A stretch of 64,000 bases of DNA, from contig NZ_CP080096.1 of NCBI RefSeq assembly GCF_019428685.1, positions 2,108,001-2,172,000 on the forward strand, given 5' to 3'. The position numbers and the translations under genes are program-made. Source of the stretch: Paraburkholderia edwinii (lineage in GTDB: Bacteria > Pseudomonadota > Gammaproteobacteria > Burkholderiales > Burkholderiaceae). The notes beneath the pieces were generated by a model, which ran no database searches, had not been told where the DNA came from, and worked only from the letters and a program-made list of their open reading frames with translations. Positions 1 to 64,000 of the stretch are shown here, one piece after another (the stretch's first letter is position 1; every line of letters starts with the position of its first letter).

Positions 1-1983
1 GGACACTTTGCGACGCTCGTGATGATCATGCTGTCGGTGATCGCGACGGGCCGCTATATGTATTGGCGCCTCACCGAAACGACGCACTGGGAACATCCGC
101 TCGATGCGATCTGGGGCTTGCTGCTAGTGACGGCCGAGGTCTATGCGGCGCTCGTGCTGTTGCTCGGTTACTTCCAGACCGCGTGGCCGTTGAAGCGCAA
201 GCCGATGCCGCTGCCCACCGACCGCAGCGAGTGGCCGACCGTCGATATTTTCATTCCGACGTACAACGAGCCGCTGTCGGTCGTGAAGCCGACCATCTAC
301 GCGGCGATCGCGCTCGACTATCCGAAAGACAAGCTGTCGATTCACGTGCTCGACGACGGCCGCCGCGCGGACTTCAAGGCGTTCTGCGAAGAAGTTGGCG
401 TGGCCTGGACGATCCGCACGCACAACCGTCACGCGAAGGCCGGCAACATCAACGAGGCGTTGAAGATTACCGACGGCGAATACTTCGCGATCTTCGACTG
501 CGACCACATTCCGACGCGCTCGTTTTTGCAGATCGGACTCGGCTGGTTCCTGCGCGACAAGCGGCTGTCGATGTTGCAAACGCCGCACCATTTCTTCTCC
601 GCCGATCCGTTCGAAAAAAACCTCGGCACGTTCCGCAAGGTGCCGAACGAAGGCGAACTGTTTTACGGGCTCGTGCAGGACGGCAACGATTTGTGGAACG
701 CGACGTTCTTCTGCGGCTCGTGCGCGCTGTTGCGCCGGACGATGGTCGAGGAAGTGGGCGGCATCGCAGTCGAGACGGTCACCGAAGACGCCCATACGGC
801 GTTGAAGCTGCACCGCCGCGGCTACACGACCGCCTATCTGGCGATTCCGCAGGCCGCGGGCCTCGCGACCGAAAGCCTCGGCGGCCATATCGGCCAGCGC
901 ATCCGCTGGGCGCGCGGCATGACGCAGATTTTCCGCATCGACAATCCGCTGTTCGGGCGCGGGCTGTCGTTCGGGCAGCGGCTCTGCTATCTGAACGCGA
1001 TGCTGCATTTCTTCTACGGCATTCCGCGTCTCGTGTTTCTGACGGCGCCGCTGTCGTACCTGTTTTTCAACGCGCATATCATCCAGGCCGCAGCCGGCAC
1101 GATCGCGATCTTCGCGCTGCCGCATATGTTCCACGCGAACATCACGAACTCGCGCATGCAGCGGCAGTTCCGCCATTCGTTCTGGTCCGAGGTCTATGAA
1201 TCGGTGCTCGCGTCGTACATCACGGCGCCGACGCTGCTCGCGCTAATCAACCCGAAGCTCGGCAAATTCAACGTGACCGCGAAGGGCGGGCGCATCGAGG
1301 AGCAGTACTTCGACTGGAGCATTTCGCGGCCGTATCTGTTCCTGCTACTGCTCAATCTGCTCGGCTTTGTCGCCGGCGGCGTGCATATCGGCTTGCACTG
1401 GCATTCACGCAGCGAAGTTCAAACGACCCTCCTCAACCTCGCGTGGACCGGCTACAACATGCTGATTCTCGGCGCGAGCGTCGCGGCCGCGCGCGAGCAG
1501 CGCCAGGTGCGCAGCACGCACCGCGTCGCGATGCGCTTTCCGGCGTCGCTGCGTTTCACCACGGGCCGCACGCTCGCCTGCGAAACCGTCGACTATGCGG
1601 AAGGCGGCGTCGCGTTACAACTGCCCGGCGCCACGCATGTGCCGCTGCATGAGAGCGTTGTCGTGTCGCTGTTTCGCGGCAACGACGAATTCGTGTTTCC
1701 GGCTGACGTCACCTATTCGGTGCCGGGCCGCGTCGGCTTGCGTTTCGCGCCGATGACGCGCGAGCAGGAACTCGACTTCGTGCAAAGCACCTTCGCGCGC
1801 GCCGATGCGTGGACCGGCTGGACCGAAGGACGCGAAGCCGATACGCCGCTGCGCAGCCTTGGCCACGTGATGAGCGTTGGCGTGAGCGGCATCTCCGGAC
1901 TTTTCGAACATCTTTATGCCGATCTGCGCGCGCTCGGACGCAAGCGCAAGGCGGCCGCCAACGACTCCAAAAACGGAAAATAA
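1..1983 (+). CDS. bcsA: Cellulose synthase catalytic subunit BcsA, 5' end outside window
   Basis: Inner-membrane family 2 glycosyltransferase that polymerises UDP-glucose into cellulose and passes the chain through its own membrane channel. The frame is open from base 1, so the N-terminus is missing; about 660 residues remain of a family usually 750-870 long. Visible catalytic motifs are the DDG of the UDP site (352-360), DCD (496-504), TED (784-789) and QRIRW (895-909). Several membrane helices follow. A C-terminal PilZ domain starts at about 1492 with the R-x-x-x-R pattern in REQRQVR, the c-di-GMP switch of BcsA. bcsB starts 4 bases after the stop, so the two are co-transcribed. Family assignment is certain; only the true start cannot be seen. 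Confidence 0.97.
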   Translation, partial: GHFATLVMIMLSVIATGRYMYWRLTETTHWEHPLDAIWGLLLVTAEVYAALVLLLGYFQTAWPLKRKPMPLPTDRSEWPTVDIFIPTYNEPLSVVKPTIYAAIALDYPKDKLSIHVLDDGRRADFKAFCEEVGVAWTIRTHNRHAKAGNINEALKITDGEYFAIFDCDHIPTRSFLQIGLGWFLRDKRLSMLQTPHHFFSADPFEKNLGTFRKVPNEGELFYGLVQDGNDLWNATFFCGSCALLRRTMVEEVGGIAVETVTEDAHTALKLHRRGYTTAYLAIPQAAGLATESLGGHIGQRIRWARGMTQIFRIDNPLFGRGLSFGQRLCYLNAMLHFFYGIPRLVFLTAPLSYLFFNAHIIQAAAGTIAIFALPHMFHANITNSRMQRQFRHSFWSEVYESVLASYITAPTLLALINPKLGKFNVTAKGGRIEEQYFDWSISRPYLFLLLLNLLGFVAGGVHIGLHWHSRSEVQTTLLNLAWTGYNMLILGASVAAAREQRQVRSTHRVAMRFPASLRFTTGRTLACETVDYAEGGVALQLPGATHVPLHESVVVSLFRGNDEFVFPADVTYSVPGRVGLRFAPMTREQELDFVQSTFARADAWTGWTEGREADTPLRSLGHVMSVGVSGISGLFEHLYADLRALGRKRKAAANDSKNGK

Positions 1984-1987
1984 ACTC

Positions 1988-4747
1988 ATGGGGAACATGC
2001 GACGTGACAAAGGCGCGCGCAGTGACTCGTTCGAATCGAATTCGCGTGGCTCGCACAATGAGGCGGCGCGCGGCTTGATCGCAGGCCGTGCGGACCGTTG
2101 TGCGTCGCCTGTGCGCGGGCGAATCGCAGGTTGCGTGAGGCGCTTCAACGGCGTGCTGGCGGTGCTGTTCGCGGCGGGCGGTTTGACGCTCGGCCTCGGC
2201 GCGGCGTTGCCTGTGGCGCACGCGGCGGGAACGGCGGGCGTCGGGATGCCGGGATCGCAACAAGCGGCGACGTCGGGGCAACGTGGAATCGGGATTCAAG
2301 TCGCTCAAGCGGACACGCAGGGCGCCGGCACATCATCATCGAGTTCATCATCGCCCACGACGCAATCCGCCACGTCTCGCGCGGCGGGCGGCAACGCATC
2401 GACGGCGCCGCTCGCGCCGGCCGACGCCGGGGGATCACCTGGATTCGCGTCTGGATTCGCATCCGGCCCCGCGCCCGGACCCGCACGCGTCCTCGACGCG
2501 CGCGCCGCGGCGCAGCCCGCGCTTGCCGATACCGTCGCGCCGACCTTTGCCGCTGTGCACGCCGGCCGCGACACGATGCCGACCACGGCCGATGCGGGCA
2601 CGCTCGTTTCCGGCGGCCGGCGCCAGGTGTTCACGTTCGAGCAACTGGGCGCACTCGATCCGCTGCAGCTGCGCGGCGTCGACAGCCAGAACGGCGTGCC
2701 GTTCTCGGTGCGCGCCGACGAAGTGGTCACCGGCGCGACGCTGCATCTGATCTACAGCTATTCGCCGTCGCTGCTCGCGAACCTGTCGCATCTGAAAGTG
2801 CTGGTGAACGGCGAAGTCGCGGCGACGTTGCCGCTGCCGCGAGACCAGGCCGGCGTGCTCGTCGCGCGCGATATTCCGCTCGAGCCGCGTCTGATCACCG
2901 AGTTCAACAACCTGAACGTGCAACTGATCGGCCACTACACACAAGGCTGCGAAGACCCGGCGAGCAGCGCGTTGTGGGCGACCGTCAGCAACGCGAGCAC
3001 GCTCGATCTGACGTTCGGCTCGCTCGCGACAAAGCCCGATCTCGGTGTGTTGCCGCTGCCGTTCTTCGACCGCCGCGATATCCGCCGCCTCGAGCTGCCG
3101 TTCGTGTTCGCCGAAAAACCGAGCGAAGACACACTCGAAGCGGCTGGCATCGTTGCATCGTGGTTCGGCGCGTTCGCGCGCTATCGCGGCGCGCTGTTTC
3201 CCGCCCAGCTCGACAATCCGCCGCTGTCCGGCAATGCAGTGGTGTTCGCAACCAACGACGAACACCCGGCCGGCGTGAAGCTGCCGAGAATCGACGGCCC
3301 GATGCTGGCCGTGGTCGATCGGGAGGCGCCGGCACACGGCAAGCTGCTGCTCGTGCTCGGTCGCGATACGCGCGAACTGAAGACCGCTGCCGACGCGTTA
3401 ACGCTCGGCGAAGCCGCGCTCGCAGGCGCCGTGCAGACCATTACGCACGTCGACGCACCGCGCGCCCGCGAACCCTATGACGCGCCGCGCTGGCTGCCCA
3501 CTGACCGCCCCGTGCGTTTCGGCGAACTGACGCCGGCCAATGAACTCTCGGTGTCGGGCTACAACCCGGATGTCGTGCGTGTGAACCTGCGCGTCGCGCC
3601 CGATCTGTTCACGTGGCGCTCGAAGGGCGTGCCGATCGATCTGCGCTACCGCTTTACGGCGCGGCCGGCGCCCGACCGCTCGACGCTCAATATCAGCGTC
3701 GACAACACGTTTGTGCAGTCGCTGCGTATTCCCGCGCAGTCGGCGTCGGCGCTCGATCTGGGCCGCTATCTGAACCAGCTGCGGCCCGATCACACGGGGC
3801 CCGCACAGCGCGAAATCTATATTCCGCCGCATCTGCTCGCTTCGCAGGCGCAGCTGCGTTTCCACTTCTACTACGACATGCCGAAGACCGGCGAATGCCA
3901 GGGGCAGGTGCTCGACAATGTGCGCGGCGAAATCGATCCGAACTCCACGATCGACCTCTCGTCGTTCCCGCACTATATGGCGCTGCCAGACCTCGCCGCG
4001 TTCGCGAACAGCGGCTTCCCGTTCACGCGCATGGCGGACCTCTCGCAGACCGCGGTGATCCTGCCGGCGCAACCGGGCCCCAGCGACTACAGCCTCTATC
4101 TGATGGTGATGGGACGCATGGGCGCATCGACGGGCTATCCGGTGACCGGCGTGACGGTCGGCGCGCCCGGCGATATCGCGCGCTACGCCGATATGGATCT
4201 GCTCGTGCTCGGCGCGCCGGGCCAGCAGCCCTTGCTGACGACGTGGGAAAAGTCGATGCCGTTTTCGTCGAACGACGACGCGCGCCGCTGGCAACTGTCG
4301 AACGCGTCGTTCCGCATTTCGACGTGGTGGTACGGCGACCGCGGCGGCGTGCGGACCGCGGGTCGCGCGGACCTGTCGCTCGTCAGCGCCTCGGGCGACG
4401 CGATGCTGACGGGCTTCCAGTCGCCGCTGCGCAAGGGCCGCAGCGTGGTCGCGCTGATCGGCGCGGCGGGCCAGTCCGATAGCGATCTGACCACCGCGAT
4501 GCTCGATCCCGATCTCGTGAGCCAGATTCAGGGCGCCCTAACGGTCGTGCGCGGCCGCACGCTCGAAGTCGTGTCGAACGGCGATGTGTACTACGTCGGG
4601 CGGTTGTCGCCGGTGCAATACCTGCACTGGGTGTTGTCCGTGCATCCGTTGCTGCTGCTGGGCGGTGGGCTGATTGCGGCGCTGATTGTCGCGGCGTTCT
4701 TCTACCGGCTGCTGCGCGCGATCGCGGCGCGCCGGCTGCAGGATTGA
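1988..4747 (+). CDS. bcsB: Cyclic-di-GMP-binding/cellulose synthase regulatory subunit BcsB
   Basis: Periplasmic partner of BcsA, anchored by one C-terminal membrane helix, that guides the nascent glucan. I chose ATG 1988, 4 bases after the bcsA stop, giving 919 aa; the frame is open further upstream but that part lies inside bcsA. A basic N-region is followed by a hydrophobic signal segment ending near PVAHAAG. The next ~150 residues are a low-complexity Ser/Ala/Gly-rich stretch, longer than in enteric BcsB. The conserved BcsB body runs from about 2620 to 4580, and the C-terminal anchor (HWVLSVHPLLLLGGG) lies just before the stop. bcsZ begins 1 base after the stop. Confidence 0.95.
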   Translation: MGNMRRDKGARSDSFESNSRGSHNEAARGLIAGRADRCASPVRGRIAGCVRRFNGVLAVLFAAGGLTLGLGAALPVAHAAGTAGVGMPGSQQAATSGQRGIGIQVAQADTQGAGTSSSSSSSPTTQSATSRAAGGNASTAPLAPADAGGSPGFASGFASGPAPGPARVLDARAAAQPALADTVAPTFAAVHAGRDTMPTTADAGTLVSGGRRQVFTFEQLGALDPLQLRGVDSQNGVPFSVRADEVVTGATLHLIYSYSPSLLANLSHLKVLVNGEVAATLPLPRDQAGVLVARDIPLEPRLITEFNNLNVQLIGHYTQGCEDPASSALWATVSNASTLDLTFGSLATKPDLGVLPLPFFDRRDIRRLELPFVFAEKPSEDTLEAAGIVASWFGAFARYRGALFPAQLDNPPLSGNAVVFATNDEHPAGVKLPRIDGPMLAVVDREAPAHGKLLLVLGRDTRELKTAADALTLGEAALAGAVQTITHVDAPRAREPYDAPRWLPTDRPVRFGELTPANELSVSGYNPDVVRVNLRVAPDLFTWRSKGVPIDLRYRFTARPAPDRSTLNISVDNTFVQSLRIPAQSASALDLGRYLNQLRPDHTGPAQREIYIPPHLLASQAQLRFHFYYDMPKTGECQGQVLDNVRGEIDPNSTIDLSSFPHYMALPDLAAFANSGFPFTRMADLSQTAVILPAQPGPSDYSLYLMVMGRMGASTGYPVTGVTVGAPGDIARYADMDLLVLGAPGQQPLLTTWEKSMPFSSNDDARRWQLSNASFRISTWWYGDRGGVRTAGRADLSLVSASGDAMLTGFQSPLRKGRSVVALIGAAGQSDSDLTTAMLDPDLVSQIQGALTVVRGRTLEVVSNGDVYYVGRLSPVQYLHWVLSVHPLLLLGGGLIAALIVAAFFYRLLRAIAARRLQD

Positions 4748-4748
4748 T

Positions 4749-6071
4749 ATGCGCGCACTTCGTCATCGTTCGGCAGTGTGCGCACTGACCTTTGCCGCGC
4801 TTTCGCTCGCCGCCGCGCCCACCGCCACGGCGGCCGCCGCGCATGCAACCCAGCCCGCGAATTGCGACGACTGGACCGCATACCGCCAGTTCGTCGCGCG
4901 CTTCGTGCAGCAGGACGGCCGCGTCGTCGACTATTCGACGGCGGTTCAGCAGAGCACCTCGGAAGGGCAGTCGTACGCGATGTTTTTCGCGCTCGTCGCG
5001 AACGATCGCGCGACCTTCGACCGGCTGCTGGGCTGGACGCGCTCGAACCTGTCCGCCGGGCGCTTCGACAGCGCCAACGTGCAGTTGCCCGCGTGGCAAT
5101 GGGGCCGCAAGCCGGACGGCTCGTATGGCGTGCTCGATCCGAATTCCGCGTCGGACGCGGACCTCTGGATTGCTTACGACCTGTTCGAAGCCGCGCGTCT
5201 CTGGCGCGAGCCGTCGTACTCGAAGCTCGCCTGGGCGCTTGTCACGCAGATCGAGAAGCAGGAAGTCGCGACGCTTGCCGGTCTCGGACCGATGTTGCTG
5301 CCTGGTCCGCATGGTTTTCAGACGGGCGGCACGACGCGGCTCAATCCGAGCTATCTGCCGTTGCCGGTGCTGCGCGCACTTGCCGCCGAGGCGCCGTCCG
5401 GGCCTTGGGCAAGCATCGCCGCGAACGCGTACACGCTCGTGAAAACGACGGCGCCGCGCGGCTTCTCACCCGACTGGGCGGCGTGGCGCGATGGCCGCTT
5501 TATCGTCGACCCGAAAAGCGGCGACGTCGGTAGTTACGACGCGATTCGCGTGTACCTGTGGGCGGGCCTCACGGATGCGTCCGATCCGCTTGCGAAACCG
5601 TGGCTCGACGCGGTCGGCGGGATGCGCGAGCAGATCGCGAAGACCGGTGTGCCGCCCGAGCGCGTGATGACGACGAGCGGCGTCGCACAAGGCGAAGCGC
5701 CGCTTGGCTTCTGGGGCGCGCTGCTGCCGTATCTGCGCGCGTTCAACGATGCGCGCGCGGCGAATCTCGCGCAGACGCATCTCGCGGCGCTGAACGCGAC
5801 GGCCACTGCCGCCGTGACGCCTGGCGCTGCCGCTGCCAACGCAACGCCCAATGCAGCACCGAATACAACGCCGAATGCGACGCCCAATGTAGCACCCAAT
5901 GCAGCGCCGCCCGACGCTTCCGCACCCGGCAACAACCCGCCCGTCTACTACGACGAGGTTCTGATGCTATTCGGCACCGGCGCCGCCGATGGCCGCTATC
6001 ACTTCGACGCAACCGGCCGCCTGCTGCCGCGTTGGGAGACCCTATGCTCACCCGCCCACGCGCGCTCGTAA
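4749..6071 (+). CDS. bcsZ: Periplasmic endo-1,4-beta-glucanase BcsZ (GH8)
   Basis: Family 8 glycoside hydrolase that trims cellulose during its export. ATG 4749 follows the bcsB stop by one base and gives a 440-aa protein with a clear signal peptide (MRALRHRSAV to TATAAAA). The acid catalyst is the Glu in STSEGQSYAM and the conserved Asp is in SDADLWIAYDLF, both as in GH8 BcsZ. Oddity: about 45 residues near the C-terminus are a low-complexity Ala/Thr/Pro/Asn stretch, coded by near-repeats of AATGCAGCACCG-like units at 5838-5905; this is not part of the usual GH8 fold. The 3' end overlaps bcsC by 28 bases, implying translational coupling. Confidence 0.94.
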   Translation: MRALRHRSAVCALTFAALSLAAAPTATAAAAHATQPANCDDWTAYRQFVARFVQQDGRVVDYSTAVQQSTSEGQSYAMFFALVANDRATFDRLLGWTRSNLSAGRFDSANVQLPAWQWGRKPDGSYGVLDPNSASDADLWIAYDLFEAARLWREPSYSKLAWALVTQIEKQEVATLAGLGPMLLPGPHGFQTGGTTRLNPSYLPLPVLRALAAEAPSGPWASIAANAYTLVKTTAPRGFSPDWAAWRDGRFIVDPKSGDVGSYDAIRVYLWAGLTDASDPLAKPWLDAVGGMREQIAKTGVPPERVMTTSGVAQGEAPLGFWGALLPYLRAFNDARAANLAQTHLAALNATATAAVTPGAAAANATPNAAPNTTPNATPNVAPNAAPPDASAPGNNPPVYYDEVLMLFGTGAADGRYHFDATGRLLPRWETLCSPAHARS

Positions 6072-9000
6072 TCGGTGTCCTGCTTGCGTTCGGCGCCGGC
6101 GCGGCGCCGATGGCCGCGCGCGCACAAGCGCAGCCGGGAGCTCAAGCGGGCACGCCAACGCCGGCAAACGATCCGCTCAAGGTGCTGATCGATCAGGGCA
6201 AATACTGGCAGGCACACAAGCGCGGCGATCTCGCCGAGCAGGCGTGGCAGAAGGTCTTGCGCATCGATCCGAAGCAGCCCGACGCGCTATACGGCATGGG
6301 CATCGTGCTCGCCGACCGCAAGGACGGCAGCGGCGCGCAGCAGTACCTCGCGCGTCTGCGCGCGGTGGCGCCGGACTACCCGTCGATCGGCGAGCTGGCG
6401 CGGCGCCTCGGCGAAGCGAGCCCGACCGATCAGGCCGTGAACGACGCGCGGCGTCTCGCGCAAAGCGGCCAGGCTGCGTCCGCCGCGCAGCAGTACCGGC
6501 AGGCGCTCGGCACGAAGCCGACCGATCCGCAGCTCGCGCTCGAGTACTACCAGACGCTCGGCGGCACGCCGCAAGGCTGGGAAGAAGCCCGGCGCGGCCT
6601 CGAGCAGCTGGCGCGCGAACATCCGGAAGACCCGCGTTTCGCGCTCGCCTACGCGCAGCAGCTCACTTACCGCGAAGCGAACCGGCGCGACGGCATCGCG
6701 CGGCTCGCGCAGCTGGCGAACGATCCGACCGTCGGCGCGCAGGCGAAAGCGAGCTGGCGTCAGGCGTTGCTGTGGCTCGGCGTGCGCGCCTCCGATGCGC
6801 CGCTTTTCCAGGCTTACCTGAACGTCGTGCCCGACGACGCGCCGGTCAAGGCACGCGCGGACTCGATCGCCGATCAGGACCGCCGTGGACGCGAACGCGC
6901 GCAACAGGATGCCACCGTCGACGCACGCGGCCGTACGATTGCCGAAGGCTTTGCCGCGCTCGACCGCGGCGATCTCGTGGTCGCGAAGGCGCGTTTTTCG
7001 TCAGTGCTTGCGAGTGCGCCGAACGATGCCGACGCGTTGGGCGGCATGGGCGTCGCATATCTGAAGCAGGAGCAGTTCAAGGAAGCGCACGACTACCTGC
7101 AGCGCGCGTCGCAGGCCGGCGGCGCCGCGCGCTGGCGCGAGGCGCTCAACAGCGCGAGCTACTGGATGTACACGAGCGAAGGGCTCGGCGAACAGAGCAA
7201 CGGCAACTTTTCGCAGGCGCGCGCATCGTTCGAGCGCGCGATTCCGCTGAGCCCCAGCGATGTGACCGCGCAGACGGCACTCGGCGACTTGCTGCTGCAA
7301 ACGGGCGACCCGCGCGGCGCCGAAGCAGCGTTCCGCATGGCGCTGCGGCGCCAGGCGGATAACCCCGATGCGATTCGCGGCCTGGTCGGCGCGCTCGCCG
7401 CACAGGGACGCGGCGACGAAGCGCTCGCCTTTGCCAACCAGTTGACCGATGAACAGCGCGCGAAGGTCGGCGGCGCGGACAAGCTGCGCGGCGCCGCGCA
7501 GGCGGCGCAGGCGCGCGCGGCCGAAGCGCGCGGCGATCTCGGCAGCGCGCGCACGCTGTACGAAGACGCGTTGCAGGGTAACCCCGACGATCCGTGGCTG
7601 CGTCTCGACCTCGCGCGCATTTACGCGAAGCAGGGCGCGTACGCGAACGCGAAGAGCATGATGGACGGCCTCGTCGCGCTGCATCCCGACATGCCGGACG
7701 CGCTTTACGCCAGCGCGCTGCTGGCCGCCGACATGCAGGACTGGCGTTACGGCCTGAGCCAGCTCGACCGGATTCCCGTCAACAAGCGCACGCTGCCGAT
7801 GACGGTGCTGCAGCACCGCCTATGGGTTCATCAGCAGGCCGACGAAGCAACGGCGCTCGCCCGCAGCGGTCGCGCCGCGCAGGGGCGGGCGCTGTTACAG
7901 GCGGCCGAACCGGTCGCAGGTCAGGATCCCGAACTGATCGGCGTGATCGCAAACGGCTATGTGAACACGGGCGACCCGGGCCGCGCGCTGATGATCGTGC
8001 GCAACGCGCTTGCGCGTGCGCCGGGCGATGCGAACCTGCTGCTGATGGACGCGGGCATTCTGCTCAACACGGGCCAGGACGCGGAACTGGGCGAAGTGAT
8101 GCGCCGCCTTGCGTCGATGCCGCTTTCCGCGCAGCAGCGGCGCGACTTCGAGCGTGTCAATGTCGCGATCGTCGTGCGGCGGACCGATGCGTTGCGGCAG
8201 TCGAACGATCTGGCAAGCGCCTATGACGTGCTGGGTCCGTGGCTTGCCGCGCGCCCCAACGACCCCGAGCTTCTCGCGGCGCTCGCACGGCTCTACACCG
8301 CGGCAAAGGACAACTCGAACGCGCTCGCGACATACCGGCTCGCGCTTGCGCAGCGGCCCGGCGACGTCGGTCTGCTGACCGCGGCGGCGGGCGCGGCGAC
8401 GTCGATGCGCGATTTCGATTACGCCGAATCGGCGATCAGGCAGGCGCTTGCCGTGGCGCCGAACAATTTCGATGTGCTCGCGGCGGCGGGCCGCATGTAT
8501 CGCGCGCAAGGCAAGGACACGCTTGCGGCGCAGTATCTGCGACGCGCATTGCTGGCGCAGAGCGGCGCGCTCGCGGCACCCGGCGCGCAGGGCGCGCAAG
8601 GCGCACAAAGCGGATGGAATGTGCCGCTGCGGCCGTCGGGGCCGATTCCGCCACCCGGTACCAATCCGTTTTCGAACAAGGTGACCGGGGAAGCGGGTGA
8701 TGTGCCCGCGTTGCCGATGGCGGCTTTGTCTTTGTCGTCGTCTTTGTCTCAACCGTATCCGATGCCCGATATGCCTGCCTATCTACCGCCCATGCAGCCG
8801 GCCCAGGATGCGCCGTATGTCGCAGCCGCGCCCGCAATGCCGATGAATCCGATTGCGCCTGCGATGCCAGGCGCGCCAGCCGTGCCGGCGGGCCGCTCGG
8901 CGGACGCGATGGCGGCGAGTGCGCAGCTTGCCGCTGCGCCGGACACCGATGGCTACGGTCCCGATCAATACGGGTCGTCGCAATCGGGTGGCGGGCTTGC

Positions 9001-10975
9001 GCCGGGGCAGCCTTATCCGGCGCAGGGGGATGCGGGCGTGTCCTATTCGGCGCCGACGTATCCGGCGCCGGGCAGCTATCCGCAAGGCAACGGCTACGCG
9101 CAAGCCGCATCGATGCCGCCATCGACGTATTCGCAGCCGCAACCCTACGCGCAGCCGCAACCGTACGCGCAGCCGGCGACGGGCTACGCCCAGCCGGGCG
9201 GCTACGCGCCGCAGCCAGGCGACGGATATGTCAGCACGCCATGGCCGATGTCGCCGCAAGCCGTGCAGGCAACGCAAGCGCAAGCCAATGCCGCGGCCGG
9301 CAACTATCCGCAGGGCGGCGCCGGTACCGCGAAGCGGCGCACGTCCGGCAAGAACGCGCGCGGCACGGCGACCCGCACCACGCAGAACGCGGGTGTGCCG
9401 AACGCGTACCCGCCTGCTTATCCGCAGCAGGGTTACGGACAGCAAGGCTATCCGCAGCAGGGCTATCAACAACCGGGTTATCCGCAGCAAGGCTACGCGC
9501 AAGGGTATCCGCAACAAGACTATCCACAGCAGACCTACGGCCAGCAGCCGTACCCGCCGCAGCAACCTTATCCGCAGCAACCGCAGCAATACGCCGCACA
9601 GGCGTATCAACCGCAACCCTACGTGCCGCAGCCGGTCCCACAGGGCTACACGAACCAGGGCTACGGCCTCGTGCCCTACGTGCCGCAACCGCCTGCGCCC
9701 GCGCCGCGCATGAACGCGCCAAGCCAGTACGCGCCGTACCAGCCGCAAGCCGCCGCTGCGCAACCGCTATCGCCGGCCGCGCAACAGACGATGACCGTCG
9801 AAGAAGAACTCGCGCAGATCAACCGCGCACAGACGAGCACCGCAAGCGGCGGCATCCTGTTTCGCAACCGCAACGGCGAAGAGGGCCTGTCGAACCTGAA
9901 CGACATTGAGGCGCCGCTCGAAGGCCGCATTCACGCCGGCGACGGCCACGTCGTCATTACCGCCACGCCGGTGTCGCTCGATGCCGGCACTTCCGACGCG
10001 TCGCCGAACACGCTCGCGCGCTTCGGCTCCGGCGCGTTCCTGCGCAACACGACGCCGTCCGGCTCGCAGCATGCGGCCGGCGTCGGCGTGTCGCTCGGCT
10101 ACGACATCCGCGGGTTGAAAGCGGACGTCGGCGCGACGCCGTTCGGCTTTCGCGAGCAGAACGTCGTCGGCGGGCTGCAATACAGCGGCGGGCTGACCGA
10201 TCAGGTGTCGTACAAGCTGACCGCGGGCCGGCGCGCCGTCACCGACAGTCTGTTGTCGTACGCCGGCACGAAGGACGATGCGACCGGGCAGGAATGGGGC
10301 GGCGTCACGCAGAACGGACTGCGCGGCGATCTCGCGTGGGACGACGGCACGAACGGCGTCTACCTGAACGGCGAGTTCCAGTATCTCGAAGGCCACAACG
10401 TGAAGAGCAACACGGCCGGCAAGGGCGGCGGCGGGTTCTACACGCGTCTCTACAAGGACGAGGACTCGACTTTCACCGCCGGCGTCAACACGACCGTGAT
10501 GCACTACGCGAACAACCTGTCGTTCTTCACGCTCGGCCAGGGCGGCTACTTCAGCCCGCAGCAGTACGTGATCCTGAATGTGCCGATTCGCTGGACGGGC
10601 AAGAACGGCCGCTTTGCGTACGACTTCGGCGGCTCGCTCGGCGTACAGCACTACCGGCAGGACAGTTCGCCGTACTACCCGTTGAATTCACAGGAGCAAT
10701 TGTCGGCTGCCAGCCAGAACCTCGCGCCGGATCCGGGCGCCGTCTATCCGTCGCAAAGCCACACGGGCGTGTCGTATTCGATCGACGCGGTCGGCGAATA
10801 TCAGCTTGCGCCGCAGTTGACGGTGGGCGCGTCCGCGTCGTTTGGCAATGCGTACGAGTATCGCGAGTTTGTCGGCGCGGTCTACGTGCGCTACGCGTTC
10901 ACGAAGCAGAGCGGCTATTCGACGACGTTCCCGCCGACGTCGCTTACGTCGCCATACTTGCGGGCGAATTATTGA
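6044..10975 (+). CDS. bcsC: Cellulose synthase outer-membrane export protein BcsC
   Basis: Periplasmic TPR scaffold plus outer-membrane barrel through which cellulose leaves the cell. ATG 6044, preceded by GGGAGA, gives 1643 aa with a signal peptide ending near AARAQA. Residues about 35-850 are TPR repeats. Residues about 855-1245 (8600-9780) form a Pro/Gln/Tyr/Gly-rich linker with many YPQQGY, YAQPQP and YGQQ-type units. From EEELAQINRAQTS the conserved BCSC_C barrel begins and runs to the terminal SPYLRANY; an aromatic C-terminal residue is typical of outer-membrane proteins. E. coli BcsC is about 1150 aa, so the linker accounts for most of the extra length. The 3' end overlaps the convergent gene by 32 bases. 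Confidence 0.95.
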   Translation: MLTRPRALVIGVLLAFGAGAAPMAARAQAQPGAQAGTPTPANDPLKVLIDQGKYWQAHKRGDLAEQAWQKVLRIDPKQPDALYGMGIVLADRKDGSGAQQYLARLRAVAPDYPSIGELARRLGEASPTDQAVNDARRLAQSGQAASAAQQYRQALGTKPTDPQLALEYYQTLGGTPQGWEEARRGLEQLAREHPEDPRFALAYAQQLTYREANRRDGIARLAQLANDPTVGAQAKASWRQALLWLGVRASDAPLFQAYLNVVPDDAPVKARADSIADQDRRGRERAQQDATVDARGRTIAEGFAALDRGDLVVAKARFSSVLASAPNDADALGGMGVAYLKQEQFKEAHDYLQRASQAGGAARWREALNSASYWMYTSEGLGEQSNGNFSQARASFERAIPLSPSDVTAQTALGDLLLQTGDPRGAEAAFRMALRRQADNPDAIRGLVGALAAQGRGDEALAFANQLTDEQRAKVGGADKLRGAAQAAQARAAEARGDLGSARTLYEDALQGNPDDPWLRLDLARIYAKQGAYANAKSMMDGLVALHPDMPDALYASALLAADMQDWRYGLSQLDRIPVNKRTLPMTVLQHRLWVHQQADEATALARSGRAAQGRALLQAAEPVAGQDPELIGVIANGYVNTGDPGRALMIVRNALARAPGDANLLLMDAGILLNTGQDAELGEVMRRLASMPLSAQQRRDFERVNVAIVVRRTDALRQSNDLASAYDVLGPWLAARPNDPELLAALARLYTAAKDNSNALATYRLALAQRPGDVGLLTAAAGAATSMRDFDYAESAIRQALAVAPNNFDVLAAAGRMYRAQGKDTLAAQYLRRALLAQSGALAAPGAQGAQGAQSGWNVPLRPSGPIPPPGTNPFSNKVTGEAGDVPALPMAALSLSSSLSQPYPMPDMPAYLPPMQPAQDAPYVAAAPAMPMNPIAPAMPGAPAVPAGRSADAMAASAQLAAAPDTDGYGPDQYGSSQSGGGLAPGQPYPAQGDAGVSYSAPTYPAPGSYPQGNGYAQAASMPPSTYSQPQPYAQPQPYAQPATGYAQPGGYAPQPGDGYVSTPWPMSPQAVQATQAQANAAAGNYPQGGAGTAKRRTSGKNARGTATRTTQNAGVPNAYPPAYPQQGYGQQGYPQQGYQQPGYPQQGYAQGYPQQDYPQQTYGQQPYPPQQPYPQQPQQYAAQAYQPQPYVPQPVPQGYTNQGYGLVPYVPQPPAPAPRMNAPSQYAPYQPQAAAAQPLSPAAQQTMTVEEELAQINRAQTSTASGGILFRNRNGEEGLSNLNDIEAPLEGRIHAGDGHVVITATPVSLDAGTSDASPNTLARFGSGAFLRNTTPSGSQHAAGVGVSLGYDIRGLKADVGATPFGFREQNVVGGLQYSGGLTDQVSYKLTAGRRAVTDSLLSYAGTKDDATGQEWGGVTQNGLRGDLAWDDGTNGVYLNGEFQYLEGHNVKSNTAGKGGGGFYTRLYKDEDSTFTAGVNTTVMHYANNLSFFTLGQGGYFSPQQYVILNVPIRWTGKNGRFAYDFGGSLGVQHYRQDSSPYYPLNSQEQLSAASQNLAPDPGAVYPSQSHTGVSYSIDAVGEYQLAPQLTVGASASFGNAYEYREFVGAVYVRYAFTKQSGYSTTFPPTSLTSPYLRANY

Positions 10976-12554
10976 GGCTTCGCGCGCCGTTTGACAGGTG
11001 TTCGCGCAGCGCGCGGCAGACCTCGGCGATCACCGCCTCCCAGTCGCCGCCACGGCGCTGCCGGAAAATGCGCACGACGTGCGGATACCACGGCGAATCG
11101 GCACGCTGCCGTAGCCAGCGCCAGCACGTGTCGTATCGGTTGAGCAGCCAAACCGGCTTGCCTGTCGACGCGGCGAGATGGACGATCGACGTATCAACGC
11201 TGATCACCAGATCGAGATGAGCGACGAACGCGGCGGTATCCGCGAAATCAGCGAATTCGCGGCTCGGATCCACGAGGCGCGTGCGCAACGGACTGTCCGC
11301 AAGCTGGGCGACTGCCGCTTCGCCCTTTTGCAGGCTGTAGAAATCGATACCGGGTATCTGAAGCAGCGGCGCATAGTGCTCGAACGGCATGCTGCGGCGC
11401 TTGTCCATTTCATGCGAAGTCGCGTTCCCAAGCCGCGGATTGCCAGCCCACGCGAGTCCGATCCGCAGTCGCCGGGCGTCGCTACAGTCGAGCCGCGCGC
11501 GCCAGCGCTCGGCTAACGCTGGATTGGCCGAGAGATAGGGCAACTGTGTCGGTATCGAATCGAGCGACGTTTTCAGCGCAAGAGGCAAACTCATCAATGG
11601 GCAATGAAAGTCGTGCGGCGGACGCGGTTGACCCTGCGTAATGACTTCATGTGGACCGTCGAGCGTCGACATCAGGCGGCGCAATTCCGGTTGAACCTCG
11701 ATCACTACGCGTGCGCCGTGTGTGGCGACGGGAGCTGCAAAGCGGCAAAACTGCAACGTGTCGCCGAACCCGCCCTCCGCATGTAGCAGAATTGTTTTTC
11801 CCGCTAACGATTCATGCCCTAACCACAGACGGCCTTCGACGCTGGGCTGCAGCCCCTGAGCGTACGTGCCGGTACGCCAGCGCCACTCGTACTTCTCCCA
11901 GCCTTTCGCATAGTCGCCGATCAACAGGCGGCAGAGACTTTCGTTCCAGTGCGCGTCGGCGTCGTGCGGCATGATTCTTTGCGCATCGGCATAGGCGCGC
12001 AGTGCTTCCGCGTGGCGGCCGAGCGCCTCGAGCGCGTTGCCCCGGTTACTGTGCGCCGTGCCGCACAGCGGGTTAAGGCTTATCGCGTGGTCGAAGCTTG
12101 CGAGCGCTGCGTCATACCGGTGCAAGTCGCCCAGCACATTGCCGCGATTGTTGAACGCGTCGGCGGAGTCGGATCGGATCGCAAGCGCCGCGTCGAAGCT
12201 TGCGAGCGCTTCATGATGGCGTTTGAGCGCGCGAAGCGCGATGCCGCGATTGAACCAGGCTTCGAAGAATTGAGGCGCCAGCGCAAGCGCCTTTCCGTAG
12301 GCGGCCACCTCTTCAGGGATACGGCCGAGCTCGCGTAGCGAAATCCCGATGTTGAACCATGTAACGGGGCGTTCACCGGTCGAGCGATTCATCTCGTGTA
12401 ATGCATCCAGCACGGCTTCGAAATCGCATGTTTCGAGAGGCTGCGGGCCTGCTGCGTCGCGTTGCGTGTCAGGCAGAGGAGCGCATGACGCGTTCGCTTT
12501 TTTCTTGCGACGAACTGCGGGATTCGTGGATCTTCGATTGGTAGGGGGAGGCAT
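10944..12554 (-). CDS. TPR protein with glycosyltransferase family 9-like C-terminal domain
   Basis: 536-aa cytosolic-looking protein with no signal peptide. Residues about 50-190 are tandem TPRs (for example AWFNRGIALRALKRHHEALA and AFNNRGNVLGDLHRYDAALA). The second half resembles heptosyltransferase/GT9-like domains often fused to TPRs: a GEGGFGDTLQF-like loop is present as AEGGFGDTLQF, then GLAWAGNP and the late motif DTSIVHLAASTGKPVW. The substrate is unknown. It is convergent with bcsC and overlaps its end, so nothing ties it to cellulose except position. ATG 12554 is preceded only by a weak GAAAG-type site, so the exact start is less sure. Confidence 0.85.
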   Translation of the reverse strand: MPPPTNRRSTNPAVRRKKKANASCAPLPDTQRDAAGPQPLETCDFEAVLDALHEMNRSTGERPVTWFNIGISLRELGRIPEEVAAYGKALALAPQFFEAWFNRGIALRALKRHHEALASFDAALAIRSDSADAFNNRGNVLGDLHRYDAALASFDHAISLNPLCGTAHSNRGNALEALGRHAEALRAYADAQRIMPHDADAHWNESLCRLLIGDYAKGWEKYEWRWRTGTYAQGLQPSVEGRLWLGHESLAGKTILLHAEGGFGDTLQFCRFAAPVATHGARVVIEVQPELRRLMSTLDGPHEVITQGQPRPPHDFHCPLMSLPLALKTSLDSIPTQLPYLSANPALAERWRARLDCSDARRLRIGLAWAGNPRLGNATSHEMDKRRSMPFEHYAPLLQIPGIDFYSLQKGEAAVAQLADSPLRTRLVDPSREFADFADTAAFVAHLDLVISVDTSIVHLAASTGKPVWLLNRYDTCWRWLRQRADSPWYPHVVRIFRQRRGGDWEAVIAEVCRALREHLSNGARSLNNSPASMAT

Positions 12555-12695
12555 CGTCTTTCAACAAACTAATTGAAAGCGGCCATTCTTCGTTACGCCG
12601 CAAGACACCAGGTGGTGGCCTGCCATGACGTATCCGATACGAACCATCCTGTGCCGCAGGACATGCGGCTTTGCGCTCGATCGACGATGACGCGC

Positions 12696-13778
12696 TCACG
12701 GCACCACCGATAAAAACAGATACGCCGCGAACAGCGACAGATGCACGGCGCCCTGCAGAATCGTCGTGCGCCCGGTGCTAAGCGTCAGCGTGCCGACGAT
12801 CAGCGTGAGGATCAGCATCACCGTGTCCTTGCCGTCGATGCCGAGCACGAGCGCCTGGCCGGTCCACAGGATCACGACCGCCACCGTCGGAATCGTGAGC
12901 CCGATACTCGCGAGCGCGGAGCCGAGCGCAAGATTCAGGCTCGTCTGCAGACGGTCCGCGCGCGCCGCGCGTACTGCGGCAAACCCTTCGGGCAGCAGCA
13001 CGAGCGCCGCGATCACGATACCGACGACGGCCGGCGGCGCGCCCGCGTCGGCGACCGCGCGTTCGATCGACGGCGACAGCAGCTTCGCGAGCAGTACGAC
13101 AGCCACCAGCGACACGAACAGCAGCACGAGGCTCAGCAGCGCGACCGCACCGCTTGGCGGCGCGGCATGCGCATCTTCGCCGGGCGCGTCGGCCAGAAAA
13201 TAATCGCGATGGCGCACGGTCTGCACGAACACGAATACGCCATACAGCACCAGTGACGACACGCCCGCGAACGCAAGCTGCGACGGCGACAACAGGGGGC
13301 CCGGGTTGGTGCGCGTGAAGTTCGGCATCACGAGCGTGAGCACGGATAGCGAGGCGAGCACCGCGAGCGCCGCGCTCGCGCCGCGAATCTGGAAACCCTG
13401 CTCGCGATGGCGCAGCCCGCCGACCAGCAGGCAGATGCCGACAATGCCGTTGCAGACGATCATCACGGCGGCGAACACCGTGTCGCGCGCGAGCCCCGCT
13501 TTCTCGGGCCCCGACGACAACATCACGGAGACAATCAGCGCGACTTCGATCACGGTCACAGCGACCGCGAGCACGAGCGTGCCGAACGGTTCGCCCACAC
13601 GATGCGCGACGACTTCCGCATGGTGGACACCCGCAAACACCGAGCCGGCGAGCGCAATGCCGACCAGCGCGAGCAGCGCGCCGTGGCCGGGCAGCGCCAG
13701 CGCGGCGCCGAACACAATCCACGCGGCGATCGGCGTAACGACGGTCCAGCGAGGCAGCACGGACGATGAAGTGGCCAT
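12696..13778 (-). CDS. chaA: ChaA-type sodium-calcium/proton antiporter
   Basis: 360-aa integral membrane cation/proton antiporter of the CAX superfamily, about the length of E. coli ChaA (366 aa). Two related repeats are visible: FAGVHHAEVVAHRVGEPFGT followed by AVTVIEVALIVSVML, and LLPEGFAAVRAARADRLQTS followed by LNLALGSALASIGLTIP, with the acidic residues expected to carry cations. ATG 13778 has AAAGGA eight bases upstream, better than the upstream in-frame start, which would add 21 residues of poor character. It is divergent from the acyl-CoA dehydrogenase gene across a short AT-rich region. Export of sodium, calcium or potassium is inferred from the family. Confidence 0.9.
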   Translation of the reverse strand: MATSSSVLPRWTVVTPIAAWIVFGAALALPGHGALLALVGIALAGSVFAGVHHAEVVAHRVGEPFGTLVLAVAVTVIEVALIVSVMLSSGPEKAGLARDTVFAAVMIVCNGIVGICLLVGGLRHREQGFQIRGASAALAVLASLSVLTLVMPNFTRTNPGPLLSPSQLAFAGVSSLVLYGVFVFVQTVRHRDYFLADAPGEDAHAAPPSGAVALLSLVLLFVSLVAVVLLAKLLSPSIERAVADAGAPPAVVGIVIAALVLLPEGFAAVRAARADRLQTSLNLALGSALASIGLTIPTVAVVILWTGQALVLGIDGKDTVMLILTLIVGTLTLSTGRTTILQGAVHLSLFAAYLFLSVVP

Positions 13779-13854
13779 TCGTTGAGTCCTTTTGTTATAG
13801 GGTGAGTTGCGTTGGAACTGCTCGCACGCAACCTCGCCCACAATTCATGTCTTA

Positions 13855-13933
13855 GATTAAGAATGTACTCTAATGCATTGAAATATAATAACCTTTATTG
13901 TTCTGAGAGTGGCAATTCAGGAGACGCACCGCG
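13855..13933. promoter_or_regulatory. AT-rich divergent promoter region
   Basis: Between the divergent chaA and acyl-CoA dehydrogenase genes the base composition drops sharply to AT-rich, with a perfect TATAAT at 13884-13889 facing the dehydrogenase. No convincing TTGACA-like box sits 16-18 bases upstream of it, so the assignment rests on the -10 element and the AT-rich context only. Confidence 0.45.
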
Positions 13934-15088
13934 ATGATCAGAGATCAGGAAACGCTGAAGCTGCTGCTCGACAGCATTACACGCTTCGTCCGTGAACGGC
14001 TTGTGCCGAACGAGGAAATCGTCGCTCAGACCGACCAGATTCCGGCCGGGCTGCTGCAGGAAATGAAGGACCTCGGCCTTTTCGGCCTTTGCCTACCCGA
14101 AGAATACGGCGGCTTGGGACTCACGATGGAGGAAGAAGTGCTCGTCGCGTTCGAACTTGGCAAAACATCGCCGGCGTTTCGTTCGGCAGTCGGCAGCAAC
14201 AATGGCATCGGCTCGACCGGTATCGTGCTCGATGGCACGCCGGCGCAGAAGCAGACGTATCTACCGCGCCTCGCAAGCGGCGAGCTGATCGGCTCGTTCT
14301 GCCTGACTGAGCCCGAAGCCGGTTCGGACGCCGCATCGTTGCGCACCAGCGCCGTGCGCGATGGCGACCACTACGTACTCAACGGCACCAAGCGCTTCAT
14401 CACGAATGCGCCCGAAGCGGGACTGTTCACCGTGATGGCGCGTACCGATGCGGCAGGCAAGGGCGCGGCTGCGATATCGGCGTTTCTCGTCGAAGCGGGC
14501 ACACCTGGCCTGTCGCTTGGCAAGATTGACCAGAAAATGGGCCACAAGGGCGCGCACACCTGCGATGTGATCTTCGACAATTGCCGGGTGAGTGCCGCGA
14601 ACCTGATCGGCGAGCGTGAGGGCGTCGGCTTCAAGACCGCGATGAAGGTGCTCGACAAAGGGCGTCTGCATATTGCGGCGATTGCGACCGGCGCCGCCCA
14701 GCGCATGCTCGACGACGCGCTGCGTTATGCGATCGAGCGCAAGCAGTTCGGCAAGCCGATCGTCGAATTCGAACTGATCCAGGCGATGCTTGCCGACAGC
14801 CGCGCGGAAATCTATGCGTCGCGCTGCATGATCGTCGATGCGGCGCGGCGGCGCGATAGCGGCGAACGCGTCACGATCGACGCGTCGTGCGCGAAGATGT
14901 TCGCGACGGAAATGTGCGGGCGAGTGGCGGACCGCGCGGTGCAGATCTTTGGCGGGGCGGGCTATATGGCCGACTACGGCATCGAGCGCTTTTACCGCGA
15001 CGTGCGGCTCTTTCGCATCTACGAAGGCACGACGCAGATCCAGCAGATCGTGATTGCGCGCGAGATGCGGCGGGAGCTCGAAAGCTGA
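13934..15088 (+). CDS. Acyl-CoA dehydrogenase (short/medium-chain type)
   Basis: FAD-dependent flavoenzyme that introduces the alpha-beta double bond into acyl-CoA, passing electrons to ETF. At 384 aa it has standard family length. Signatures seen: CLTEPEAGSDAASLRT (FAD/substrate site) and the C-terminal QIFGGAGYMADYGIERFYRD, followed by RIYEGTTQIQ, whose Glu is the catalytic base in most members of this class. CAGGAG lies upstream of ATG 13934. No partner enzymes for beta-oxidation or amino-acid breakdown are adjacent, so the acyl chain specificity cannot be assigned. Confidence 0.93.
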   Translation: MIRDQETLKLLLDSITRFVRERLVPNEEIVAQTDQIPAGLLQEMKDLGLFGLCLPEEYGGLGLTMEEEVLVAFELGKTSPAFRSAVGSNNGIGSTGIVLDGTPAQKQTYLPRLASGELIGSFCLTEPEAGSDAASLRTSAVRDGDHYVLNGTKRFITNAPEAGLFTVMARTDAAGKGAAAISAFLVEAGTPGLSLGKIDQKMGHKGAHTCDVIFDNCRVSAANLIGEREGVGFKTAMKVLDKGRLHIAAIATGAAQRMLDDALRYAIERKQFGKPIVEFELIQAMLADSRAEIYASRCMIVDAARRRDSGERVTIDASCAKMFATEMCGRVADRAVQIFGGAGYMADYGIERFYRDVRLFRIYEGTTQIQQIVIAREMRRELES

Positions 15089-15192
15089 GCGAGAACTAAA
15101 GGGAAACCGGGGGAAGGGAATTGAACGGAAGCGGAACCGCTAGGCACCGCCCTTCACGAAGAAGAGCGGCGCGTGCTTCGATACAGGACGCC

Positions 15193-15561
15193 TTATTGGC
15201 CGACCGGGCGGATCGTCAGATCGTTCTTGACGTTCTTCACACCCGCTACGCCTTGCGCGACCTGCGTGGACTGGTCGACTTGCGGCTGCTCAGGCACCGA
15301 GCCTTCGAGCCACACGTCGCCGGTGCTCGCGTTAGCACGGACGATGATATTTGCGGCGCTAACGCCCTTAGCCTTTGCGAGTGCGCCGCGTACCTTGCGT
15401 GCGAGTGCACGGTCGGCTTTCTTCATTGCCTTGTGCTGCTGCTTCGCGCTCGGCTGCGTGCTCATGTCCGCGCCGGTATCGCTTGCCTGCGAATACGCGT
15501 TGAGCGACGCGAGCACGATCAGTGCGCCACCTACCACCTTGATTGCCTGGATCGCCTTCAT
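15193..15561 (-). CDS. Periplasmic BON-domain protein
   Basis: 122-aa small secreted protein. An N-terminal signal peptide (MKAIQAIKVVGGALIVLAS to AYSQA) is followed by a short charged segment and one BON domain: residues from ALARKVRGALAKA through VWLEGSVPEQPQ to VKNVKNDLTIRP show the alternating glycine/hydrophobic pattern of BON repeats, which bind phospholipid surfaces. ATG 15561 has a strong AGGAGA site. Convergent with the acyl-CoA dehydrogenase gene. Role is probably envelope maintenance or osmotic stress, by analogy to OsmY-type proteins. Confidence 0.85.
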   Translation of the reverse strand: MKAIQAIKVVGGALIVLASLNAYSQASDTGADMSTQPSAKQQHKAMKKADRALARKVRGALAKAKGVSAANIIVRANASTGDVWLEGSVPEQPQVDQSTQVAQGVAGVKNVKNDLTIRPVGQ

Positions 15562-15910
15562 TCACTTTCTCCTGTTGTCATGCTTAAGCGACGGTCTGCC
15601 CCGGAATGGGGGACCACTGCACTGCCAACTTCTGTACTTCTGGGATGAAAACGCGTGGAACGGTTCTGCGGTGTACGGCGAAATACGGGTGAAAACCCGA
15701 ACGCGACCTGACGACAAACTGTGTTGACCCGCTGTTACGGCGGCCATGCAGGTGTCTGTCGGAGTGTAAAGATACCGCAATTGGTTCCACAGTGATCGCT
15801 TACGGAAAGCGACTGAGGTTTTGACACAACGGATTTAGCGAAGACGCGCAAACGATGTTGCTTTCGGGCACACGGCGCGGTTCGCTAAACGCGCATCGCG
15901 AGAAATACTA
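15562..15910. other. Gene-free stretch between divergent BON and DNA glycosylase genes
   Basis: About 350 bases with no convincing gene; a 72-codon minus-strand frame here lacks a ribosome site and family resemblance. The right half is less GC-rich. A TTGACA appears near 15822 but no matching -10 box follows at the right distance. It presumably holds the promoters of both divergent genes. Confidence 0.4.
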
Positions 15911-16561
15911 ATGAGCGCAAAAACATGGCATATCGCGCCGCTCGGACGCACGGCATTGCCGGTCGACGCGACTGAACTCGCGCGCTATCTGGTCGGCAAG
16001 TGCCTCGTGCACGACATGCCCGAAGGGCGCATCAGCGGCCGCATCGTCGAGACCGAGGCGTATCCGGTCGGCGACTCGACCGGATACGCGTTTATCGGCC
16101 GCCGCCAGTACAACGAAGCGTTGTTTCTTTCGCCGGGGCACGCCTATGTGCGGCTCACTTACGGTGCGTCCTACATGTTGAACGTGTCTGCCGAAGAAGA
16201 GGACGTCGGCGCCGGCGTGCTGTTGCGCGCGGTCGAACCGCTCGACGGCATCGCGCAGATGCAGGCGCGCCGCCCCGGCATCAAACTGCGCGACCTCGCG
16301 CGCGGACCCGGCCGGCTCACGGTGGCGTTCGGTGTCGGGCCGTCGCTGAACGGCGTCGATCTTTGCACGGGCAAAACGCTGTGGCTTGGCGCGATGACGC
16401 ACGCGAAGGCCACACCCGTTGCAGTGACGACGCGTATCGGCCTGTCGCGCGAAATGCATCGGCCGCTGCGTTTCTACGAACCCGATAGCCCATTCGTCAG
16501 CGGTCCTCGCAAGCTCTTGATGCCGGGCGGATTAGCCATCGATACCGAAAGCAAAAAGTAA
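15911..16561 (+). CDS. mpg: DNA-3-methyladenine glycosylase (AAG/MPG family)
   Basis: Monofunctional base-excision repair glycosylase that removes alkylated purines. At 216 aa it matches bacterial AAG-fold enzymes. The catalytic glutamate lies in [10 protein letters not shown], equivalent to the ETEAY motif of human AAG. Also present are [13 protein letters not shown] with the following TYG, and the late ARGPGRLT segment of the substrate pocket. The region between them ([14 protein letters not shown]) is slightly divergent from the usual ASHAFRGRT. Start ATG 15911 lacks a strong ribosome site. It stands alone; no ada/alkB genes are adjacent. Confidence 0.88.
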
Positions 16562-16677
16562 GCGTCGCTTGACGCATGACCTGCCACGCGATCTGAAGCT
16601 ATTCCTTCGCCATTTCCGAAGACATGTTGAAAGGCTACGAACCATTGCAAATTGCGCAATTAAGATTATTCGGGATT

Positions 16678-16710
16678 AGGGTTTTCCCTTAGAGAGTCAC
16701 TGCCTAGAAT
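16678..16710 (+). promoter_or_regulatory. Probable promoter of the DUF4148 gene with AGGGTTTTCCCT palindrome
   Basis: A perfect 12-base dyad AGGG-TTTT-CCCT (16678-16689) sits where a -35 box would be, 15 bases before a good -10 match TAGAAT (16705-16710). The GGAGG ribosome site of the DUF4148 gene follows 50 bases later. The dyad may be a regulator site overlapping -35; this is inference from position and symmetry. Confidence 0.5.
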
Positions 16711-16772
16711 GAAGTCACTGGCTCTTGCATGGGGCGAGAAGTCAAGCAAAAAAAATGTCGGAGGTAAGGATT

Positions 16773-17108
16773 ATGAAATCGCTGATCAAGGCTGTTGCCA
16801 TTGCTGCTGTGCTGGCTGTTCCGGTGATGTCGTTCGCGCAATCGAATCCGTCGGGTCTCACGCGTGCACAGGTTCGCGAAGAACTGATTCAGCTGGAAAA
16901 GGCCGGTTATGATCCGGCGATGTCGAATGATGCGACGTATCCGGCCGATATCCAGGCTGCGGAACGTCGCGTGCAGGCCGAGAACGCGCAAGCTGCCGCG
17001 CAGCAACCGGCTGCCGATACGGGTTATGGCCCGGCGACGGGCGGCACGTCACAAACGGGTGCACCGGCGCGCCTCGATCGGGCTAATACGGTTTATTTCG
17101 GCCATTAA
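16773..17108 (+). CDS. DUF4148 small secreted protein
   Basis: 111-aa protein of the DUF4148 family, abundant in Burkholderiaceae and of unknown function. A signal peptide (MKSLIKAVAIAAVLAVPVMS to FAQ) precedes the typical LTRAQVREELIQLEKAGYDP motif and the YPADIQAAERRV segment; the remainder is Ala/Gln/Gly-rich and probably disordered. ATG 16773 is set by a near-perfect GGAGGTAAGGA just upstream; an earlier in-frame start would read through that site. The gene has its own promoter-like region upstream and a terminator-like hairpin downstream, so it is likely monocistronic. Confidence 0.9.
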   Translation: MKSLIKAVAIAAVLAVPVMSFAQSNPSGLTRAQVREELIQLEKAGYDPAMSNDATYPADIQAAERRVQAENAQAAAQQPAADTGYGPATGGTSQTGAPARLDRANTVYFGH

Positions 17109-17255
17109 TGCAGTCACCGAGCAAATGACCGAGCAAGTGACTAAGGCCGTAATGAGGCAAGCCGGCGCGCGTCGAAATAAATACGCGGGCCGGCTTAAGT
17201 CGATATAGGCATTTTCGGAACGAAAACCTCCACCGCCATGATCAATGGCGGCTTC

Positions 17256-17285
17256 GCCCAAGCCGTTCGGATTGGGCCTCTTTTT
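17256..17285 (+). terminator. Intrinsic terminator downstream of the DUF4148 gene
   Basis: GCCCAA (17256-17261) pairs with TTGGGC (17272-17277) around a 10-base loop and is followed by CTCTTTTT, the T-tract expected for rightward transcription. Just upstream are two more inverted repeats: CCGCCAT/ATGGCGG with a 5-base loop (17233-17251) and AAGCCGGC/GCCGGCTT (17159-17196). The cluster of hairpins ends the DUF4148 transcript before the convergent CBS gene. Confidence 0.65.
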
Positions 17286-17319
17286 CCGCTAACCGCTCAG
17301 CACGCGGCGTCGCGAGAAA

Positions 17320-17757
17320 TCAACCGGCTCCCGTGATGTAGTGTTCGAGTTGCTGAATGGTGAACTGCTGTTCCGCGATGATGTTCTTCACGAGGTCGCC
17401 GATCGACACCATGCCAACCAGTTTGTCGTGATCGAGCACCGGCAGGTGGCGCATGCGGCGTTCGGTCATGAGTGCCATGCACTCGTCGGTCGTCTGCTCA
17501 GGGCGCACGAACCGGACCGCCTTGCTCATGATGTCGCGCACCGGCGTCGACTTCGACGAGCGATCCATCAGCACGATCTTGCGCGCATAGTCGCGCTCGG
17601 TGACGATCCCGGCGATCGCCTCGCCTTCCATGACCAGCAATGCGCCGATCTGCTTGTCGGCCATCAGTTTGAGAGCGTTGTAGACCGAATCCGACGCGGC
17701 GATCGTGTAGACGTTCTGGTCCGTCTTCGATTTGAGTACTTGTGCAACGCGGGTCAT
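17320..17757 (-). CDS. CBS-domain-pair protein
   Basis: 145-aa protein made almost wholly of two CBS motifs (a Bateman module). Motif one spans DQNVYTIAASDSVYNALKLM to GIVTERDYARKI; motif two covers VRDIMSKAVRFVRPEQTTDE to MVSIGDLVKNII. Such stand-alone modules bind adenine nucleotides or NADH and regulate partners in trans; the partner here is unknown. ATG 17757 has AAAGGAG upstream and gives the family-typical MTRVAQVLKSK start; an upstream in-frame ATG at 17784 has no site. Confidence 0.88.
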   Translation of the reverse strand: MTRVAQVLKSKTDQNVYTIAASDSVYNALKLMADKQIGALLVMEGEAIAGIVTERDYARKIVLMDRSSKSTPVRDIMSKAVRFVRPEQTTDECMALMTERRMRHLPVLDHDKLVGMVSIGDLVKNIIAEQQFTIQQLEHYITGAG

Positions 17758-18014
17758 AAAGCGGCTCCTTTCGCAGTGCAGCACACCGGGTGGCGTGCTG
17801 TCGTCAGGGACTGGCCAATCCAGTATAGGCGGAGTCGCGCGCGAGGCGACGCCGCTTCGGTGCGTCGCGCCACGTGGGATCCCGCACGCATGCGCCCATG
17901 CATCGCGCGGCGGCGCGGTGGGCTACGGATGGGTCTTCGCGTTTAGCGGTAAACTCCAGTTCCAAACTATTCCCCCGGTCGTACTCGGGCTCTGTCAGAC
18001 ATTCGCTTAACGCC

Positions 18015-18662
18015 ATGCCCACGTCTCACGATCCGTCGCTAGCTGACGATCCGCAAATCCGGGAATGCGTCGCGCTTGAAGCGCAAGCCACGCTCCCCAC
18101 CCGCTACGGCACTTTTACTTCCTATGTCTTTCGCGTGACCGACGGCGATGCCGAACATGTCGCGCTCGTGATGGGCGACGTCGCCAACCGGCAATCGGTG
18201 CTGACACGCCTGCATTCCGAATGCCTGACCGGCGACGTGCTCGGTTCGTACCGCTGCGATTGCGGCGAGCAGCTGGACCTTGCGCTGCGCTATATCGCGG
18301 CCGAAGGATGCGGCGTGCTGCTGTATCTGCGCGGCCACGAGGGGCGCGGCATCGGCCTGACGAACAAGATCCGCGCCTATGCGCTGCAGGAGCAGGGGCG
18401 CGACACGGTCGAGGCGAACCTCGACCTCGGCCTGCCCGACGACTCACGCGAATACGATTCGGCCGCGGCCATTCTGCGGGTGTTGAAAGTCACGTCGGTG
18501 CGGTTGATGAGCAACAACCCGGAGAAGTTCGACACGCTCGCCAAACACGGCATTCCGATATGCGAACGCGTGGCGCTTGCCATTCCGATGCGTGAAGAGA
18601 ACGAGCGGTATATCCGCACCAAGCAGGTGAAATTCGGCCACTACTTCGAAGAGAACGAATAG
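18015..18662 (+). CDS. ribA: GTP cyclohydrolase II
   Basis: Zinc enzyme for the first committed step of riboflavin synthesis (GTP to a diaminopyrimidine, formate and pyrophosphate). 215 aa from ATG 18015, near the E. coli length of 196. The zinc cysteines are in [20 protein letters not shown] (C-x10-C-x-C), followed by the catalytic loop [19 protein letters not shown] and the C-terminal [13 protein letters not shown]. No DHBP synthase (RibB) domain is fused. The ribosome site is weak; the in-frame extension upstream is not typical of the family. BluB, encoded nearby, uses the riboflavin product FMN; the proximity is suggestive only. Confidence 0.93.
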
Positions 18663-18701
18663 CCGCCTGCATGGCTTGCTGGTGAGAGCGAACGGTGCGG
18701 C

Positions 18702-18863
18702 CTATTTGAAACGTGGGTCGCCGCGCACGTACCAGCGAACCAGAATCGCGAAAATAATGAGCCCCATCAGCTTGCCGAAGAAAGTCGGCGGGTAAAAGCA
18801 CAGCAACAGGAAGCAGACCAGCCAGACGAGTTCTCCTGTCGATATTTTCCGCGGTTCTTTCAT
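18702..18863 (-). CDS. Small membrane protein, unknown function
   Basis: 53-aa protein from MKEPRK: a short basic head, then two closely spaced hydrophobic segments (ELVWLVCFLLLCFYPPTFF and KLMGLIIFAILVRWYV) and a polar tail. It resembles YqaE/Pmp3-like or other tiny two-helix proteins only in outline; I do not recognise the family. Upstream in-frame ATGs at 18890 and 18920 would extend it by 9 or 19 residues. No ribosome site is strong. Codon use and the hydrophobic pattern favour a real gene over chance. Confidence 0.6.
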   Translation of the reverse strand: MKEPRKISTGELVWLVCFLLLCFYPPTFFGKLMGLIIFAILVRWYVRGDPRFK

Positions 18864-18977
18864 TTTGTTTATCCGGTTCTTTCTGTTCATGGCGCCGATC
18901 GCGGGGCGGCGATGGCGCATTGTCTGGTTCTGCTCAGAGATCGCTCAACTTTGTCCTAGCTGTCTCGCCGTTGTCTC

Positions 18978-19667
18978 TTAGTCCGGCAAAACCTCGGGCG
19001 GTTTCGGCTTCGAGGTCGAAGACGCTGCATCCGGCCACCGGTTTTCGAATACGCAATCGGCGAGCGGCGCGCGCGTGGCCCAGCGTTCCATTTCAAGCAT
19101 CGGTTCCGGATAGTATTCGTCGATCTGACCCACGCAGAGTATCGCAACCGGCTGTGCGCCGTCAGGCATGGCCAGTAACGCCCGTACTTCCTCGGGATCG
19201 AACAGCGACACCCAGCCGATGCCGATCCCTTCCGCGCGCGCCGCGAGCCACATGTTCTGGATCGCGCACGACACCGAGGCGAGGTCCATTTCGGGCAGCG
19301 TGCGCCTGCCGAAGATATGCGCCTCGCGCCCGTCCATCAACGCGACGACCAGCACTTCGGCGCAATCGCGCATGCCTTCCACCTTGAGCTTCATGAATTC
19401 GTCGCGCCGCTTGCCGAGCGCGTCGGCGGTCAGCAGCCGCTCGCGCTCGACCGCGTCGTGCAAGGCGGCGCGCAGGGCAGGATCGGTGATGCGCGCGATG
19501 CGCCACGGCTGCATATAGCCGACGCTCGGTGCGTGATGCGCGGCGTCGAGCAGGCGCTGCAGCACGGCCGGGTCGATGGGGCCGCGCACGAAGTGGCGCA
19601 TGTCGCGGCGTTCGTAAATGGCGCGGTAGACCGCCGCGCGATCGGTGTCGTTAAAACGCGTTGCCAT
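18978..19667 (-). CDS. bluB: 5,6-dimethylbenzimidazole synthase BluB
   Basis: Nitroreductase-fold enzyme that destroys reduced FMN with oxygen to make 5,6-dimethylbenzimidazole, the lower ligand of B12. 229 aa with the BluB pattern: YERRDMRHFVRGPIDP at the N-terminus, LLDAAHHAPSVGYMQPWRI for flavin binding, and GIGIGWVSLFDPEEVRALL further on. It is the last gene of the riboswitch-led cobE-cobO-cobB-bluB unit; its start lies 17 bases inside the end of cobB, implying coupled translation. Presence of BluB matches an oxygen-using B12 pathway. Confidence 0.94.
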   Translation of the reverse strand: MATRFNDTDRAAVYRAIYERRDMRHFVRGPIDPAVLQRLLDAAHHAPSVGYMQPWRIARITDPALRAALHDAVERERLLTADALGKRRDEFMKLKVEGMRDCAEVLVVALMDGREAHIFGRRTLPEMDLASVSCAIQNMWLAARAEGIGIGWVSLFDPEEVRALLAMPDGAQPVAILCVGQIDEYYPEPMLEMERWATRAPLADCVFENRWPDAASSTSKPKPPEVLPD

Positions 19668-21150
19668 GGAAGAGTGCCGCGGTGAAGGCCGGATTCGACG
19701 GCCAGTAGCTGTGCATATAGGTCGCGACGATCGGGCCCGAGCGGTAGACCGCTTCGCCAGTGACGTCCGATTGCGGACGCGTCGCGTGCAGCACGGGCGT
19801 GAGCGGCGTGCTCACGTGCGAGTAGTGGAACGTGTGGCCCGTCATCGTGCCGAGCGGGCCGTCGAGCTGCTGCATGCCGAGCGCCGTGAAGCGCGTCCGC
19901 ATATGGACGTGGCCGGGCAGCAGGCCGAGCATCGGCGTTGTGGTGCCGTCGGTGGTCGTCAGGCTTTCGAGCAGATACAGCATGCCGCCGCATTCGGCGA
20001 ATACCGGTTTGCCCGCGGCGACATGCGCGCGCACCGAGTCAGCCGGGCGGGTGTTGCGTGCGAGTGTGGGCGCGTGCAATTCCGGGTAGCCGCCTGGCAG
20101 GTAGAGCGCGGTGGCGGTGTCGGGCACCGGCTCGTCGGCAAGCGGCGAGAAGAAGCTGATGCGTGCGCCTAGCGTTTCGAGCAGGGCGAGGTTCGCCGGG
20201 TAGATGAACGAGAACGCGGCGTCGCGCGCGATGGCGATGTGGGCGCCGTTGAGCAGGCGCGGCAGGGGTTCGGATTGGGCGCCGCCGTGCGGCTGCGCTG
20301 TCGACGCCGACGATGGCGCAGCGGGTGATGGCGCTGACGCCGACGATGGCGCAGCGGGTGATGGCGCTGACGCCGACGCCGACGATGCCGCTGACGTGGA
20401 CGCTGGTGATGGCGATGCTGATGGCGATGACGTCGTTGCGGACGATGGCGCCACCGCCGACAAAGACGCTGGTCCCGACGCCGGAGCAAACTGCACAATA
20501 GGCGGCAATTCCGCGAGCGGCGTGGACGCCAGCGCATCGGCGGCCTTGTCCAGACGCTGATCGAGATCCTCGATCTCCGCGGCCTGATGCAAGCCGAGAT
20601 GCCGATCCGGCAATTCGATCTGCGCGGCGCTCCCGATCGACCCCATCCATTTCAACCCGGCCGGCAGCGCCTCTTCAAGCATCTGCGCATGCCGCGGCGA
20701 ACCGACCCGATTCGCGAACACACCGTACACCGGCACATCGTCGCGGTAGTGCGCGAGGCCGAACGCGACCGCACCGAAGGTCTGCGCCATTGCTTTCGCT
20801 GAGATCACGGCGACGACGGGCACGCCGAACGCAGCCGCGAGGTCCGCGCTGCTCGGCGTGCCGTCGTAAAGACCCATCACGCCTTCGATCAGGATCAGGT
20901 CCGCTTGCGCGGCGGCCTGCGCGAGCAGAGTGCGGCACGCGGCTTCGCCGACCATCCACAGGTCGAGCGACAGCACGGGGGCGCCGCTCGCGCGCTCGAG
21001 AATCATCGGGTCGAGAAAGTCGGGCCCGGTCTTGAATACGCGGACGCGCCGGCCTAGCCGGCGATGGTGGCGCGCCAGCGCCGCGGTGATCGTCGTCTTG
21101 CCCTGGCCGGATGCGGGTGCGCTGATAAAGAGCGCGGGGCACTGCGCCAT
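19651..21150 (-). CDS. cobB: Cobyrinate a,c-diamide synthase
   Basis: ATP- and glutamine-dependent amidase acting on the a- and c-side chains of (hydrogeno)cobyrinate. 499 aa. The N-terminal dethiobiotin-synthetase-like domain opens with ISAPASGQGKTTITAALAR and carries FKTGPDFLDP; the C-terminal class I glutamine amidotransferase has the nucleophile Cys in FAECGGMLYLLESL and the late His-bearing THVST/GHTFHYSH segment. An inserted Ser/Ala/Pro-rich stretch of about 70 residues (20280-20480), including a perfect 33-base duplication, separates the domains. Three bases separate its start from the cobO stop. Confidence 0.94.
   Translation of the reverse strand: MAQCPALFISAPASGQGKTTITAALARHHRRLGRRVRVFKTGPDFLDPMILERASGAPVLSLDLWMVGEAACRTLLAQAAAQADLILIEGVMGLYDGTPSSADLAAAFGVPVVAVISAKAMAQTFGAVAFGLAHYRDDVPVYGVFANRVGSPRHAQMLEEALPAGLKWMGSIGSAAQIELPDRHLGLHQAAEIEDLDQRLDKAADALASTPLAELPPIVQFAPASGPASLSAVAPSSATTSSPSASPSPASTSAASSASASAPSPAAPSSASAPSPAAPSSASTAQPHGGAQSEPLPRLLNGAHIAIARDAAFSFIYPANLALLETLGARISFFSPLADEPVPDTATALYLPGGYPELHAPTLARNTRPADSVRAHVAAGKPVFAECGGMLYLLESLTTTDGTTTPMLGLLPGHVHMRTRFTALGMQQLDGPLGTMTGHTFHYSHVSTPLTPVLHATRPQSDVTGEAVYRSGPIVATYMHSYWPSNPAFTAALFHGNAF
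20308..20373. repeat. Perfect 33-base tandem duplication inside cobB
   Basis: Two identical 33-base units abut (20308-20340 and 20341-20373), coding an 11-residue Ser/Ala/Pro repeat in frame within the CobB inter-domain linker. Perfect identity suggests a recent slippage or duplication event. Neighbouring bases hold shorter degenerate copies. Confidence 0.9.
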
Positions 21151-21153
21151 CGT

Positions 21154-21756
21154 TCAGAACTCCACGCCGCGCTGCGCCTTGACGTGCTGCTCGCGGTACG
21201 GATGCTTGATCGCGCGCATCTCAGTGACGAGATCGGCCGCCTCGACGAGCGCATCGGGCGCATGCCGCCCCGTGACGACCACGTGCAGCATCTCCGGACG
21301 CGCGGTCAGTACGCCGAGCACTTCGTCGAGCGGCAGATATTCGTACTTGAGCACGGTGTTCAGTTCGTCGAGGATCACCATCTGATAATCGCCGCTTTCG
21401 ATCATCCGCTTTGCTTCGGTCCAGCCTTTGCGCGCGGTCGCGATATCGGCGTCGCGGTTCTGCGTATTCCACGTGTAGCCGTCGCCCATCGTGACGAATT
21501 CGCAGTTCGGCAGGCTGCCGAGGAAATCGCGCTCGGACGTATGCAGCGCGCCCTTGATGAACTGCACGACGCCAAGGCGCATGCCGTGGCCGAGCACGCG
21601 CACGGCCATGCCGAACGCAGCGGTGCTCTTGCCTTTGCCGGTACCAGTATTGACGATCAGCAGGCCTTTTTCGATGGTCGCTTCCGCCTGTTTTTTCTCA
21701 TGGCCTTCGCGACGGCGCTGGGTCATGCGCTGATGCGATTCGGGGTCAGTTTTCAT
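21154..21756 (-). CDS. cobO: Cob(I)yrinic acid a,c-diamide adenosyltransferase
   Basis: CobO/BtuR-type enzyme that transfers the adenosyl group of ATP to Co(I) corrinoids. 200 aa from ATG 21756, almost the length of BtuR (196). The P-loop is VNTGTGKGKSTAAFGMA near residue 35; GDGYTWNTQNRDAD and the Walker B-like VILDELNTVLKYEYLP are typical. GAGGA precedes ATG 21756. That ATG overlaps the cobE stop in ATGA, so a longer upstream in-frame reading is rejected. Second gene of the riboswitch-led minus unit. Confidence 0.95.
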   Translation of the reverse strand: MKTDPESHQRMTQRRREGHEKKQAEATIEKGLLIVNTGTGKGKSTAAFGMAVRVLGHGMRLGVVQFIKGALHTSERDFLGSLPNCEFVTMGDGYTWNTQNRDADIATARKGWTEAKRMIESGDYQMVILDELNTVLKYEYLPLDEVLGVLTARPEMLHVVVTGRHAPDALVEAADLVTEMRAIKHPYREQHVKAQRGVEF

Positions 21757-22235
21757 TGAGCGTCCTCGTGATGTTGTTGATGTTGAGTGGGTTCGTGGTC
21801 GAACGTTGCGAGCGCAACGGAATCGGCTGTGGCATCGGCCGTAGCAATCGCGACGGTCACGCCGCCTTCGAATACGCGTTTCGGGGCGATCAGCCGGCCG
21901 GCGGCCGCGGCGAGCAGCGCGCACGGTTCGCATACGCCGTCGACGCCGAGGTGCGCGCGAACGTGAGGCGAGGGCGCAGTCATTTGTCCGGCATGGGACA
22001 CCGCTGATGCCGCCGCGATCTGCTCGCGCGAAAAAACGTGCAGCGGCAGCGCATGGCGCGCGCAAAACCCGACAATGCCCGGTTCGTGAGCCTTGATGTC
22101 GATGGTGGCAATTGCGCGGACGTCGTCGATGGAGTGTGGGCCGAGCGCGCTGAGCACGGCCGCATCGATCTGTTCGACGCTCGCGCCGCGCTTGCAGCCG
22201 ATGCCGACGGCGAGCCGCTTGATTGGCCGATTCAT
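21753..22235 (-). CDS. cobE: CobE / CbiG C-terminal-domain protein
   Basis: 160-aa stand-alone CbiG_C-type protein. Features: VGIGCKRGASVEQIDAAV at the start, then IATIDIKAHEPGIVGFCARH, LPLHVFSREQI and a late GVCEPCALLAAAAG. In the aerobic pathway CobE has no settled catalytic step; in CbiG the domain belongs to the cobalt-precorrin-5A hydrolase. ATG 22235 was chosen because homology begins there; in-frame codons upstream lie in the untranslated leader. It is the first gene after the minus-strand riboswitch and couples to cobO by ATGA. A second, degenerate CbiG_C-like segment exists within the CobJ fusion of this cluster. Confidence 0.88.
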   Translation of the reverse strand: MNRPIKRLAVGIGCKRGASVEQIDAAVLSALGPHSIDDVRAIATIDIKAHEPGIVGFCARHALPLHVFSREQIAAASAVSHAGQMTAPSPHVRAHLGVDGVCEPCALLAAAAGRLIAPKRVFEGGVTVAIATADATADSVALATFDHEPTQHQQHHEDAQ

Positions 22236-22529
22236 CGCGCGCCGCCGTGTGAATTGAGGAAAACCGTGGTGAAAAGTGCAGAAAAAAGCGCGAGGCAAAG
22301 CGCGCGGAAAACCGCGGGAAAACGCGCAGGACGAACCGCGGCTCGAAGCGCCGTCGTACGGAGAACCGCGCTGAGATGCGCGGAATAAAGACGTGTCATG
22401 CAATGCCACATAGCGTGCACGGCGGCGGCAAGCGGTAGCGATCAGTTGCTTGCGGTTGTATGCGATTACGCCGTGCGTGGGCGCCCGTATCCGTCCCCCG
22501 CGGAACCGGCGACTGGCGACCGTGACGTT
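22236..22529 (-). other. Leader between minus riboswitch and cobE, with internal short repeats
   Basis: Nearly 300 untranslated bases separate the aptamer from the cobE start. At about 22255-22380 imperfect repeats of the type GGAAAACCGCGG / AAAAGCGCG occur. A 62-codon minus frame (22232-22420) runs through them and would give a hydrophobic repeat peptide, but it has no ribosome site and I do not call it. The region may include the riboswitch expression platform; I could not identify a clear terminator. Confidence 0.4.
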
Positions 22530-22712
22530 CGCCCCCTCGCATCCGGCCGGTATCCGGGCTGACGGCCTCATGCGCATCGCCTTCCCATCGGCGGATGGCC
22601 GACAGTGGCATCGAAACGCATGCGCGGACATGAAATCCGCAGGCCGCTTACCGTTGGCGGGGACAGCACAGGTCGGGCGCCTGCCGGCGCTTCCTGTTTC
22701 CCGTTTAACCGC
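22530..22712 (-). promoter_or_regulatory. Cobalamin riboswitch controlling cobE-cobO-cobB-bluB
   Basis: Read on the minus strand from 22712: AAACGGGAAACAGG (P2 entry), then the conserved core GCTGTCCCCGCCAACGGTAA, GCGG, the GCCACTGT box, GGGAAGGCGATGC and finally the B12 box region CAGCCCGGATACCGGCC near 22562-22541. The order and spacing of these elements match the AdoCbl-class cobalamin aptamer. Adenosylcobalamin binding would be expected to repress the genes downstream. Confidence 0.93.
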
Positions 22713-22813
22713 ATATGAGCGCTACGCGCAGATGCGGCACCGGACGCGGGCATACGATAGCACATGAGCCCTTCGTCGCCGGGTGGACGAGGCGGCGTCG
22801 GCAGCCCCCAGCC

Positions 22814-22843
22814 TTGACGCTTCCCCCTTACCGCGCCTACACT
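22814..22843 (+). promoter_or_regulatory. Likely sigma-70 promoter for cobW-cobN-chlD
   Basis: TTGACG (22814-22819) and TACACT (22838-22843) are 18 bases apart and lie about 43 bases before the plus-strand riboswitch begins. The position fits a transcript that starts just ahead of the aptamer. The opposite-facing minus promoter probably lies between 22713 and 22800; TATCGT on the minus strand at 22760-22755 is the best -10 candidate there. Confidence 0.55.
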
Positions 22844-22885
22844 CGCACGCACTTCTGGTGCTCGCGCGCGCCGTCCGGCGCGCGC

Positions 22886-23135
22886 AGTTAAACGGGAAAC
22901 AGCAGGCCTGAATCCTGCCCGATGCGTTGTGCCGAATACGGCTGCCGCATCATCGCTTCAGGTCAACCTGTGCTGCCCCCGCAACGGAAGGCGAGCGCAT
23001 CGCGGTGGTTGCGATGCAGAGCCGGCTTCGAGGTCCGCGCGCAAGGCCGCGCGGGCAGGCAAACCACTGCGCGAGAAACTGTTCACTCGTGTGGGAAGGT
23101 GAAGCGGCGCTCTCGCCAGCCCGGATACCGGCCAG
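22886..23135 (+). promoter_or_regulatory. Cobalamin riboswitch controlling cobW-cobN-chlD
   Basis: From 22889 the strand reads TTAAACGGGAAACAGCAGG, then TGTGCTGCCCCCGCAACGGA (conserved core, 22969-22988), AGAGCCGG, the CCACTGCGCGAGAAACTG segment (23064 onward), GTGGGAAGGTGAAGCGGCG, and GCCAGCCCGGATACCGGCC (23115-23133). All conserved blocks of a cobalamin aptamer are in order. The long middle segment suggests extra peripheral stems compared with the leftward copy. Confidence 0.94.
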
Positions 23136-23149
23136 AAGTCCAAGGGTTG

Positions 23150-23169
23150 ACGCCGCGGGGTTGCGGCGT
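23150..23169 (+). promoter_or_regulatory. Hairpin after the riboswitch, candidate expression platform
   Basis: ACGCCGC (23150-23156) pairs perfectly with GCGGCGT (23163-23169) around the loop GGGGTT, 15 bases after the aptamer. There is no T-tract, so it is not a plain intrinsic terminator; it could pair alternately with the aptamer or expose/hide downstream sequence. cobW starts about 90 bases later. Confidence 0.45.
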
Positions 23170-23257
23170 TCCGTCCACCATTTCGCGGCCTGATGTCGCA
23201 TCTTGTCTGGCACAGGGTGTCGGCCATCGCGCCGCGATTCACATTCGCGAAGTCGCC

Positions 23258-24373
23258 ATGCAAACCCAGATGCGCAAAATCCCGGTGACGATCGTCACGG
23301 GCTTTCTCGGCAGCGGCAAGACCACTCTGCTGCGCCATATTCTTCAGCACAGCGGCGGACTGCGGGCCGCCGTCATCGTCAATGAATTCGGCGAACTCGG
23401 CATCGACGGCGAAATCTTCAAAGGCTGCGGCATCGGCTGCGACGAAGACGGCCGCGAAATCGAAGGCCAACTGTACGAGCTCGCGAACGGTTGCCTTTGC
23501 TGCACCGTGCAGGAAGAGTTTTTTCCCGTGATGGAAAAGCTCGTCGAGCGCCGCGACCAGATCGATCACGTGCTGATCGAAACGTCGGGCCTCGCGTTGC
23601 CCAAGCCGCTCGTGCAGGCGTTCAAGTGGCCGTCGATCAAGAACAGCTTTACCGTCGATGCGGTGGTGACCGTTGTCGACGGTCCGGCTGTGGCGAGCGG
23701 CCAGTTCGCCGAAAACCCGGTCGCCGTCGATGCGCTTCGCCAGGCGGATCCGAACCTCGATCACGAATCGCCGCTGCACGAGCTGTTCGAAGACCAGCTG
23801 TCCGCCGCGGACCTCGTGATCCTCAACAAGATCGATCTGCTCGACGACGCGCGTGCGCAAGCGGTCGAAGCGACGATCCGCGAAGAGATTCCGGCGCAGG
23901 TGAAAGTGGTGCGCGCGCAGAACGGCCAGCTCGATCTGCACGCGCTGCTCGGGCTCGAGTCCGCGTCGGAGGAGACGATCCATCTGCGCCACGATCATCA
24001 CGGCTCGGCCGACGACCCCGACCACGCCGACCATCACCACGACGAATTCGATTCGGTGGTCGTCAGCGCCCACGCCCCGTCGCGCGAAGCGATGATCGCC
24101 GCACTGCAGCGCGTGGTCGAGCAGCACACCGTGTATCGCGTCAAAGGCTTCGCGGCACTGCCGAACGCGCCGATGCGCCTCGTGATTCAGGGCGTCGGAC
24201 GCCGCTTCGACAGCTATTTCGATCGACGCTGGCGGCCTGAGGAACTACAGGGCGAAGCAACGGCGAGCCCTCAGGCGAGCCGCTTCGTGATGATCGGCGA
24301 AGACCTCGAGCAACCGGTGTTGCAACGCGCGCTCGATGAGGCGCTGAGCACGCAGGCAGCACAACAGGCCTGA
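23258..24373 (+). CDS. cobW: CobW-family metal-handling GTPase
   Basis: COG0523 G3E GTPase, thought to deliver cobalt to the chelatase. 371 aa. The P-loop GFLGSGKTTLLRHIL is near the N-terminus; NEFGELGIDG and ELANGCLCCTVQE carry the conserved CxCC metal site. LNKIDLLDD is the GTP base-specificity motif. A His/Asp-rich stretch (DHHGSADDPDHADHHHDEFD) before the C-terminal domain is a likely metal-binding loop. ATG 23258 is family-consistent although the ribosome site is weak; an alternative is ATG 23273. It is the first gene after the plus-strand riboswitch and is followed by cobN. Confidence 0.92.
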   Translation: MQTQMRKIPVTIVTGFLGSGKTTLLRHILQHSGGLRAAVIVNEFGELGIDGEIFKGCGIGCDEDGREIEGQLYELANGCLCCTVQEEFFPVMEKLVERRDQIDHVLIETSGLALPKPLVQAFKWPSIKNSFTVDAVVTVVDGPAVASGQFAENPVAVDALRQADPNLDHESPLHELFEDQLSAADLVILNKIDLLDDARAQAVEATIREEIPAQVKVVRAQNGQLDLHALLGLESASEETIHLRHDHHGSADDPDHADHHHDEFDSVVVSAHAPSREAMIAALQRVVEQHTVYRVKGFAALPNAPMRLVIQGVGRRFDSYFDRRWRPEELQGEATASPQASRFVMIGEDLEQPVLQRALDEALSTQAAQQA

Positions 24374-24440
24374 TAGGCCCAGCGCGGGCGCGGCAGCTCT
24401 CCGCCACGCCCGTGCGCCACGAATACAAGGCGGCACGAAC

Positions 24441-27400
24441 ATGCATTTGCTGCGCACCACGCCGGGCGGCTTCGTCGACGATACGAAGGGCGTGATCCGG
24501 ATCGATCAGCGGCCCGCGGAGATCGTTGTACTGAGCTCGGCCGATACGACGCTGTCGCTGCTCGCGAGCGTCGTGTCGCGCCTGCCGGCCGGTTTCCCGA
24601 GCGTGCGTCTGGCCAACGTGACGTACCTGCGGCAGCCGGCTTCGGTCGATTTTTACGTCGAAGACGTGTTGCAGCATGCGCGCGTGGTCGTGGTCGATCA
24701 CCTCGGCGGTGAAGCGTACTGGCCGTATGGCATCGAACAGGTGGTCGCGCTCGCGGAGCGCAAGCAACAGACGCTCGCGATGTTCTCCGGCGACTTGCAG
24801 GAAGATCCGAACCTGATTGCGCGCAGCACTGCCGATGCGGCGCTGTGCCATCAGCTATGGCGCTATCTGCGCGAAGGCGGCCCGCAGAACGCCGAGGCTT
24901 TTTTGCGCTGCATCGCGTGGCGCGCGCTCGGCTTCGGGCGTGAGCCCGCCTTGCCGGTGCCGCTGCCCGCAGCCGCGCTCTACCACCCGTCGCATGACAC
25001 GCCGACGGTGGCCGACTGGCAGGCCCGCTGGCGCGCCAATGCCCCTGTTGTAGCGATCCTGTTCTACAAGGCGCATCTGCAGGCCGCCAACACGGCCGTG
25101 TTCGACGCGCTGATCGATGCGCTCGAAGCGCGGCGGATGAATCCGCTGCCGATAGCGATCACGTCGCTAAAGGATGCTTTGAGCCGCGACGTCGTCGACC
25201 AGTTGTGCGCGCAACATCATGCATCGCTCGTGTTGAACACGACGGCGTTCGCCGCGAGCGCGATCGACGATCCCGCGCCGCTTGCCGTGGCCGGCGACGC
25301 GCCCGTGCTGCAAGTTATCCTGAGCGGCGGCAATCGCGAAGACTGGGTCAAGGACAATCACGGCCTGAACTCGCGAGACATCGCGATGCATATCGCACTG
25401 CCCGAAGTCGATGGCCGCATCATCACGCGCGCGATCAGCTTCAAGGGGCTCGCCTATCGTTGTCCGCACACCGAAGTGGACGTCGTACGCTATCAGCCCG
25501 ATGCGGAGCGCGTCGCGTTCGTCGCGGAGCTAAGCGAGCGCTGGTGCCGCCTGCGCGCACTCGATAACGCGGACAAGAAGCTTGCGCTGATTCTCGCGAA
25601 TTATCCGGTCAGCGAGGGGCGCATCGGCAATGGCGTCGGGCTCGATACGCCGGCGTCGGTGGTCGGCATTCTGACCATGCTGCGCGACGCAGGCTACCGG
25701 ATTGCCGCGGACGAAGCGCTTCCCGCCGACGGCGATGCGCTGCTCGATCGGCTCACGCAAGGTGTAACGAACGATCCGGTTGTGCGCGACCTGAGGCCAG
25801 CACTGCAAAGTCTCGCGCTCGCCGATTACGAAGCGCATTTCGCGCGCTTGCCGGCCTCGCTGCGCGACGCGCTCAACGCACGCTGGGGCGCAGCGCAACA
25901 CGACCCGACCGTGCGGCACGGCCGCTTCATGATCGCCGGCTGGCGCTGCGGCAACGTGTTCGTCGGTATTCAGCCGTCCCGCTCGCGCGAGCAGAACGAT
26001 TACGCGAGCTATCACGACGCCGAGCTCGTGCCGCCGCATGCGTATCTCGCGTTCTATTTCTGGCTGCGCGATCAGTTCGGAATCGATGCGGTCGTGCACG
26101 TCGGCAAGCACGGCAATCTCGAATGGCTGCCGGGCAAGAGCGTCGCGCTCAGCGACGCCTGCTGGCCCGATGCGATTCTTGGGCCGATGCCGCATCTGTA
26201 TCCGTTTATCGTCAACGATCCGGGCGAGGGTAGCCAGGCGAAACGGCGCGCCCAGGCGGTCATCATCGACCATCTGATGCCGCCGCTCACGCGTGCCGAA
26301 AGCTATGGGCCGCTGCAGGACCTCGAACGCCAGGTCGACGAATACTACGAAGCCCTGATGGTCGATCCGCGCCGCGCGAAGCTGCTGCGAGGCACGATTC
26401 TGTCGACCATCGTCGAACACCGGTTACACGAAGAGCTGAGCATTGCCGAGCCCAAAGGTCAGGACGCGGAGGACGCGTTGCTGACGCGCGTCGACGCGTG
26501 GCTGTGCGAGCTGAAGGAAGCGCAGATTCGCGATGGCCTGCACACCTTCGGCCAGTCGCCGCGCGGCGTGCAGCGGCGCGATACACTGCTTGCGCTCGGG
26601 CGCTATCCGATCGGCGACGGGCAGGGCGCGAACGCGGGGCTCATCGATGCGCTCGCGCGCGATCTCGGCATCGATGGTCTGTTCGATCCGCTGACGGCGG
26701 ACTGGTCGGCGCCGTGGCAAGGCGAGAAGCCCGCTTTATTGCAGAAGGTCAGCGATGCGCCGTGGCGGCATAACGGTGATGCGCGCGAGCGGCTGGAATT
26801 GCTGGCCGGCGAGTTGCTCGGCGAGCTGTGTCGGAGCGATCCCGACGCAAGCGGCGTTGATAACGCCAACGCGGATGCGGCTTCGATTGCCGATGTCGGT
26901 GCGAATGCCAATGCCAATGCCAATGCCAATGTCGGTGCCGGTGCCGGTGCCGGTGCCGATGTCGACGAAGACGAAGACGAAGACGAGTCCAACAGTACGG
27001 CCGCCGTGCGCGACACCGGCCACATCAGCACCGTCGGTACGGCACCAGCACAATCCGCTCGACCCACACGCCCCGTCTTGCCCCAAACCGACCGCGTCCT
27101 GCAGCGCCTGCACGATGATGTGCTGCCGCGCCTCGACGCCTGCGGCCCGCAGGAAATGCAGCAGTTGAAACGCGGCCTCGAAGGCCGCTTCGTGCCGCCG
27201 GGCCCGAGCGGCTCGCCATCGCGCGGCCGCCCCGACGTGCTGCCGACCGGCCGCAACTTCTATTCTGTCGACACGCGCGCGATCCCGACTCAAGCCGCGT
27301 GGGCACTCGGTCTCAAATCGGCGCAGCAACTGCTCGAACGTCACCTGCAGGAACACGGCGACTACCCTCGCGCGATCGGCCTGTCGGTATGGGGCACGGC

Positions 27401-28457
27401 CACGATGCGCACGGGCGGCGACGATATCGCGCAGGCGCTCGCTTTGCTCGGCGTGCGTCCGAAATGGGCGCCGGGCAGCCATCGCGTGACCGACTTCGAA
27501 ATCATGCCGATTGCCGCTTTCGACCGGCCGCGCATCGATGTCACGTTGCGCGTATCGGGGTTTTTCCGCGACGCGTTTCCGAATGTCATGCATCTGTTCG
27601 ACGCGGCCGTTCAAGCGGTGGCGGACCTCGAAGACGAACCCGAGCATCTGAATCCGATTCGCGCGCGCGTGCTACGCGAGCGCGACGCGTGGATTGCGCG
27701 CGGCGTCGATGCGCAGGAGGCGCGCAAGCGCGCGGGCTGGCGCGTCTTCAGCTCGCGGCCCGGCGCGTACGGCGCGGGCCTGCAGGAAATGATCGACACG
27801 CGGCAGTGGCAAACCGACGGCGATCTCGCCAACGCGTATCTCGCGCACGGCGGCTACGCGTACACGCAAAAAACCTCGGGCGAAGACGCGCGCCACACAT
27901 TCGGCACGCGCCTCGCGACGCTCGACGTCGTGCTGCAGAACCAGGACAACCGCGAGCATGACGTGCTCGACTCGAACGACTACTACCAGTTCCAGGGCGG
28001 CATGGCCGCGGCAGTCCGGCATCTTTCGGGCAGCCAGCCGCAGCTCTATCACGCGGATCACAGCAACCCGAACGCGCCGCGCGTGCGCACGCTGACCGAA
28101 GAGATTACGCGCGTGATCCGCTCGCGCGTCGTCAATCCGAAGTGGCTCGACGGCGTGAAGCGGCATGGCTACAAGGGCGCGGCAGAAATCGCTGCAACGG
28201 TCGACTATCTGTATGGTTATGACGCGACCGCGCGCGTGATTGCCGATCATCAATATGCACTCGTCGCCGATGCGTATCTGAACGACGCCGACACGCGCGC
28301 GTTCCTGCAGGCGCACAATCCGCATGCGCTGCACGGCATCTGCGAGCGGCTGATCGAAGCGATGCAGCGCGGCCTATGGCGGGAACCGGGCGGGTATCGC
28401 GAACAGATCGAACAGCATCTGCTTGCGAGCGAACAACAGATTGAAGGGACGCGATGA
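24441..28457 (+). CDS. cobN: Cobaltochelatase large subunit CobN
   Basis: Large subunit of the ATP-dependent cobalt chelatase that inserts cobalt into hydrogenobyrinate a,c-diamide. 1338 aa, slightly above the usual 1250-1280. Typical segments include VVHVGKHGNLEWLPGKSVAL with the later YPFIVNDPGEGSQAKRRAQA, and near the C-terminus FQGGMAAAVRHLSG. About 45 extra residues of simple composition (Asn-Ala, Gly-Ala and Asp-Glu runs) interrupt the protein at 26860-26990. The stop overlaps the start of the ChlI-like ORF in ATGA, so cobN and its ATPase are coupled, consistent with one chelatase complex. Confidence 0.95.
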   Translation: MHLLRTTPGGFVDDTKGVIRIDQRPAEIVVLSSADTTLSLLASVVSRLPAGFPSVRLANVTYLRQPASVDFYVEDVLQHARVVVVDHLGGEAYWPYGIEQVVALAERKQQTLAMFSGDLQEDPNLIARSTADAALCHQLWRYLREGGPQNAEAFLRCIAWRALGFGREPALPVPLPAAALYHPSHDTPTVADWQARWRANAPVVAILFYKAHLQAANTAVFDALIDALEARRMNPLPIAITSLKDALSRDVVDQLCAQHHASLVLNTTAFAASAIDDPAPLAVAGDAPVLQVILSGGNREDWVKDNHGLNSRDIAMHIALPEVDGRIITRAISFKGLAYRCPHTEVDVVRYQPDAERVAFVAELSERWCRLRALDNADKKLALILANYPVSEGRIGNGVGLDTPASVVGILTMLRDAGYRIAADEALPADGDALLDRLTQGVTNDPVVRDLRPALQSLALADYEAHFARLPASLRDALNARWGAAQHDPTVRHGRFMIAGWRCGNVFVGIQPSRSREQNDYASYHDAELVPPHAYLAFYFWLRDQFGIDAVVHVGKHGNLEWLPGKSVALSDACWPDAILGPMPHLYPFIVNDPGEGSQAKRRAQAVIIDHLMPPLTRAESYGPLQDLERQVDEYYEALMVDPRRAKLLRGTILSTIVEHRLHEELSIAEPKGQDAEDALLTRVDAWLCELKEAQIRDGLHTFGQSPRGVQRRDTLLALGRYPIGDGQGANAGLIDALARDLGIDGLFDPLTADWSAPWQGEKPALLQKVSDAPWRHNGDARERLELLAGELLGELCRSDPDASGVDNANADAASIADVGANANANANANVGAGAGAGADVDEDEDEDESNSTAAVRDTGHISTVGTAPAQSARPTRPVLPQTDRVLQRLHDDVLPRLDACGPQEMQQLKRGLEGRFVPPGPSGSPSRGRPDVLPTGRNFYSVDTRAIPTQAAWALGLKSAQQLLERHLQEHGDYPRAIGLSVWGTATMRTGGDDIAQALALLGVRPKWAPGSHRVTDFEIMPIAAFDRPRIDVTLRVSGFFRDAFPNVMHLFDAAVQAVADLEDEPEHLNPIRARVLRERDAWIARGVDAQEARKRAGWRVFSSRPGAYGAGLQEMIDTRQWQTDGDLANAYLAHGGYAYTQKTSGEDARHTFGTRLATLDVVLQNQDNREHDVLDSNDYYQFQGGMAAAVRHLSGSQPQLYHADHSNPNAPRVRTLTEEITRVIRSRVVNPKWLDGVKRHGYKGAAEIAATVDYLYGYDATARVIADHQYALVADAYLNDADTRAFLQAHNPHALHGICERLIEAMQRGLWREPGGYREQIEQHLLASEQQIEGTR
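26901..26984. repeat. Hexanucleotide repeats inside cobN
   Basis: In-frame runs of GCCAAT (26907-26930, four copies plus GCGAAT), GCCGGT (26937-26954, three copies) and GAAGAC-type units (26967 onward) code for Asn-Ala, Gly-Ala and Asp-Glu dipeptide runs. Multiples of six keep the frame, so copy-number change alters linker length without breaking CobN. Confidence 0.85.
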
Positions 28458-29656
28458 AGAACGCAACGACTCACACGGCGAACGGCGCGATCGAAGGCAC
28501 GAGCGAACGTCAAAGCGAAGGCACAAGCGAAGTCAGCCGCGCGCCCGTGTTCCCATTCGCGGCGCTGCTCGGTCAAAACGAACTGCAGCAGGCGCTGCTG
28601 CTCGCCGGGGTGGACCCGGGCATCGGCGGCGTGCTCGTCAGCGGCCCGCGCGGCACCGCGAAGTCGACGGCGGCGCGCGCGCTCGCCGAACTGCTGCCCG
28701 ATGGCCAGTTCGTCACGCTGCCGCTCAATGCGAGCGAAGAACGCCTGGTCGGCACACTCGATATCGAAACGGTGCTGCGCGACGGCGCCGTGCGTTTTTC
28801 GCCGGGGCTGCTCGCTAGCGCCCATCGCGGCGTGCTCTATGTCGATGAAGTGAACCTGCTGCCCGATGCGCTCGTCGATGCCTTGCTCGATGCGGCGGCC
28901 AGCGGCGTCAATACGGTCGAGCGCGATGGCGTGTCGCATAGCCACGCCGCGAGCTTCGTGCTGATCGGCACGATGAACCCGGAAGAGGGCGAATTGCGCC
29001 CGCAACTGACGGACCGCTTCGGCCTGATGGTCGGTCTGCAAAACTGTTTCGATGCGCGGATCCGTCAGCAGATCGTCAAGGCGCGGCTCGCATTCGATCT
29101 GGACCCGCAGGCATTCCGCGAGCGCCATGCGCACCAGCAGGGAGACACGATGCGCCGCATCCGCGACGCTCGCGCCGCGCTCGCGCGACTCGCGTTCGAC
29201 GATGCCGTGCATGAGCATGTGAGCGCACTATGCATTGCGGCGCATGTGGATGGCATGCGAGCCGATCTCGTGATGCTGCGTGCCGCGCGTGCGCTTGCCG
29301 CACTCGAAGCAGCCGACGCGGTGACGGTCGCGCATGTCGATCGTGTCGCGCAATCGGTGTTGTTGCATCGGCGACGCATCGGCGATGTAACGCAGGGGCA
29401 GCAGTGGGACGCTCATGCGGGGGCAGGGCGCGAGCCACAAGAGCGGAGCGCCGGCGCGCAAACCAGCAGCCTGCAACGAACGCAGTCGCAGGAGCAATCC
29501 GAGTCGCAAGCCCAGTCGCAAGCGCATTCGCAAGCTGAGTCGCAAGCGCAAGCATCGCCGGCATCGCCCGAAAGCGACTGGGGTTATCTGCCGCCCCAAA
29601 GCGCCGGCACCACGCACGTAAAAGGCGTGATCCCGCTTCCGTCAAAAAAACGCTGA
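28454..29656 (+). CDS. chlD: ChlI-like AAA+ ATPase of the cobalt chelatase (zero-frame product of chlD)
   Basis: 400-aa AAA+ protein of the Mg/Co-chelatase ATPase family, the motor that drives CobN. Walker A is GPRGTAKST (residues about 64-72), Walker B is VLYVDEVNLL (about 127-136), then the sensor region IGTMNPEEGELRPQLTDRFG. A lid domain ends near residue 315. The last ~85 residues are a Gln/Ser/Ala repeat linker (SQAQSQAHSQAESQAQ) ending PLPSKKR-stop. The start overlaps the cobN stop (ATGA). The stop is directly preceded by an A AAA AAA heptamer, and a VWA domain lies in the -1 frame, so this is probably the short product of a frameshifted chlD gene; the long product would be 630 aa. Confidence 0.9.
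   Translation: MKNATTHTANGAIEGTSERQSEGTSEVSRAPVFPFAALLGQNELQQALLLAGVDPGIGGVLVSGPRGTAKSTAARALAELLPDGQFVTLPLNASEERLVGTLDIETVLRDGAVRFSPGLLASAHRGVLYVDEVNLLPDALVDALLDAAASGVNTVERDGVSHSHAASFVLIGTMNPEEGELRPQLTDRFGLMVGLQNCFDARIRQQIVKARLAFDLDPQAFRERHAHQQGDTMRRIRDARAALARLAFDDAVHEHVSALCIAAHVDGMRADLVMLRAARALAALEAADAVTVAHVDRVAQSVLLHRRRIGDVTQGQQWDAHAGAGREPQERSAGAQTSSLQRTQSQEQSESQAQSQAHSQAESQAQASPASPESDWGYLPPQSAGTTHVKGVIPLPSKKR
29644..29650 (+). promoter_or_regulatory. Programmed -1 ribosomal frameshift site (A AAA AAA)
   Basis: Seven A residues lie exactly in the X XXY YYZ register (TCA AAA AAA, then CGC TGA). A -1 slip bypasses the TGA at 29654 and continues without a stop to 30345, joining the AAA+ part to the VWA part (399 + 231 codons). 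A possible stimulator is the stem CCGCTG/CAGCGG at 29675-29696; an AAAGG lies 18 bases upstream. Frameshifting on A-rich heptamers between the ChlI-like and VWA parts of chlD genes has been described, so this fits a known mechanism. Confidence 0.8.
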
Positions 29657-29766
29657 GCCATCGGAAGAACGCCGCCGCTGGCGTATCGCGCAGCGGTTTT
29701 CGATGGCAGACAGGCGATTCATATCGTGCTCATCGCAACGCAAAAGCGGCGAGCGATCGATCCGGC

Positions 29767-30345
29767 GTGCGCATCGAATGGCCGCGCACGCTCGCCGCCA
29801 AAGGTGCGCAGCGGTTGCGTGCCGATCATTTGCGGTTCGTGCGCGAGGCGCCGCCGCGCGGCGTGCTGCACTGTTTCGTGCTCGATTGCTCGGGTTCGAT
29901 GCTGGTCGGCGCGCGGCTCGCGCTGGCGAAAGGTCTGCTTGCCGCGTTATTCGGGCGGGCGCGCGCCGATCGGCATGAGGCCGCGCTGATCTGTTTCGGC
30001 GGCGTAAGCGCCGATTTGCGTTTTGGACCGGCGATACCACGCGGCTGGAGCGAACGCTGGCTCGATCCGATCGGCGGTGGCGGCGGCACGCCGCTCGTGC
30101 CGGCGATCGAACGCGCGGCGCGCTTGCTGGCCGGCGCCGCGAAGCGCAAACCGGGTCAGCAGCGCTGGCTATGGGTGCTGTCGGATGGACGCAGCGGCGG
30201 CATGCCGGCGCGCCCTGAAGCCGCGGATCGCGTCGTGTTCGTCGACTTCGAAAACGACGCCGTGCGGCTTGGCCGATGCGAGCAGCTAGCACGTGCGTGG
30301 GACGGCGATTGCATCACGCCCGCCCAACTGATTGCGGCAGGCTGA
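29767..30345 (+). CDS. VWA domain of ChlD-type chelatase subunit (minus-one frame part of chlD)
   Basis: Von Willebrand factor A domain with the metal-ion-dependent adhesion site DCSGSM, a conserved Thr in GGGGTPLVPA and LWVLSDGRSGGM. The coordinates give the portion from an in-frame GTG (29767), 192 aa. However, the frame is open upstream as far as the frameshift site at 29650 and the residues in between (from TLSHRKN through IEWPRTLAAKG) resemble the charged segment that precedes the VWA domain in ChlD proteins. GTG 29767 has no ribosome site. The likelier product is therefore the C-terminal 231 residues of a 630-aa ChlI-linker-VWA protein made by -1 frameshifting. Confidence 0.85.
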   Translation: MRIEWPRTLAAKGAQRLRADHLRFVREAPPRGVLHCFVLDCSGSMLVGARLALAKGLLAALFGRARADRHEAALICFGGVSADLRFGPAIPRGWSERWLDPIGGGGGTPLVPAIERAARLLAGAAKRKPGQQRWLWVLSDGRSGGMPARPEAADRVVFVDFENDAVRLGRCEQLARAWDGDCITPAQLIAAG

Positions 30346-30350
30346 CGGAC

Positions 30351-30550
30351 GCCGAAACGCCGAAACGCCGAAACGCCGAAACGCCAACACGCCGAAACGC
30401 CAACACGCCGAAACGCCAACACGCCGAAACGCCAACACGCCAACACGCCAACACGCCAACACGCCAACACGCCAACACGCCAACACGCCAACACGCCAAC
30501 ACGCCAACACGCCAACACGCCGATAAGCCGATAAGCCGATAAGCCGAAGA
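30351..30550. repeat. 8-base tandem repeat, 25 copies
   Basis: Twenty-five contiguous 8-base units: seven GCCGAAAC, fourteen GCCAACAC, three GCCGATAA and one GCCGAAGA, the first type at the left, alternating, then eleven GCCAACAC in a row, then GCCGATAA. It starts 6 bases after the chlD stop and fills the space before the convergent PilZ gene. Open frames running through it are repeat artefacts. The following 143 bases to the PilZ stop hold nothing I recognise. Confidence 0.97.
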
Positions 30551-30693
30551 GCCGCAGCACCGATGCGTGGGCATGTGGCTGCACGCATGTCTATACCGGA
30601 TCTGCGCGCGACGCGTCGCGGCGCGCTCGGGTAAACACGATGAGCGCGAGGCGTCGCAGCGCGCCCGAACCACACGTTTCGATCTTCGATCGA

Positions 30694-31647
30694 TCACGCG
30701 GGCCGCGCCGCATTCGACCAGTGCGAAATATCGTCGATCCTGTCGAACACATACGACTTCAGCGCAAGTTGCTGAGCCGCATCGAGCTGCTCGAACTCGA
30801 GCCCGTGTGTCGCGAGCGCGTCGGTGGCCGAGGCCGGTTGCGCATTGCGCACGATCGCGGTTGTTTCGATCAGCGTGTCGCTATCCTTCGATTGCAGCCG
30901 GAACGACACGCGCAGGCGCTCGCCGACCTTGGCCACGAGCCACGGCGTGCCAAACGACATGCCGAGCGCGCTGATCGTCTGCATCACGCCGAGCCCTTCA
31001 TATGCGTCGCCTTGCGGATTCACGCCGAAGCGCACCGGCAGCCGCGCGCGCACGCGAATCGACTTGCGTTCGCGCAGCCGGCGGATCACGCCGGGCTTCG
31101 ACAGCACCACGTAATCGAACGGCAGATGGCAGACCGCATCGACCGTGCAGACGAAGCGGAACACTGCCTGGCTCGCGATCGCGACGATCTCGACGTTTTC
31201 GCCGATCGTCAGCGTAAGCGGGCGGCCGTCGACGTGCGGCGGCATCACGAACACCGACTGGTTCGGCGCGAAGCCGATGATGCGGCTCGGATACATCGGG
31301 CCGCTCGCGTTTTGCGGACGAATGCCGATCAGCGCGCCGATCGACAGGTGCGTGTCCTTCAGCGCGAGCGGCGTGTCTTCGTCGTCGCCGCTGTGCGCGT
31401 CGCCAGTCCCGCTCGCCGCATTCTCGGCCTCGGCCTGGACGTCGCCGCGGCGCGGCTTGAAGTGCGCAAAGAGAAAGCGGCGCTCTTCTGGACCGATCAC
31501 GACCGCGCCGCGATCGAATAGCAGCGAGCCGTCGGCATCGACGACCGACCATTCGAGCGGCGTGCCGATCGGCACCGCATCGGCGTCGAGAAGTGCGGAA
31601 GGCGCATCGGCCGGATGGGTGGTTGCAACCGGTTCGTCAGTTTGCAT
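30694..31647 (-). CDS. PilZ-domain c-di-GMP receptor, YcgR-like
   Basis: 317-aa protein. An N-terminal YcgR-like beta domain (SIGALIGIRPQNASGPMYPS to TIGENVEIVAI) precedes a C-terminal PilZ domain with the c-di-GMP motif RRLRERKSIRVRARLPV (R-x-x-x-R) and a second motif in TISALGMSFG that departs from the usual D/N-x-S-x-x-G at its first residue. YcgR slows flagellar rotation when c-di-GMP is high; no flagellar gene is near, so that role is only possible. It sits inside the cobalamin cluster without functional link, convergent with chlD and upstream of the cobJ terminus in the same orientation. Confidence 0.8.
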   Translation of the reverse strand: MQTDEPVATTHPADAPSALLDADAVPIGTPLEWSVVDADGSLLFDRGAVVIGPEERRFLFAHFKPRRGDVQAEAENAASGTGDAHSGDDEDTPLALKDTHLSIGALIGIRPQNASGPMYPSRIIGFAPNQSVFVMPPHVDGRPLTLTIGENVEIVAIASQAVFRFVCTVDAVCHLPFDYVVLSKPGVIRRLRERKSIRVRARLPVRFGVNPQGDAYEGLGVMQTISALGMSFGTPWLVAKVGERLRVSFRLQSKDSDTLIETTAIVRNAQPASATDALATHGLEFEQLDAAQQLALKSYVFDRIDDISHWSNAARPA

Positions 31648-31800
31648 AGGCGCGGTGAAGACACAGGAAAAGAGGGCTATCCGGTGTTATCGTCCGTCGC
31701 CCGACATCTTGAGATAGGGAGAATCCCTGATGAACGCGTCTGCAACCGGTTGGCATAGCCGCAATGTGGGATGCGGCGCGACAGGTGCCGCGCCGATGCG

Positions 31801-33600
31801 TTACCGATACCAGCGCGGCGTATAAACCCACTCGCGCGGCGCGCCGTCGGCCGATTGCGATCGCGTCGAAAAGACGCGCGTGGTCGACGAACCGATGATC
31901 ACCATCGTGCGCATATCGACATCGGCCGAACTGAGCTTGCCGAGCGTCGTCGACACGAGCGATGCGCCGGGGCGGCCAATGTCGCGTCCGAGCACGACCG
32001 TCGTCTCCGGAGCGCGCGATTCGCGCACGATATCGAGCGCCTTGTCGAGCTGCCATGGCCGCGCGCGCGACACCGGGTTGTAGAACGCCATCACGAGATC
32101 GGCTTGCGCCGCGAGCGCCACGCGCGCCTCGATGACGGCCCACGGCTTCAGGTTGTCGGAGAGCGACAGCATGCAGAAGTCGTGGCCGAGCGGCGCGCCG
32201 GCTTGCGCGGCCGTCGCCATCGCGGCCGATACGCCCGGTACGATCTGCAGTTCGACATCGGCCCAATGCGGCGCGTCGGACGTGCTGGACGTGTCGAGCG
32301 CTTCGAGTACGGCGGAAGCCATCGCAAACACACCGGGGTCGCCCGACGACACCATCACGACACGCCGTCCGCCGCTCGCGAGCTCAAATGCATGGCGCGC
32401 GCGCTGCATTTCTTCGCGATTGTCGGTCGGATGGACGCGCTGGTCCGCGCGGAACGGGCCAGCCATTTCGACGTAGGTCGCGTAGCCGAGGATATCGGTG
32501 GCCTGCGCGAGCGCTTGCCGCGCGGCGGGCACCATCAGGTCCGCGCTGCCGGGCCCGAGGCCGATCACGGTCAGCCGGCCGCGCGCGCGGCCGATAGTGT
32601 CGGGATCGATCGGCGTGGCGGCGACGGCCAGGGCAATGCCCGGGCTCAGGTCGACGATCTCGCACTGCGCGGGCAACGCGGCTTCGAGCAACGCGCGCGG
32701 CAGCGACGAGGCAGGGCGGGCGTCGCCGACAGGTGGTGCCGAAGCGCCAGCGTCAACGCCGGCTTCAGCAAACCGCAGCGCCACACCCAACGCATCGGCC
32801 GCGTGTGCAAGCGTCGCGTCGCCTGAACATGAGATCGGCGCGACAATCGCGGCAAGCGCCAACGGCGACAGTCCGCGCGTCGCCAGCGCATCGCGCACCC
32901 GCTGCGCGGCGTTCTCATGATCGCCATCGGCCAGCGCAACGGCCACGCTGCGCGGATGAATCACCAGCTCATCGGCGTTGCCGTCCCACGCGAGCGGCGT
33001 CACTCGAATCGCCCGCCGCGCCGTGCCGGAGCGCGGCAACTGCGCATCGTCGAGCCAATGCGCAGCGCCTTCGATACGCGTGCTTTCACCGGCAAGCAGA
33101 TCGGACACAAAGCGCTTGCCTTGCTCGATGCTCGCGAGCGCATACCCATGCGGCGGATTCAATACGCAGGTGCCGAAGCGCAACTCGCCGCTGGTCGTGA
33201 TCGCGGGCGGCACGTCGAGCGCCTGCGCGATCTCGCGCGCCATCACGTTCACGCCCGCGAGACCGCCGAGCAGCGGCACCACCGCGCTGCCGTCTTCCGC
33301 GACCGCGAGCACCGGTGGCTCCGCGCCCTTGTTCGCGAGCAGCGGCGCAACGCAGCGGATCACGATGCCCGCCGCGCACAGCGCGATGATCGGCGTGCCG
33401 CTCGCGTAGAGTTCACGCAGATAGGCGCTCAGTTCGTCGTAGACGATATCGACGCCGTCGGCGCCTGCTTCAACATGCGCCTCGCCGGGTACTTCAAAGC
33501 GGCTGCGCAGCCCATGCACGCGCGCATCCGGATAGCAGCGCTGCAGACGGCGCGCGGTCGCCAGCGCGCCGCTGCCGAGAATCACGATTGCCGGCGGCAT
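31801..33600 (-). CDS. cobJ: CbiG-like / precorrin-3B C17-methyltransferase (CobJ) fusion
   Basis: 599 aa from ATG 33600. The first ~330 residues are CbiG-like (LGSGALATARRLQRCYPDAR, then IALCAAGIVIRCVAPLLAN and VAEDGSAVVPLLGGLAGVN), followed by a degenerate CbiG_C-like piece. The C-terminal ~245 residues are a CobJ/CbiH methyltransferase: GLGPGSADLMVPAARQALAQ, SSGDPGVFAMASAVLEAL and the late GRDIGRPGASLVSTTLG. CobJ methylates C17 and contracts the ring. The ATG overlaps the cobI stop as TGATG; an alternative ATG at 33612 adds four residues. The fusion implies that lactone opening and ring contraction are handled by one polypeptide. Confidence 0.9.
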   Translation of the reverse strand: MPPAIVILGSGALATARRLQRCYPDARVHGLRSRFEVPGEAHVEAGADGVDIVYDELSAYLRELYASGTPIIALCAAGIVIRCVAPLLANKGAEPPVLAVAEDGSAVVPLLGGLAGVNVMAREIAQALDVPPAITTSGELRFGTCVLNPPHGYALASIEQGKRFVSDLLAGESTRIEGAAHWLDDAQLPRSGTARRAIRVTPLAWDGNADELVIHPRSVAVALADGDHENAAQRVRDALATRGLSPLALAAIVAPISCSGDATLAHAADALGVALRFAEAGVDAGASAPPVGDARPASSLPRALLEAALPAQCEIVDLSPGIALAVAATPIDPDTIGRARGRLTVIGLGPGSADLMVPAARQALAQATDILGYATYVEMAGPFRADQRVHPTDNREEMQRARHAFELASGGRRVVMVSSGDPGVFAMASAVLEALDTSSTSDAPHWADVELQIVPGVSAAMATAAQAGAPLGHDFCMLSLSDNLKPWAVIEARVALAAQADLVMAFYNPVSRARPWQLDKALDIVRESRAPETTVVLGRDIGRPGASLVSTTLGKLSSADVDMRTMVIIGSSTTRVFSTRSQSADGAPREWVYTPRWYR

Positions 33601-34388
33601 CAGCCTTGCCATTTTTCCCCCGGCACGACGAGCAGCGAAAAATAGGGCGACGCCATCGGATCGACTTCAGCGAGCGGCACGATCCGTTCGCTCGCCATCG
33701 TCGCGCGCTCCACGTACAGCGCGCGCTTCGCGAGCCCGAGTTCGTCGAGCACGCGGCGCACCTTGTCGAAGTTGCGGCCGAGCTTCATGATGACCGCCGC
33801 GTCCGCATCGGCGAGGCGCCGCTTCAGTTCCGCTTCGGGCAGCACGCCCGACAGCACCGATAGCGTCTGATTGCGGTAGACGAGCGGCGCGCCGAGCACG
33901 GCGGCGCCGCCGAGCATCGAACACACGCCGGGCACGACTTCGGCTTCGAAGCGCGGTGCGAGCCGGTCGGCGAGGCGATCGTGCAGATACATATACGACC
34001 CGTAGAAGAACGGATCGCCTTCGCAGATCACGGCGACGTCGCGGCCCGCGTCGAGATGGCCCGCAATCACTTCGGCCGCGGTGTCGTAAAAGTCGGCGAT
34101 GATCGCTTCGTACGACAGCGGCGGCTCGAGCGCCTCGGTCGTCACGGGGTAGACGAGCGGCAGGCGCAGCTGCGCATCGGTGAGATGCGCTTCGATAATG
34201 CCGAACGCGTTGCCCTTCTTGCCCTTGGCGACGAAGTACGCCACCACGGGCGCCGACTTCAATAGACGCAGCGCCTTCACGGTAATCAGCTCAGGGTCGC
34301 CGGGGCCGACACCGAGGCCCAGCAGACGGCCGCGCGCGGCGCCCTGATTTTCGTTCTGGCGTTCGCTCTGCGGTTCGCTCATCTGCAT
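33600..34388 (-). CDS. cobI: Precorrin-2 C20-methyltransferase
   Basis: SAM-dependent methyltransferase making precorrin-3A. 262 aa. The class III tetrapyrrole methylase hallmarks are [35 protein letters not shown] and [23 protein letters not shown] 34388 follows the cobH stop without a gap and has GGAGG eight bases upstream; ATG 34382 is also possible. Third gene of the minus cobG-cobH-cobI-cobJ unit. Confidence 0.94.
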
Positions 34389-35015
34389 TTATTCGACCTC
34401 CGAGGCGAGCGCATTGACCGCGGCAGCCGCCATCGCACTGCCGCCGCGCCGGCCGTCGACGACGACATAAGGTACGCCGCGGCTATCGGCGGCCAGCATC
34501 GCCTTCGATTCCGCCGCGCCGACGAAACCGACCGGGAAGCCGAGAATCAGCGCCGGTCGCGGCGCGCCGGCATCGAGCATGTCGAGCAGATAAAAGAGCG
34601 CGGTCGGCGCGTTGCCGATCGCGACGACGCTGCCCGCGAGATGCGGACGCCACAATTCAAGCGCGGCGGCCGAGCGCGTGTTGTTGATCTCGCGCGCAAG
34701 CGCCGGCACGGCCGGCTCGTTGAGCGTGCAGATCACGTCGTTGCCGGCCGGCAGACGCGCGCGCGTGATGCCCTCAGCGACCATCCGCGCGTCGCACAGA
34801 ATCGGCGCGCCGGTTTTCAATGCGTCGCGTCCCGCGCGGCCCGCGCCCTCCGAAAAGCGCAGGCTGCCGGCGATGTCGACCATACCGGACGCGTGAATCA
34901 CGCGCACCGCGAGTTTTTCGAGGTCGGCGGGGATGCGCGAGAGGTCCGCTTCGGCGCGTATCGTCGCGAACGACTGGCGATAGATCTCGTTGCCGTCGCG
35001 AATGTAGTCAGGCAT
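34389..35015 (-). CDS. cobH: Precorrin-8X methylmutase
   Basis: Moves the C11 methyl of precorrin-8X to C12 giving hydrogenobyrinate. 208 aa, as expected. The catalytic histidine is in VRVIHASGMVDIAGSL; also present are GAPILCDARMVAEGI, AIGNAPTALFYLLDM and ILGFPVGFVGAAESKA. GGAG precedes ATG 35015, which overlaps the end of cobG by 8 bases. Confidence 0.95.
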   Translation of the reverse strand: MPDYIRDGNEIYRQSFATIRAEADLSRIPADLEKLAVRVIHASGMVDIAGSLRFSEGAGRAGRDALKTGAPILCDARMVAEGITRARLPAGNDVICTLNEPAVPALAREINNTRSAAALELWRPHLAGSVVAIGNAPTALFYLLDMLDAGAPRPALILGFPVGFVGAAESKAMLAADSRGVPYVVVDGRRGGSAMAAAAVNALASEVE

Positions 35016-36489
35016 CAGTGAAACTCCGGGGCAGCCGCTCGAGCAGATCGGCGGCGTGTTCGATGGTCAGATGGTGGGCGATGCAGTGGCCGAAGCCGGT
35101 GCTAGAGGCGTCCTCCGTCGCGCTGTCGCTGTCGCGGATGCTTCCGTCGCTGCCGTCGCTCCGGTTCGCGACATCTCGCTGATACAGGTCGTAACGGCCG
35201 GGCGCGACCGCGAGCAGCGTGAACGGCACCGGATGGGCGGCGGCGCACGAGCGCGTGCAGCCGCTCAGATGGACCTCGACGTTCGCGGGCAAACGTGTCG
35301 CGAGTGCTCGTGCATCGGCTTTCGTATCGGCGTGGCCCTTGGCGCAGCCGGACGAGCCGGTGCAGGCAATGAGCCGCGCAAACGGCTGCGCGCCGTCGCA
35401 TGCGAAGCCCAGCGACGCAAGCCGTAGCAACGCAGCCGGTGCGGCTTCGGTTCGGACATCGGGCAACAGCACGCTTTGCCATGGCGTCACGCGAAGCGTG
35501 CCGTTGCCGGCGTCTTGCGCGAGCGCGGCGAGTTCGCGCAGCGTCGGCGCGTCGATGCGTCCGAGCGGCGGTGCGCCGCCGACGTACGACATGCCTGGCG
35601 TGCGCTGCGCATGCGCGCCGAAGCGCAGCGACGGCTGCGCTTGCGGACGGCGCCACGCGGCAACAGACGCGTCGTGCGGCAAAGACAAAGGAAACGCGAC
35701 GCGCGCCCCGATGTGCGAAAGCACCGCGGCGGCCGGCATGCGTGCGAGCAGGTCTCGCATACGCATGTCGTCGGCGGCGGCCAGATCGAGGAACGCGTGC
35801 AAGAGCGCATCGACAAGCTCGACGACATGCTCGGGCCGCACGGCGCCGAGCGCGGGTAAATCGTCCGGTGCGAGCGGCGGACAGCCGGCTAGACCGAACG
35901 CGAAGAGCGGGCCGCTGCCGTCGACGTTTTGCAGCGCCGCGAGCCAGATATCGTGCGGATGCCCGAGCATCGCGAGTTGCTCGCCGCCGTCGAGCAGCAA
36001 CGCGAACTTCGGCGACAGCGCCGCGAAGCGCGCTTCGCTTTGCAGCAAGGTGAGGATTTGCGCGGCAAGACCGGTGGTGTCGAACAGGGCGGCGCGGTCG
36101 CACCCGGCGGTGGGGCTCAGCATGACGTTGCGCACATCGTCGGCCGCCGGGTTGGCAGGAGGCGCATCGGTTGCATGACGCGCATCGTCAGCCGATGCGC
36201 GTGGCCCCAGCCCCGCCGCAAGCAGTCGCTCGATCAATGCATGCGCTTCGTCTGCGCGTACGCCGCGTATTTGCAGATTTGCGCGGTTCGTCAGTTCGAT
36301 CAGACCCGACGCATGCGCTTCTGCCGCGTCGGCAATGGCACAGGCTTCGTCGTGTGAAAGCACGCCGCCGGGCAGCCTGATCCGGCAGATGCCGCCATCG
36401 CGCGCGGCGACGATGCGCAGCAGGCCTGGACATGCCGAGGCGCGCAGGGTGCCGATAGCGGTTGGGGCAGCGGATAAAGCGTGGTTCAA
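35008..36489 (-). CDS. cobG: Precorrin-3B synthase CobG
   Basis: Oxygen-dependent monooxygenase of the aerobic B12 route, related to sulfite/nitrite reductases. The 4Fe-4S/siroheme-type cysteines are CTGSSGC (C-x5-C) and SGCTRSC (C-x3-C); NRANLQIRGVR lies in the first ferredoxin-like half. Homology begins at about ACPGLLRIVAARDGG. I place the start at TTG 36489 (493 aa), because a CATAAT element on this strand at 36526-36521 would be inside a longer gene; an ATG at 36618 extends the frame by 43 residues of no family likeness. Neither start has a good ribosome site. It overlaps cobH by 8 bases. Confidence 0.88.
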   Translation of the reverse strand: MNHALSAAPTAIGTLRASACPGLLRIVAARDGGICRIRLPGGVLSHDEACAIADAAEAHASGLIELTNRANLQIRGVRADEAHALIERLLAAGLGPRASADDARHATDAPPANPAADDVRNVMLSPTAGCDRAALFDTTGLAAQILTLLQSEARFAALSPKFALLLDGGEQLAMLGHPHDIWLAALQNVDGSGPLFAFGLAGCPPLAPDDLPALGAVRPEHVVELVDALLHAFLDLAAADDMRMRDLLARMPAAAVLSHIGARVAFPLSLPHDASVAAWRRPQAQPSLRFGAHAQRTPGMSYVGGAPPLGRIDAPTLRELAALAQDAGNGTLRVTPWQSVLLPDVRTEAAPAALLRLASLGFACDGAQPFARLIACTGSSGCAKGHADTKADARALATRLPANVEVHLSGCTRSCAAAHPVPFTLLAVAPGRYDLYQRDVANRSDGSDGSIRDSDSATEDASSTGFGHCIAHHLTIEHAADLLERLPRSFTDA

Positions 36490-36745
36490 GTCGATGACCG
36501 GGGTGAGCGTCGCGCGATTCGTATTATGCCCTGTTTCGCATAGGGAACCGCTGCGCGGGCGCCCGCGCGACGTTACGTATGTGATGCGCGGATGTGATGC
36601 GCGGATATCGCCCGTCATGCGGGCACATCACGACAATGAACGCACTTTCACCACGTGAGGAGCGCCACCGGCAGCGATTCGATCTGTTCTTCAGTATCAG
36701 GTGTCCGTCATTCGTCGAACGATATGAACCTTGAAGGAATCGAAC

Positions 36746-37258
36746 ATGCAAACCCAAACGTTTAACATCTCCAGCAACCAGCAAGTCCAGTTTTATAACT
36801 ACAACTACGGCGGCGATACCGATCGTCAAACGGGCAGTTCCACAGTCCAATCGCGACTACCGACGGGCAGCAATCAGGGCGACGGCAGCGATTCGCGGAT
36901 CCTGAAAACCCCGTTGACCCCGCTTGGCTGGTATGGCGATCTGTCCGGCCAGATCGACACGCTGACCAAAGATGTGAACGCGGTGAAGGGCGATGTGAAC
37001 AACGTGTCGATGAAGCTCGATGAACTCCAGAGCGGCGTGACGAACATTTCAGGGAAGTTCGCCGGCGTCGAGCGAAACATGGGTCAAATCAACAAGAACA
37101 TCGATGCGCTAAAGACGCAATCGTCGCAGAGCCAAAAGGACCTGACTGCTATCAGGACGTCCCTTGGCACGCTTGGCCCGAAAGTCGACCAGATCCAGAC
37201 CACGGTCGACGACATCAAGAAAAACTGCAAGACGTGCAGTAGCGGCAGCGGGCATTAA
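36746..37258 (+). CDS. Orphan coiled-coil protein, unknown function
   Basis: 170-aa protein that I do not recognise. ATG 36746 has AAGGA at the right distance. The first ~65 residues are polar and Asn/Gln/Tyr/Ser-rich (QVQFYNYNYGGDTD). From GDLSGQIDTLTKDVNAVKGD to about TVDDIKK, hydrophobic residues recur in a heptad pattern over some 95 residues, predicting a long coiled coil. The C-terminus carries a CKTC pair. There is no signal peptide or membrane helix. Base composition is lower in GC than the flanking cob genes, and it interrupts the cluster between cobG and cobL, so it may be a later arrival. A structural or tail-fibre-like role can be imagined but not supported. Confidence 0.75.
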   Translation: MQTQTFNISSNQQVQFYNYNYGGDTDRQTGSSTVQSRLPTGSNQGDGSDSRILKTPLTPLGWYGDLSGQIDTLTKDVNAVKGDVNNVSMKLDELQSGVTNISGKFAGVERNMGQINKNIDALKTQSSQSQKDLTAIRTSLGTLGPKVDQIQTTVDDIKKNCKTCSSGSGH

Positions 37259-37373
37259 ACCTCAAGCTGGCGGATAACGTCGCATGCGTGCGGGCCATGG
37301 GCCTTGCACGCACAAGGAGTCGGGCGGCGGCGCGGTATCATTAGCGTCTTACCTCCGACTCCGCTTCGTTTCG

Positions 37374-38639
37374 ATGTCGACGAATGCATTGCAGCAACCC
37401 GAACCGGAATTGAATCCTCGCGACGCGGACAGCCGCGCGCAGCCGTGGCTCACTGTCGTCGGAATCGGCGAAGACGGATTTGGCGCGCTGGGACGCGCCG
37501 CGCGCCGCGCACTGTTCGACGCGTCGGTTGTGTACGGCGGCGAGCGTCACCTGGCCATGTTGCCGGCACGCGTACGCGCGCGCCGCGAACGGTGGCCAAG
37601 CCCCTTCGATGTCGCGCCGCTGCTCGCCGCTCGCGGGACGGCCGTCTGCGTGCTGGCAAGCGGCGACCCGATGTGGTTCGGCGTCGGCGCCACGCTCGCG
37701 CGTTACCTTGGCGCGGACGAGATGCGCATCCTGCCTGCGCCTTCATCGTTATCGCTGGTCGCGGCGCGGCTTGGCTGGCCGCTGCAAGACGTCGTGAGCG
37801 TGTCCGTGGTGGGGCGGCCGCTTGCGGCCGTGAACGCGCATCTGCACGACGGCGCGCGTCTCATCGTGCTCAGCAGCGACGGCGCAACGCCGGCCGCGCT
37901 CGCGGCGCAGATGACCGCGCAAGGTTTTGGCGAAACGAAGATAACGGTCTTCGAACACGTTGGCGGTCCGCTCGAACGGCGTATCGATGGGCTCGCGCAC
38001 GCGTGGCGCGCTGCGCAATGCGCGGCGCTGAACCTGATCGCACTCGAGTGCCGCGCAAGCGGCGATGCCACGCGTCTCGCCTTGACGCCGGGCTTACCCG
38101 ACGACGCCTTCATGCACGACGGCCAGCTCACGAAACGCGACGTACGCGCGCTGACGCTTGCGCGGCTCGCGCCCGCGCCGCATGAACTGCTATGGGATGT
38201 CGGCGCCGGCTGCGGGTCGATCGGCATCGAATGGATGCGCACGCATCCATCGTGCCGCGCGATCGCGGTTGAGCAGCATGCTGAGCGCCTGCGTTTTATC
38301 GAACGCAATCGCGACACGTTAGGCGTGCCGGCACTGCAAGTTGTCGCGGGCATCGCGCCCGCCGCGCTCGAAGGCCTGGCCTTGCCCGACGCAGTGTTTA
38401 TCGGCGGCGGCGTCACCGTGCCCGGCGTGTTCGACGCATGCTGGAACGCGTTGAAGAGCGGCGGCAGGCTCGTGGCGAATGCGGTGACACTGGAAGGCGA
38501 GGCCGCGCTGACCGGCTACCGCCAGCGCCAGGGCGGCACGCTGACGCGTATCGCGCTTGCCGAGGCGCAGCCGCTGGGCGGGTTCGAGACGTGGCGTCCC
38601 GCGTTGCCGATCACGCTGTATGCCGCGATCAAATCGTGA
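37374..38639 (+). CDS. cobL: Precorrin-6Y C5,15-methyltransferase (decarboxylating), CbiE-CbiT fusion
   Basis: Bifunctional enzyme that methylates C5 and C15 and removes the C12 acetate carboxyl. 421 aa. The N-terminal half is Cbi[20 protein letters not shown] and [20 protein letters not shown]. The C-terminal half is a Rossmann Cbi[21 protein letters not shown] binds SAM, AVFIGGG is present as [13 protein letters not shown] 37374 matches the family N-terminus; the frame extends upstream by 30 residues with no likeness. cobK follows after 13 bases. Confidence 0.94.
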
Positions 38640-38652
38640 TGGTTGTGACACC

Positions 38653-39405
38653 GTGACTCGCGACGAAACGATAAAGACGCGCATCCTGCTGCTCGGCGGG
38701 ACGGGCGACGCGCTGCAGATCGCCCGCGTGCTCAGCGCATCGGACGTCTACAGCGTTGCCGGAATCGGCAAAACGCCAGCCGGTCTGACCTGCATCGTGC
38801 GCACCGGCGGCTTCGGCGGCGCCCAGGGGTTGCAGGCGTATCTCGAGGCAGAGCGTATCGGTTTGCTGATTGACGCGACGCATCCGTTCGCCGCACGCAT
38901 CAGCGGCAACGCGTCCATCGCGAGCCGTGCGGCGGGCGTTCCGTATTGGGCGCTGCGGCGCGCACCGTGGCAGCCGCAAAGCGGCGACGATTGGCGGTTC
39001 GTCGACGATTGGCCGCAAATCGTCGCGGCACTTGCGCCGTTCCGGCGTCCGCTTTTCACGCTTGGGCGCGAGCCGCTCGCGCATCTCGACGACATTCCCG
39101 TTCATCAATATTGGGTCGTGCGCTGTCTCGACGCGCACGCGGGGAACGCGCGCGCATCGGTGATCGGCGCGCGCGGGCCGTTTACGGTCGACGGTGAGCG
39201 CGCATTGTTCGGAATGCTCGGCATCGACGTGGTGGTCAGCAAGAACAGTGGCGGAAGCGCGACCGCGGCGAAGCTCGAGGTCGCGCGCGAGCGAGGTTTG
39301 CCGGTCGTGATGACGCGGCGCCCTGAACTGCCGGCGGCCGATCGGGAATTCGACGGCGTGTCCGAGCTCTTGAGCGCGCTAACGAAGTGGAGTTCAGATT
39401 CATGA
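38653..39405 (+). CDS. cobK: Precorrin-6A reductase
   Basis: NADPH-dependent reduction of precorrin-6A to precorrin-6B. 250 aa from GTG 38653, 13 bases after the cobL stop. The nucleotide-binding LLGGTGDALQIARVL, LLIDATHPFAARISGNA, and VVSKNSGGSATAAKLEVARE are characteristic of CobK/CbiJ. There is no ATG in a sensible position. The stop overlaps the cobM start (ATGA), so cobL-cobK-cobM form one operon. Confidence 0.93.
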   Translation: MTRDETIKTRILLLGGTGDALQIARVLSASDVYSVAGIGKTPAGLTCIVRTGGFGGAQGLQAYLEAERIGLLIDATHPFAARISGNASIASRAAGVPYWALRRAPWQPQSGDDWRFVDDWPQIVAALAPFRRPLFTLGREPLAHLDDIPVHQYWVVRCLDAHAGNARASVIGARGPFTVDGERALFGMLGIDVVVSKNSGGSATAAKLEVARERGLPVVMTRRPELPAADREFDGVSELLSALTKWSSDS

Positions 39406-40154
39406 CAGTGTTTTTTATCGGCGCGGGACCGGGCGATCCCGAATTGATCACGGTGAAGGGGCAGCGCCTCGTGCGCACGTGTCCGGTCATTCTTTACGCA
39501 GGCTCGCTCGTGCCGGATGCGGTGCTGAGCGGCAATGCAGCCGACGTGGTGGTCAATACGGCGGAGCTCGACCTCGACGCGATCGTTGCGCTGCTTGCCG
39601 ATGCGCATGCGAAAGGTCGCGACGTCGCGCGGGTGCATTCGGGCGATCCGTCGCTGTACGGCGCAATCGGCGAACAGATCCGCCGTCTGCGTGAACTTGG
39701 CATTCCCTACGAAATCGTGCCCGGCGTCACGGCGACCGCCGCCTGCGCGGCGACACTCGGCTGCGAACTGACGCTGCCCGACGTTTCGCAGACACTGATT
39801 CTCACGCGCTACGCACGTAAGACTTCGATGCCGGCGGGCGAACAGCTGGCCGACCTCGCGCGCCACCGGGCGACCATGGCGATTCATCTCGGCGTGCGGC
39901 ATATCGCGCGCATCGTCGAAGAGCTGATTCCGCACTATGGCGAGGATTGTCCGGTGGCGGTCGTGTATCGGGCCAGCTGGCCCGATGAAGAGAAGATTGT
40001 CGGCACGCTCGCCGATATCGCCGGCAAAGTGCAGGCGACCGATATCGAGCGGACCGCGTTGATTCTGGTTGGGCGCGTACTCGATGCCGAGCATTTCGCC
40101 GACTCGACGCTCTACGCGAAAGATCGGGTAGCGCCGCCGAACAGTCGTGAATAA
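39402..40154 (+). CDS. cobM: Precorrin-4 C11-methyltransferase
   Basis: SAM-dependent methyltransferase forming precorrin-5. 250 aa from ATG 39402, which overlaps the cobK stop (ATGA). Class III methylase motifs: [60 protein letters not shown], and TRYARKTSMP, as in CobM/CbiF. A weak inverted repeat ATCTCA/TGAGAT followed by TTT (40170-40200) lies just after the stop and may end the transcript. Confidence 0.95.
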   Translation: MTVFFIGAGPGDPELITVKGQRLVRTCPVILYAGSLVPDAVLSGNAADVVVNTAELDLDAIVALLADAHAKGRDVARVHSGDPSLYGAIGEQIRRLRELGIPYEIVPGVTATAACAATLGCELTLPDVSQTLILTRYARKTSMPAGEQLADLARHRATMAIHLGVRHIARIVEELIPHYGEDCPVAVVYRASWPDEEKIVGTLADIAGKVQATDIERTALILVGRVLDAEHFADSTLYAKDRVAPPNSRE

Positions 40155-40215
40155 CGGCCGCTGGTAGCGATCTCACACACCGCGATCAGTTTGAGATTTT
40201 CACGGGCGCGTCTTT

Positions 40216-40473
40216 TCACCGCGGACCGTAGACAGTCGTGCGCGAGTCACCGTTCCGGTCCGTTACCGTGGTCGAAAAAGTGGTGCCGTCGCGGTTGTAG
40301 TCGTGTTCAAAGCGCACGTGTCCGTCGACCGACCTGTTTTCGCTGTGAATCCTTTTTTGGTTTTCGTCGTAGTAAATGTACTCGCCGGCTTGCCCGCCTT
40401 GCTCATTCGGGATGAATTCGGACTGTTTGTTTCCGTTCGCGTAAAAGGTGTTAACGGGTGCTGTAACGTTCAT
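40216..40473 (-). CDS. Small YwqK/MORN-like repeat protein
   Basis: 85-aa soluble protein. Its pattern of FYANGNKQSEF, GEYIYYDENQKRIHSE and HDYNRDGTTFSTTVTDRNGD resembles the short Tyr/Gly beta repeats of YwqK-type (MORN_2) proteins, where each strand describes x-Y-x-x-N/D-G. Such proteins are sometimes annotated as antitoxins, but there is no toxin gene adjacent. ATG 40473 has AAGGA eight bases upstream, supporting translation. GC content is lower than for the neighbours. The remaining bases up to the symporter stop (about 40155-40215 and 40474-40678) hold no gene. Confidence 0.7.
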   Translation of the reverse strand: MNVTAPVNTFYANGNKQSEFIPNEQGGQAGEYIYYDENQKRIHSENRSVDGHVRFEHDYNRDGTTFSTTVTDRNGDSRTTVYGPR

Positions 40474-40678
40474 GTCAATGTCCTTATGTCACTGAAGCTG
40501 AGACAGAATTAAATGCAGCAAATGAGAAAAGTCTAAATAAGCGGCAGATTCGATTAGGCGGAGCCTCCTGGTTTCTTATTGAATTGAGGGCATTCTTGAT
40601 CGCTGCCAGAATCAGAAGGTCATACGCACGTACACATTGCGCATAGCAAGCGGTTAGCCGCGCGGACGTGTTAACGCG

Positions 40679-42157
40679 TCAACGCGTCCGCGCGCCCGAT
40701 TGCTCCGCCTGCATTTGCGGCTGCGTCACCGCACTGACGATCGCCAGCACGACCACATTCAGCGTCAGCGCCACAAAGCCGATATTCACGTCCTTCAGCG
40801 TATCGGGCAAAAACGGCAGCAACTGGCCGACGCTCAGATGCATCAGCGTGGTCACCGTCACAACCAGCACGCCAACCGCGATGCCGCAGAACGCCCCTTG
40901 CTTCGTGACGCGATTGCGCGCCGCCAGGCTGCAAACGAGCGCCGGAAACAGTTGCGTGACGAAGTTGTAGCCCATCAGCAGCAGCGCGACGATCGTCTCG
41001 CCGCCATGCAGCGTGAACAGCACGGCCACCAGCGCCACCACCGGAACCATCCGGCGCGCGAGTTTCGCCACGGCCGCATCGGGCGCCTGCCGCGCCAGCG
41101 CGCCGCGATAGATGTCGTTCGCGAGTAGTGTCGAGGCGGTGGTCAGAATCATCGAGCCCGGCACCAGCGCGGTCAGAACGCCGGCCGCGCCGATCACGCC
41201 GACGAACCACGGATCGAAGCTCTGGATCGACAGCCGCAGCAGCGACAGGTCGATATCGCCGCCCTTGAGGCCCGGCACCTTCAGCGACGCCGCGAAGCCG
41301 ACAAAGAACACGAACAGCAGGATCAGCTGATAGATCGGTAGCACGATCGCGTTGCGGCGGAAGATGCGCTCGCTCTTCGCGGTAAACACCGAGCCGAACG
41401 TATGCGGCCACATGAAGAAGCCGAGCGCCGTGAGCAGCACGGTCGACTGGAACCAGGTGACGCTCGAGCCCTTTTCGGGGAAGGTAAGAAAGCCTGGCCG
41501 GGCCGCGTCAATTGCGTGGAACATCTCGCCGATGCCGCCGTAGTGCCGGATCGGCAGATAGATGCCGAGAAACAGCACGATCGCGAGAATCAGCAGGTCT
41601 TTCACGACCGAGTTCCACGCCGAGCCGCGCACGCCCGATGCAATCACATAGATCGTCACCACCACGGCGCCGATCCAGATCGCCGACGAGGGCGAAACGG
41701 CGCCATACGACGCGGTCGCGACGATGATGCCGAGCCCCTTCAATTGCAGGACGAGGTATGGAATCAGCGCGGCGACGTCGACCACCGCAACGAGTACGCC
41801 GAGCGCGCGGCTATCGTATTTGCGCGCGAAAAAATGCGGCTGCGAGACGAGCCGGTGCGTTTTCGCGAAGCGCCAGACGGGCGGCAGCAGCCAGTACGAC
41901 AGCACATACGCAAGCGTCGCATACGCGAGGATGTAGTAGACGGGCGCGCCTTTGCCGTAGGCATAGCCGCTGCCGCCGAGGAACGTGAACGTCGTGTAGA
42001 TCTCGCCGGCCATCAGCAGGAACACGAAGGCGGTGCCGAAGCTGCGTCCGCCGACGGTCCACTGCTCGAGGTTCATGTCGTGACCGTGCCGCGCGCGCAC
42101 GCCGAGATACAGCGCGAACAGCGTGACGGCGGCGATGATGATCAGTGCGCTGCTCAT
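40679..42157 (-). CDS. Sodium:solute symporter family transporter, MctP-like
   Basis: 492-aa polytopic transporter of the SSS family with about 13 hydrophobic segments. Typical features: the first helices MSSALIIIAAVTLFALYLGV, then WTVGGRSFGTAFVFLLMAGE with a helix break, GSAWNSVVKDLLIL, and the sodium-site region PGSMILTTASTLLANDIYR. The presence of a small DUF3311 partner directly upstream, coupled by ATGA, is typical of SSS transporters for monocarboxylates and amino acids such as MctP. The substrate is inferred from that pairing and is not certain. Confidence 0.88.
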   Translation of the reverse strand: MSSALIIIAAVTLFALYLGVRARHGHDMNLEQWTVGGRSFGTAFVFLLMAGEIYTTFTFLGGSGYAYGKGAPVYYILAYATLAYVLSYWLLPPVWRFAKTHRLVSQPHFFARKYDSRALGVLVAVVDVAALIPYLVLQLKGLGIIVATASYGAVSPSSAIWIGAVVVTIYVIASGVRGSAWNSVVKDLLILAIVLFLGIYLPIRHYGGIGEMFHAIDAARPGFLTFPEKGSSVTWFQSTVLLTALGFFMWPHTFGSVFTAKSERIFRRNAIVLPIYQLILLFVFFVGFAASLKVPGLKGGDIDLSLLRLSIQSFDPWFVGVIGAAGVLTALVPGSMILTTASTLLANDIYRGALARQAPDAAVAKLARRMVPVVALVAVLFTLHGGETIVALLLMGYNFVTQLFPALVCSLAARNRVTKQGAFCGIAVGVLVVTVTTLMHLSVGQLLPFLPDTLKDVNIGFVALTLNVVVLAIVSAVTQPQMQAEQSGARTR

Positions 42158-42381
42158 CGGCGGGCCTCCGTTTGCGTGGCGGGCTCACGACCGGCCGGCT
42201 CGCGGTTCGCCGGATCGAGCCGGTAGATGATCGCCATGATCACGGCGCTCAATATGACCCACAGCACGATCCACGCGAGCACGAACGGCATGCCGAGCAC
42301 GAGCGGCTCGACACGGTTGACGAAGGGAACGCCGAGCAGAATGCCAATGAATGGCAGCACGGCAAGCAGACGAAAGGACAT
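42154..42381 (-). CDS. DUF3311 small membrane partner of the symporter
   Basis: 75-aa protein with two membrane helices (LLAVLPFIGILLGVPFVNRV and FVLAWIVLWVILSAVIMAII) and a polar C-terminus, as in DUF3311 proteins that accompany SSS transporters. ATG 42381 has GAGGAG six bases upstream; ATG 42387 is too close to that site. The stop overlaps the symporter start (ATGA). It is probably a small auxiliary subunit. Confidence 0.88.
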   Translation of the reverse strand: MSFRLLAVLPFIGILLGVPFVNRVEPLVLGMPFVLAWIVLWVILSAVIMAIIYRLDPANREPAGREPATQTEARR

Positions 42382-42731
42382 AGGCATCTCCTCGAACGAT
42401 GGGCGTACGGATGGTCGATACGGTCCTACGAGTCTTATCGGTGCGACGGATGCTGCGCGTTTGAATGTAAGACGCCTGCGCCGCTTGCGCCAAGCGATCA
42501 AAAACATGAATGAAATTTGAAAGCTATGCGCGCTGATTGCGGCGCGCATACGGGATGCCTGGACGGGATGCGAAACCGGATACCGGAGCTGGACACCCGA
42601 ACCGGTTACATGAACCGATGCATGAGTAGCATCCGGTAAGCGGTACACTGTGCGGCGGCGCGCCGGCATCGGTAGCGGTAACGAGCACGGCCCACCACAC
42701 GCTCACCGGTTCACCGTTCGGACTGACAACA
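42382..42731. other. Divergent intergenic region between DUF3311 and marC
   Basis: 350 bases without a gene. It must carry the promoters of both divergent units. Open frames extending the DUF3311 gene into it are rich in Arg and lack ribosome sites. A few imperfect ACCGG/CCGGT inverted repeats occur around 42580-42640; I saw no clear operator or terminator. Confidence 0.4.
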
Positions 42732-43403
42732 ATGACAAGCAGCCTCGTCTCCGACATCCTGTTCGGCTTTACCGGATTGATTAGCATCATCAATCCGTTT
42801 GCAATCGCCTTTGTGTTTCTCGACCGCACCGAGTCGCTGACCGTCGAGGAGCGCGCGACGCTCGCCAAGCGCGTGTCGATCAATGCCTTCTTTGTGCTGA
42901 TCGTGGTGTTCTTCGTCGGCACGCCGGTGCTGCATTTCTTCGGCATCTCGATCGAAGCGCTGCGTATCGGCGGCGGCCTCGCGGTCGCGGTCAGCGCGTG
43001 GAATATGCTCAATGCGCCCGAGACGCGCACCGAGGCGGCGGCCGGCAAGCCCGTCGATCCCGACAACGCGATGTCCAAAGCCTTCTTTCCGTTGACGATG
43101 CCGCTGACGACAGGCCCCGGCACGATCGCCACGGCCATTGCGCTCAATGCGAACCGCACGCACAAGCTGTCCGAGTTCGTGCAGTCGTCGATCGCGTCGA
43201 TCGTGATCTCGATACTCGTCGTGCTGGTCGTCTATTTCACGTACAGTCGCTCTGCGTATATCGCGCACTTTCTCGGCAAGGAGGGCACCCGCGTCGCGTT
43301 GCGCGTATCGGCCTTCCTGTTGCTTTGCATCGGCGTCCAGATCATGTTGACCGGCTTTTCAGAATTTCTCGCGCCGCTTGCTGCGAACCGGCCGGCTTCG
43401 TGA
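42732..43403 (+). CDS. marC: MarC family integral membrane protein
   Basis: 223-aa protein with six hydrophobic segments, as in the MarC/YchE family. Typical pieces: GFTGLISIINPFAIAFVFLD near the N-terminus, RIGGGLAVAVSAWNML, and PLTMPLTTGPGTIATAIAL in the centre. Despite the historical name it is not shown to give antibiotic resistance; its substrate is unknown. The ribosome site (CGGA) is weak. No functional connection with neighbours is apparent. Confidence 0.88.
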   Translation: MTSSLVSDILFGFTGLISIINPFAIAFVFLDRTESLTVEERATLAKRVSINAFFVLIVVFFVGTPVLHFFGISIEALRIGGGLAVAVSAWNMLNAPETRTEAAAGKPVDPDNAMSKAFFPLTMPLTTGPGTIATAIALNANRTHKLSEFVQSSIASIVISILVVLVVYFTYSRSAYIAHFLGKEGTRVALRVSAFLLLCIGVQIMLTGFSEFLAPLAANRPAS

Positions 43404-43588
43404 GGTCGCGTGGTGAGGTCGCCAGTGAGCCGCTTCATGACGCGCATGTGGCGAATATTCAATTCGCATCATGCAGCAAGCGTTAGACGTGCAATCCGCA
43501 TCGAATAAGCGTGGCAATACGGTGGCATTAGCGTAAACCCGGGTGTTTGAATCGCACCCGTGTGCCGTTGTCGTGTTGTGGAGCCGCA

Positions 43589-45964
43589 ATGATGACCCGC
43601 CAGGATACCGCAGACAGGATGACCGACAGCGAGCCTCACGGCGAAACCGGCCGTGAGGTCGGCTATATGCATGGCAGCGGAGGCTATCGGCCAGCCGTCG
43701 CCGCGCAGGTGCTCGAGTCCGAGCGCGCCGTGTTGCGCCTGCTCACGCGCAGCGCACCGCTGCCCGAACTGCTGGCCGAGGTGTGCCGCCGCGCCGAGGC
43801 CTTGCTCGGCGACGGCGCCGCATGCTCGGTGCTCGTGCTCGACACCGATGGCAAACATGCACGCGTGGGTGCCGCGCCATCGCTGCCGCCGGACTTTTGC
43901 GAGGCGCTTGCCGACTTCGAGATCGGCCCGCGCGCCGGTTCGTGCGGCACCGCGATGTTCGAGCATCGCATGGTGGTGGCCGAAGATATCGAAACCGATC
44001 CGCTATGGGCCGACCACAAGCATCTCGCCATGCCGTTTGGCCTGCGCGCGTGCTGGTCGATTCCGTTCGAAGACGAGTCGGGCGGCGTGCTTGGCGCATT
44101 CGCCGTCTACTACCGCACGCCGCGCCGGCCGACCGACGTCGAGGAAACGATCCTGCGCGACATCGGCCGCAGCGTTGGCCTCGCGATTCAGCAGGATCGC
44201 ATCCGCCTGCGACTTGCGCAAAGCGAGGAGCATCACCGGCTCGTGGTCGACCACCTGAATGAAGGCATCGTCGTGCAGTCGAAGAGCGGCGAAGTGCTGG
44301 CCTGCAATCCCAGCGCGATGCGCATGCTGCGCACCACGCCGGCCGTGATCGGCACCAATATCTATAGCGTGATGCTGCATGCGCGGCGCGACGACGGTTC
44401 GGTAATCGAATCGCCGGACCGGCCGACGCTGAAGGTGTTTGCCACGGGCATGCCGGTGCTCGGCGTCACGATGTCGGTCGAACTGGCGATCGGCGAAACG
44501 ATCTGGATCACGGCGAACTTCGTGCCGATCATCAGGCCCGGCGAACCGGAGCCGAGCGCCGTGCTGGTGTCGTTCAACGATATCGGCCCGGTGCGGGCCG
44601 CGCAGCGGCAGCTCAAATATCTGGCGACCCGCGACCCGCTGACGGGCCTCTATAACCGCGCCTATCTGTCGGACCGCATGCGCGAACTGCTCGAACAGCG
44701 GGGCCGCGACGGCGCGGCGCCGCGCGTTGCCGTGCTATTTGTCGACCTCGACGGCTTCAAGAAGGTCAACGACACCGCCGGCCACGAAGCCGGCGACGCG
44801 CTGCTGTGCAGCGTCGCGCGGCGCCTTGCCGCATGCGTGCACAAAGGCGACACGCTCGCGCGCGCCGGCGGCGACGAGTTCGTGATTGTCGTGAGCGGCT
44901 ACGAAAGCGCCGCGCATCTGACCGCGCTCGCGCGCGAGGTGCTCGAAACGGTAGCCATGCCGTTCGCCGTGGCCGACAACGAATACTACCTGGGCGCGTC
45001 GATCGGCATCAGCGTGTGCCCTGAAGACGGCCGCGATGCCGCGACGCTGATGCGCAATGCCGATTCGGCGATGTATCAGGCCAAGCAGCGCGGACGCAAC
45101 GGCTTCGAATTCTTTACGAAGGAGTTGAGCCGCCAATTGCAGCGCCGCTTCGCGATCGAGCAATCGTTGCGCCGCGCGCTCGCCGCGGACGAATTGCGGC
45201 TCGTGTACCAGCCGATCGTCGATGGCGCGAGCGGCCGCACGGTTGGCGCCGAAGCGCTGATGCGCTGGCATAACGAAGAGCTCGGCGATGTCTCGCCGAT
45301 CGAGTTTATTCCGGTCGCCGAAGATACCGGTCTGATCGTAACGCTCGGCCGCTGGCTGCTCGAGCGCGCGTGCGCGCAGGCAGCCGAATGGCGCAAGACG
45401 CTCGCGCCGGACCTGATGATCGCGGTGAACCTGTCGCCGCGCCAATTCAACGATGGCCTCGTGCAGGAGGTCGCGCAGTGTCTCGCCGCCGCCGGGCTCG
45501 ATCCGACCGCGCTCGAGCTCGAAATTACCGAAGGCCTGCTGATGAGCGAGCGCGCGCCGGTGATGCCGATGCTGACCTCGCTGTCGAGGATGGGCGTGCG
45601 GATCTCGGTCGACGATTTCGGTACCGGCTATTCGTCGCTGTCGTATCTGAAGCGTTTTCCGCTGCATAACCTGAAGGTCGACCGCTCGTTTGTGGCGGGT
45701 TTGCCCGATCATCGCGACGCGGTGGCGATTACGCATGCGGTGGTCGCGATGGCGCATTCGCTCGGGATGAACGTGACCGCCGAAGGCGTCGAGACGTCGG
45801 CGCAATCGGCGTATTTGCGCTCGATCGGCTGTGACCGGCAGCAGGGCTATCTGTTCGGCCGGCCCGTTGCGCCCGGCGAATATACGCAGTTGCTGGCGGA
45901 AGTGGCCGGGATGGAGGGCCATGCCGGCGACGACGTGGGTACCCGCGCGCCTCGTGTGTCGTAA
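43589..45964 (+). CDS. GAF-PAS-GGDEF-EAL c-di-GMP signalling protein
   Basis: 791-aa cytoplasmic protein with no membrane segment. GAF domain at about residues 40-190 (AACSVLVLDTDGKHA, then GSCGTAMFEHRMVVAEDIET), PAS-like domain about 200-330, GGDEF cyclase domain with intact AGGDEF at residues 427-431, and EAL phosphodiesterase domain with EALMRW at 555-557, NLSPRQF and DDFGTGYSSLSYLKRF. Both catalytic motifs look intact. The inhibitory I-site (R-x-x-D, five residues before GGDEF) reads HKGD, so feedback control may be absent. ATG 43589 has GGAG upstream; ATG 43592 is equivalent. Which activity dominates cannot be judged by sequence. Confidence 0.93.
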   Translation: MMTRQDTADRMTDSEPHGETGREVGYMHGSGGYRPAVAAQVLESERAVLRLLTRSAPLPELLAEVCRRAEALLGDGAACSVLVLDTDGKHARVGAAPSLPPDFCEALADFEIGPRAGSCGTAMFEHRMVVAEDIETDPLWADHKHLAMPFGLRACWSIPFEDESGGVLGAFAVYYRTPRRPTDVEETILRDIGRSVGLAIQQDRIRLRLAQSEEHHRLVVDHLNEGIVVQSKSGEVLACNPSAMRMLRTTPAVIGTNIYSVMLHARRDDGSVIESPDRPTLKVFATGMPVLGVTMSVELAIGETIWITANFVPIIRPGEPEPSAVLVSFNDIGPVRAAQRQLKYLATRDPLTGLYNRAYLSDRMRELLEQRGRDGAAPRVAVLFVDLDGFKKVNDTAGHEAGDALLCSVARRLAACVHKGDTLARAGGDEFVIVVSGYESAAHLTALAREVLETVAMPFAVADNEYYLGASIGISVCPEDGRDAATLMRNADSAMYQAKQRGRNGFEFFTKELSRQLQRRFAIEQSLRRALAADELRLVYQPIVDGASGRTVGAEALMRWHNEELGDVSPIEFIPVAEDTGLIVTLGRWLLERACAQAAEWRKTLAPDLMIAVNLSPRQFNDGLVQEVAQCLAAAGLDPTALELEITEGLLMSERAPVMPMLTSLSRMGVRISVDDFGTGYSSLSYLKRFPLHNLKVDRSFVAGLPDHRDAVAITHAVVAMAHSLGMNVTAEGVETSAQSAYLRSIGCDRQQGYLFGRPVAPGEYTQLLAEVAGMEGHAGDDVGTRAPRVS

Positions 45965-46003
45965 CATCCGTACTGTTCGACTCAGACAGAAGCGGGATAC
46001 GGA

Positions 46004-46927
46004 ATGCCGTTCAAATCGCTGGATGCGGCCGCGATCGAAGCAGCGCTTCGCGGCCGGACCCGTCAGTACCTGGCCGGCGCGCTGCAACAGCCGCAGCCGC
46101 TCGCGCACGTTCACGACACCGATATCGAAGTCGGCATCTCCGACTACGTAGCCAGCGGCTTCGAGCCGGCGCACCGCCATGCGCGCGCGAAAGAGTACCA
46201 GTATGTGCTGCGCGGCATGACCGAGTACCGGGATGTCGATACGGGCGAAGTGCATCGCTTTCGTGCCGGCGACTTCTATGTGATCTATCCGGGCACAGCC
46301 TATGTGCAGCGCGTCAAGCGCGACACGCGCATTCTCTTTATCAAATACCCGGCCGGCAACGACAAGCAAATTGTGCCGATGACCGAGGCCGTCGACGCAT
46401 GGGCGCGCGAGACACTGCGCGTGACGCGTCTCGACCTCAACGCACGGCAGAAAAACGAGGGCGCCGCTGCCGAAGCACCAGCCGCGCCGGTTGCGAATTC
46501 GCTGAAGCCCGCGGTCGCGGTGGCGGTATTCGATGCCACGAACCGCTTGCTGCTCGTCAAGCGCCGCGACAGCGGCTACTGGGCGATGCCGGGCGGCACG
46601 ATGGAACTGACCGATTCGCTCGAAGGCTGCGCGCGCCGCGAGGTCCGCGAGGAAACCGGTATTGAAATCACGCTGATGGGCATGATCGGCACCTATACCG
46701 ATCCGGCGACCCTCATCGCGTATTCGGACGGCGAAGTGCGTCGCGAATTCTCGATTCTGCTGGCGGCGTCCGCGACCAGCGAACAGCTTTCGCACGACGA
46801 CGAATCGACTGATGTGCAATGGGTGAAGCCCGAAGACCTGGCACGCTTTCCGATGGTTACTGCGCAAGCAAGACGCGTGCAGGACGTGCTGGCATGGCGC
46901 GTGAATCGCGACGTGCTCATCCGGTGA
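46004..46927 (+). CDS. Cupin-Nudix fusion protein
   Basis: 307 aa. Residues 1-~140 form a small cupin barrel: GFEPAHRHARAKEYQYVLRG provides the His-x-His and Glu of cupin motif 1 and RFRAGDFYVIYPGTAYVQR resembles motif 2. Residues ~165-307 are a Nudix hydrolase: WAMPGGTMELTDSLEGCARR runs into EVREETGIEI. The first Glu of the Nudix box (G-x5-E) is Asp here, while the metal-binding REVREE is kept. The combination suggests hydrolysis of a nucleoside diphosphate derivative with cupin-based sensing, but the substrate is unknown. The acetyltransferase gene follows by 19 bases and may be co-transcribed. Confidence 0.85.
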   Translation: MPFKSLDAAAIEAALRGRTRQYLAGALQQPQPLAHVHDTDIEVGISDYVASGFEPAHRHARAKEYQYVLRGMTEYRDVDTGEVHRFRAGDFYVIYPGTAYVQRVKRDTRILFIKYPAGNDKQIVPMTEAVDAWARETLRVTRLDLNARQKNEGAAAEAPAAPVANSLKPAVAVAVFDATNRLLLVKRRDSGYWAMPGGTMELTDSLEGCARREVREETGIEITLMGMIGTYTDPATLIAYSDGEVRREFSILLAASATSEQLSHDDESTDVQWVKPEDLARFPMVTAQARRVQDVLAWRVNRDVLIR

Positions 46928-46946
46928 TGCAGAAGGACGATAACGA

Positions 46947-47564
46947 ATGGCGAATGACGATAACGATTGCACCAAAGCTCGCACCAAAGCTCGCACCGAA
47001 TCGCGCACCCATGCCCGCACCATAACCATCCCCAGCGGAACACCGGAATCGGCCGCCATGGTGGCGAACGTCAAACGGGCGATGTCGATCACCGCCAGCC
47101 TCAATCGGCTGACGTTCAACGACGCGGACGAAGTCCGGGCGCTGTTCAGCGAACTGATCGGCAAGAAGGTGGACGAGCGCTTCGTGCTGATACCGCCGTT
47201 CTACACCGCCGGCGGTGTCGATATCAGCGTTGGCCGCAATGTCTTCGTCAATCAGAACTGCACGTTTTACGACCTCGGTGGGCTCGATATCGGCGACGAT
47301 GTGATGATCGGTCCGAACGTGGGCATCATTACAACGGGTCATCCGATCGAGCCTTCCCGGCGGCGCGACGGCGTCACCGCAAAGCCCATCGTGATCGAAA
47401 GAAACGTCTGGATCGGCGCCGGCGCAACGATCATCGGTGGTGTGACGGTCGGCGAGAACTCGGTGGTGGGAGCGGGTTCCGTCGTCACCCACGATGTTCC
47501 TCCGAATACGCTTGTCGGTGGAAATCCGGCGAAGGTCATTCGTTCGATCGCCGAGGAAATTTAA
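46947..47564 (+). CDS. Maltose/galactoside O-acetyltransferase-like hexapeptide protein
   Basis: 205-aa left-handed beta-helix acetyltransferase of the LacA/Maa type. The N-terminus (first ~30 residues, Lys/Arg/Thr-rich) is atypical and may not be translated; Maa homology starts near ASLNRLTFNDADEVRALFSE. Hexapeptide repeats include VDISVGRNVFVNQNCTF, IGDDVMIGPNVGIITTGHPI (with the catalytic His) and VWIGAGATIIGGVTVGENSV, then the C-terminal VPPNTLVGGNPAKVIR. AAGGA precedes ATG 46947. Acceptor sugar is unknown. Confidence 0.88.
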   Translation: MANDDNDCTKARTKARTESRTHARTITIPSGTPESAAMVANVKRAMSITASLNRLTFNDADEVRALFSELIGKKVDERFVLIPPFYTAGGVDISVGRNVFVNQNCTFYDLGGLDIGDDVMIGPNVGIITTGHPIEPSRRRDGVTAKPIVIERNVWIGAGATIIGGVTVGENSVVGAGSVVTHDVPPNTLVGGNPAKVIRSIAEEI

Positions 47565-47581
47565 CTCCCGCCCGAATGGTC

Positions 47582-47645
47582 CTTAAACGGACCGCCAATA
47601 AAGGTCTTAACCTCGGTCTTAACGCGGCCTTAACCCCGGTCTTAA
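47582..47645 (+). repeat. Helically phased CTTAA direct repeats upstream of kdp
   Basis: CTTAA occurs at 47582, 47606, 47618, 47629 and 47641, i.e. at steps of 24, 12, 11 and 12 bases; four copies share the longer form GGYCTTAAC. A related TCTTTAC follows at 47651. The array begins just after the acetyltransferase stop and ends about 220 bases before kdpF. Repeats on one helix face are typical of response-regulator sites, so KdpE is the natural candidate; this is inference. A TTGACG at 47684 might be the -35 of the kdp promoter. Confidence 0.6.
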
Positions 47646-47865
47646 CCTCGTCTTTACATCGGCGTGCGAAACTCAGCACGCTTTTGACGCCGCCTTATCT
47701 AGAGTATCGCCAGATTTCCACCACTGAGTCTGTCGATATGCAGCCACCGCTACCTGTCTCCGGCCTTGCCGGCTTTCCACGCACCTGCGCGGCGTTTGCG
47801 CCGCACGCGCTGTGCGCCTTCCTTTCCGTACTCGATACGGGCTGCTCAGCATCCGGAGTGCGGTC

Positions 47866-47946
47866 ATGATCGCGCTCGCGGGCCTGCTGGCCGCCGCATT
47901 GTTCGTCTATCTGTTCTACGCGCTGATCAAGCCGGAACGCTTCTGA
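47866..47946 (+). CDS. kdpF: KdpF, small subunit of the K+-transporting ATPase
   Basis: 26-aa single-helix peptide (MIALAGLLAAALFVYLFYAL then IKPERF) matching the size and the Y-x-x-x-AL-x-x-x-E-x-F ending of KdpF, which stabilises the KdpABC complex. GGAG lies eight bases upstream of ATG 47866. First gene of the kdp operon. Confidence 0.88.
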   Translation: MIALAGLLAAALFVYLFYALIKPERF

Positions 47947-47986
47947 TAAGGCGCCACGTCGCCTCACGCTTTTTCCATCTCCCATC

Positions 47987-48070
47987 ATGAACGACCTGAT
48001 ATTCGTAGTCGTATCGCTAGCCTGTTTCGCGCTGTGCGCGGGCTTCGTCGTCGGACTGAACCGGATCTGA
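47987..48070 (+). CDS. Micro-ORF between kdpF and kdpA, single-helix peptide
   Basis: 27-aa peptide: [20 protein letters not shown] then VVGLNRI. It has one hydrophobic helix and a short basic tail. It lies 40 bases after kdpF and ends 13 bases before kdpA. There is no strong ribosome site (an AT-rich TTTTTCCATCTCCC precedes it), so translation is less certain than for kdpF. It could be a second KdpF-like stabiliser or a coupling leader for kdpA. Confidence 0.55.
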
Positions 48071-48083
48071 AAAGGAGCCCACC

Positions 48084-49787
48084 ATGTTCGACGATATTGT
48101 TCAATTTGTGCTGATGCTCGCCCTGATGACCGGCTTGACGGTCGCAATGGGCAAGTGGCTCGCACGGGTATTTACCGATGAGCGCCATCTGCGTATCGAG
48201 CGCTTTACCTATGCCGTGCTCGGCACGAACCCTGAAGAACGGATGCCGTGGACGCGCTACGCGATGGTGCTCGTCGTCAGCAACGCGGCGATGATGCTGC
48301 TCGGCTATCTGCTGCTGCGCGTGCAGGGTCTGCTGCCGTTCGATTCGTTGCAACGTGCCGCGCAAACGCCCGATCTTGCGTTCAATACCGCGTCGTCGTT
48401 TATTACGAACACGAACTGGCAGTCATATGCGGGCGAATCGAGCCTGTCCAACTTCTCGCAGATGGCCGTCATCACGTTTCTGATGATGGTCAGCGCGGTC
48501 ACGGGCGTGGCGGCGTGCGGCGGCTTTATCCGCGGACTGTGCCGCAAGAGCGCACACGACATCGGCAACTACTGGGTCGATTTCACACGCGTGATGTATC
48601 GCGTGCTGTTGCCGCTGTCGTTCATCATGGCGCTCGTCTACGTCTGGCAGGGCATGCCGCAGACGCTCACGAGCGACGCGGTCGCGACCACGCTGGAAGG
48701 CATCAAGCAGCAGATCGTGATGGGTCCCGTGGCGAGCCTCGAGTCGATCAAGCACCTCGGCACGAATGGCGGCGGCTTCTTCAGCATGAACGCCGCGCAT
48801 CCGTACGAGAACCCGACGCCGCTCACCAACACGCTGCATATGCTCTCGATGCTGCTGATTCCCGCCGCGCTCACGTACGCGGCCGGCAGCATGCTGATGC
48901 GCCGCCGCCAGGGCTGGGCGTTTTTCGCCGCGTTCCTCGTCATGTTTATCGGCGCGCTCGCAATCGTCTACACGGCGGAACAGCACGGCAACCCGAATTT
49001 CACGCCGCTGCATGTCGATCAGCAGCCGTCCGCGCTGCAGTCAGGCGGCAATATGGAAGGCAAGGAAACGCGCTTCGGCATCGCACAGACCAGTCTTTTT
49101 GTGGCGGTCACCACGGCGGCCACCACGGGTTCGGTCGACGCGATGCACGACTCGCTGATGCCGATGGGCGGCTTCATCACGATCGCGCAGATGATGCTCA
49201 ACAACGTGTTTGGCGGCGACGGCGTCGGCTTTATCAATCTGATCACGTTCGCGATTCTGACGGTGTTTATCGTCGGCATGATGATCGGGCGCACACCGGA
49301 GTTTCTCGGCAAGAAGATCGAGGCGCGCGAAATGAAGTTCGTGATGCTCGCGGTGCTTGCGCATCCGTTCAGCATTCTCGCGTTGACGGCGCTCGCCGTG
49401 ATGTGGCCCGGCACGCCCGCGAGCCTCAACAACATGGGCCCGCATGGCTTCAGCGAAGTGCTGTATGCGTATACGTCCGGCACGGCGAATAACGGCTCCG
49501 CATTTGCAGGCCTCAATGCGAACACGCCGTTCTTCAATACGACGATCGGCTTCGCGATGCTGTTCGGCCGCTATCTGACGCTGCTGCCGATGCTTGCCGC
49601 CGCCGGTTCGCTCGCCGCGAAGAAGAGCGTTCCCGAAGGACCGGGCACCTTGCCGACCGCGACGCCGCTGTTTACCGCGCTGCTCGTGTTCGTCGTGCTG
49701 CTGGTTGGCGGGCTGACGTTCTTCCCGGCGCTCGCGCTCGGTCCGATCGTCGAGCATCTGATGCTCGCCAGCGGTCAACTGTTCTGA
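48084..49787 (+). CDS. kdpA: Potassium-transporting ATPase K+-binding subunit KdpA
   Basis: Ten-helix membrane subunit related to SKT potassium channels that selects and carries K+. 567 aa; E. coli has 557. Selectivity-filter regions: [53 protein letters not shown] and [21 protein letters not shown] precedes ATG 48084. It is followed by kdpC, not kdpB, after 13 bases. Confidence 0.97.
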
Positions 49788-49800
49788 AGGATCTCGAATC

Positions 49801-50520
49801 ATGAGCACTATCAGCCAATCTCAATCGCAATCGCAGGACGCGCAGGCGCCGGCGGTGCCGCTGATGCGCGGGGTCGCGCGCTCGGCCATCGCATCCGCGG
49901 TGTTTTTCATGCTCGTGGCGGGGCTCGCGTATCCGCTCGTGACGACCGGCGTCGCACAGCTTGTGATGCCGTCGCAGGCTAACGGCAGTCTCGTGCAGCG
50001 CAACGGCGTGACGGTCGGTTCGCTGCTGATCGGGCAAAGCTTCGCGCAGCCGACATACTTCCATCCGCGGCCGAGCGCGACGCTCGGCACCGATCCGTCG
50101 AATCCGAACCAGACGGTTGCGCAGCCGTATAACGCCGCCAATAGCGGCGCGAGCAACCTCGGCCCGGCGAGCAAGTCGCTGATCGATCAGGTCAGTGCGC
50201 GCGCGGCCGCGTATCGCAAGGAAAACGGTCTCACGCCCGATGCGCCGGTGCCGGTCGATGCGGTCACCGCGTCCGGCTCCGGCCTCGACCCCGAAATTTC
50301 GATCGATAACGCGATGTTGCAAGCGGCACGCGTCGCGAAAGCGCGCGGCATGTCGATCGATGCCATGCGCGATCTGATCGAGCGCAACACGACGCATCGC
50401 CAGCTCGGCGTGCTCGGCGATCCGCGCATCGATGTCCTGAAACTGAATCTCGCGCTCGATGCAGCCGCTGCGCAGGGCACTGCCGCGCAGCCGGCTCCGG
50501 CGCGCAGCCACTCGCAATAG
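49801..50520 (+). CDS. kdpC: Potassium-transporting ATPase subunit KdpC
   Basis: 239-aa periplasmic subunit with one N-terminal helix ([20 protein letters not shown]) that increases K+ affinity. KdpC signatures: [35 protein letters not shown] and [20 protein letters not shown], with [16 protein letters not shown] near the end. The N-terminal SQSQSQSQ is an oddity, as is the position: it lies between kdpA and kdpB, whereas the common order is A-B-C. AAGGA precedes ATG 49801. Confidence 0.96.
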
Positions 50521-50542
50521 CAAGGGATACCCAAGAGGTTTT

Positions 50543-52639
<2,097 letters not shown>

Positions 52640-52711
52640 AGGCTTTCTTATGTGTTTTTTACGGTTCTAAGGAAAGTCTTTACAGCATCTTTATGGACCA
52701 TTGTGAAGGTA

Positions 52712-55447
52712 ATGCAAACCGCTTCCGAACCCGCTTTGGTACGTGAACCGGAACACGAAAATCGATCGACCGATATCGCACGGGGCAGGCTCAAGATTTT
52801 CTTTGGCGCCTGTCCCGGCGTCGGTAAAACATGGGCGATGCTGCAGGCCGTGCGCCGGCAGCGCGACGACGGCGTCGATGTCGCGATCGGCGAAATCGAC
52901 ACGCACGGCAGCGAAATGCTGCGGCGTCTCGTCGAAGGGTTGCCGGCGTTGCCGCCGAAACACGTGCATCGTCATGAACGGATGCTGCGCGAATTCGATC
53001 TCGACGGCGCGCTTGCCGCGCATCCGCGGCTGATCGCGATCGATGAACTCGCGCGCGCGAACGTGCCCGGCGGCCGTCACGCGAAACGCTGGCAGGATGT
53101 CGACGCCTTGCTCGCGGCCGGCATCGATGTCTATGCGACGCTCGACGTTGCACAACTCGAAAGCCTCGGCGATACGGTCGGCAATATGATCGGCGTACGC
53201 GTGCGCGAGACCGTGCCCGATCGCTTTTTCTTCGACGCGGCCGATGTCGTGCTGATCGATCTGCCGCCCGACGATCTGCTCGCGCGTCTGATGTCGGGCA
53301 GCGCGCGGCTCACGGCGGCGACCGAAGGCGCGCGCAGTTACCTCGTGCGCACGAATCTGCTTGCGTTACGCGAACTCGCGCTGCGCTGCGTCGCCGATCG
53401 CGCCAATGCCGACGTGCATGGACAGCGCCTTAAAGGGCGCTTGCGCACCGCGGGTGCGACGCGCGAGCGGATTCTCGTGGGCATTCGTGCCGAACCGTCG
53501 CATGAGCGGCTGATTCTCGAAGGCGCGCGCCTAGCGCAACACTTGCGCGCCGAATGGGTCGTCGTGCATGTCGATCGATCGACCGACGTGCGTGATGCGC
53601 ACCAGCGCGAAACGCTGCTGACGCTCGCGAATCTCGCGGACAGTCTCGGGGCCGAATTCACGACCTTGCCCGGCGAGGAAGTGGCGAGCACGCTGGTCGG
53701 CTACGCGCATGAGCGGGGCGCAACCCGGCTCGTGCTCGGCAGCAGGCCGCCGCGCAGGCGGTGGCGCGCGTTATGGCGCGCCTTGTCGGGACCACGTATC
53801 GCCGAGCGCATCGTGCGCGCGAATCCGCGTCTTGCACTGGTCGTCGTCGGTACCTCCGACGACGATGCGCTGCCGGCGCGCGTGGTTGCGAAACGGACTG
53901 CCGAAACGGTGTGGAGCGGACTGCTGCTCGCCGTGTTCGCGTGCGCGCTGACCACGGTAATCGCGAGCGTCCTGCTGCATTTCTTTGCGACGCCGAATGT
54001 GGTGATGCTGTTCATGCTGAACGTCGTGCTGCTGTCGTTGCGGCTCGGACGCGTGGCGGGCGCATGGGCAGCGTTGCTAAGCGTGGCCAGCTTCGATTTC
54101 TTTTTCGTCGATCCGCGTTTTTCGTTTGCGGTGTCCGATACGCAATATCTGTTCACGTTCGTGCTGATGCTAACCGTTGCATTGGTCACCAGCCAGCTTG
54201 CCGCGCGGCTGCGCTACAAGGCGAAGGTCGCGACGGCCGGCGAGCGCCGTGCGACCGCCGTCGCGCGCGTCGCACGGGATCTTTCAAGCGCGATTCGCCC
54301 TGCACAGATCGCAGCCGTGTGCCGTCAAACCATCGCGCCGCTATTCGATGCACGTGTGGCGCTCGTGCTGCCGGCGCTGGTGCCCGATTCGATCGCCACG
54401 GAAAATACAGCCGGAAAATCGGCCGCCAGGGCCGAGTTGCTGCGCGACGACGCGAACGCCGACGACTTCGTCGATACCTCGGTCGCGCAATGGACTTACG
54501 ACCACGCGGAAGCGGCCGGCGCCGGCACGCAGACGCTGAGCGGCGCGCGCGCGCTCTATCTGCCGCTCAAAGGCCCGATCTGCACGCGCGGCGTGCTGGC
54601 GATCTGCGCGGAAGACGGCGAACTGTCGAACGACGCGGACGACCGGCGCCTGCTCGACGCATGCTGCGTGCTGATCGCGCTCGCGCTGGAACGCACGCAT
54701 TTCATCGAGATCGCGCAGGACACGCAGGTCCGCATGGAAGGCGAGCGCTTACGCAACGCGCTGCTTGCCGCCGTATCGCACGACCTGAAAACGCCGCTCA
54801 CGGCGATCAGCGGGCTCGCGGAAACGCTCGAGCGCGTCGGCGATCTGCCCGACACCGAGCGTACCGCCGTGTCGCGCTCGATCCGTCTGCAAACGGAAGA
54901 ATTGCACCGGCTCGTCACGAATCTGCTCGATCTCGCGCGCATGCAAAGCGAAGGCGTGCGCCTGAACAAGGAGTGGCACGCGCTCGGCGAAATTACGGGC
55001 AGTGCGCTCGGTCGCCTTGGCAACGTGCTCGACGCGCATCGCGTGCGCACCGAACTGCCGGCCGACTTGCCGCTAATCGAAATCGATGCGATCGCGTTCG
55101 AGCGCGTGCTCGTCAATCTGATCGACAACGCCGTCAAATACACGCCGGCCGGATCGACGATCCAGATTCGCGCGCGCGCGGTCGGCGACACCATGCATCT
55201 GTTTATCGAGGACGATGGCCCGGGCTTGCCGAACGTCGACCCCGAGCATTTTTTCGAGGCATTCACGCGCGGTGTGCGCGAATCGGCCATTTCGGGCGTT
55301 GGCCTCGGCCTTGCGCTGTGCCGCACGATCGTCGATGCCCATGAAGGCGCGATCGATGCGGAGCGGCGCCTGCCGCAGGGCACGCGCTTCGAGATCCGTC
55401 TGCCGCTCGGCGCGCCGCCGTTAATCGAAGAGGAGAGGGCCGCTTGA
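52712..55447 (+). CDS. kdpD: Osmosensitive K+ channel sensor histidine kinase KdpD
   Basis: 911-aa sensor kinase controlling kdp. N-terminal KdpD domain with Walker A FFGACPGVGKTWAMLQ and the RWQDVDALLAAGIDVYATLD segment; Usp-like domain from RILVGIRAEPSHERLI; four helices near 53920-54200; GAF-like region; HisKA with the phospho-His at residue 690 (AAVSHDLKTPLTAISGLAE); and HATPase with LVNLIDNAVKYTP and EDDGPGLP. I chose ATG 52712, which matches the E. coli N-terminal length. GTG 52652 has a better ribosome site (GAGG) and would add 20 mostly hydrophobic residues. The end overlaps kdpE. Confidence 0.95.
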   Translation: MQTASEPALVREPEHENRSTDIARGRLKIFFGACPGVGKTWAMLQAVRRQRDDGVDVAIGEIDTHGSEMLRRLVEGLPALPPKHVHRHERMLREFDLDGALAAHPRLIAIDELARANVPGGRHAKRWQDVDALLAAGIDVYATLDVAQLESLGDTVGNMIGVRVRETVPDRFFFDAADVVLIDLPPDDLLARLMSGSARLTAATEGARSYLVRTNLLALRELALRCVADRANADVHGQRLKGRLRTAGATRERILVGIRAEPSHERLILEGARLAQHLRAEWVVVHVDRSTDVRDAHQRETLLTLANLADSLGAEFTTLPGEEVASTLVGYAHERGATRLVLGSRPPRRRWRALWRALSGPRIAERIVRANPRLALVVVGTSDDDALPARVVAKRTAETVWSGLLLAVFACALTTVIASVLLHFFATPNVVMLFMLNVVLLSLRLGRVAGAWAALLSVASFDFFFVDPRFSFAVSDTQYLFTFVLMLTVALVTSQLAARLRYKAKVATAGERRATAVARVARDLSSAIRPAQIAAVCRQTIAPLFDARVALVLPALVPDSIATENTAGKSAARAELLRDDANADDFVDTSVAQWTYDHAEAAGAGTQTLSGARALYLPLKGPICTRGVLAICAEDGELSNDADDRRLLDACCVLIALALERTHFIEIAQDTQVRMEGERLRNALLAAVSHDLKTPLTAISGLAETLERVGDLPDTERTAVSRSIRLQTEELHRLVTNLLDLARMQSEGVRLNKEWHALGEITGSALGRLGNVLDAHRVRTELPADLPLIEIDAIAFERVLVNLIDNAVKYTPAGSTIQIRARAVGDTMHLFIEDDGPGLPNVDPEHFFEAFTRGVRESAISGVGLGLALCRTIVDAHEGAIDAERRLPQGTRFEIRLPLGAPPLIEEERAA

Positions 55448-56145
55448 AAAAACCACGCATTCTGCTTGTCGAAGACGAGTCCGATATACGGCGCTTTATC
55501 CGTATGGCGCTCGAGCGCGACGGCTTGACCGTCTTCGAAGCGAGCACGGCCGCGCAGGCGCGTATCGAAAGCGCGAGTCGGCAGCCGGAACTGTTAATTG
55601 TCGATCTCGGCTTGCCCGACGAAGACGGCAAGGTGCTGATCCGCGATTTGCGGACATGGACGCGCGCGCCGGTGCTCGTGCTGTCCGCGCGCGATCGCGA
55701 GACCGAGAAAGTCGATGCGCTCAATATCGGCGCCGACGACTATCTGACCAAGCCGTTCGGCGTGCCCGAACTGATCGCGCGCGTACGCGCGCAACTGCGG
55801 CGCGCAAGCCTCGTCGCGAGCGATGGCCCGACCGCGTCGACGGTTCATTTCGGTGACGTCAGCGTCGATCTCGCGACCTACGAGGTGACGCGCAACGGCG
55901 CGGCCGTGCACCTGACGCCGACCGAGTTCCGCCTGCTTGCCGCGCTGATTCGCGGCTACGGCAAGGTGATCACGTACCGTCAACTGCTGCTCGATGTATG
56001 GGGACCGGGCTATGCGAATCGCCCGCAGTATCTGCGCGTGTATATGGTGACGCTGCGTCAGAAGCTCGAAGACGACCCGACGCAGCCGCGGCATTTGATG
56101 ACCGAGTTGCAGGTCGGCTACCGGCTCGCCGGACTGGCCACCTGA
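55444..56145 (+). CDS. kdpE: KDP operon transcriptional response regulator KdpE
   Basis: 233-aa OmpR-family regulator. Receiver: acidic pair in LLVEDESDIRR, phospho-acceptor Asp 54 in LLIVDLGLPDEDGK, and Lys in ADDYLTKPFG. The C-terminal winged helix has HLTPTEFRLLAALIRGYGKV and VYMVTLRQKLEDDP. The start is TTG 55444 (overlapping the kdpD stop as TTGA) with a strong GAGGAGAGGG upstream; there is no ATG nearby. The 3' end overlaps the convergent SulP gene by 28 bases. Confidence 0.95.
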   Translation: MKKPRILLVEDESDIRRFIRMALERDGLTVFEASTAAQARIESASRQPELLIVDLGLPDEDGKVLIRDLRTWTRAPVLVLSARDRETEKVDALNIGADDYLTKPFGVPELIARVRAQLRRASLVASDGPTASTVHFGDVSVDLATYEVTRNGAAVHLTPTEFRLLAALIRGYGKVITYRQLLLDVWGPGYANRPQYLRVYMVTLRQKLEDDPTQPRHLMTELQVGYRLAGLAT

Positions 56146-57932
56146 GCGGCCTCGCCGAGTACCGTGGTGCGGTAACGCTCGACTGCCTGCTCGAGATTGT
56201 GGAACATCCGCTCGCGGCCGAGCGCCTCGCCGAGCGGCGAACGCTGCACGAGCGCGAGCACTTCCGGATTCAGCGCCGCCAGCCACAGCGTGATGCCGCG
56301 CGATCGCAGCCGTTGCTCGGCATCGGCGAACATCTTGAGCGCTGTGTATTCGATATCGAATACGCCGCTCATATCGACGATCACCGTATGCGGCGCGGCC
56401 ACCGCGATCAGCTTCAGCATCTTTTCGCCGATGTGCTGGACATTGGCGAAGTAGACACGTCCTTCGGGCATCAGCAGCAGGAGGCCCGGCCACGTTTCGT
56501 CGTCGGGATGAACGCGGGAGACGGGCCGGAACACGTTGGTGTTGCGCTTGCGCGCGAGCACATAGATGGGCGGGTCGGAGAGCTGATGCGCGAGCGCCGC
56601 GAGCGACACGACGATCGCAACCAGAATGCCTTGCAGCGTGCCGACAATGACCACGCCGGCGAGCGCCACGACCGCCCAGACGAACTCCATGTGCCGCACG
56701 CGTGCGATCGCGCGAAATTCGACCGGATCGAACAGGCCGATCGAATAGACGATCACGACCGCTGCGAGCACCGACTGCGGAATCAGGGCGATCAGCGGCG
56801 ACAGCAGCAGCATCGCCGCGAGCGCCACGGCGGCGGTCACCAGCGACGCGGCCTGGCTGCGCGCGCCGGCGCGGCGATTCACCGCGGTTTGCGTCGTGCC
56901 GCCGCCGCCCGGCATCGCGCCGAACAGCGCGCCGGCCAGATTGGCGAGACCGGTGGCGAACAGCTCGCGGTTCGCGCGCGGCGCGGGTTCGCCGTGATGC
57001 GCGAACGCGCGGCCGGCCGCCGTGGTTTCGGTGAAGCTCATCAGCGCCATGCCGAGCGCGATCGGCCACAACGTATGCGCGAGCGCGAAGACCGGCAGCG
57101 TCGTCGCGGGTAATCCGCCCGGCACGGCGCCGACCGTTTCGACGCCATGCGCGTGCAGGTCCAGCAGCTTCGACGCGACAATTGCGCAGGCGACGACCGC
57201 AAGCGGCGCCGGCACATGCGGGACGAAGCGCCGCAGCACGATCAGCGCGACGAGCGCGAGCGCCCCCACGACCGCGGTCGTGATCGAGGTGTGCGGCAGG
57301 CCTTCGACAATCCGCAGCACGTTCTGGAAGAACTCGCCTTTTGTAAAGTGAATGCCGAGCAGCTTCGGCAACTGGTCGACAAAGATCACGACCGCGATGC
57401 CGGCCTTGAAGCCGACCAGCACCGGCTCCGAGATAAAGTCCGCGACGAAGCCCAAGCGCAGCAGCGACGCGATCATCAGGATCAGGCCGACCAGCACGCC
57501 CAGGGTTGCCGCGGCCGCGAGCAGCTCGGCATGGCTACTGGCCGGCCCAATGCTGGCAAGCGCGGAGGTGGTGAGGATTGAGAGCGTGGTGGTCGTGCTG
57601 ACGCTCAGCACGCGCGACGTGCCCGTCAGCGCGTAGACAAGCATCGGGATGAACGCGGTATAAAGGCCCGCTTCGACGGGTAGACCCGCAAGCGTCGCGT
57701 AAGCGAGCGCATTTGGAATCACAACCGCCGCCGTGGTCAGGCCCGCGATCAGATCGCCCTTGATCCAGTGCGAGCGATAGTTGAGCAGCCATTCCGGCAG
57801 CGGTATCCAGGCTGGGTGCGCGTGCCGTCGAGGCGGGGCCGTCGCAGCGCCGGAGGACGGTGCGGACGATGCGGGCGGTGAGGCTTGCGGTGCATCGGAA
57901 GATGCGTCGGACGGCGGATCGGAAGGCGGCAT
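56118..57932 (-). CDS. SulP family anion transporter with STAS domain
   Basis: 604-aa SLC26/SulP transporter. The core has about 12-14 helices, beginning near WIKGDLIAGLTTAAVVIPNA (SulP signature) and with MPGGGGTTQTAVNRRAGARS mid-way. The C-terminal STAS domain includes HTVIVDMSGVFDIEYTALKM. The first ~55 residues are a Pro/Ser/Ala-rich tail. ATG 57932 lacks a clear ribosome site; in-frame codons upstream to 58244 overlap ppk2 and are rejected. Substrate (sulfate, bicarbonate or dicarboxylate) is undetermined. It lies 131 bases downstream of ppk2 in the same direction. Confidence 0.9.
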   Translation of the reverse strand: MPPSDPPSDASSDAPQASPPASSAPSSGAATAPPRRHAHPAWIPLPEWLLNYRSHWIKGDLIAGLTTAAVVIPNALAYATLAGLPVEAGLYTAFIPMLVYALTGTSRVLSVSTTTTLSILTTSALASIGPASSHAELLAAAATLGVLVGLILMIASLLRLGFVADFISEPVLVGFKAGIAVVIFVDQLPKLLGIHFTKGEFFQNVLRIVEGLPHTSITTAVVGALALVALIVLRRFVPHVPAPLAVVACAIVASKLLDLHAHGVETVGAVPGGLPATTLPVFALAHTLWPIALGMALMSFTETTAAGRAFAHHGEPAPRANRELFATGLANLAGALFGAMPGGGGTTQTAVNRRAGARSQAASLVTAAVALAAMLLLSPLIALIPQSVLAAVVIVYSIGLFDPVEFRAIARVRHMEFVWAVVALAGVVIVGTLQGILVAIVVSLAALAHQLSDPPIYVLARKRNTNVFRPVSRVHPDDETWPGLLLLMPEGRVYFANVQHIGEKMLKLIAVAAPHTVIVDMSGVFDIEYTALKMFADAEQRLRSRGITLWLAALNPEVLALVQRSPLGEALGRERMFHNLEQAVERYRTTVLGEAAQVASPASR

Positions 57933-58063
57933 GGCAGAAGGCGCGAAATGCTGGAAAAGCCGCGGCAGTGAGCCGCTGATAGGCCGCGGATCAGCCGCAA
58001 AAAAGAGCCGTCGCGCAACGCGCGCGGCACCCATGCCGGAACATGCAGCGCGCGGGCGCCCGC

Positions 58064-58963
58064 TCAGAACTTCTCGGGCACGAACTTGAACGCGTAATCG
58101 GGCTCGCGATAGTCGCCGCGCTTCTGCCGCTTCGGCAACGTGATTTTCGCACGCGGTATCGCCTTGTACGGAATGCTGCTGAGCAAATGGCCGATGAGGT
58201 TCAGCCGCGCGCGTTTTTTGTCGTCGGAACGCACGACGTGCCACGGCGCGAGGCCCGTGTCCGTTTCGATAAACATTTCGTCGCGGGCGCGCGAGTAGTC
58301 GTACCAGCGCTCGTACGAGCGCAGATCCATCGGCGAAAGCTTCCAGATCTTGCGCGGGTCGTTGATGCGCGCTTCTAGGCGGCGCGTCTGTTCCGCTTCG
58401 GTGACTTCGAGCCAGTACTTGAGCAGGATCACGCCGGAGTCGATAATCGCGCGCTCGACGAGCGGCACGCTTTTAAGGAATTCGCGCGCCTGGTCGTGCG
58501 TGCAAAAGCCCATCACACGCTCGACGCCCGCGCGGTTGTACCAGCTGCGGTCGAACACAACGATTTCACCGGCCGCCGGCAGATGCGGCAGATAGCGCTG
58601 CAGGTACATCTGCGATTTCTCGCGGTCGGTCGGGGCGGGCAGCGCCACCACGCGAAACACACGCGGACTCACACGTTCGGTGATCGCCTTGATCGTGCCG
58701 CCCTTGCCGGCGCCGTCGCGTCCCTCGAAGACGATGCAGATCTTGGCGCCCGTTTGCACGACCCATTCCTGCAGCTTGACCAGTTCTGCGTGCAGGCGCG
58801 TGAGCTCTTTTTCGTATGCCTTGTTCGACAGCTTGCCGGACTCGCCTTTGCCGTTCGCCGCGCCGATGCCGTCCGCTTTCGCGCCTTCGCTGGCCATCTG
58901 ACCGATGATCGCTTTGTGCGTTGCTTTAGCGTGCTCTTTTGAGGCCTTCCGGGTCTGATTCAT
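58064..58963 (-). CDS. ppk2: Polyphosphate kinase 2 (PPK2)
   Basis: 299-aa P-loop kinase that transfers phosphate between polyphosphate and nucleotides. Walker A EGRDGAGKGGTIKAITERV, then VFDRSWYNRAGVERVMGFC (Walker B) and SPMDLRSYERWYDYSRARDE (lid) are diagnostic. The extra ~50 residues at the N-terminus are Lys/Ala-rich and vary in the family. GAGGAT lies upstream of ATG 58963. Direction of reaction (NDP or NMP phosphorylation) cannot be settled here. Confidence 0.94.
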   Translation of the reverse strand: MNQTRKASKEHAKATHKAIIGQMASEGAKADGIGAANGKGESGKLSNKAYEKELTRLHAELVKLQEWVVQTGAKICIVFEGRDGAGKGGTIKAITERVSPRVFRVVALPAPTDREKSQMYLQRYLPHLPAAGEIVVFDRSWYNRAGVERVMGFCTHDQAREFLKSVPLVERAIIDSGVILLKYWLEVTEAEQTRRLEARINDPRKIWKLSPMDLRSYERWYDYSRARDEMFIETDTGLAPWHVVRSDDKKRARLNLIGHLLSSIPYKAIPRAKITLPKRQKRGDYREPDYAFKFVPEKF

Positions 58964-59140
58964 GATGGGATCCTCGAACGGTCATACGGATGCGGGCGAA
59001 ATGCGATCTCCCATTCCCCAACGAGTATGGTCGCGCGCCGGCGCTGCCGCAACTGGACTTTGGTCCAATGCGAAGGCGTCCGGCGGCGATTCGATCGGGC
59101 AAACTGCAACGCGTCAAAGCGTCCGCGCGCCCGTTAGAAA

Positions 59141-60520
59141 TCAGCACTTCGCCGGCGAGGTCTTTTCATCGGCATGTGCATGCAGTTCGGGCGGTGTCGC
59201 GCTGCCGCCATGCTTCTCGAGGTACTGGCACGCACTGACGATATCGCGCCCGAGCAGGCATGCGACGTTGTGGTTGATATGCGGGCGCACGACCACGCGC
59301 AGGCTCATCACTTTCTGCGCGTCGGGCGGCATCGAGTAGGCGGACAGCACCCAGCCTTTTTCGCGCACCTTGTTCGACACGTCGAACTCGTTGAAATTCT
59401 TGACCTTGCTGTCGAGCGTCACCGCGACGACCGGAATACGCTGCATTTCGTTCATGATCGTGAAGTAGCCGCTCTCCACCAGCAGCTTGCGCAAGGTGAT
59501 CGCGTTATTCAGCGTGTGCTGCATCACGCGCTTGTAGCCGTCGAAACCAAGACGCAGGAACTGGTAGTACTGCACCGCAATCTGGAAACCGTTGCGGCTG
59601 AAGTTCAGCGTCGCGGTCGGCATTTCGCCGCCCAGATAATTCACATAGAAAACGAGGTCTTCGTTGAACACCTTGCGCTCGCGGAAGATCACCCAGCCGA
59701 GTCCCGGCGGCGTGAGACCGTATTTATGGCCCGACGCGTTGATCGACTGCACGCGCGGCAACCGGAAATCCCATTTGTAATCGGGGTACAGGAACGGATT
59801 CACGAAGCCGCCGGATGCGCCGTCGATATGCATCGGAATCGAAATACCGGTGCGCCTTTCGTAGTCGTCGAGCCAGTCGTGGATTTCCTGAATGTCGTCG
59901 TCTTCGCCGGTGAAGGTTTGTCCCGCGATTGCCACCACGGCGATGGTGTTTTCGTCGACGTACCGGTCGAGCTGTTCCGCGGTAAGGCGGTAGTTGCCGG
60001 GCTTGAGCGGCACGATGCGCGGCTCGACGTCGAAATAGCGCAGAAACTTCTTCCAGACGATCTGCACGTTGCCGCCCGTCACCATATTCGGCCGGCTGGC
60101 GTCCTTGCCGTCGCGCTCGCGCTTTTGCCGCCAGTTCCATTTGTGCGCGAGCCCCGCAAGCATGCAGGCTTCCGACGAGCCGACTGTCGCCGTGCCGTAC
60201 ACTTCGACGCCTTGCGGCCCGTTCCACAGCTGATGCAGCCATCGCACCATCCGCGTTTCCATCGCGAATAGCTGCGGATACATATCGTGGTCGATGTAGT
60301 TCTTGAAGATATTGCGGCGCGCGGTTTCGGCCGCTTCGGGTTCCGCGAAGGTCGTGACGAACGACGACATATTGAGCATCGGATTCGTATCGGTCCATTC
60401 GTCGCTGATCACGATGGCCGCGGCGGCCCGCGCCGACAGGCCGCTTTTCGGAAATTCGTGCTCGGGCACTTCGCAATTGAACTCGTCGTACGGCGTGAGT
60501 TTTTCGATCGGGGTCTGCAT
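59141..60520 (-). CDS. gadB: Glutamate decarboxylase
   Basis: PLP enzyme that turns glutamate into GABA, consuming a proton. 459 aa, close to E. coli GadB (466). Features: YIDHDMYPQLFAMETRMVRW, VGSSEACMLAGLAHKWNW, PMHIDGASGGFVNPF and the PLP lysine in INASGHKYGLTPPGLGWV. The first ~20 residues (EKLTPYDEFNCEVPEHEFP) match the family. AAAGGAG precedes ATG 60520. The AspT-type exchanger gene lies 154 bases upstream in the same orientation, suggesting a decarboxylase-antiporter pair; no gadC-like gene is seen. Confidence 0.95.
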   Translation of the reverse strand: MQTPIEKLTPYDEFNCEVPEHEFPKSGLSARAAAAIVISDEWTDTNPMLNMSSFVTTFAEPEAAETARRNIFKNYIDHDMYPQLFAMETRMVRWLHQLWNGPQGVEVYGTATVGSSEACMLAGLAHKWNWRQKRERDGKDASRPNMVTGGNVQIVWKKFLRYFDVEPRIVPLKPGNYRLTAEQLDRYVDENTIAVVAIAGQTFTGEDDDIQEIHDWLDDYERRTGISIPMHIDGASGGFVNPFLYPDYKWDFRLPRVQSINASGHKYGLTPPGLGWVIFRERKVFNEDLVFYVNYLGGEMPTATLNFSRNGFQIAVQYYQFLRLGFDGYKRVMQHTLNNAITLRKLLVESGYFTIMNEMQRIPVVAVTLDSKVKNFNEFDVSNKVREKGWVLSAYSMPPDAQKVMSLRVVVRPHINHNVACLLGRDIVSACQYLEKHGGSATPPELHAHADEKTSPAKC

Positions 60521-60674
60521 GTGTCGCTCCTTTCCAGATCAAGGACCCGCAGAAACCGCCGGACGGCGAGGCTTGCCCGGCGGAACGAAAGGGCAGATAA
60601 GGCGGATCGGCGCGCCTCGAAAATCGCGGCGGCCAATCAAGGCTGCACATCGAGGCCGCTAATCAGGGCTGCGG

Positions 60675-62366
60675 CTAGGTCAGCAGCATCACGACGATCA
60701 TCCCCCAGATGGTCAGCAGCGTATTGCCGACCGCATAGGTCACCGTATAGCCGAGGCCCGGCACCTGGCTTTTCGCCGCATCGCAAATCATGCCGAGCGC
60801 GGCCGTCGTCGTGCGCGCGCCCGCGCAGACGCCGAGCAGAATCGCCGGATGGAAGCGGAACACATACTTCGCGATAAACATGCCGAGAATCAGCGGCACC
60901 GCGGTCGCGAAGATGCCCCACAGAAAGAGGCTGATGCCGAGCTGCGCGAGTCCCGCGACGAAGCCCGGGCCCGCCGTGATACCGACCACCGCGATAAAGA
61001 CGTTCAGGCCTACGGAATTCATAAACCACAGCGTCGATTCGGGAATGCGGCCGAACGTCGGGTGAATCGCGCGCAACCAGCCGAACACGATGCCGGCGAT
61101 CAGCGCGCCGCCAGCCGTGGAGAGCGTGAGCGGCACCGCGCCGGCCTTGACGACGATCGCGCCGATCAGCGCCCCAAGCGTGATCGCAAAGCCGATAAAG
61201 GCCACGTCGGCGGCCGCGGACGGACGGTCGATCGTGCCGAGCACTTTCGCGGCAGCGGTCGTGTCCTGCGTGCGGCCGACAATCATCACCGTATCGCCGC
61301 GGTGCAGCTTCGTATTCGGCAGCACCGGAATCGGCGTCTCGGTCGCGCCGCGCTTGATGCGGCGAATATAAACACCGCGCGCGTTGGGCAGCTTGCCGAG
61401 CTCGTCGAGCGTTTTGTCTTCGACGGCCTTGTTCGTCACGTAGACGTCGACGCCTTCGGCGGGCACCGCGAGCAGTTCCGGGTCGTCCACTTCCGTGTGC
61501 AGCGGACCGAGCACCGAGACGAGCTGCTCGCGCGGGCCGACCACCGCGACCACGTCGCCGGGCTGCAGCACAGTGTCGATGCGTGCTTCCTCGATCTTGC
61601 CGTCGCGGCGGATGCGTTCGACGTAAAGCCGCGCACCGTCGGGCGTCAACGCTTCGGCCTGGCTAACGGTGAGGCCGATCGCGCGGCCCTCCGCCGGAAT
61701 GCGATACGCGCGCAGTTCGTACTGGTGCCACGCCTGGCCTGCGCCGCCCAGCTCCTTTGCGCCGCCGAGGCTCGCCTCGTATTCCTTGCAGGCGGCGACC
61801 AGATCGATGCCGAGCAGCTTCGGCCCAAGCGTCGCGAGGATCAGCGCCGAGCCGATCGTGCCGAAGATATACGTGACCGCATATGCGGTTGGCATTGCGT
61901 CGAGCACCGCTTTGGTTTCGTCTGCAGGTAAGCCCAGGCGGTTGATCGCATCGGTGGCAAGGCCCATCGACGCGGAAATGGTTTGCGAGCCGGCGAACAG
62001 CCCCGCGGCCGAGCCGACGCCATAGCCCGCGAGTTTCGCGGCGATCACGGGCGCGGCAAGACACAGCACACATTGCACGACGGAGAAGATCGCTTGCGGA
62101 ATGCCGTCTTTGGCGATGCCGCGCACGAACTGCGGCCCGACGCCGTAACCGACCGCGAACAGAAACATCAGGAAGAACACCGACTTCACATTCGCTGAGA
62201 TCGTGATGCCGAACTGGCCGATCGCTATGGCCGCAAGCAGCGTCGCCGTGACCGCGCCGAGACTGAAGCCCTTATAGCTTTTGCCGCCCACCCAATATCC
62301 GATGCCGAGCGAAAGAAATACGGCGATCTCCGGGTATTGCCGAAGTATTTGCGCTAGCCAGGTCAT
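60675..62366 (-). CDS. AspT-family amino acid exchanger (aspartate:alanine exchanger family)
   Basis: 563-aa membrane antiporter with the AspT layout: about five helices, two central TrkA-C/RCK-like soluble domains ([20 protein letters not shown] and [14 protein letters not shown]), then five or six helices. Conserved parts include [40 protein letters not shown] and [20 protein letters not shown]. Length matches AspT (about 543). GAGGAG precedes ATG 62366. Known members exchange aspartate for alanine; next to gadB the natural guess is glutamate/GABA exchange, which is inference. Confidence 0.9.
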
Positions 62367-62969
62367 GCTCGCTCCTCGTGATCAGACGTTGTAGAGACGT
62401 GCAGCTGAAATGGCGGTGTTCGGGCGACGCGGCGCGTGCGATCGGTGCAACGCGCTATGCATAGGGTTAAGCGTGGGCGCTAGACAAGCGGACTGTCGAA
62501 TTGGGTGCCAGCGTGCGGGGCGCCCTGTTTCTTAGCCGGTTCAATAATCGAAAGGCAGTATAGGCAATGGAAATGGATTGTTCCATTTTGGAAGTGCGAC
62601 GTTTAGGTCGACTGACGTACGTCAAAACATTCGTTGATATTTCAGCGTTTGCTTCCCGTGCACGCCGATAACCGTTGAAATGGGGCACGCAGGCATGAGA
62701 CCTTGGTCCAATTGACCCGCGCGACGGCCGGTGCCGAGAATGATCGGGTACCTGGGACGCGCCTCGCGCGGCCTTTGCGCATGCCTGTAAAGCGTTGCCG
62801 ATTGTTTCCACAGCTGTTTCCCGGTTGTTTCTCAATTGACATCGCAACGACACCCGCGTCTTATACGTTGGTATGCGCGGTCATTGTGTTTCCACGACGA
62901 CGCATCGGGTCACGAGTCCGGTGTCTGTCGCCCACGGCTACGCCGTTCTTCGACTACGAGGTACACGTG
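62367..62969. other. 600-base divergent regulatory region between exchanger and DUF3141 genes
   Basis: No gene fits in this stretch. It is less GC-rich than its flanks between about 62520 and 62660 and contains the TGACGTACGTCA palindrome. It likely houses promoters for both divergent units. A 128-codon minus frame through it (62467-62853) is without ribosome site or family likeness. Confidence 0.5.
62613..62624. promoter_or_regulatory. Perfect palindrome TGACGTACGTCA, possible CRP/FNR-family site
   Basis: The 14 bases CTGACGTACGTCAA differ by one base from TTGAC-N4-GTCAA, a CRP/FNR-superfamily-like dyad. It lies in the AT-richer part of the divergent region, about 247 bases from the exchanger start and 346 from the DUF3141 start. 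The regulator is unknown. Confidence 0.45.
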
Positions 62970-64000
62970 ATGAACGCAGGGACTCAGTTCGCGCACAGTC
63001 AACAGATTGGCGCAAAGGTCGCCCGGATTTTCCAGAAGCGCGCGCAGATCGCGCAGCAGCACTTCAACGAGCGCGTGCATGACGCACTCGATACCCGAAC
63101 CGGCAACGGCGCCGCAGCCGAAACTGCGCGCACACCGTTACCCGCACCGCTCACCACTCCGTTTGCCGCAGCGGGATTCACCGCACCCTTTACCGCATTC
63201 ACAGGCGCTTTCAACGCGGCATTCGATCCGCTCGCCGCATGGCGCTACGCGATCGACGCGACGCAGCGCACGGTGCTGTTTTGGGACACCTTGCGCCAGC
63301 GCGGCAATCAGTTTGTCGACCAGACCGCGCAAGGTTTGAAGCCGGTGCTGCACTTCGACTATGAAACGGTGCTCGATGGCCGTACCTTCGAACGCCCGGT
63401 CAACTATGCGCTGTTGCGCATCCGTCCGCCCGAGGGCATGACGATCGATCCGCAGAAACGCCCGTATGTGATTATCGATCCGCGCGCGGGGCACGGTCCC
63501 GGCATCGGTGGATTCAAGGACGATTCACAGGTCGGCGTCGCATTGCGCGCGGGCAGCCCCGTGTATTTCGTGGTGTTTTTCCGCGACCCCGAACCGGGCC
63601 AGACGATGCTCGACGTCTGCGCGGCGGAACAGCGCTTCGTGAAGAAGGTGCGCGAACTGCATCCGCAGAGCGACAAGCCGGCCATCGTCGGCAACTGCCA
63701 GGGCGGCTGGGCCGCGATGATGCTCGCCACCTCGGAGCCCGACGACACCGGCCCGATCGTAATCAACGGCGCGCCGATGTCGTACTGGAGCGGCGCATGG
63801 AGCGAAGGCGAGGGCGACAACCCGATGCGCTACGCGGGCGGCATGCTCGGCGGCACCTGGCTCGCCTCGCTTGCGGCGGATCTCGGCAACGGCAAGTTCG
63901 ACGGCGCGCATCTGGTGCAGAACTTCGAGAACCTGAACCCCGCGAACAGCCTCTGGGACAAGTACTACCACGTGTTCGACAACGCGGACACCGAACCGCC
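62970..64000 (+). CDS. DUF3141 domain protein (PHA-synthase-like alpha/beta hydrolase), 3' end outside window
   Basis: The frame is open from ATG 62970 to the window end (343 codons), with GAGG upstream. After an Ala-rich head (residues ~1-85) the protein has the alpha/beta-hydrolase core of DUF3141: VLHFDYETVLDGRTFERPVN, RPYVIIDPRAGHGPGIGGFK, VYFVVFFRDPEPGQT and the nucleophile elbow IVGNCQGGWAAMML, in which Cys takes the place of the usual Ser, as in polyhydroxyalkanoate synthases. Family function is unsettled. In related species such genes lie with phosphotransacetylase and acetate kinase; the next genes here are out of view. Confidence 0.88.
   Translation, partial: MNAGTQFAHSQQIGAKVARIFQKRAQIAQQHFNERVHDALDTRTGNGAAAETARTPLPAPLTTPFAAAGFTAPFTAFTGAFNAAFDPLAAWRYAIDATQRTVLFWDTLRQRGNQFVDQTAQGLKPVLHFDYETVLDGRTFERPVNYALLRIRPPEGMTIDPQKRPYVIIDPRAGHGPGIGGFKDDSQVGVALRAGSPVYFVVFFRDPEPGQTMLDVCAAEQRFVKKVRELHPQSDKPAIVGNCQGGWAAMMLATSEPDDTGPIVINGAPMSYWSGAWSEGEGDNPMRYAGGMLGGTWLASLAADLGNGKFDGAHLVQNFENLNPANSLWDKYYHVFDNADTEP

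Follow-up and report, generated by a model that had tools for sequence, protein, structure and literature searches.

A chlD gene beside cobN in Paraburkholderia edwinii predicted to yield two chelatase subunits by −1 frameshifting at a conserved A7 heptamer followed by a covarying hairpin

Downstream of cobN, in the 64,000-nt stretch of Paraburkholderia edwinii DNA analysed here (the window), a ChlI-like AAA+ part and a ChlD-like VWA part occupy two reading frames related by −1. A routine ORF call reports this place as a truncated ChlI plus an orphan VWA fragment. The features of the locus are listed below in window coordinates; the start of the cobW-like GTPase was chosen by us, in frame with the ORF at 22922-24373.

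22839..23150, + strand, cobalamin riboswitch (RF00174, 36 bits), upstream of cobW-cobN-chlD
23252..24373, + strand, cobW-like GTPase (PF02492, PF07683)
24441..28457, + strand, cobN, large cobaltochelatase subunit (TIGR02257, 1578.9 bits; cut-off 822.05)
28454..29656, + strand, zero-frame product of chlD, 400 aa, ChlI-like AAA+ ATPase, predicted small subunit (1g8p match, 1.3e-78)
29494..29547, + strand, SQ-repeat of the linker, a 12-nt tandem array, not conserved
29644..29650, + strand, slippery heptamer A AAA AAA, in register
29650..30345, + strand, remainder of chlD in the −1 frame, with the linker and a DCSGSM-bearing VWA domain, completing the 630-aa product (PF13519; 2x31 match, 2.6e-12)
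29651..29656, + strand, 6-nt spacer CGC TGA, holding the zero-frame stop codon
29657..29707, + strand, predicted stimulatory hairpin, supported by covariation
29767..29769, + strand, GTG, first possible start codon of the VWA frame, with no Shine-Dalgarno by a simple rule

The ORF at 28454-29656 ends in TCA AAA AAA CGC TGA. The first A of the heptamer is the third base of TCA, which places A AAA AAA in the register for tandem slippage, and the open stretch of the −1 frame runs from 29539 to 30345. The frames thus predict an unshifted product of 400 aa and a shifted product of 630 aa. On register, open frame and products the preliminary description of the locus was accurate, as it was on the coupling of chlD to cobN, whose stop codon shares bases with the chlD start in an ATGA overlap. 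The joined product was matched by TIGR02442 over residues 85-621 with 476.3 bits, under the curated cut-off of 779.45. The pattern AAAAAARNNNTRR was found once in the window against 0.10 expected, and at least once in 10 of 100 shuffles, which is only mildly unusual; chance is excluded by the conservation of the heptamer and not by this single occurrence.

Conservation was examined in a genus sample of 58 genomes, 51 of which carry chlD. By eye, the gene was adjacent to cobN in all 51; a 52nd genome has cobN on a contig that ends just past it. Among the 51 junctions, 49 read A AAA AAA, one reads A AAA AAG and one has lost an A, and an in-register A AAA AAR stands one codon ahead of the stop in 50. 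Over a wider set the heptamer held this position in 171 of 179 distinct loci, including Burkholderia, Cupriavidus, Variovorax and Pseudomonas, with a VWA match in the −1 frame in 170 of the 171. Two loci without a VWA match (L115 and L116) were counted among the eight misses, and two others (L032 and L119) have six A only and no plain −1 arrangement. In Marinomonas gallaica the AAA+ and VWA parts lie in one frame, without a slippery site; a second ChlI-type match and CobS were sought there and neither was found, so that a separate small subunit may perhaps not be strictly needed.

The hairpin has 17 base pairs and a bulge, and begins directly 3' of the TGA, 6 nt from the heptamer. An outer helix of 10 bp (29657-29666 with 29698-29707) is followed by a 7-nt bulge (29667-29673) and by an inner helix (29674-29680 with 29691-29697) closing a loop at 29681-29690. 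The stem that had been placed 24 bases downstream is this inner helix, and is real, but the outer helix had been missed and with it the true start of the structure. Across the 51 genus sequences 96.4% of the hairpin cells were paired, against at most 58.4% for structures slid along the alignment as a control, and double changes were counted in 60 cells, against 15.8 in shuffles (none of 500 reached 60). In 68 distinct sequences from several genera, in an alignment fitted to the model, 15 of the 17 pairs showed double changes, again with 0 of 500 shuffles doing so. One hairpin analysis took 76 loci, with the A AAA AAG loci, the site-less loci, repeats and most of the 51 genus loci set aside. 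The alignment of orthologues that had been proposed as a check on the A7 and the stem came out in favour of both, the heptamer being kept and the stem covarying.

A model built from 17 Paraburkholderia sites found the junction in all 52 site-bearing sources (the places were checked; the window counts among the 52 and was also used in training) and gave no match in the five sources without a slip site. A search of the class with the model R1 matched its own genome alone out of 369, which shows that R1 is narrow; no further member of the family is among the 21 entries listed, so that the search says little on Burkholderiaceae. When the 70 nt past the stop were folded, at least six of the first eight nucleotides were paired in 166 of 182 loci, and in 343 of 910 windows taken elsewhere in the same ORF as controls, so that folding separates the two only partly. 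Spacer lengths taken from free folding of single sequences were scattered, because weak helices with the spacer get added; it is the covarying helix that gives the 6-nt figure. The hairpin is predicted to stimulate slippage, and its spacer, two helices and bulge offer concrete elements for mutational tests.

The SQ-repeat had been given weight as a long linker element just before the site. The repeat is real, but roughly 100 nt separate its end from the heptamer. It is absent from the orthologue linkers listed and was rejected as a functional part; the linker could not be delimited in several loci, so that the ranking of linkers is partial.

Three other explanations of the two frames were weighed. 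RNA polymerase could add or drop an A at the A7, so that a mixed pool of mRNA encodes both products; a homopolymer run is indeed present, and Antonov et al. 2013 (PMC3711429), in the accessible part of the text, link transcriptional realignment to poly-A runs with n>7. Against this, A AAA AAG, with six A only, is found at 45 of the 171 distinct loci that have a heptamer, and 42 of the 45 carry a Pseudomonas label; the codon register is fixed, and a covarying hairpin begins 6 nt past the heptamer. Slippage of the polymerase is disfavoured by the A AAA AAG members in particular, and is very unlikely. A decaying gene that has suffered a frameshift mutation or a sequencing error is already refuted, since the arrangement recurs at 171 of 179 distinct loci and, within the genus, at 50 of 51 junctions, and since the hairpin covaries. 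Indels in the A-run are indeed present in assemblies, as L032 and L119 illustrate, but the chance that the present junction arose by such a mutation or error is negligible.

The VWA part could also be translated separately, from its own codon after termination at the TGA, the two genes being coupled. The VWA frame does have the GTG at 29767, and in one locus of the family (L114) the AAA+ and VWA parts are well apart. That GTG, however, lies 113 nt past the first base of the stop, no conserved start codon for the VWA part was found across 182 loci, and start codons no more than 30 nt from the stop were present in only 25 of these (repeats kept in), one with an SD-like motif; the heptamer would, moreover, serve no purpose. 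Immediately past the slip and ahead of 29767 lie some of the best-conserved codons of the VWA frame: the same-codon fraction was 0.78, 0.75 and 0.68 in the first 24 codons against 0.557 overall (49 of 51 loci, L032 and L044 dropped), a signal that is weak alone because fractions of 0.74-0.78 also occur in two AAA+ windows (48 of 51 loci, L032, L044 and L049 dropped) and 0.74 in one later VWA window. The earlier judgement that the VWA part has no good start of its own holds, and separate initiation was rejected as extremely improbable.

Ribosomal −1 frameshifting is by far the best reading. With a probability of about 0.93, the gene is a frameshifted chlD (fs-chlD) that works with cobN and supplies two subunits from one message. 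The reading rests on the frames, the register, conservation, the covarying hairpin, the lack of a conserved internal start and synteny with cobN, which also lend support to the slip at A7 proposed in the preliminary description. From these we infer slippage itself, its ribosomal level and rate, its stimulation by the hairpin, the roles of the subunits and the metal. Ribosomes would translate the AAA+ part as far as the heptamer, six bases short of the hairpin, where in some of them both tRNA-Lys would pair anew one base back. Those that do not shift would read one further codon and terminate at TGA, releasing the 400-aa ChlI-like ATPase, and shifted ones would continue through the linker into the VWA domain of the 630-aa ChlD-like subunit. 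Both products are predicted to assemble with CobN into an aerobic cobaltochelatase. In Paraburkholderia and its relatives a single gene very probably supplies two subunits of a B12 metal chelatase, which is why an ordinary ORF call shows two incomplete pieces.

The preliminary description had presented the frameshift as a way for a cell lacking CobS/CobT to make both subunits. The premise of such a lack fails at the level of sequence, where CobS/CobT cannot be called absent from the genome: the other contig carries a CobS homologue (TIGR01650, 523.8 bits; cut-off 558.55) beside a CobT-like protein (TIGR01651, 283.1 bits; cut-off 759.05) with a CobT_C VWA domain. Both scores are below the cut-offs, and the Pfam matches of the pair to CobS_N, CobT and CobT_C exceed theirs. 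The pair is probably not the partner of CobN, since it is divergent, adjoins xsc and pta and is patchy (19 of 58 genomes); in the genus sample cobN travels with chlD and not with the pair. A CobS-like gene above 500 bits was also present in three of nine other fs-chlD genomes tested. No second ChlI was found in the genome, the next matches having E-values of 2.7e-6 and weaker and 34-36% identity over parts. Such a pair beside a sulfonate-degradation locus is a warning against inferring pathway content from gene names.

The hairpin might further be a valve under regulation, with metal ions, corrinoids or the state of translation acting on its folding or on termination at the spacer's stop codon. 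The idea is an unlikely one; if true, the valve would set the ratio of ATPase to VWA subunits, and cobalt insertion would come under feedback at a level below the cobalamin riboswitch.

Two subunits of one complex are also made from one gene in E. coli dnaX, by an A AAA AAG heptamer with a downstream hairpin. The present gene resembles dnaX in these respects and differs in that its long product gains a VWA domain; dnaX also has an upstream Shine-Dalgarno stimulator. Among reports on fs-chlD there is reportedly one by Antonov in Mol Biol Evol in 2020. The earlier statement that chlD genes are known to use this mechanism was confirmed in the accessible part of Antonov et al. 2013 (PMC3711429), which describes −1 frameshifting in chlD with Burkholderia within the cluster, and where reporter tests of three other members gave 63, 40 and 10% frameshifting for A11, A9 and A7. 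As far as these pages and those of Kuznetsov et al. 2022 (PMC9227772) go, fs-chlD genes share with the present one the −1 frame, the A-rich heptamer, AAA+ followed by VWA, a small and a medium subunit from one gene and cobN as partner. Compared with those pages, the present case differs in genus, in a hairpin resolved by covariation, in having the stop codon within its 6-nt spacer and in a genome that also carries a CobS/CobT-like pair. In its accessible section the review by Atkins et al. 2016 (PMC5009743) describes a Pseudomonas magnesium chelatase shift site, which likewise has A AAA AAR and then a strong hairpin at the stop codon, gives it a triplex-prone stem and already asks whether it is regulatory. 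The mean pyrimidine fraction of the 5' arm was 0.67 in the A AAA AAG group (n = 45) and 0.52 in the A7 group (n = 126); since the latter arms are not pyrimidine-rich, a triplex is not supported for chlD here and was rejected as a general feature. The frameshift in the chlD family is thus already published. Added here are a well-resolved hairpin and a corrected account of the need for the frameshift, given the CobS/CobT-like pair in this genome. Hairpins of the A7 group differ in sequence and keep their pairing, which partly answers the published remark on a strong potential for structure with unconserved sequence.

The chlD gene that follows cobN is predicted, on comparative sequence grounds, to be expressed by programmed -1 ribosomal frameshifting (probability about 0.93). 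Its AAA+ frame (28454-29656; 400 aa) ends in TCA AAA AAA CGC TGA, with the heptamer A AAA AAA (A7, 29644-29650) in the exact register for tandem -1 slippage, and an open -1 frame (29539-30345) runs into the VWA domain, giving a predicted shifted product of 630 aa; the frames thus read as claimed in the preliminary description. The first part resembled the BchI/ChlI chains in solved structures (1g8p, 1.3e-78) and the second part the BchD VWA chain (2x31, 2.6e-12). TIGR02442 (putative cobaltochelatase) aligned with the joined product over 85-621, with a score below the curated cut-off. The cobN stop overlaps the chlD start, as expected from the proposed coupling of the two genes. The surrounding features were as follows:

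22528-22759, minus strand: cobalamin riboswitch (77.3 bits), divergent to the following one
22839-23150, plus strand: cobalamin riboswitch (36 bits), upstream of chlD
Upstream of chlD: cobW-like gene and cobN
29657-29666/29698-29707: outer helix of the hairpin, 10 bp, starting directly 3' of the TGA
29674-29680/29691-29697: inner helix, 7 bp, enclosed with a 7-nt bulge by the outer helix
30349-30521: 8-bp tandem repeat (ACGCCAAC), 21.6 copies, immediately 3' of the chlD stop

Conservation of the slippery site was assessed in three sets of loci. In three genomes of the genus sample a 401-nt region spanning the junction matched that of Paraburkholderia ginsengisoli, P. phenoliruptrix and P. eburnea, respectively, without a difference, which places the window in Paraburkholderia. 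chlD was present in 51 of 58 Paraburkholderia genomes, and the heptamer was kept at 50 of the 51 junctions, as A AAA AAA in 49 (one, L015, with an extra A upstream) and as A AAA AAG in L027; L032 had lost one A. When the search was widened to the family, 155 of 299 genomes gave a match; 59 loci were examined, 19 delivered by the search (3 being repeats of genus loci) and 40 chosen across genera. The heptamer was found in 53 of these; L112 and L113 had a single frame and no heptamer, the AAA+ and VWA parts were separated in L114, a VWA match was sought in L115 and L116 and none obtained, and L119 had six A at the site with another indel 5' of it. The six-A sites (L032 and L119) may reflect decay or errors in assembly. 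Loci of named organisms were an uneven sample (the best 80 among the matches listed); 79 carried the heptamer, as A AAA AAA in 35 and as A AAA AAG in 44, 42 of the latter labelled Pseudomonas, and the remaining one, from Marinomonas gallaica, was single-frame. After removal of 11 loci with identical junction regions, 179 distinct loci remained, the named ones again being the best 80 listed; the heptamer lay one codon 5' of the stop in 171, and a VWA match was found in the -1 frame in 170 of the 171, the exception (L044) having N runs in its VWA part. Among orthologues the heptamer is conserved, as A AAA AAA or A AAA AAG. With repeats counted, the spacer stop was TGA in 46/50 genus and 51/53 family heptamer loci, and TAG in 36/79 named heptamer loci (best 80 listed), 35 of the 36 being Pseudomonas.

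The stem noted in the preliminary description corresponds to the inner helix of a larger predicted hairpin whose outer helix abuts the stop codon. The folding energy of 29651-29715 had a z-score of -3.17, and 1 of 200 shuffles folded equally well. RNAalifold recovered 16 of the 17 hairpin pairs from 51 genus sequences; in this alignment 96.4% of cells were paired (at most 58.4% for slid versions of the hairpin), and both sides had changed in 7 of the 17 pairs (60 cells against 15.8 in shuffles; 0/500), so that pairing is kept with double changes. A hairpin model was built from 17 genus sites, the window among them. Run on 57 sources, it matched the junction in 52/52 with the site (E ≤0.025; including the window, a training site), gave no match in the 5 without it and made 7 additional weak matches at other places. 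A search of 76 sources matched 72 (E ≤0.02), all but L106, L153, L159 and L163, and all 73 match places checked were on the junction. For 68 distinct rows, in an alignment fitted to the structure, double changes were found in 15 of 17 pairs (157 cells against 41 in shuffles). Within its own genome the chlD site scored 75.4 bits and the next-best place 25.2.

An independent start for the VWA part was considered. Of the 103 genus and family loci, 15 had a VWA-frame start codon no more than 30 nt from the stop, and a simple rule detected a Shine-Dalgarno-like motif at none of the 15. Such a start codon was also present at 10 of the 79 named loci (best 80 listed), one of them with a motif of this kind. 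The earlier statement that no good start exists stands. The three 8-codon windows immediately 3' of the slip had same-codon fractions at conserved residues of 0.78, 0.75 and 0.68, compared with 0.557 for the VWA frame as a whole; a single window further on reached 0.74. The 8 codons that close the AAA+ frame gave 0.74 against 0.594, and two internal windows equalled or exceeded that 0.74.

The gene was linked to cobN. The latter was found in 52 of the 58 genus genomes, and in all 51 with chlD the two lay on the same strand with a gap of at most about 120 nt (matches compared by eye); six genomes lacked both, and in G019, which has cobN, the contig stops just 3' of it. The suggestion that the cell is without CobS/CobT has to be dropped, since its genome carries the following:

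L063:4702-7547 (contig G000:C1, about 2.70 Mb): a divergent pair (CobS-like and CobT-like), distant from cobN and adjoining xsc (sulfoacetaldehyde acetyltransferase) and pta

Both proteins scored below the curated NCBIfam cut-offs and above the Pfam cut-offs. A CobS-like gene (>500 bits) with a CobT-like neighbour was found in 19 genus genomes; cobN was present in 18 of these (not in G039) and in 34 of the 39 others; the distribution of the pair therefore does not track that of cobN. The pair is probably not the CobN partner, and may be an AAA+/VWA pair with a different job. The AAA+ search (E ≤1e-12) was also applied to ten named genomes. Nine had a single match and Hydrogenophaga intermedia had two, both chlD-type, sharing 65 and 66% identity with the window. 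A CobS-like gene scoring over 500 bits was present in three of the ten genomes, all carrying frameshifted chlD. Marinomonas gallaica has an unshifted, single-frame fused chlD without a slippery site (L182:3001-4722); a second ChlI-type match (E ≤1e-12) and CobS were sought in its genome and neither was found, which tells against a separate small subunit being strictly required.

Among the titles and abstract openings covered, none named a Paraburkholderia site or a covariation analysis of the chlD hairpin; no priority is claimed. A -1 frameshift has been described for one cluster of 23 magnesium chelatase genes, from genera including Burkholderia, and frameshifting measured in E. coli was 63% for A11, 40% for A9 and 10% for A7 (Antonov et al., 2013; PMC3711429). 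Archaeal cases are repeated in a 2021 review (PMC8211752). The model of two subunits from one gene has been stated, with mention of downstream structures (Kuznetsov et al., 2022; PMC9227772). Structure potential was described as strong and sequence conservation as not strong, regulation was raised as a question, and a triplex was suggested for Pseudomonas (Atkins et al., 2016; PMC5009743).
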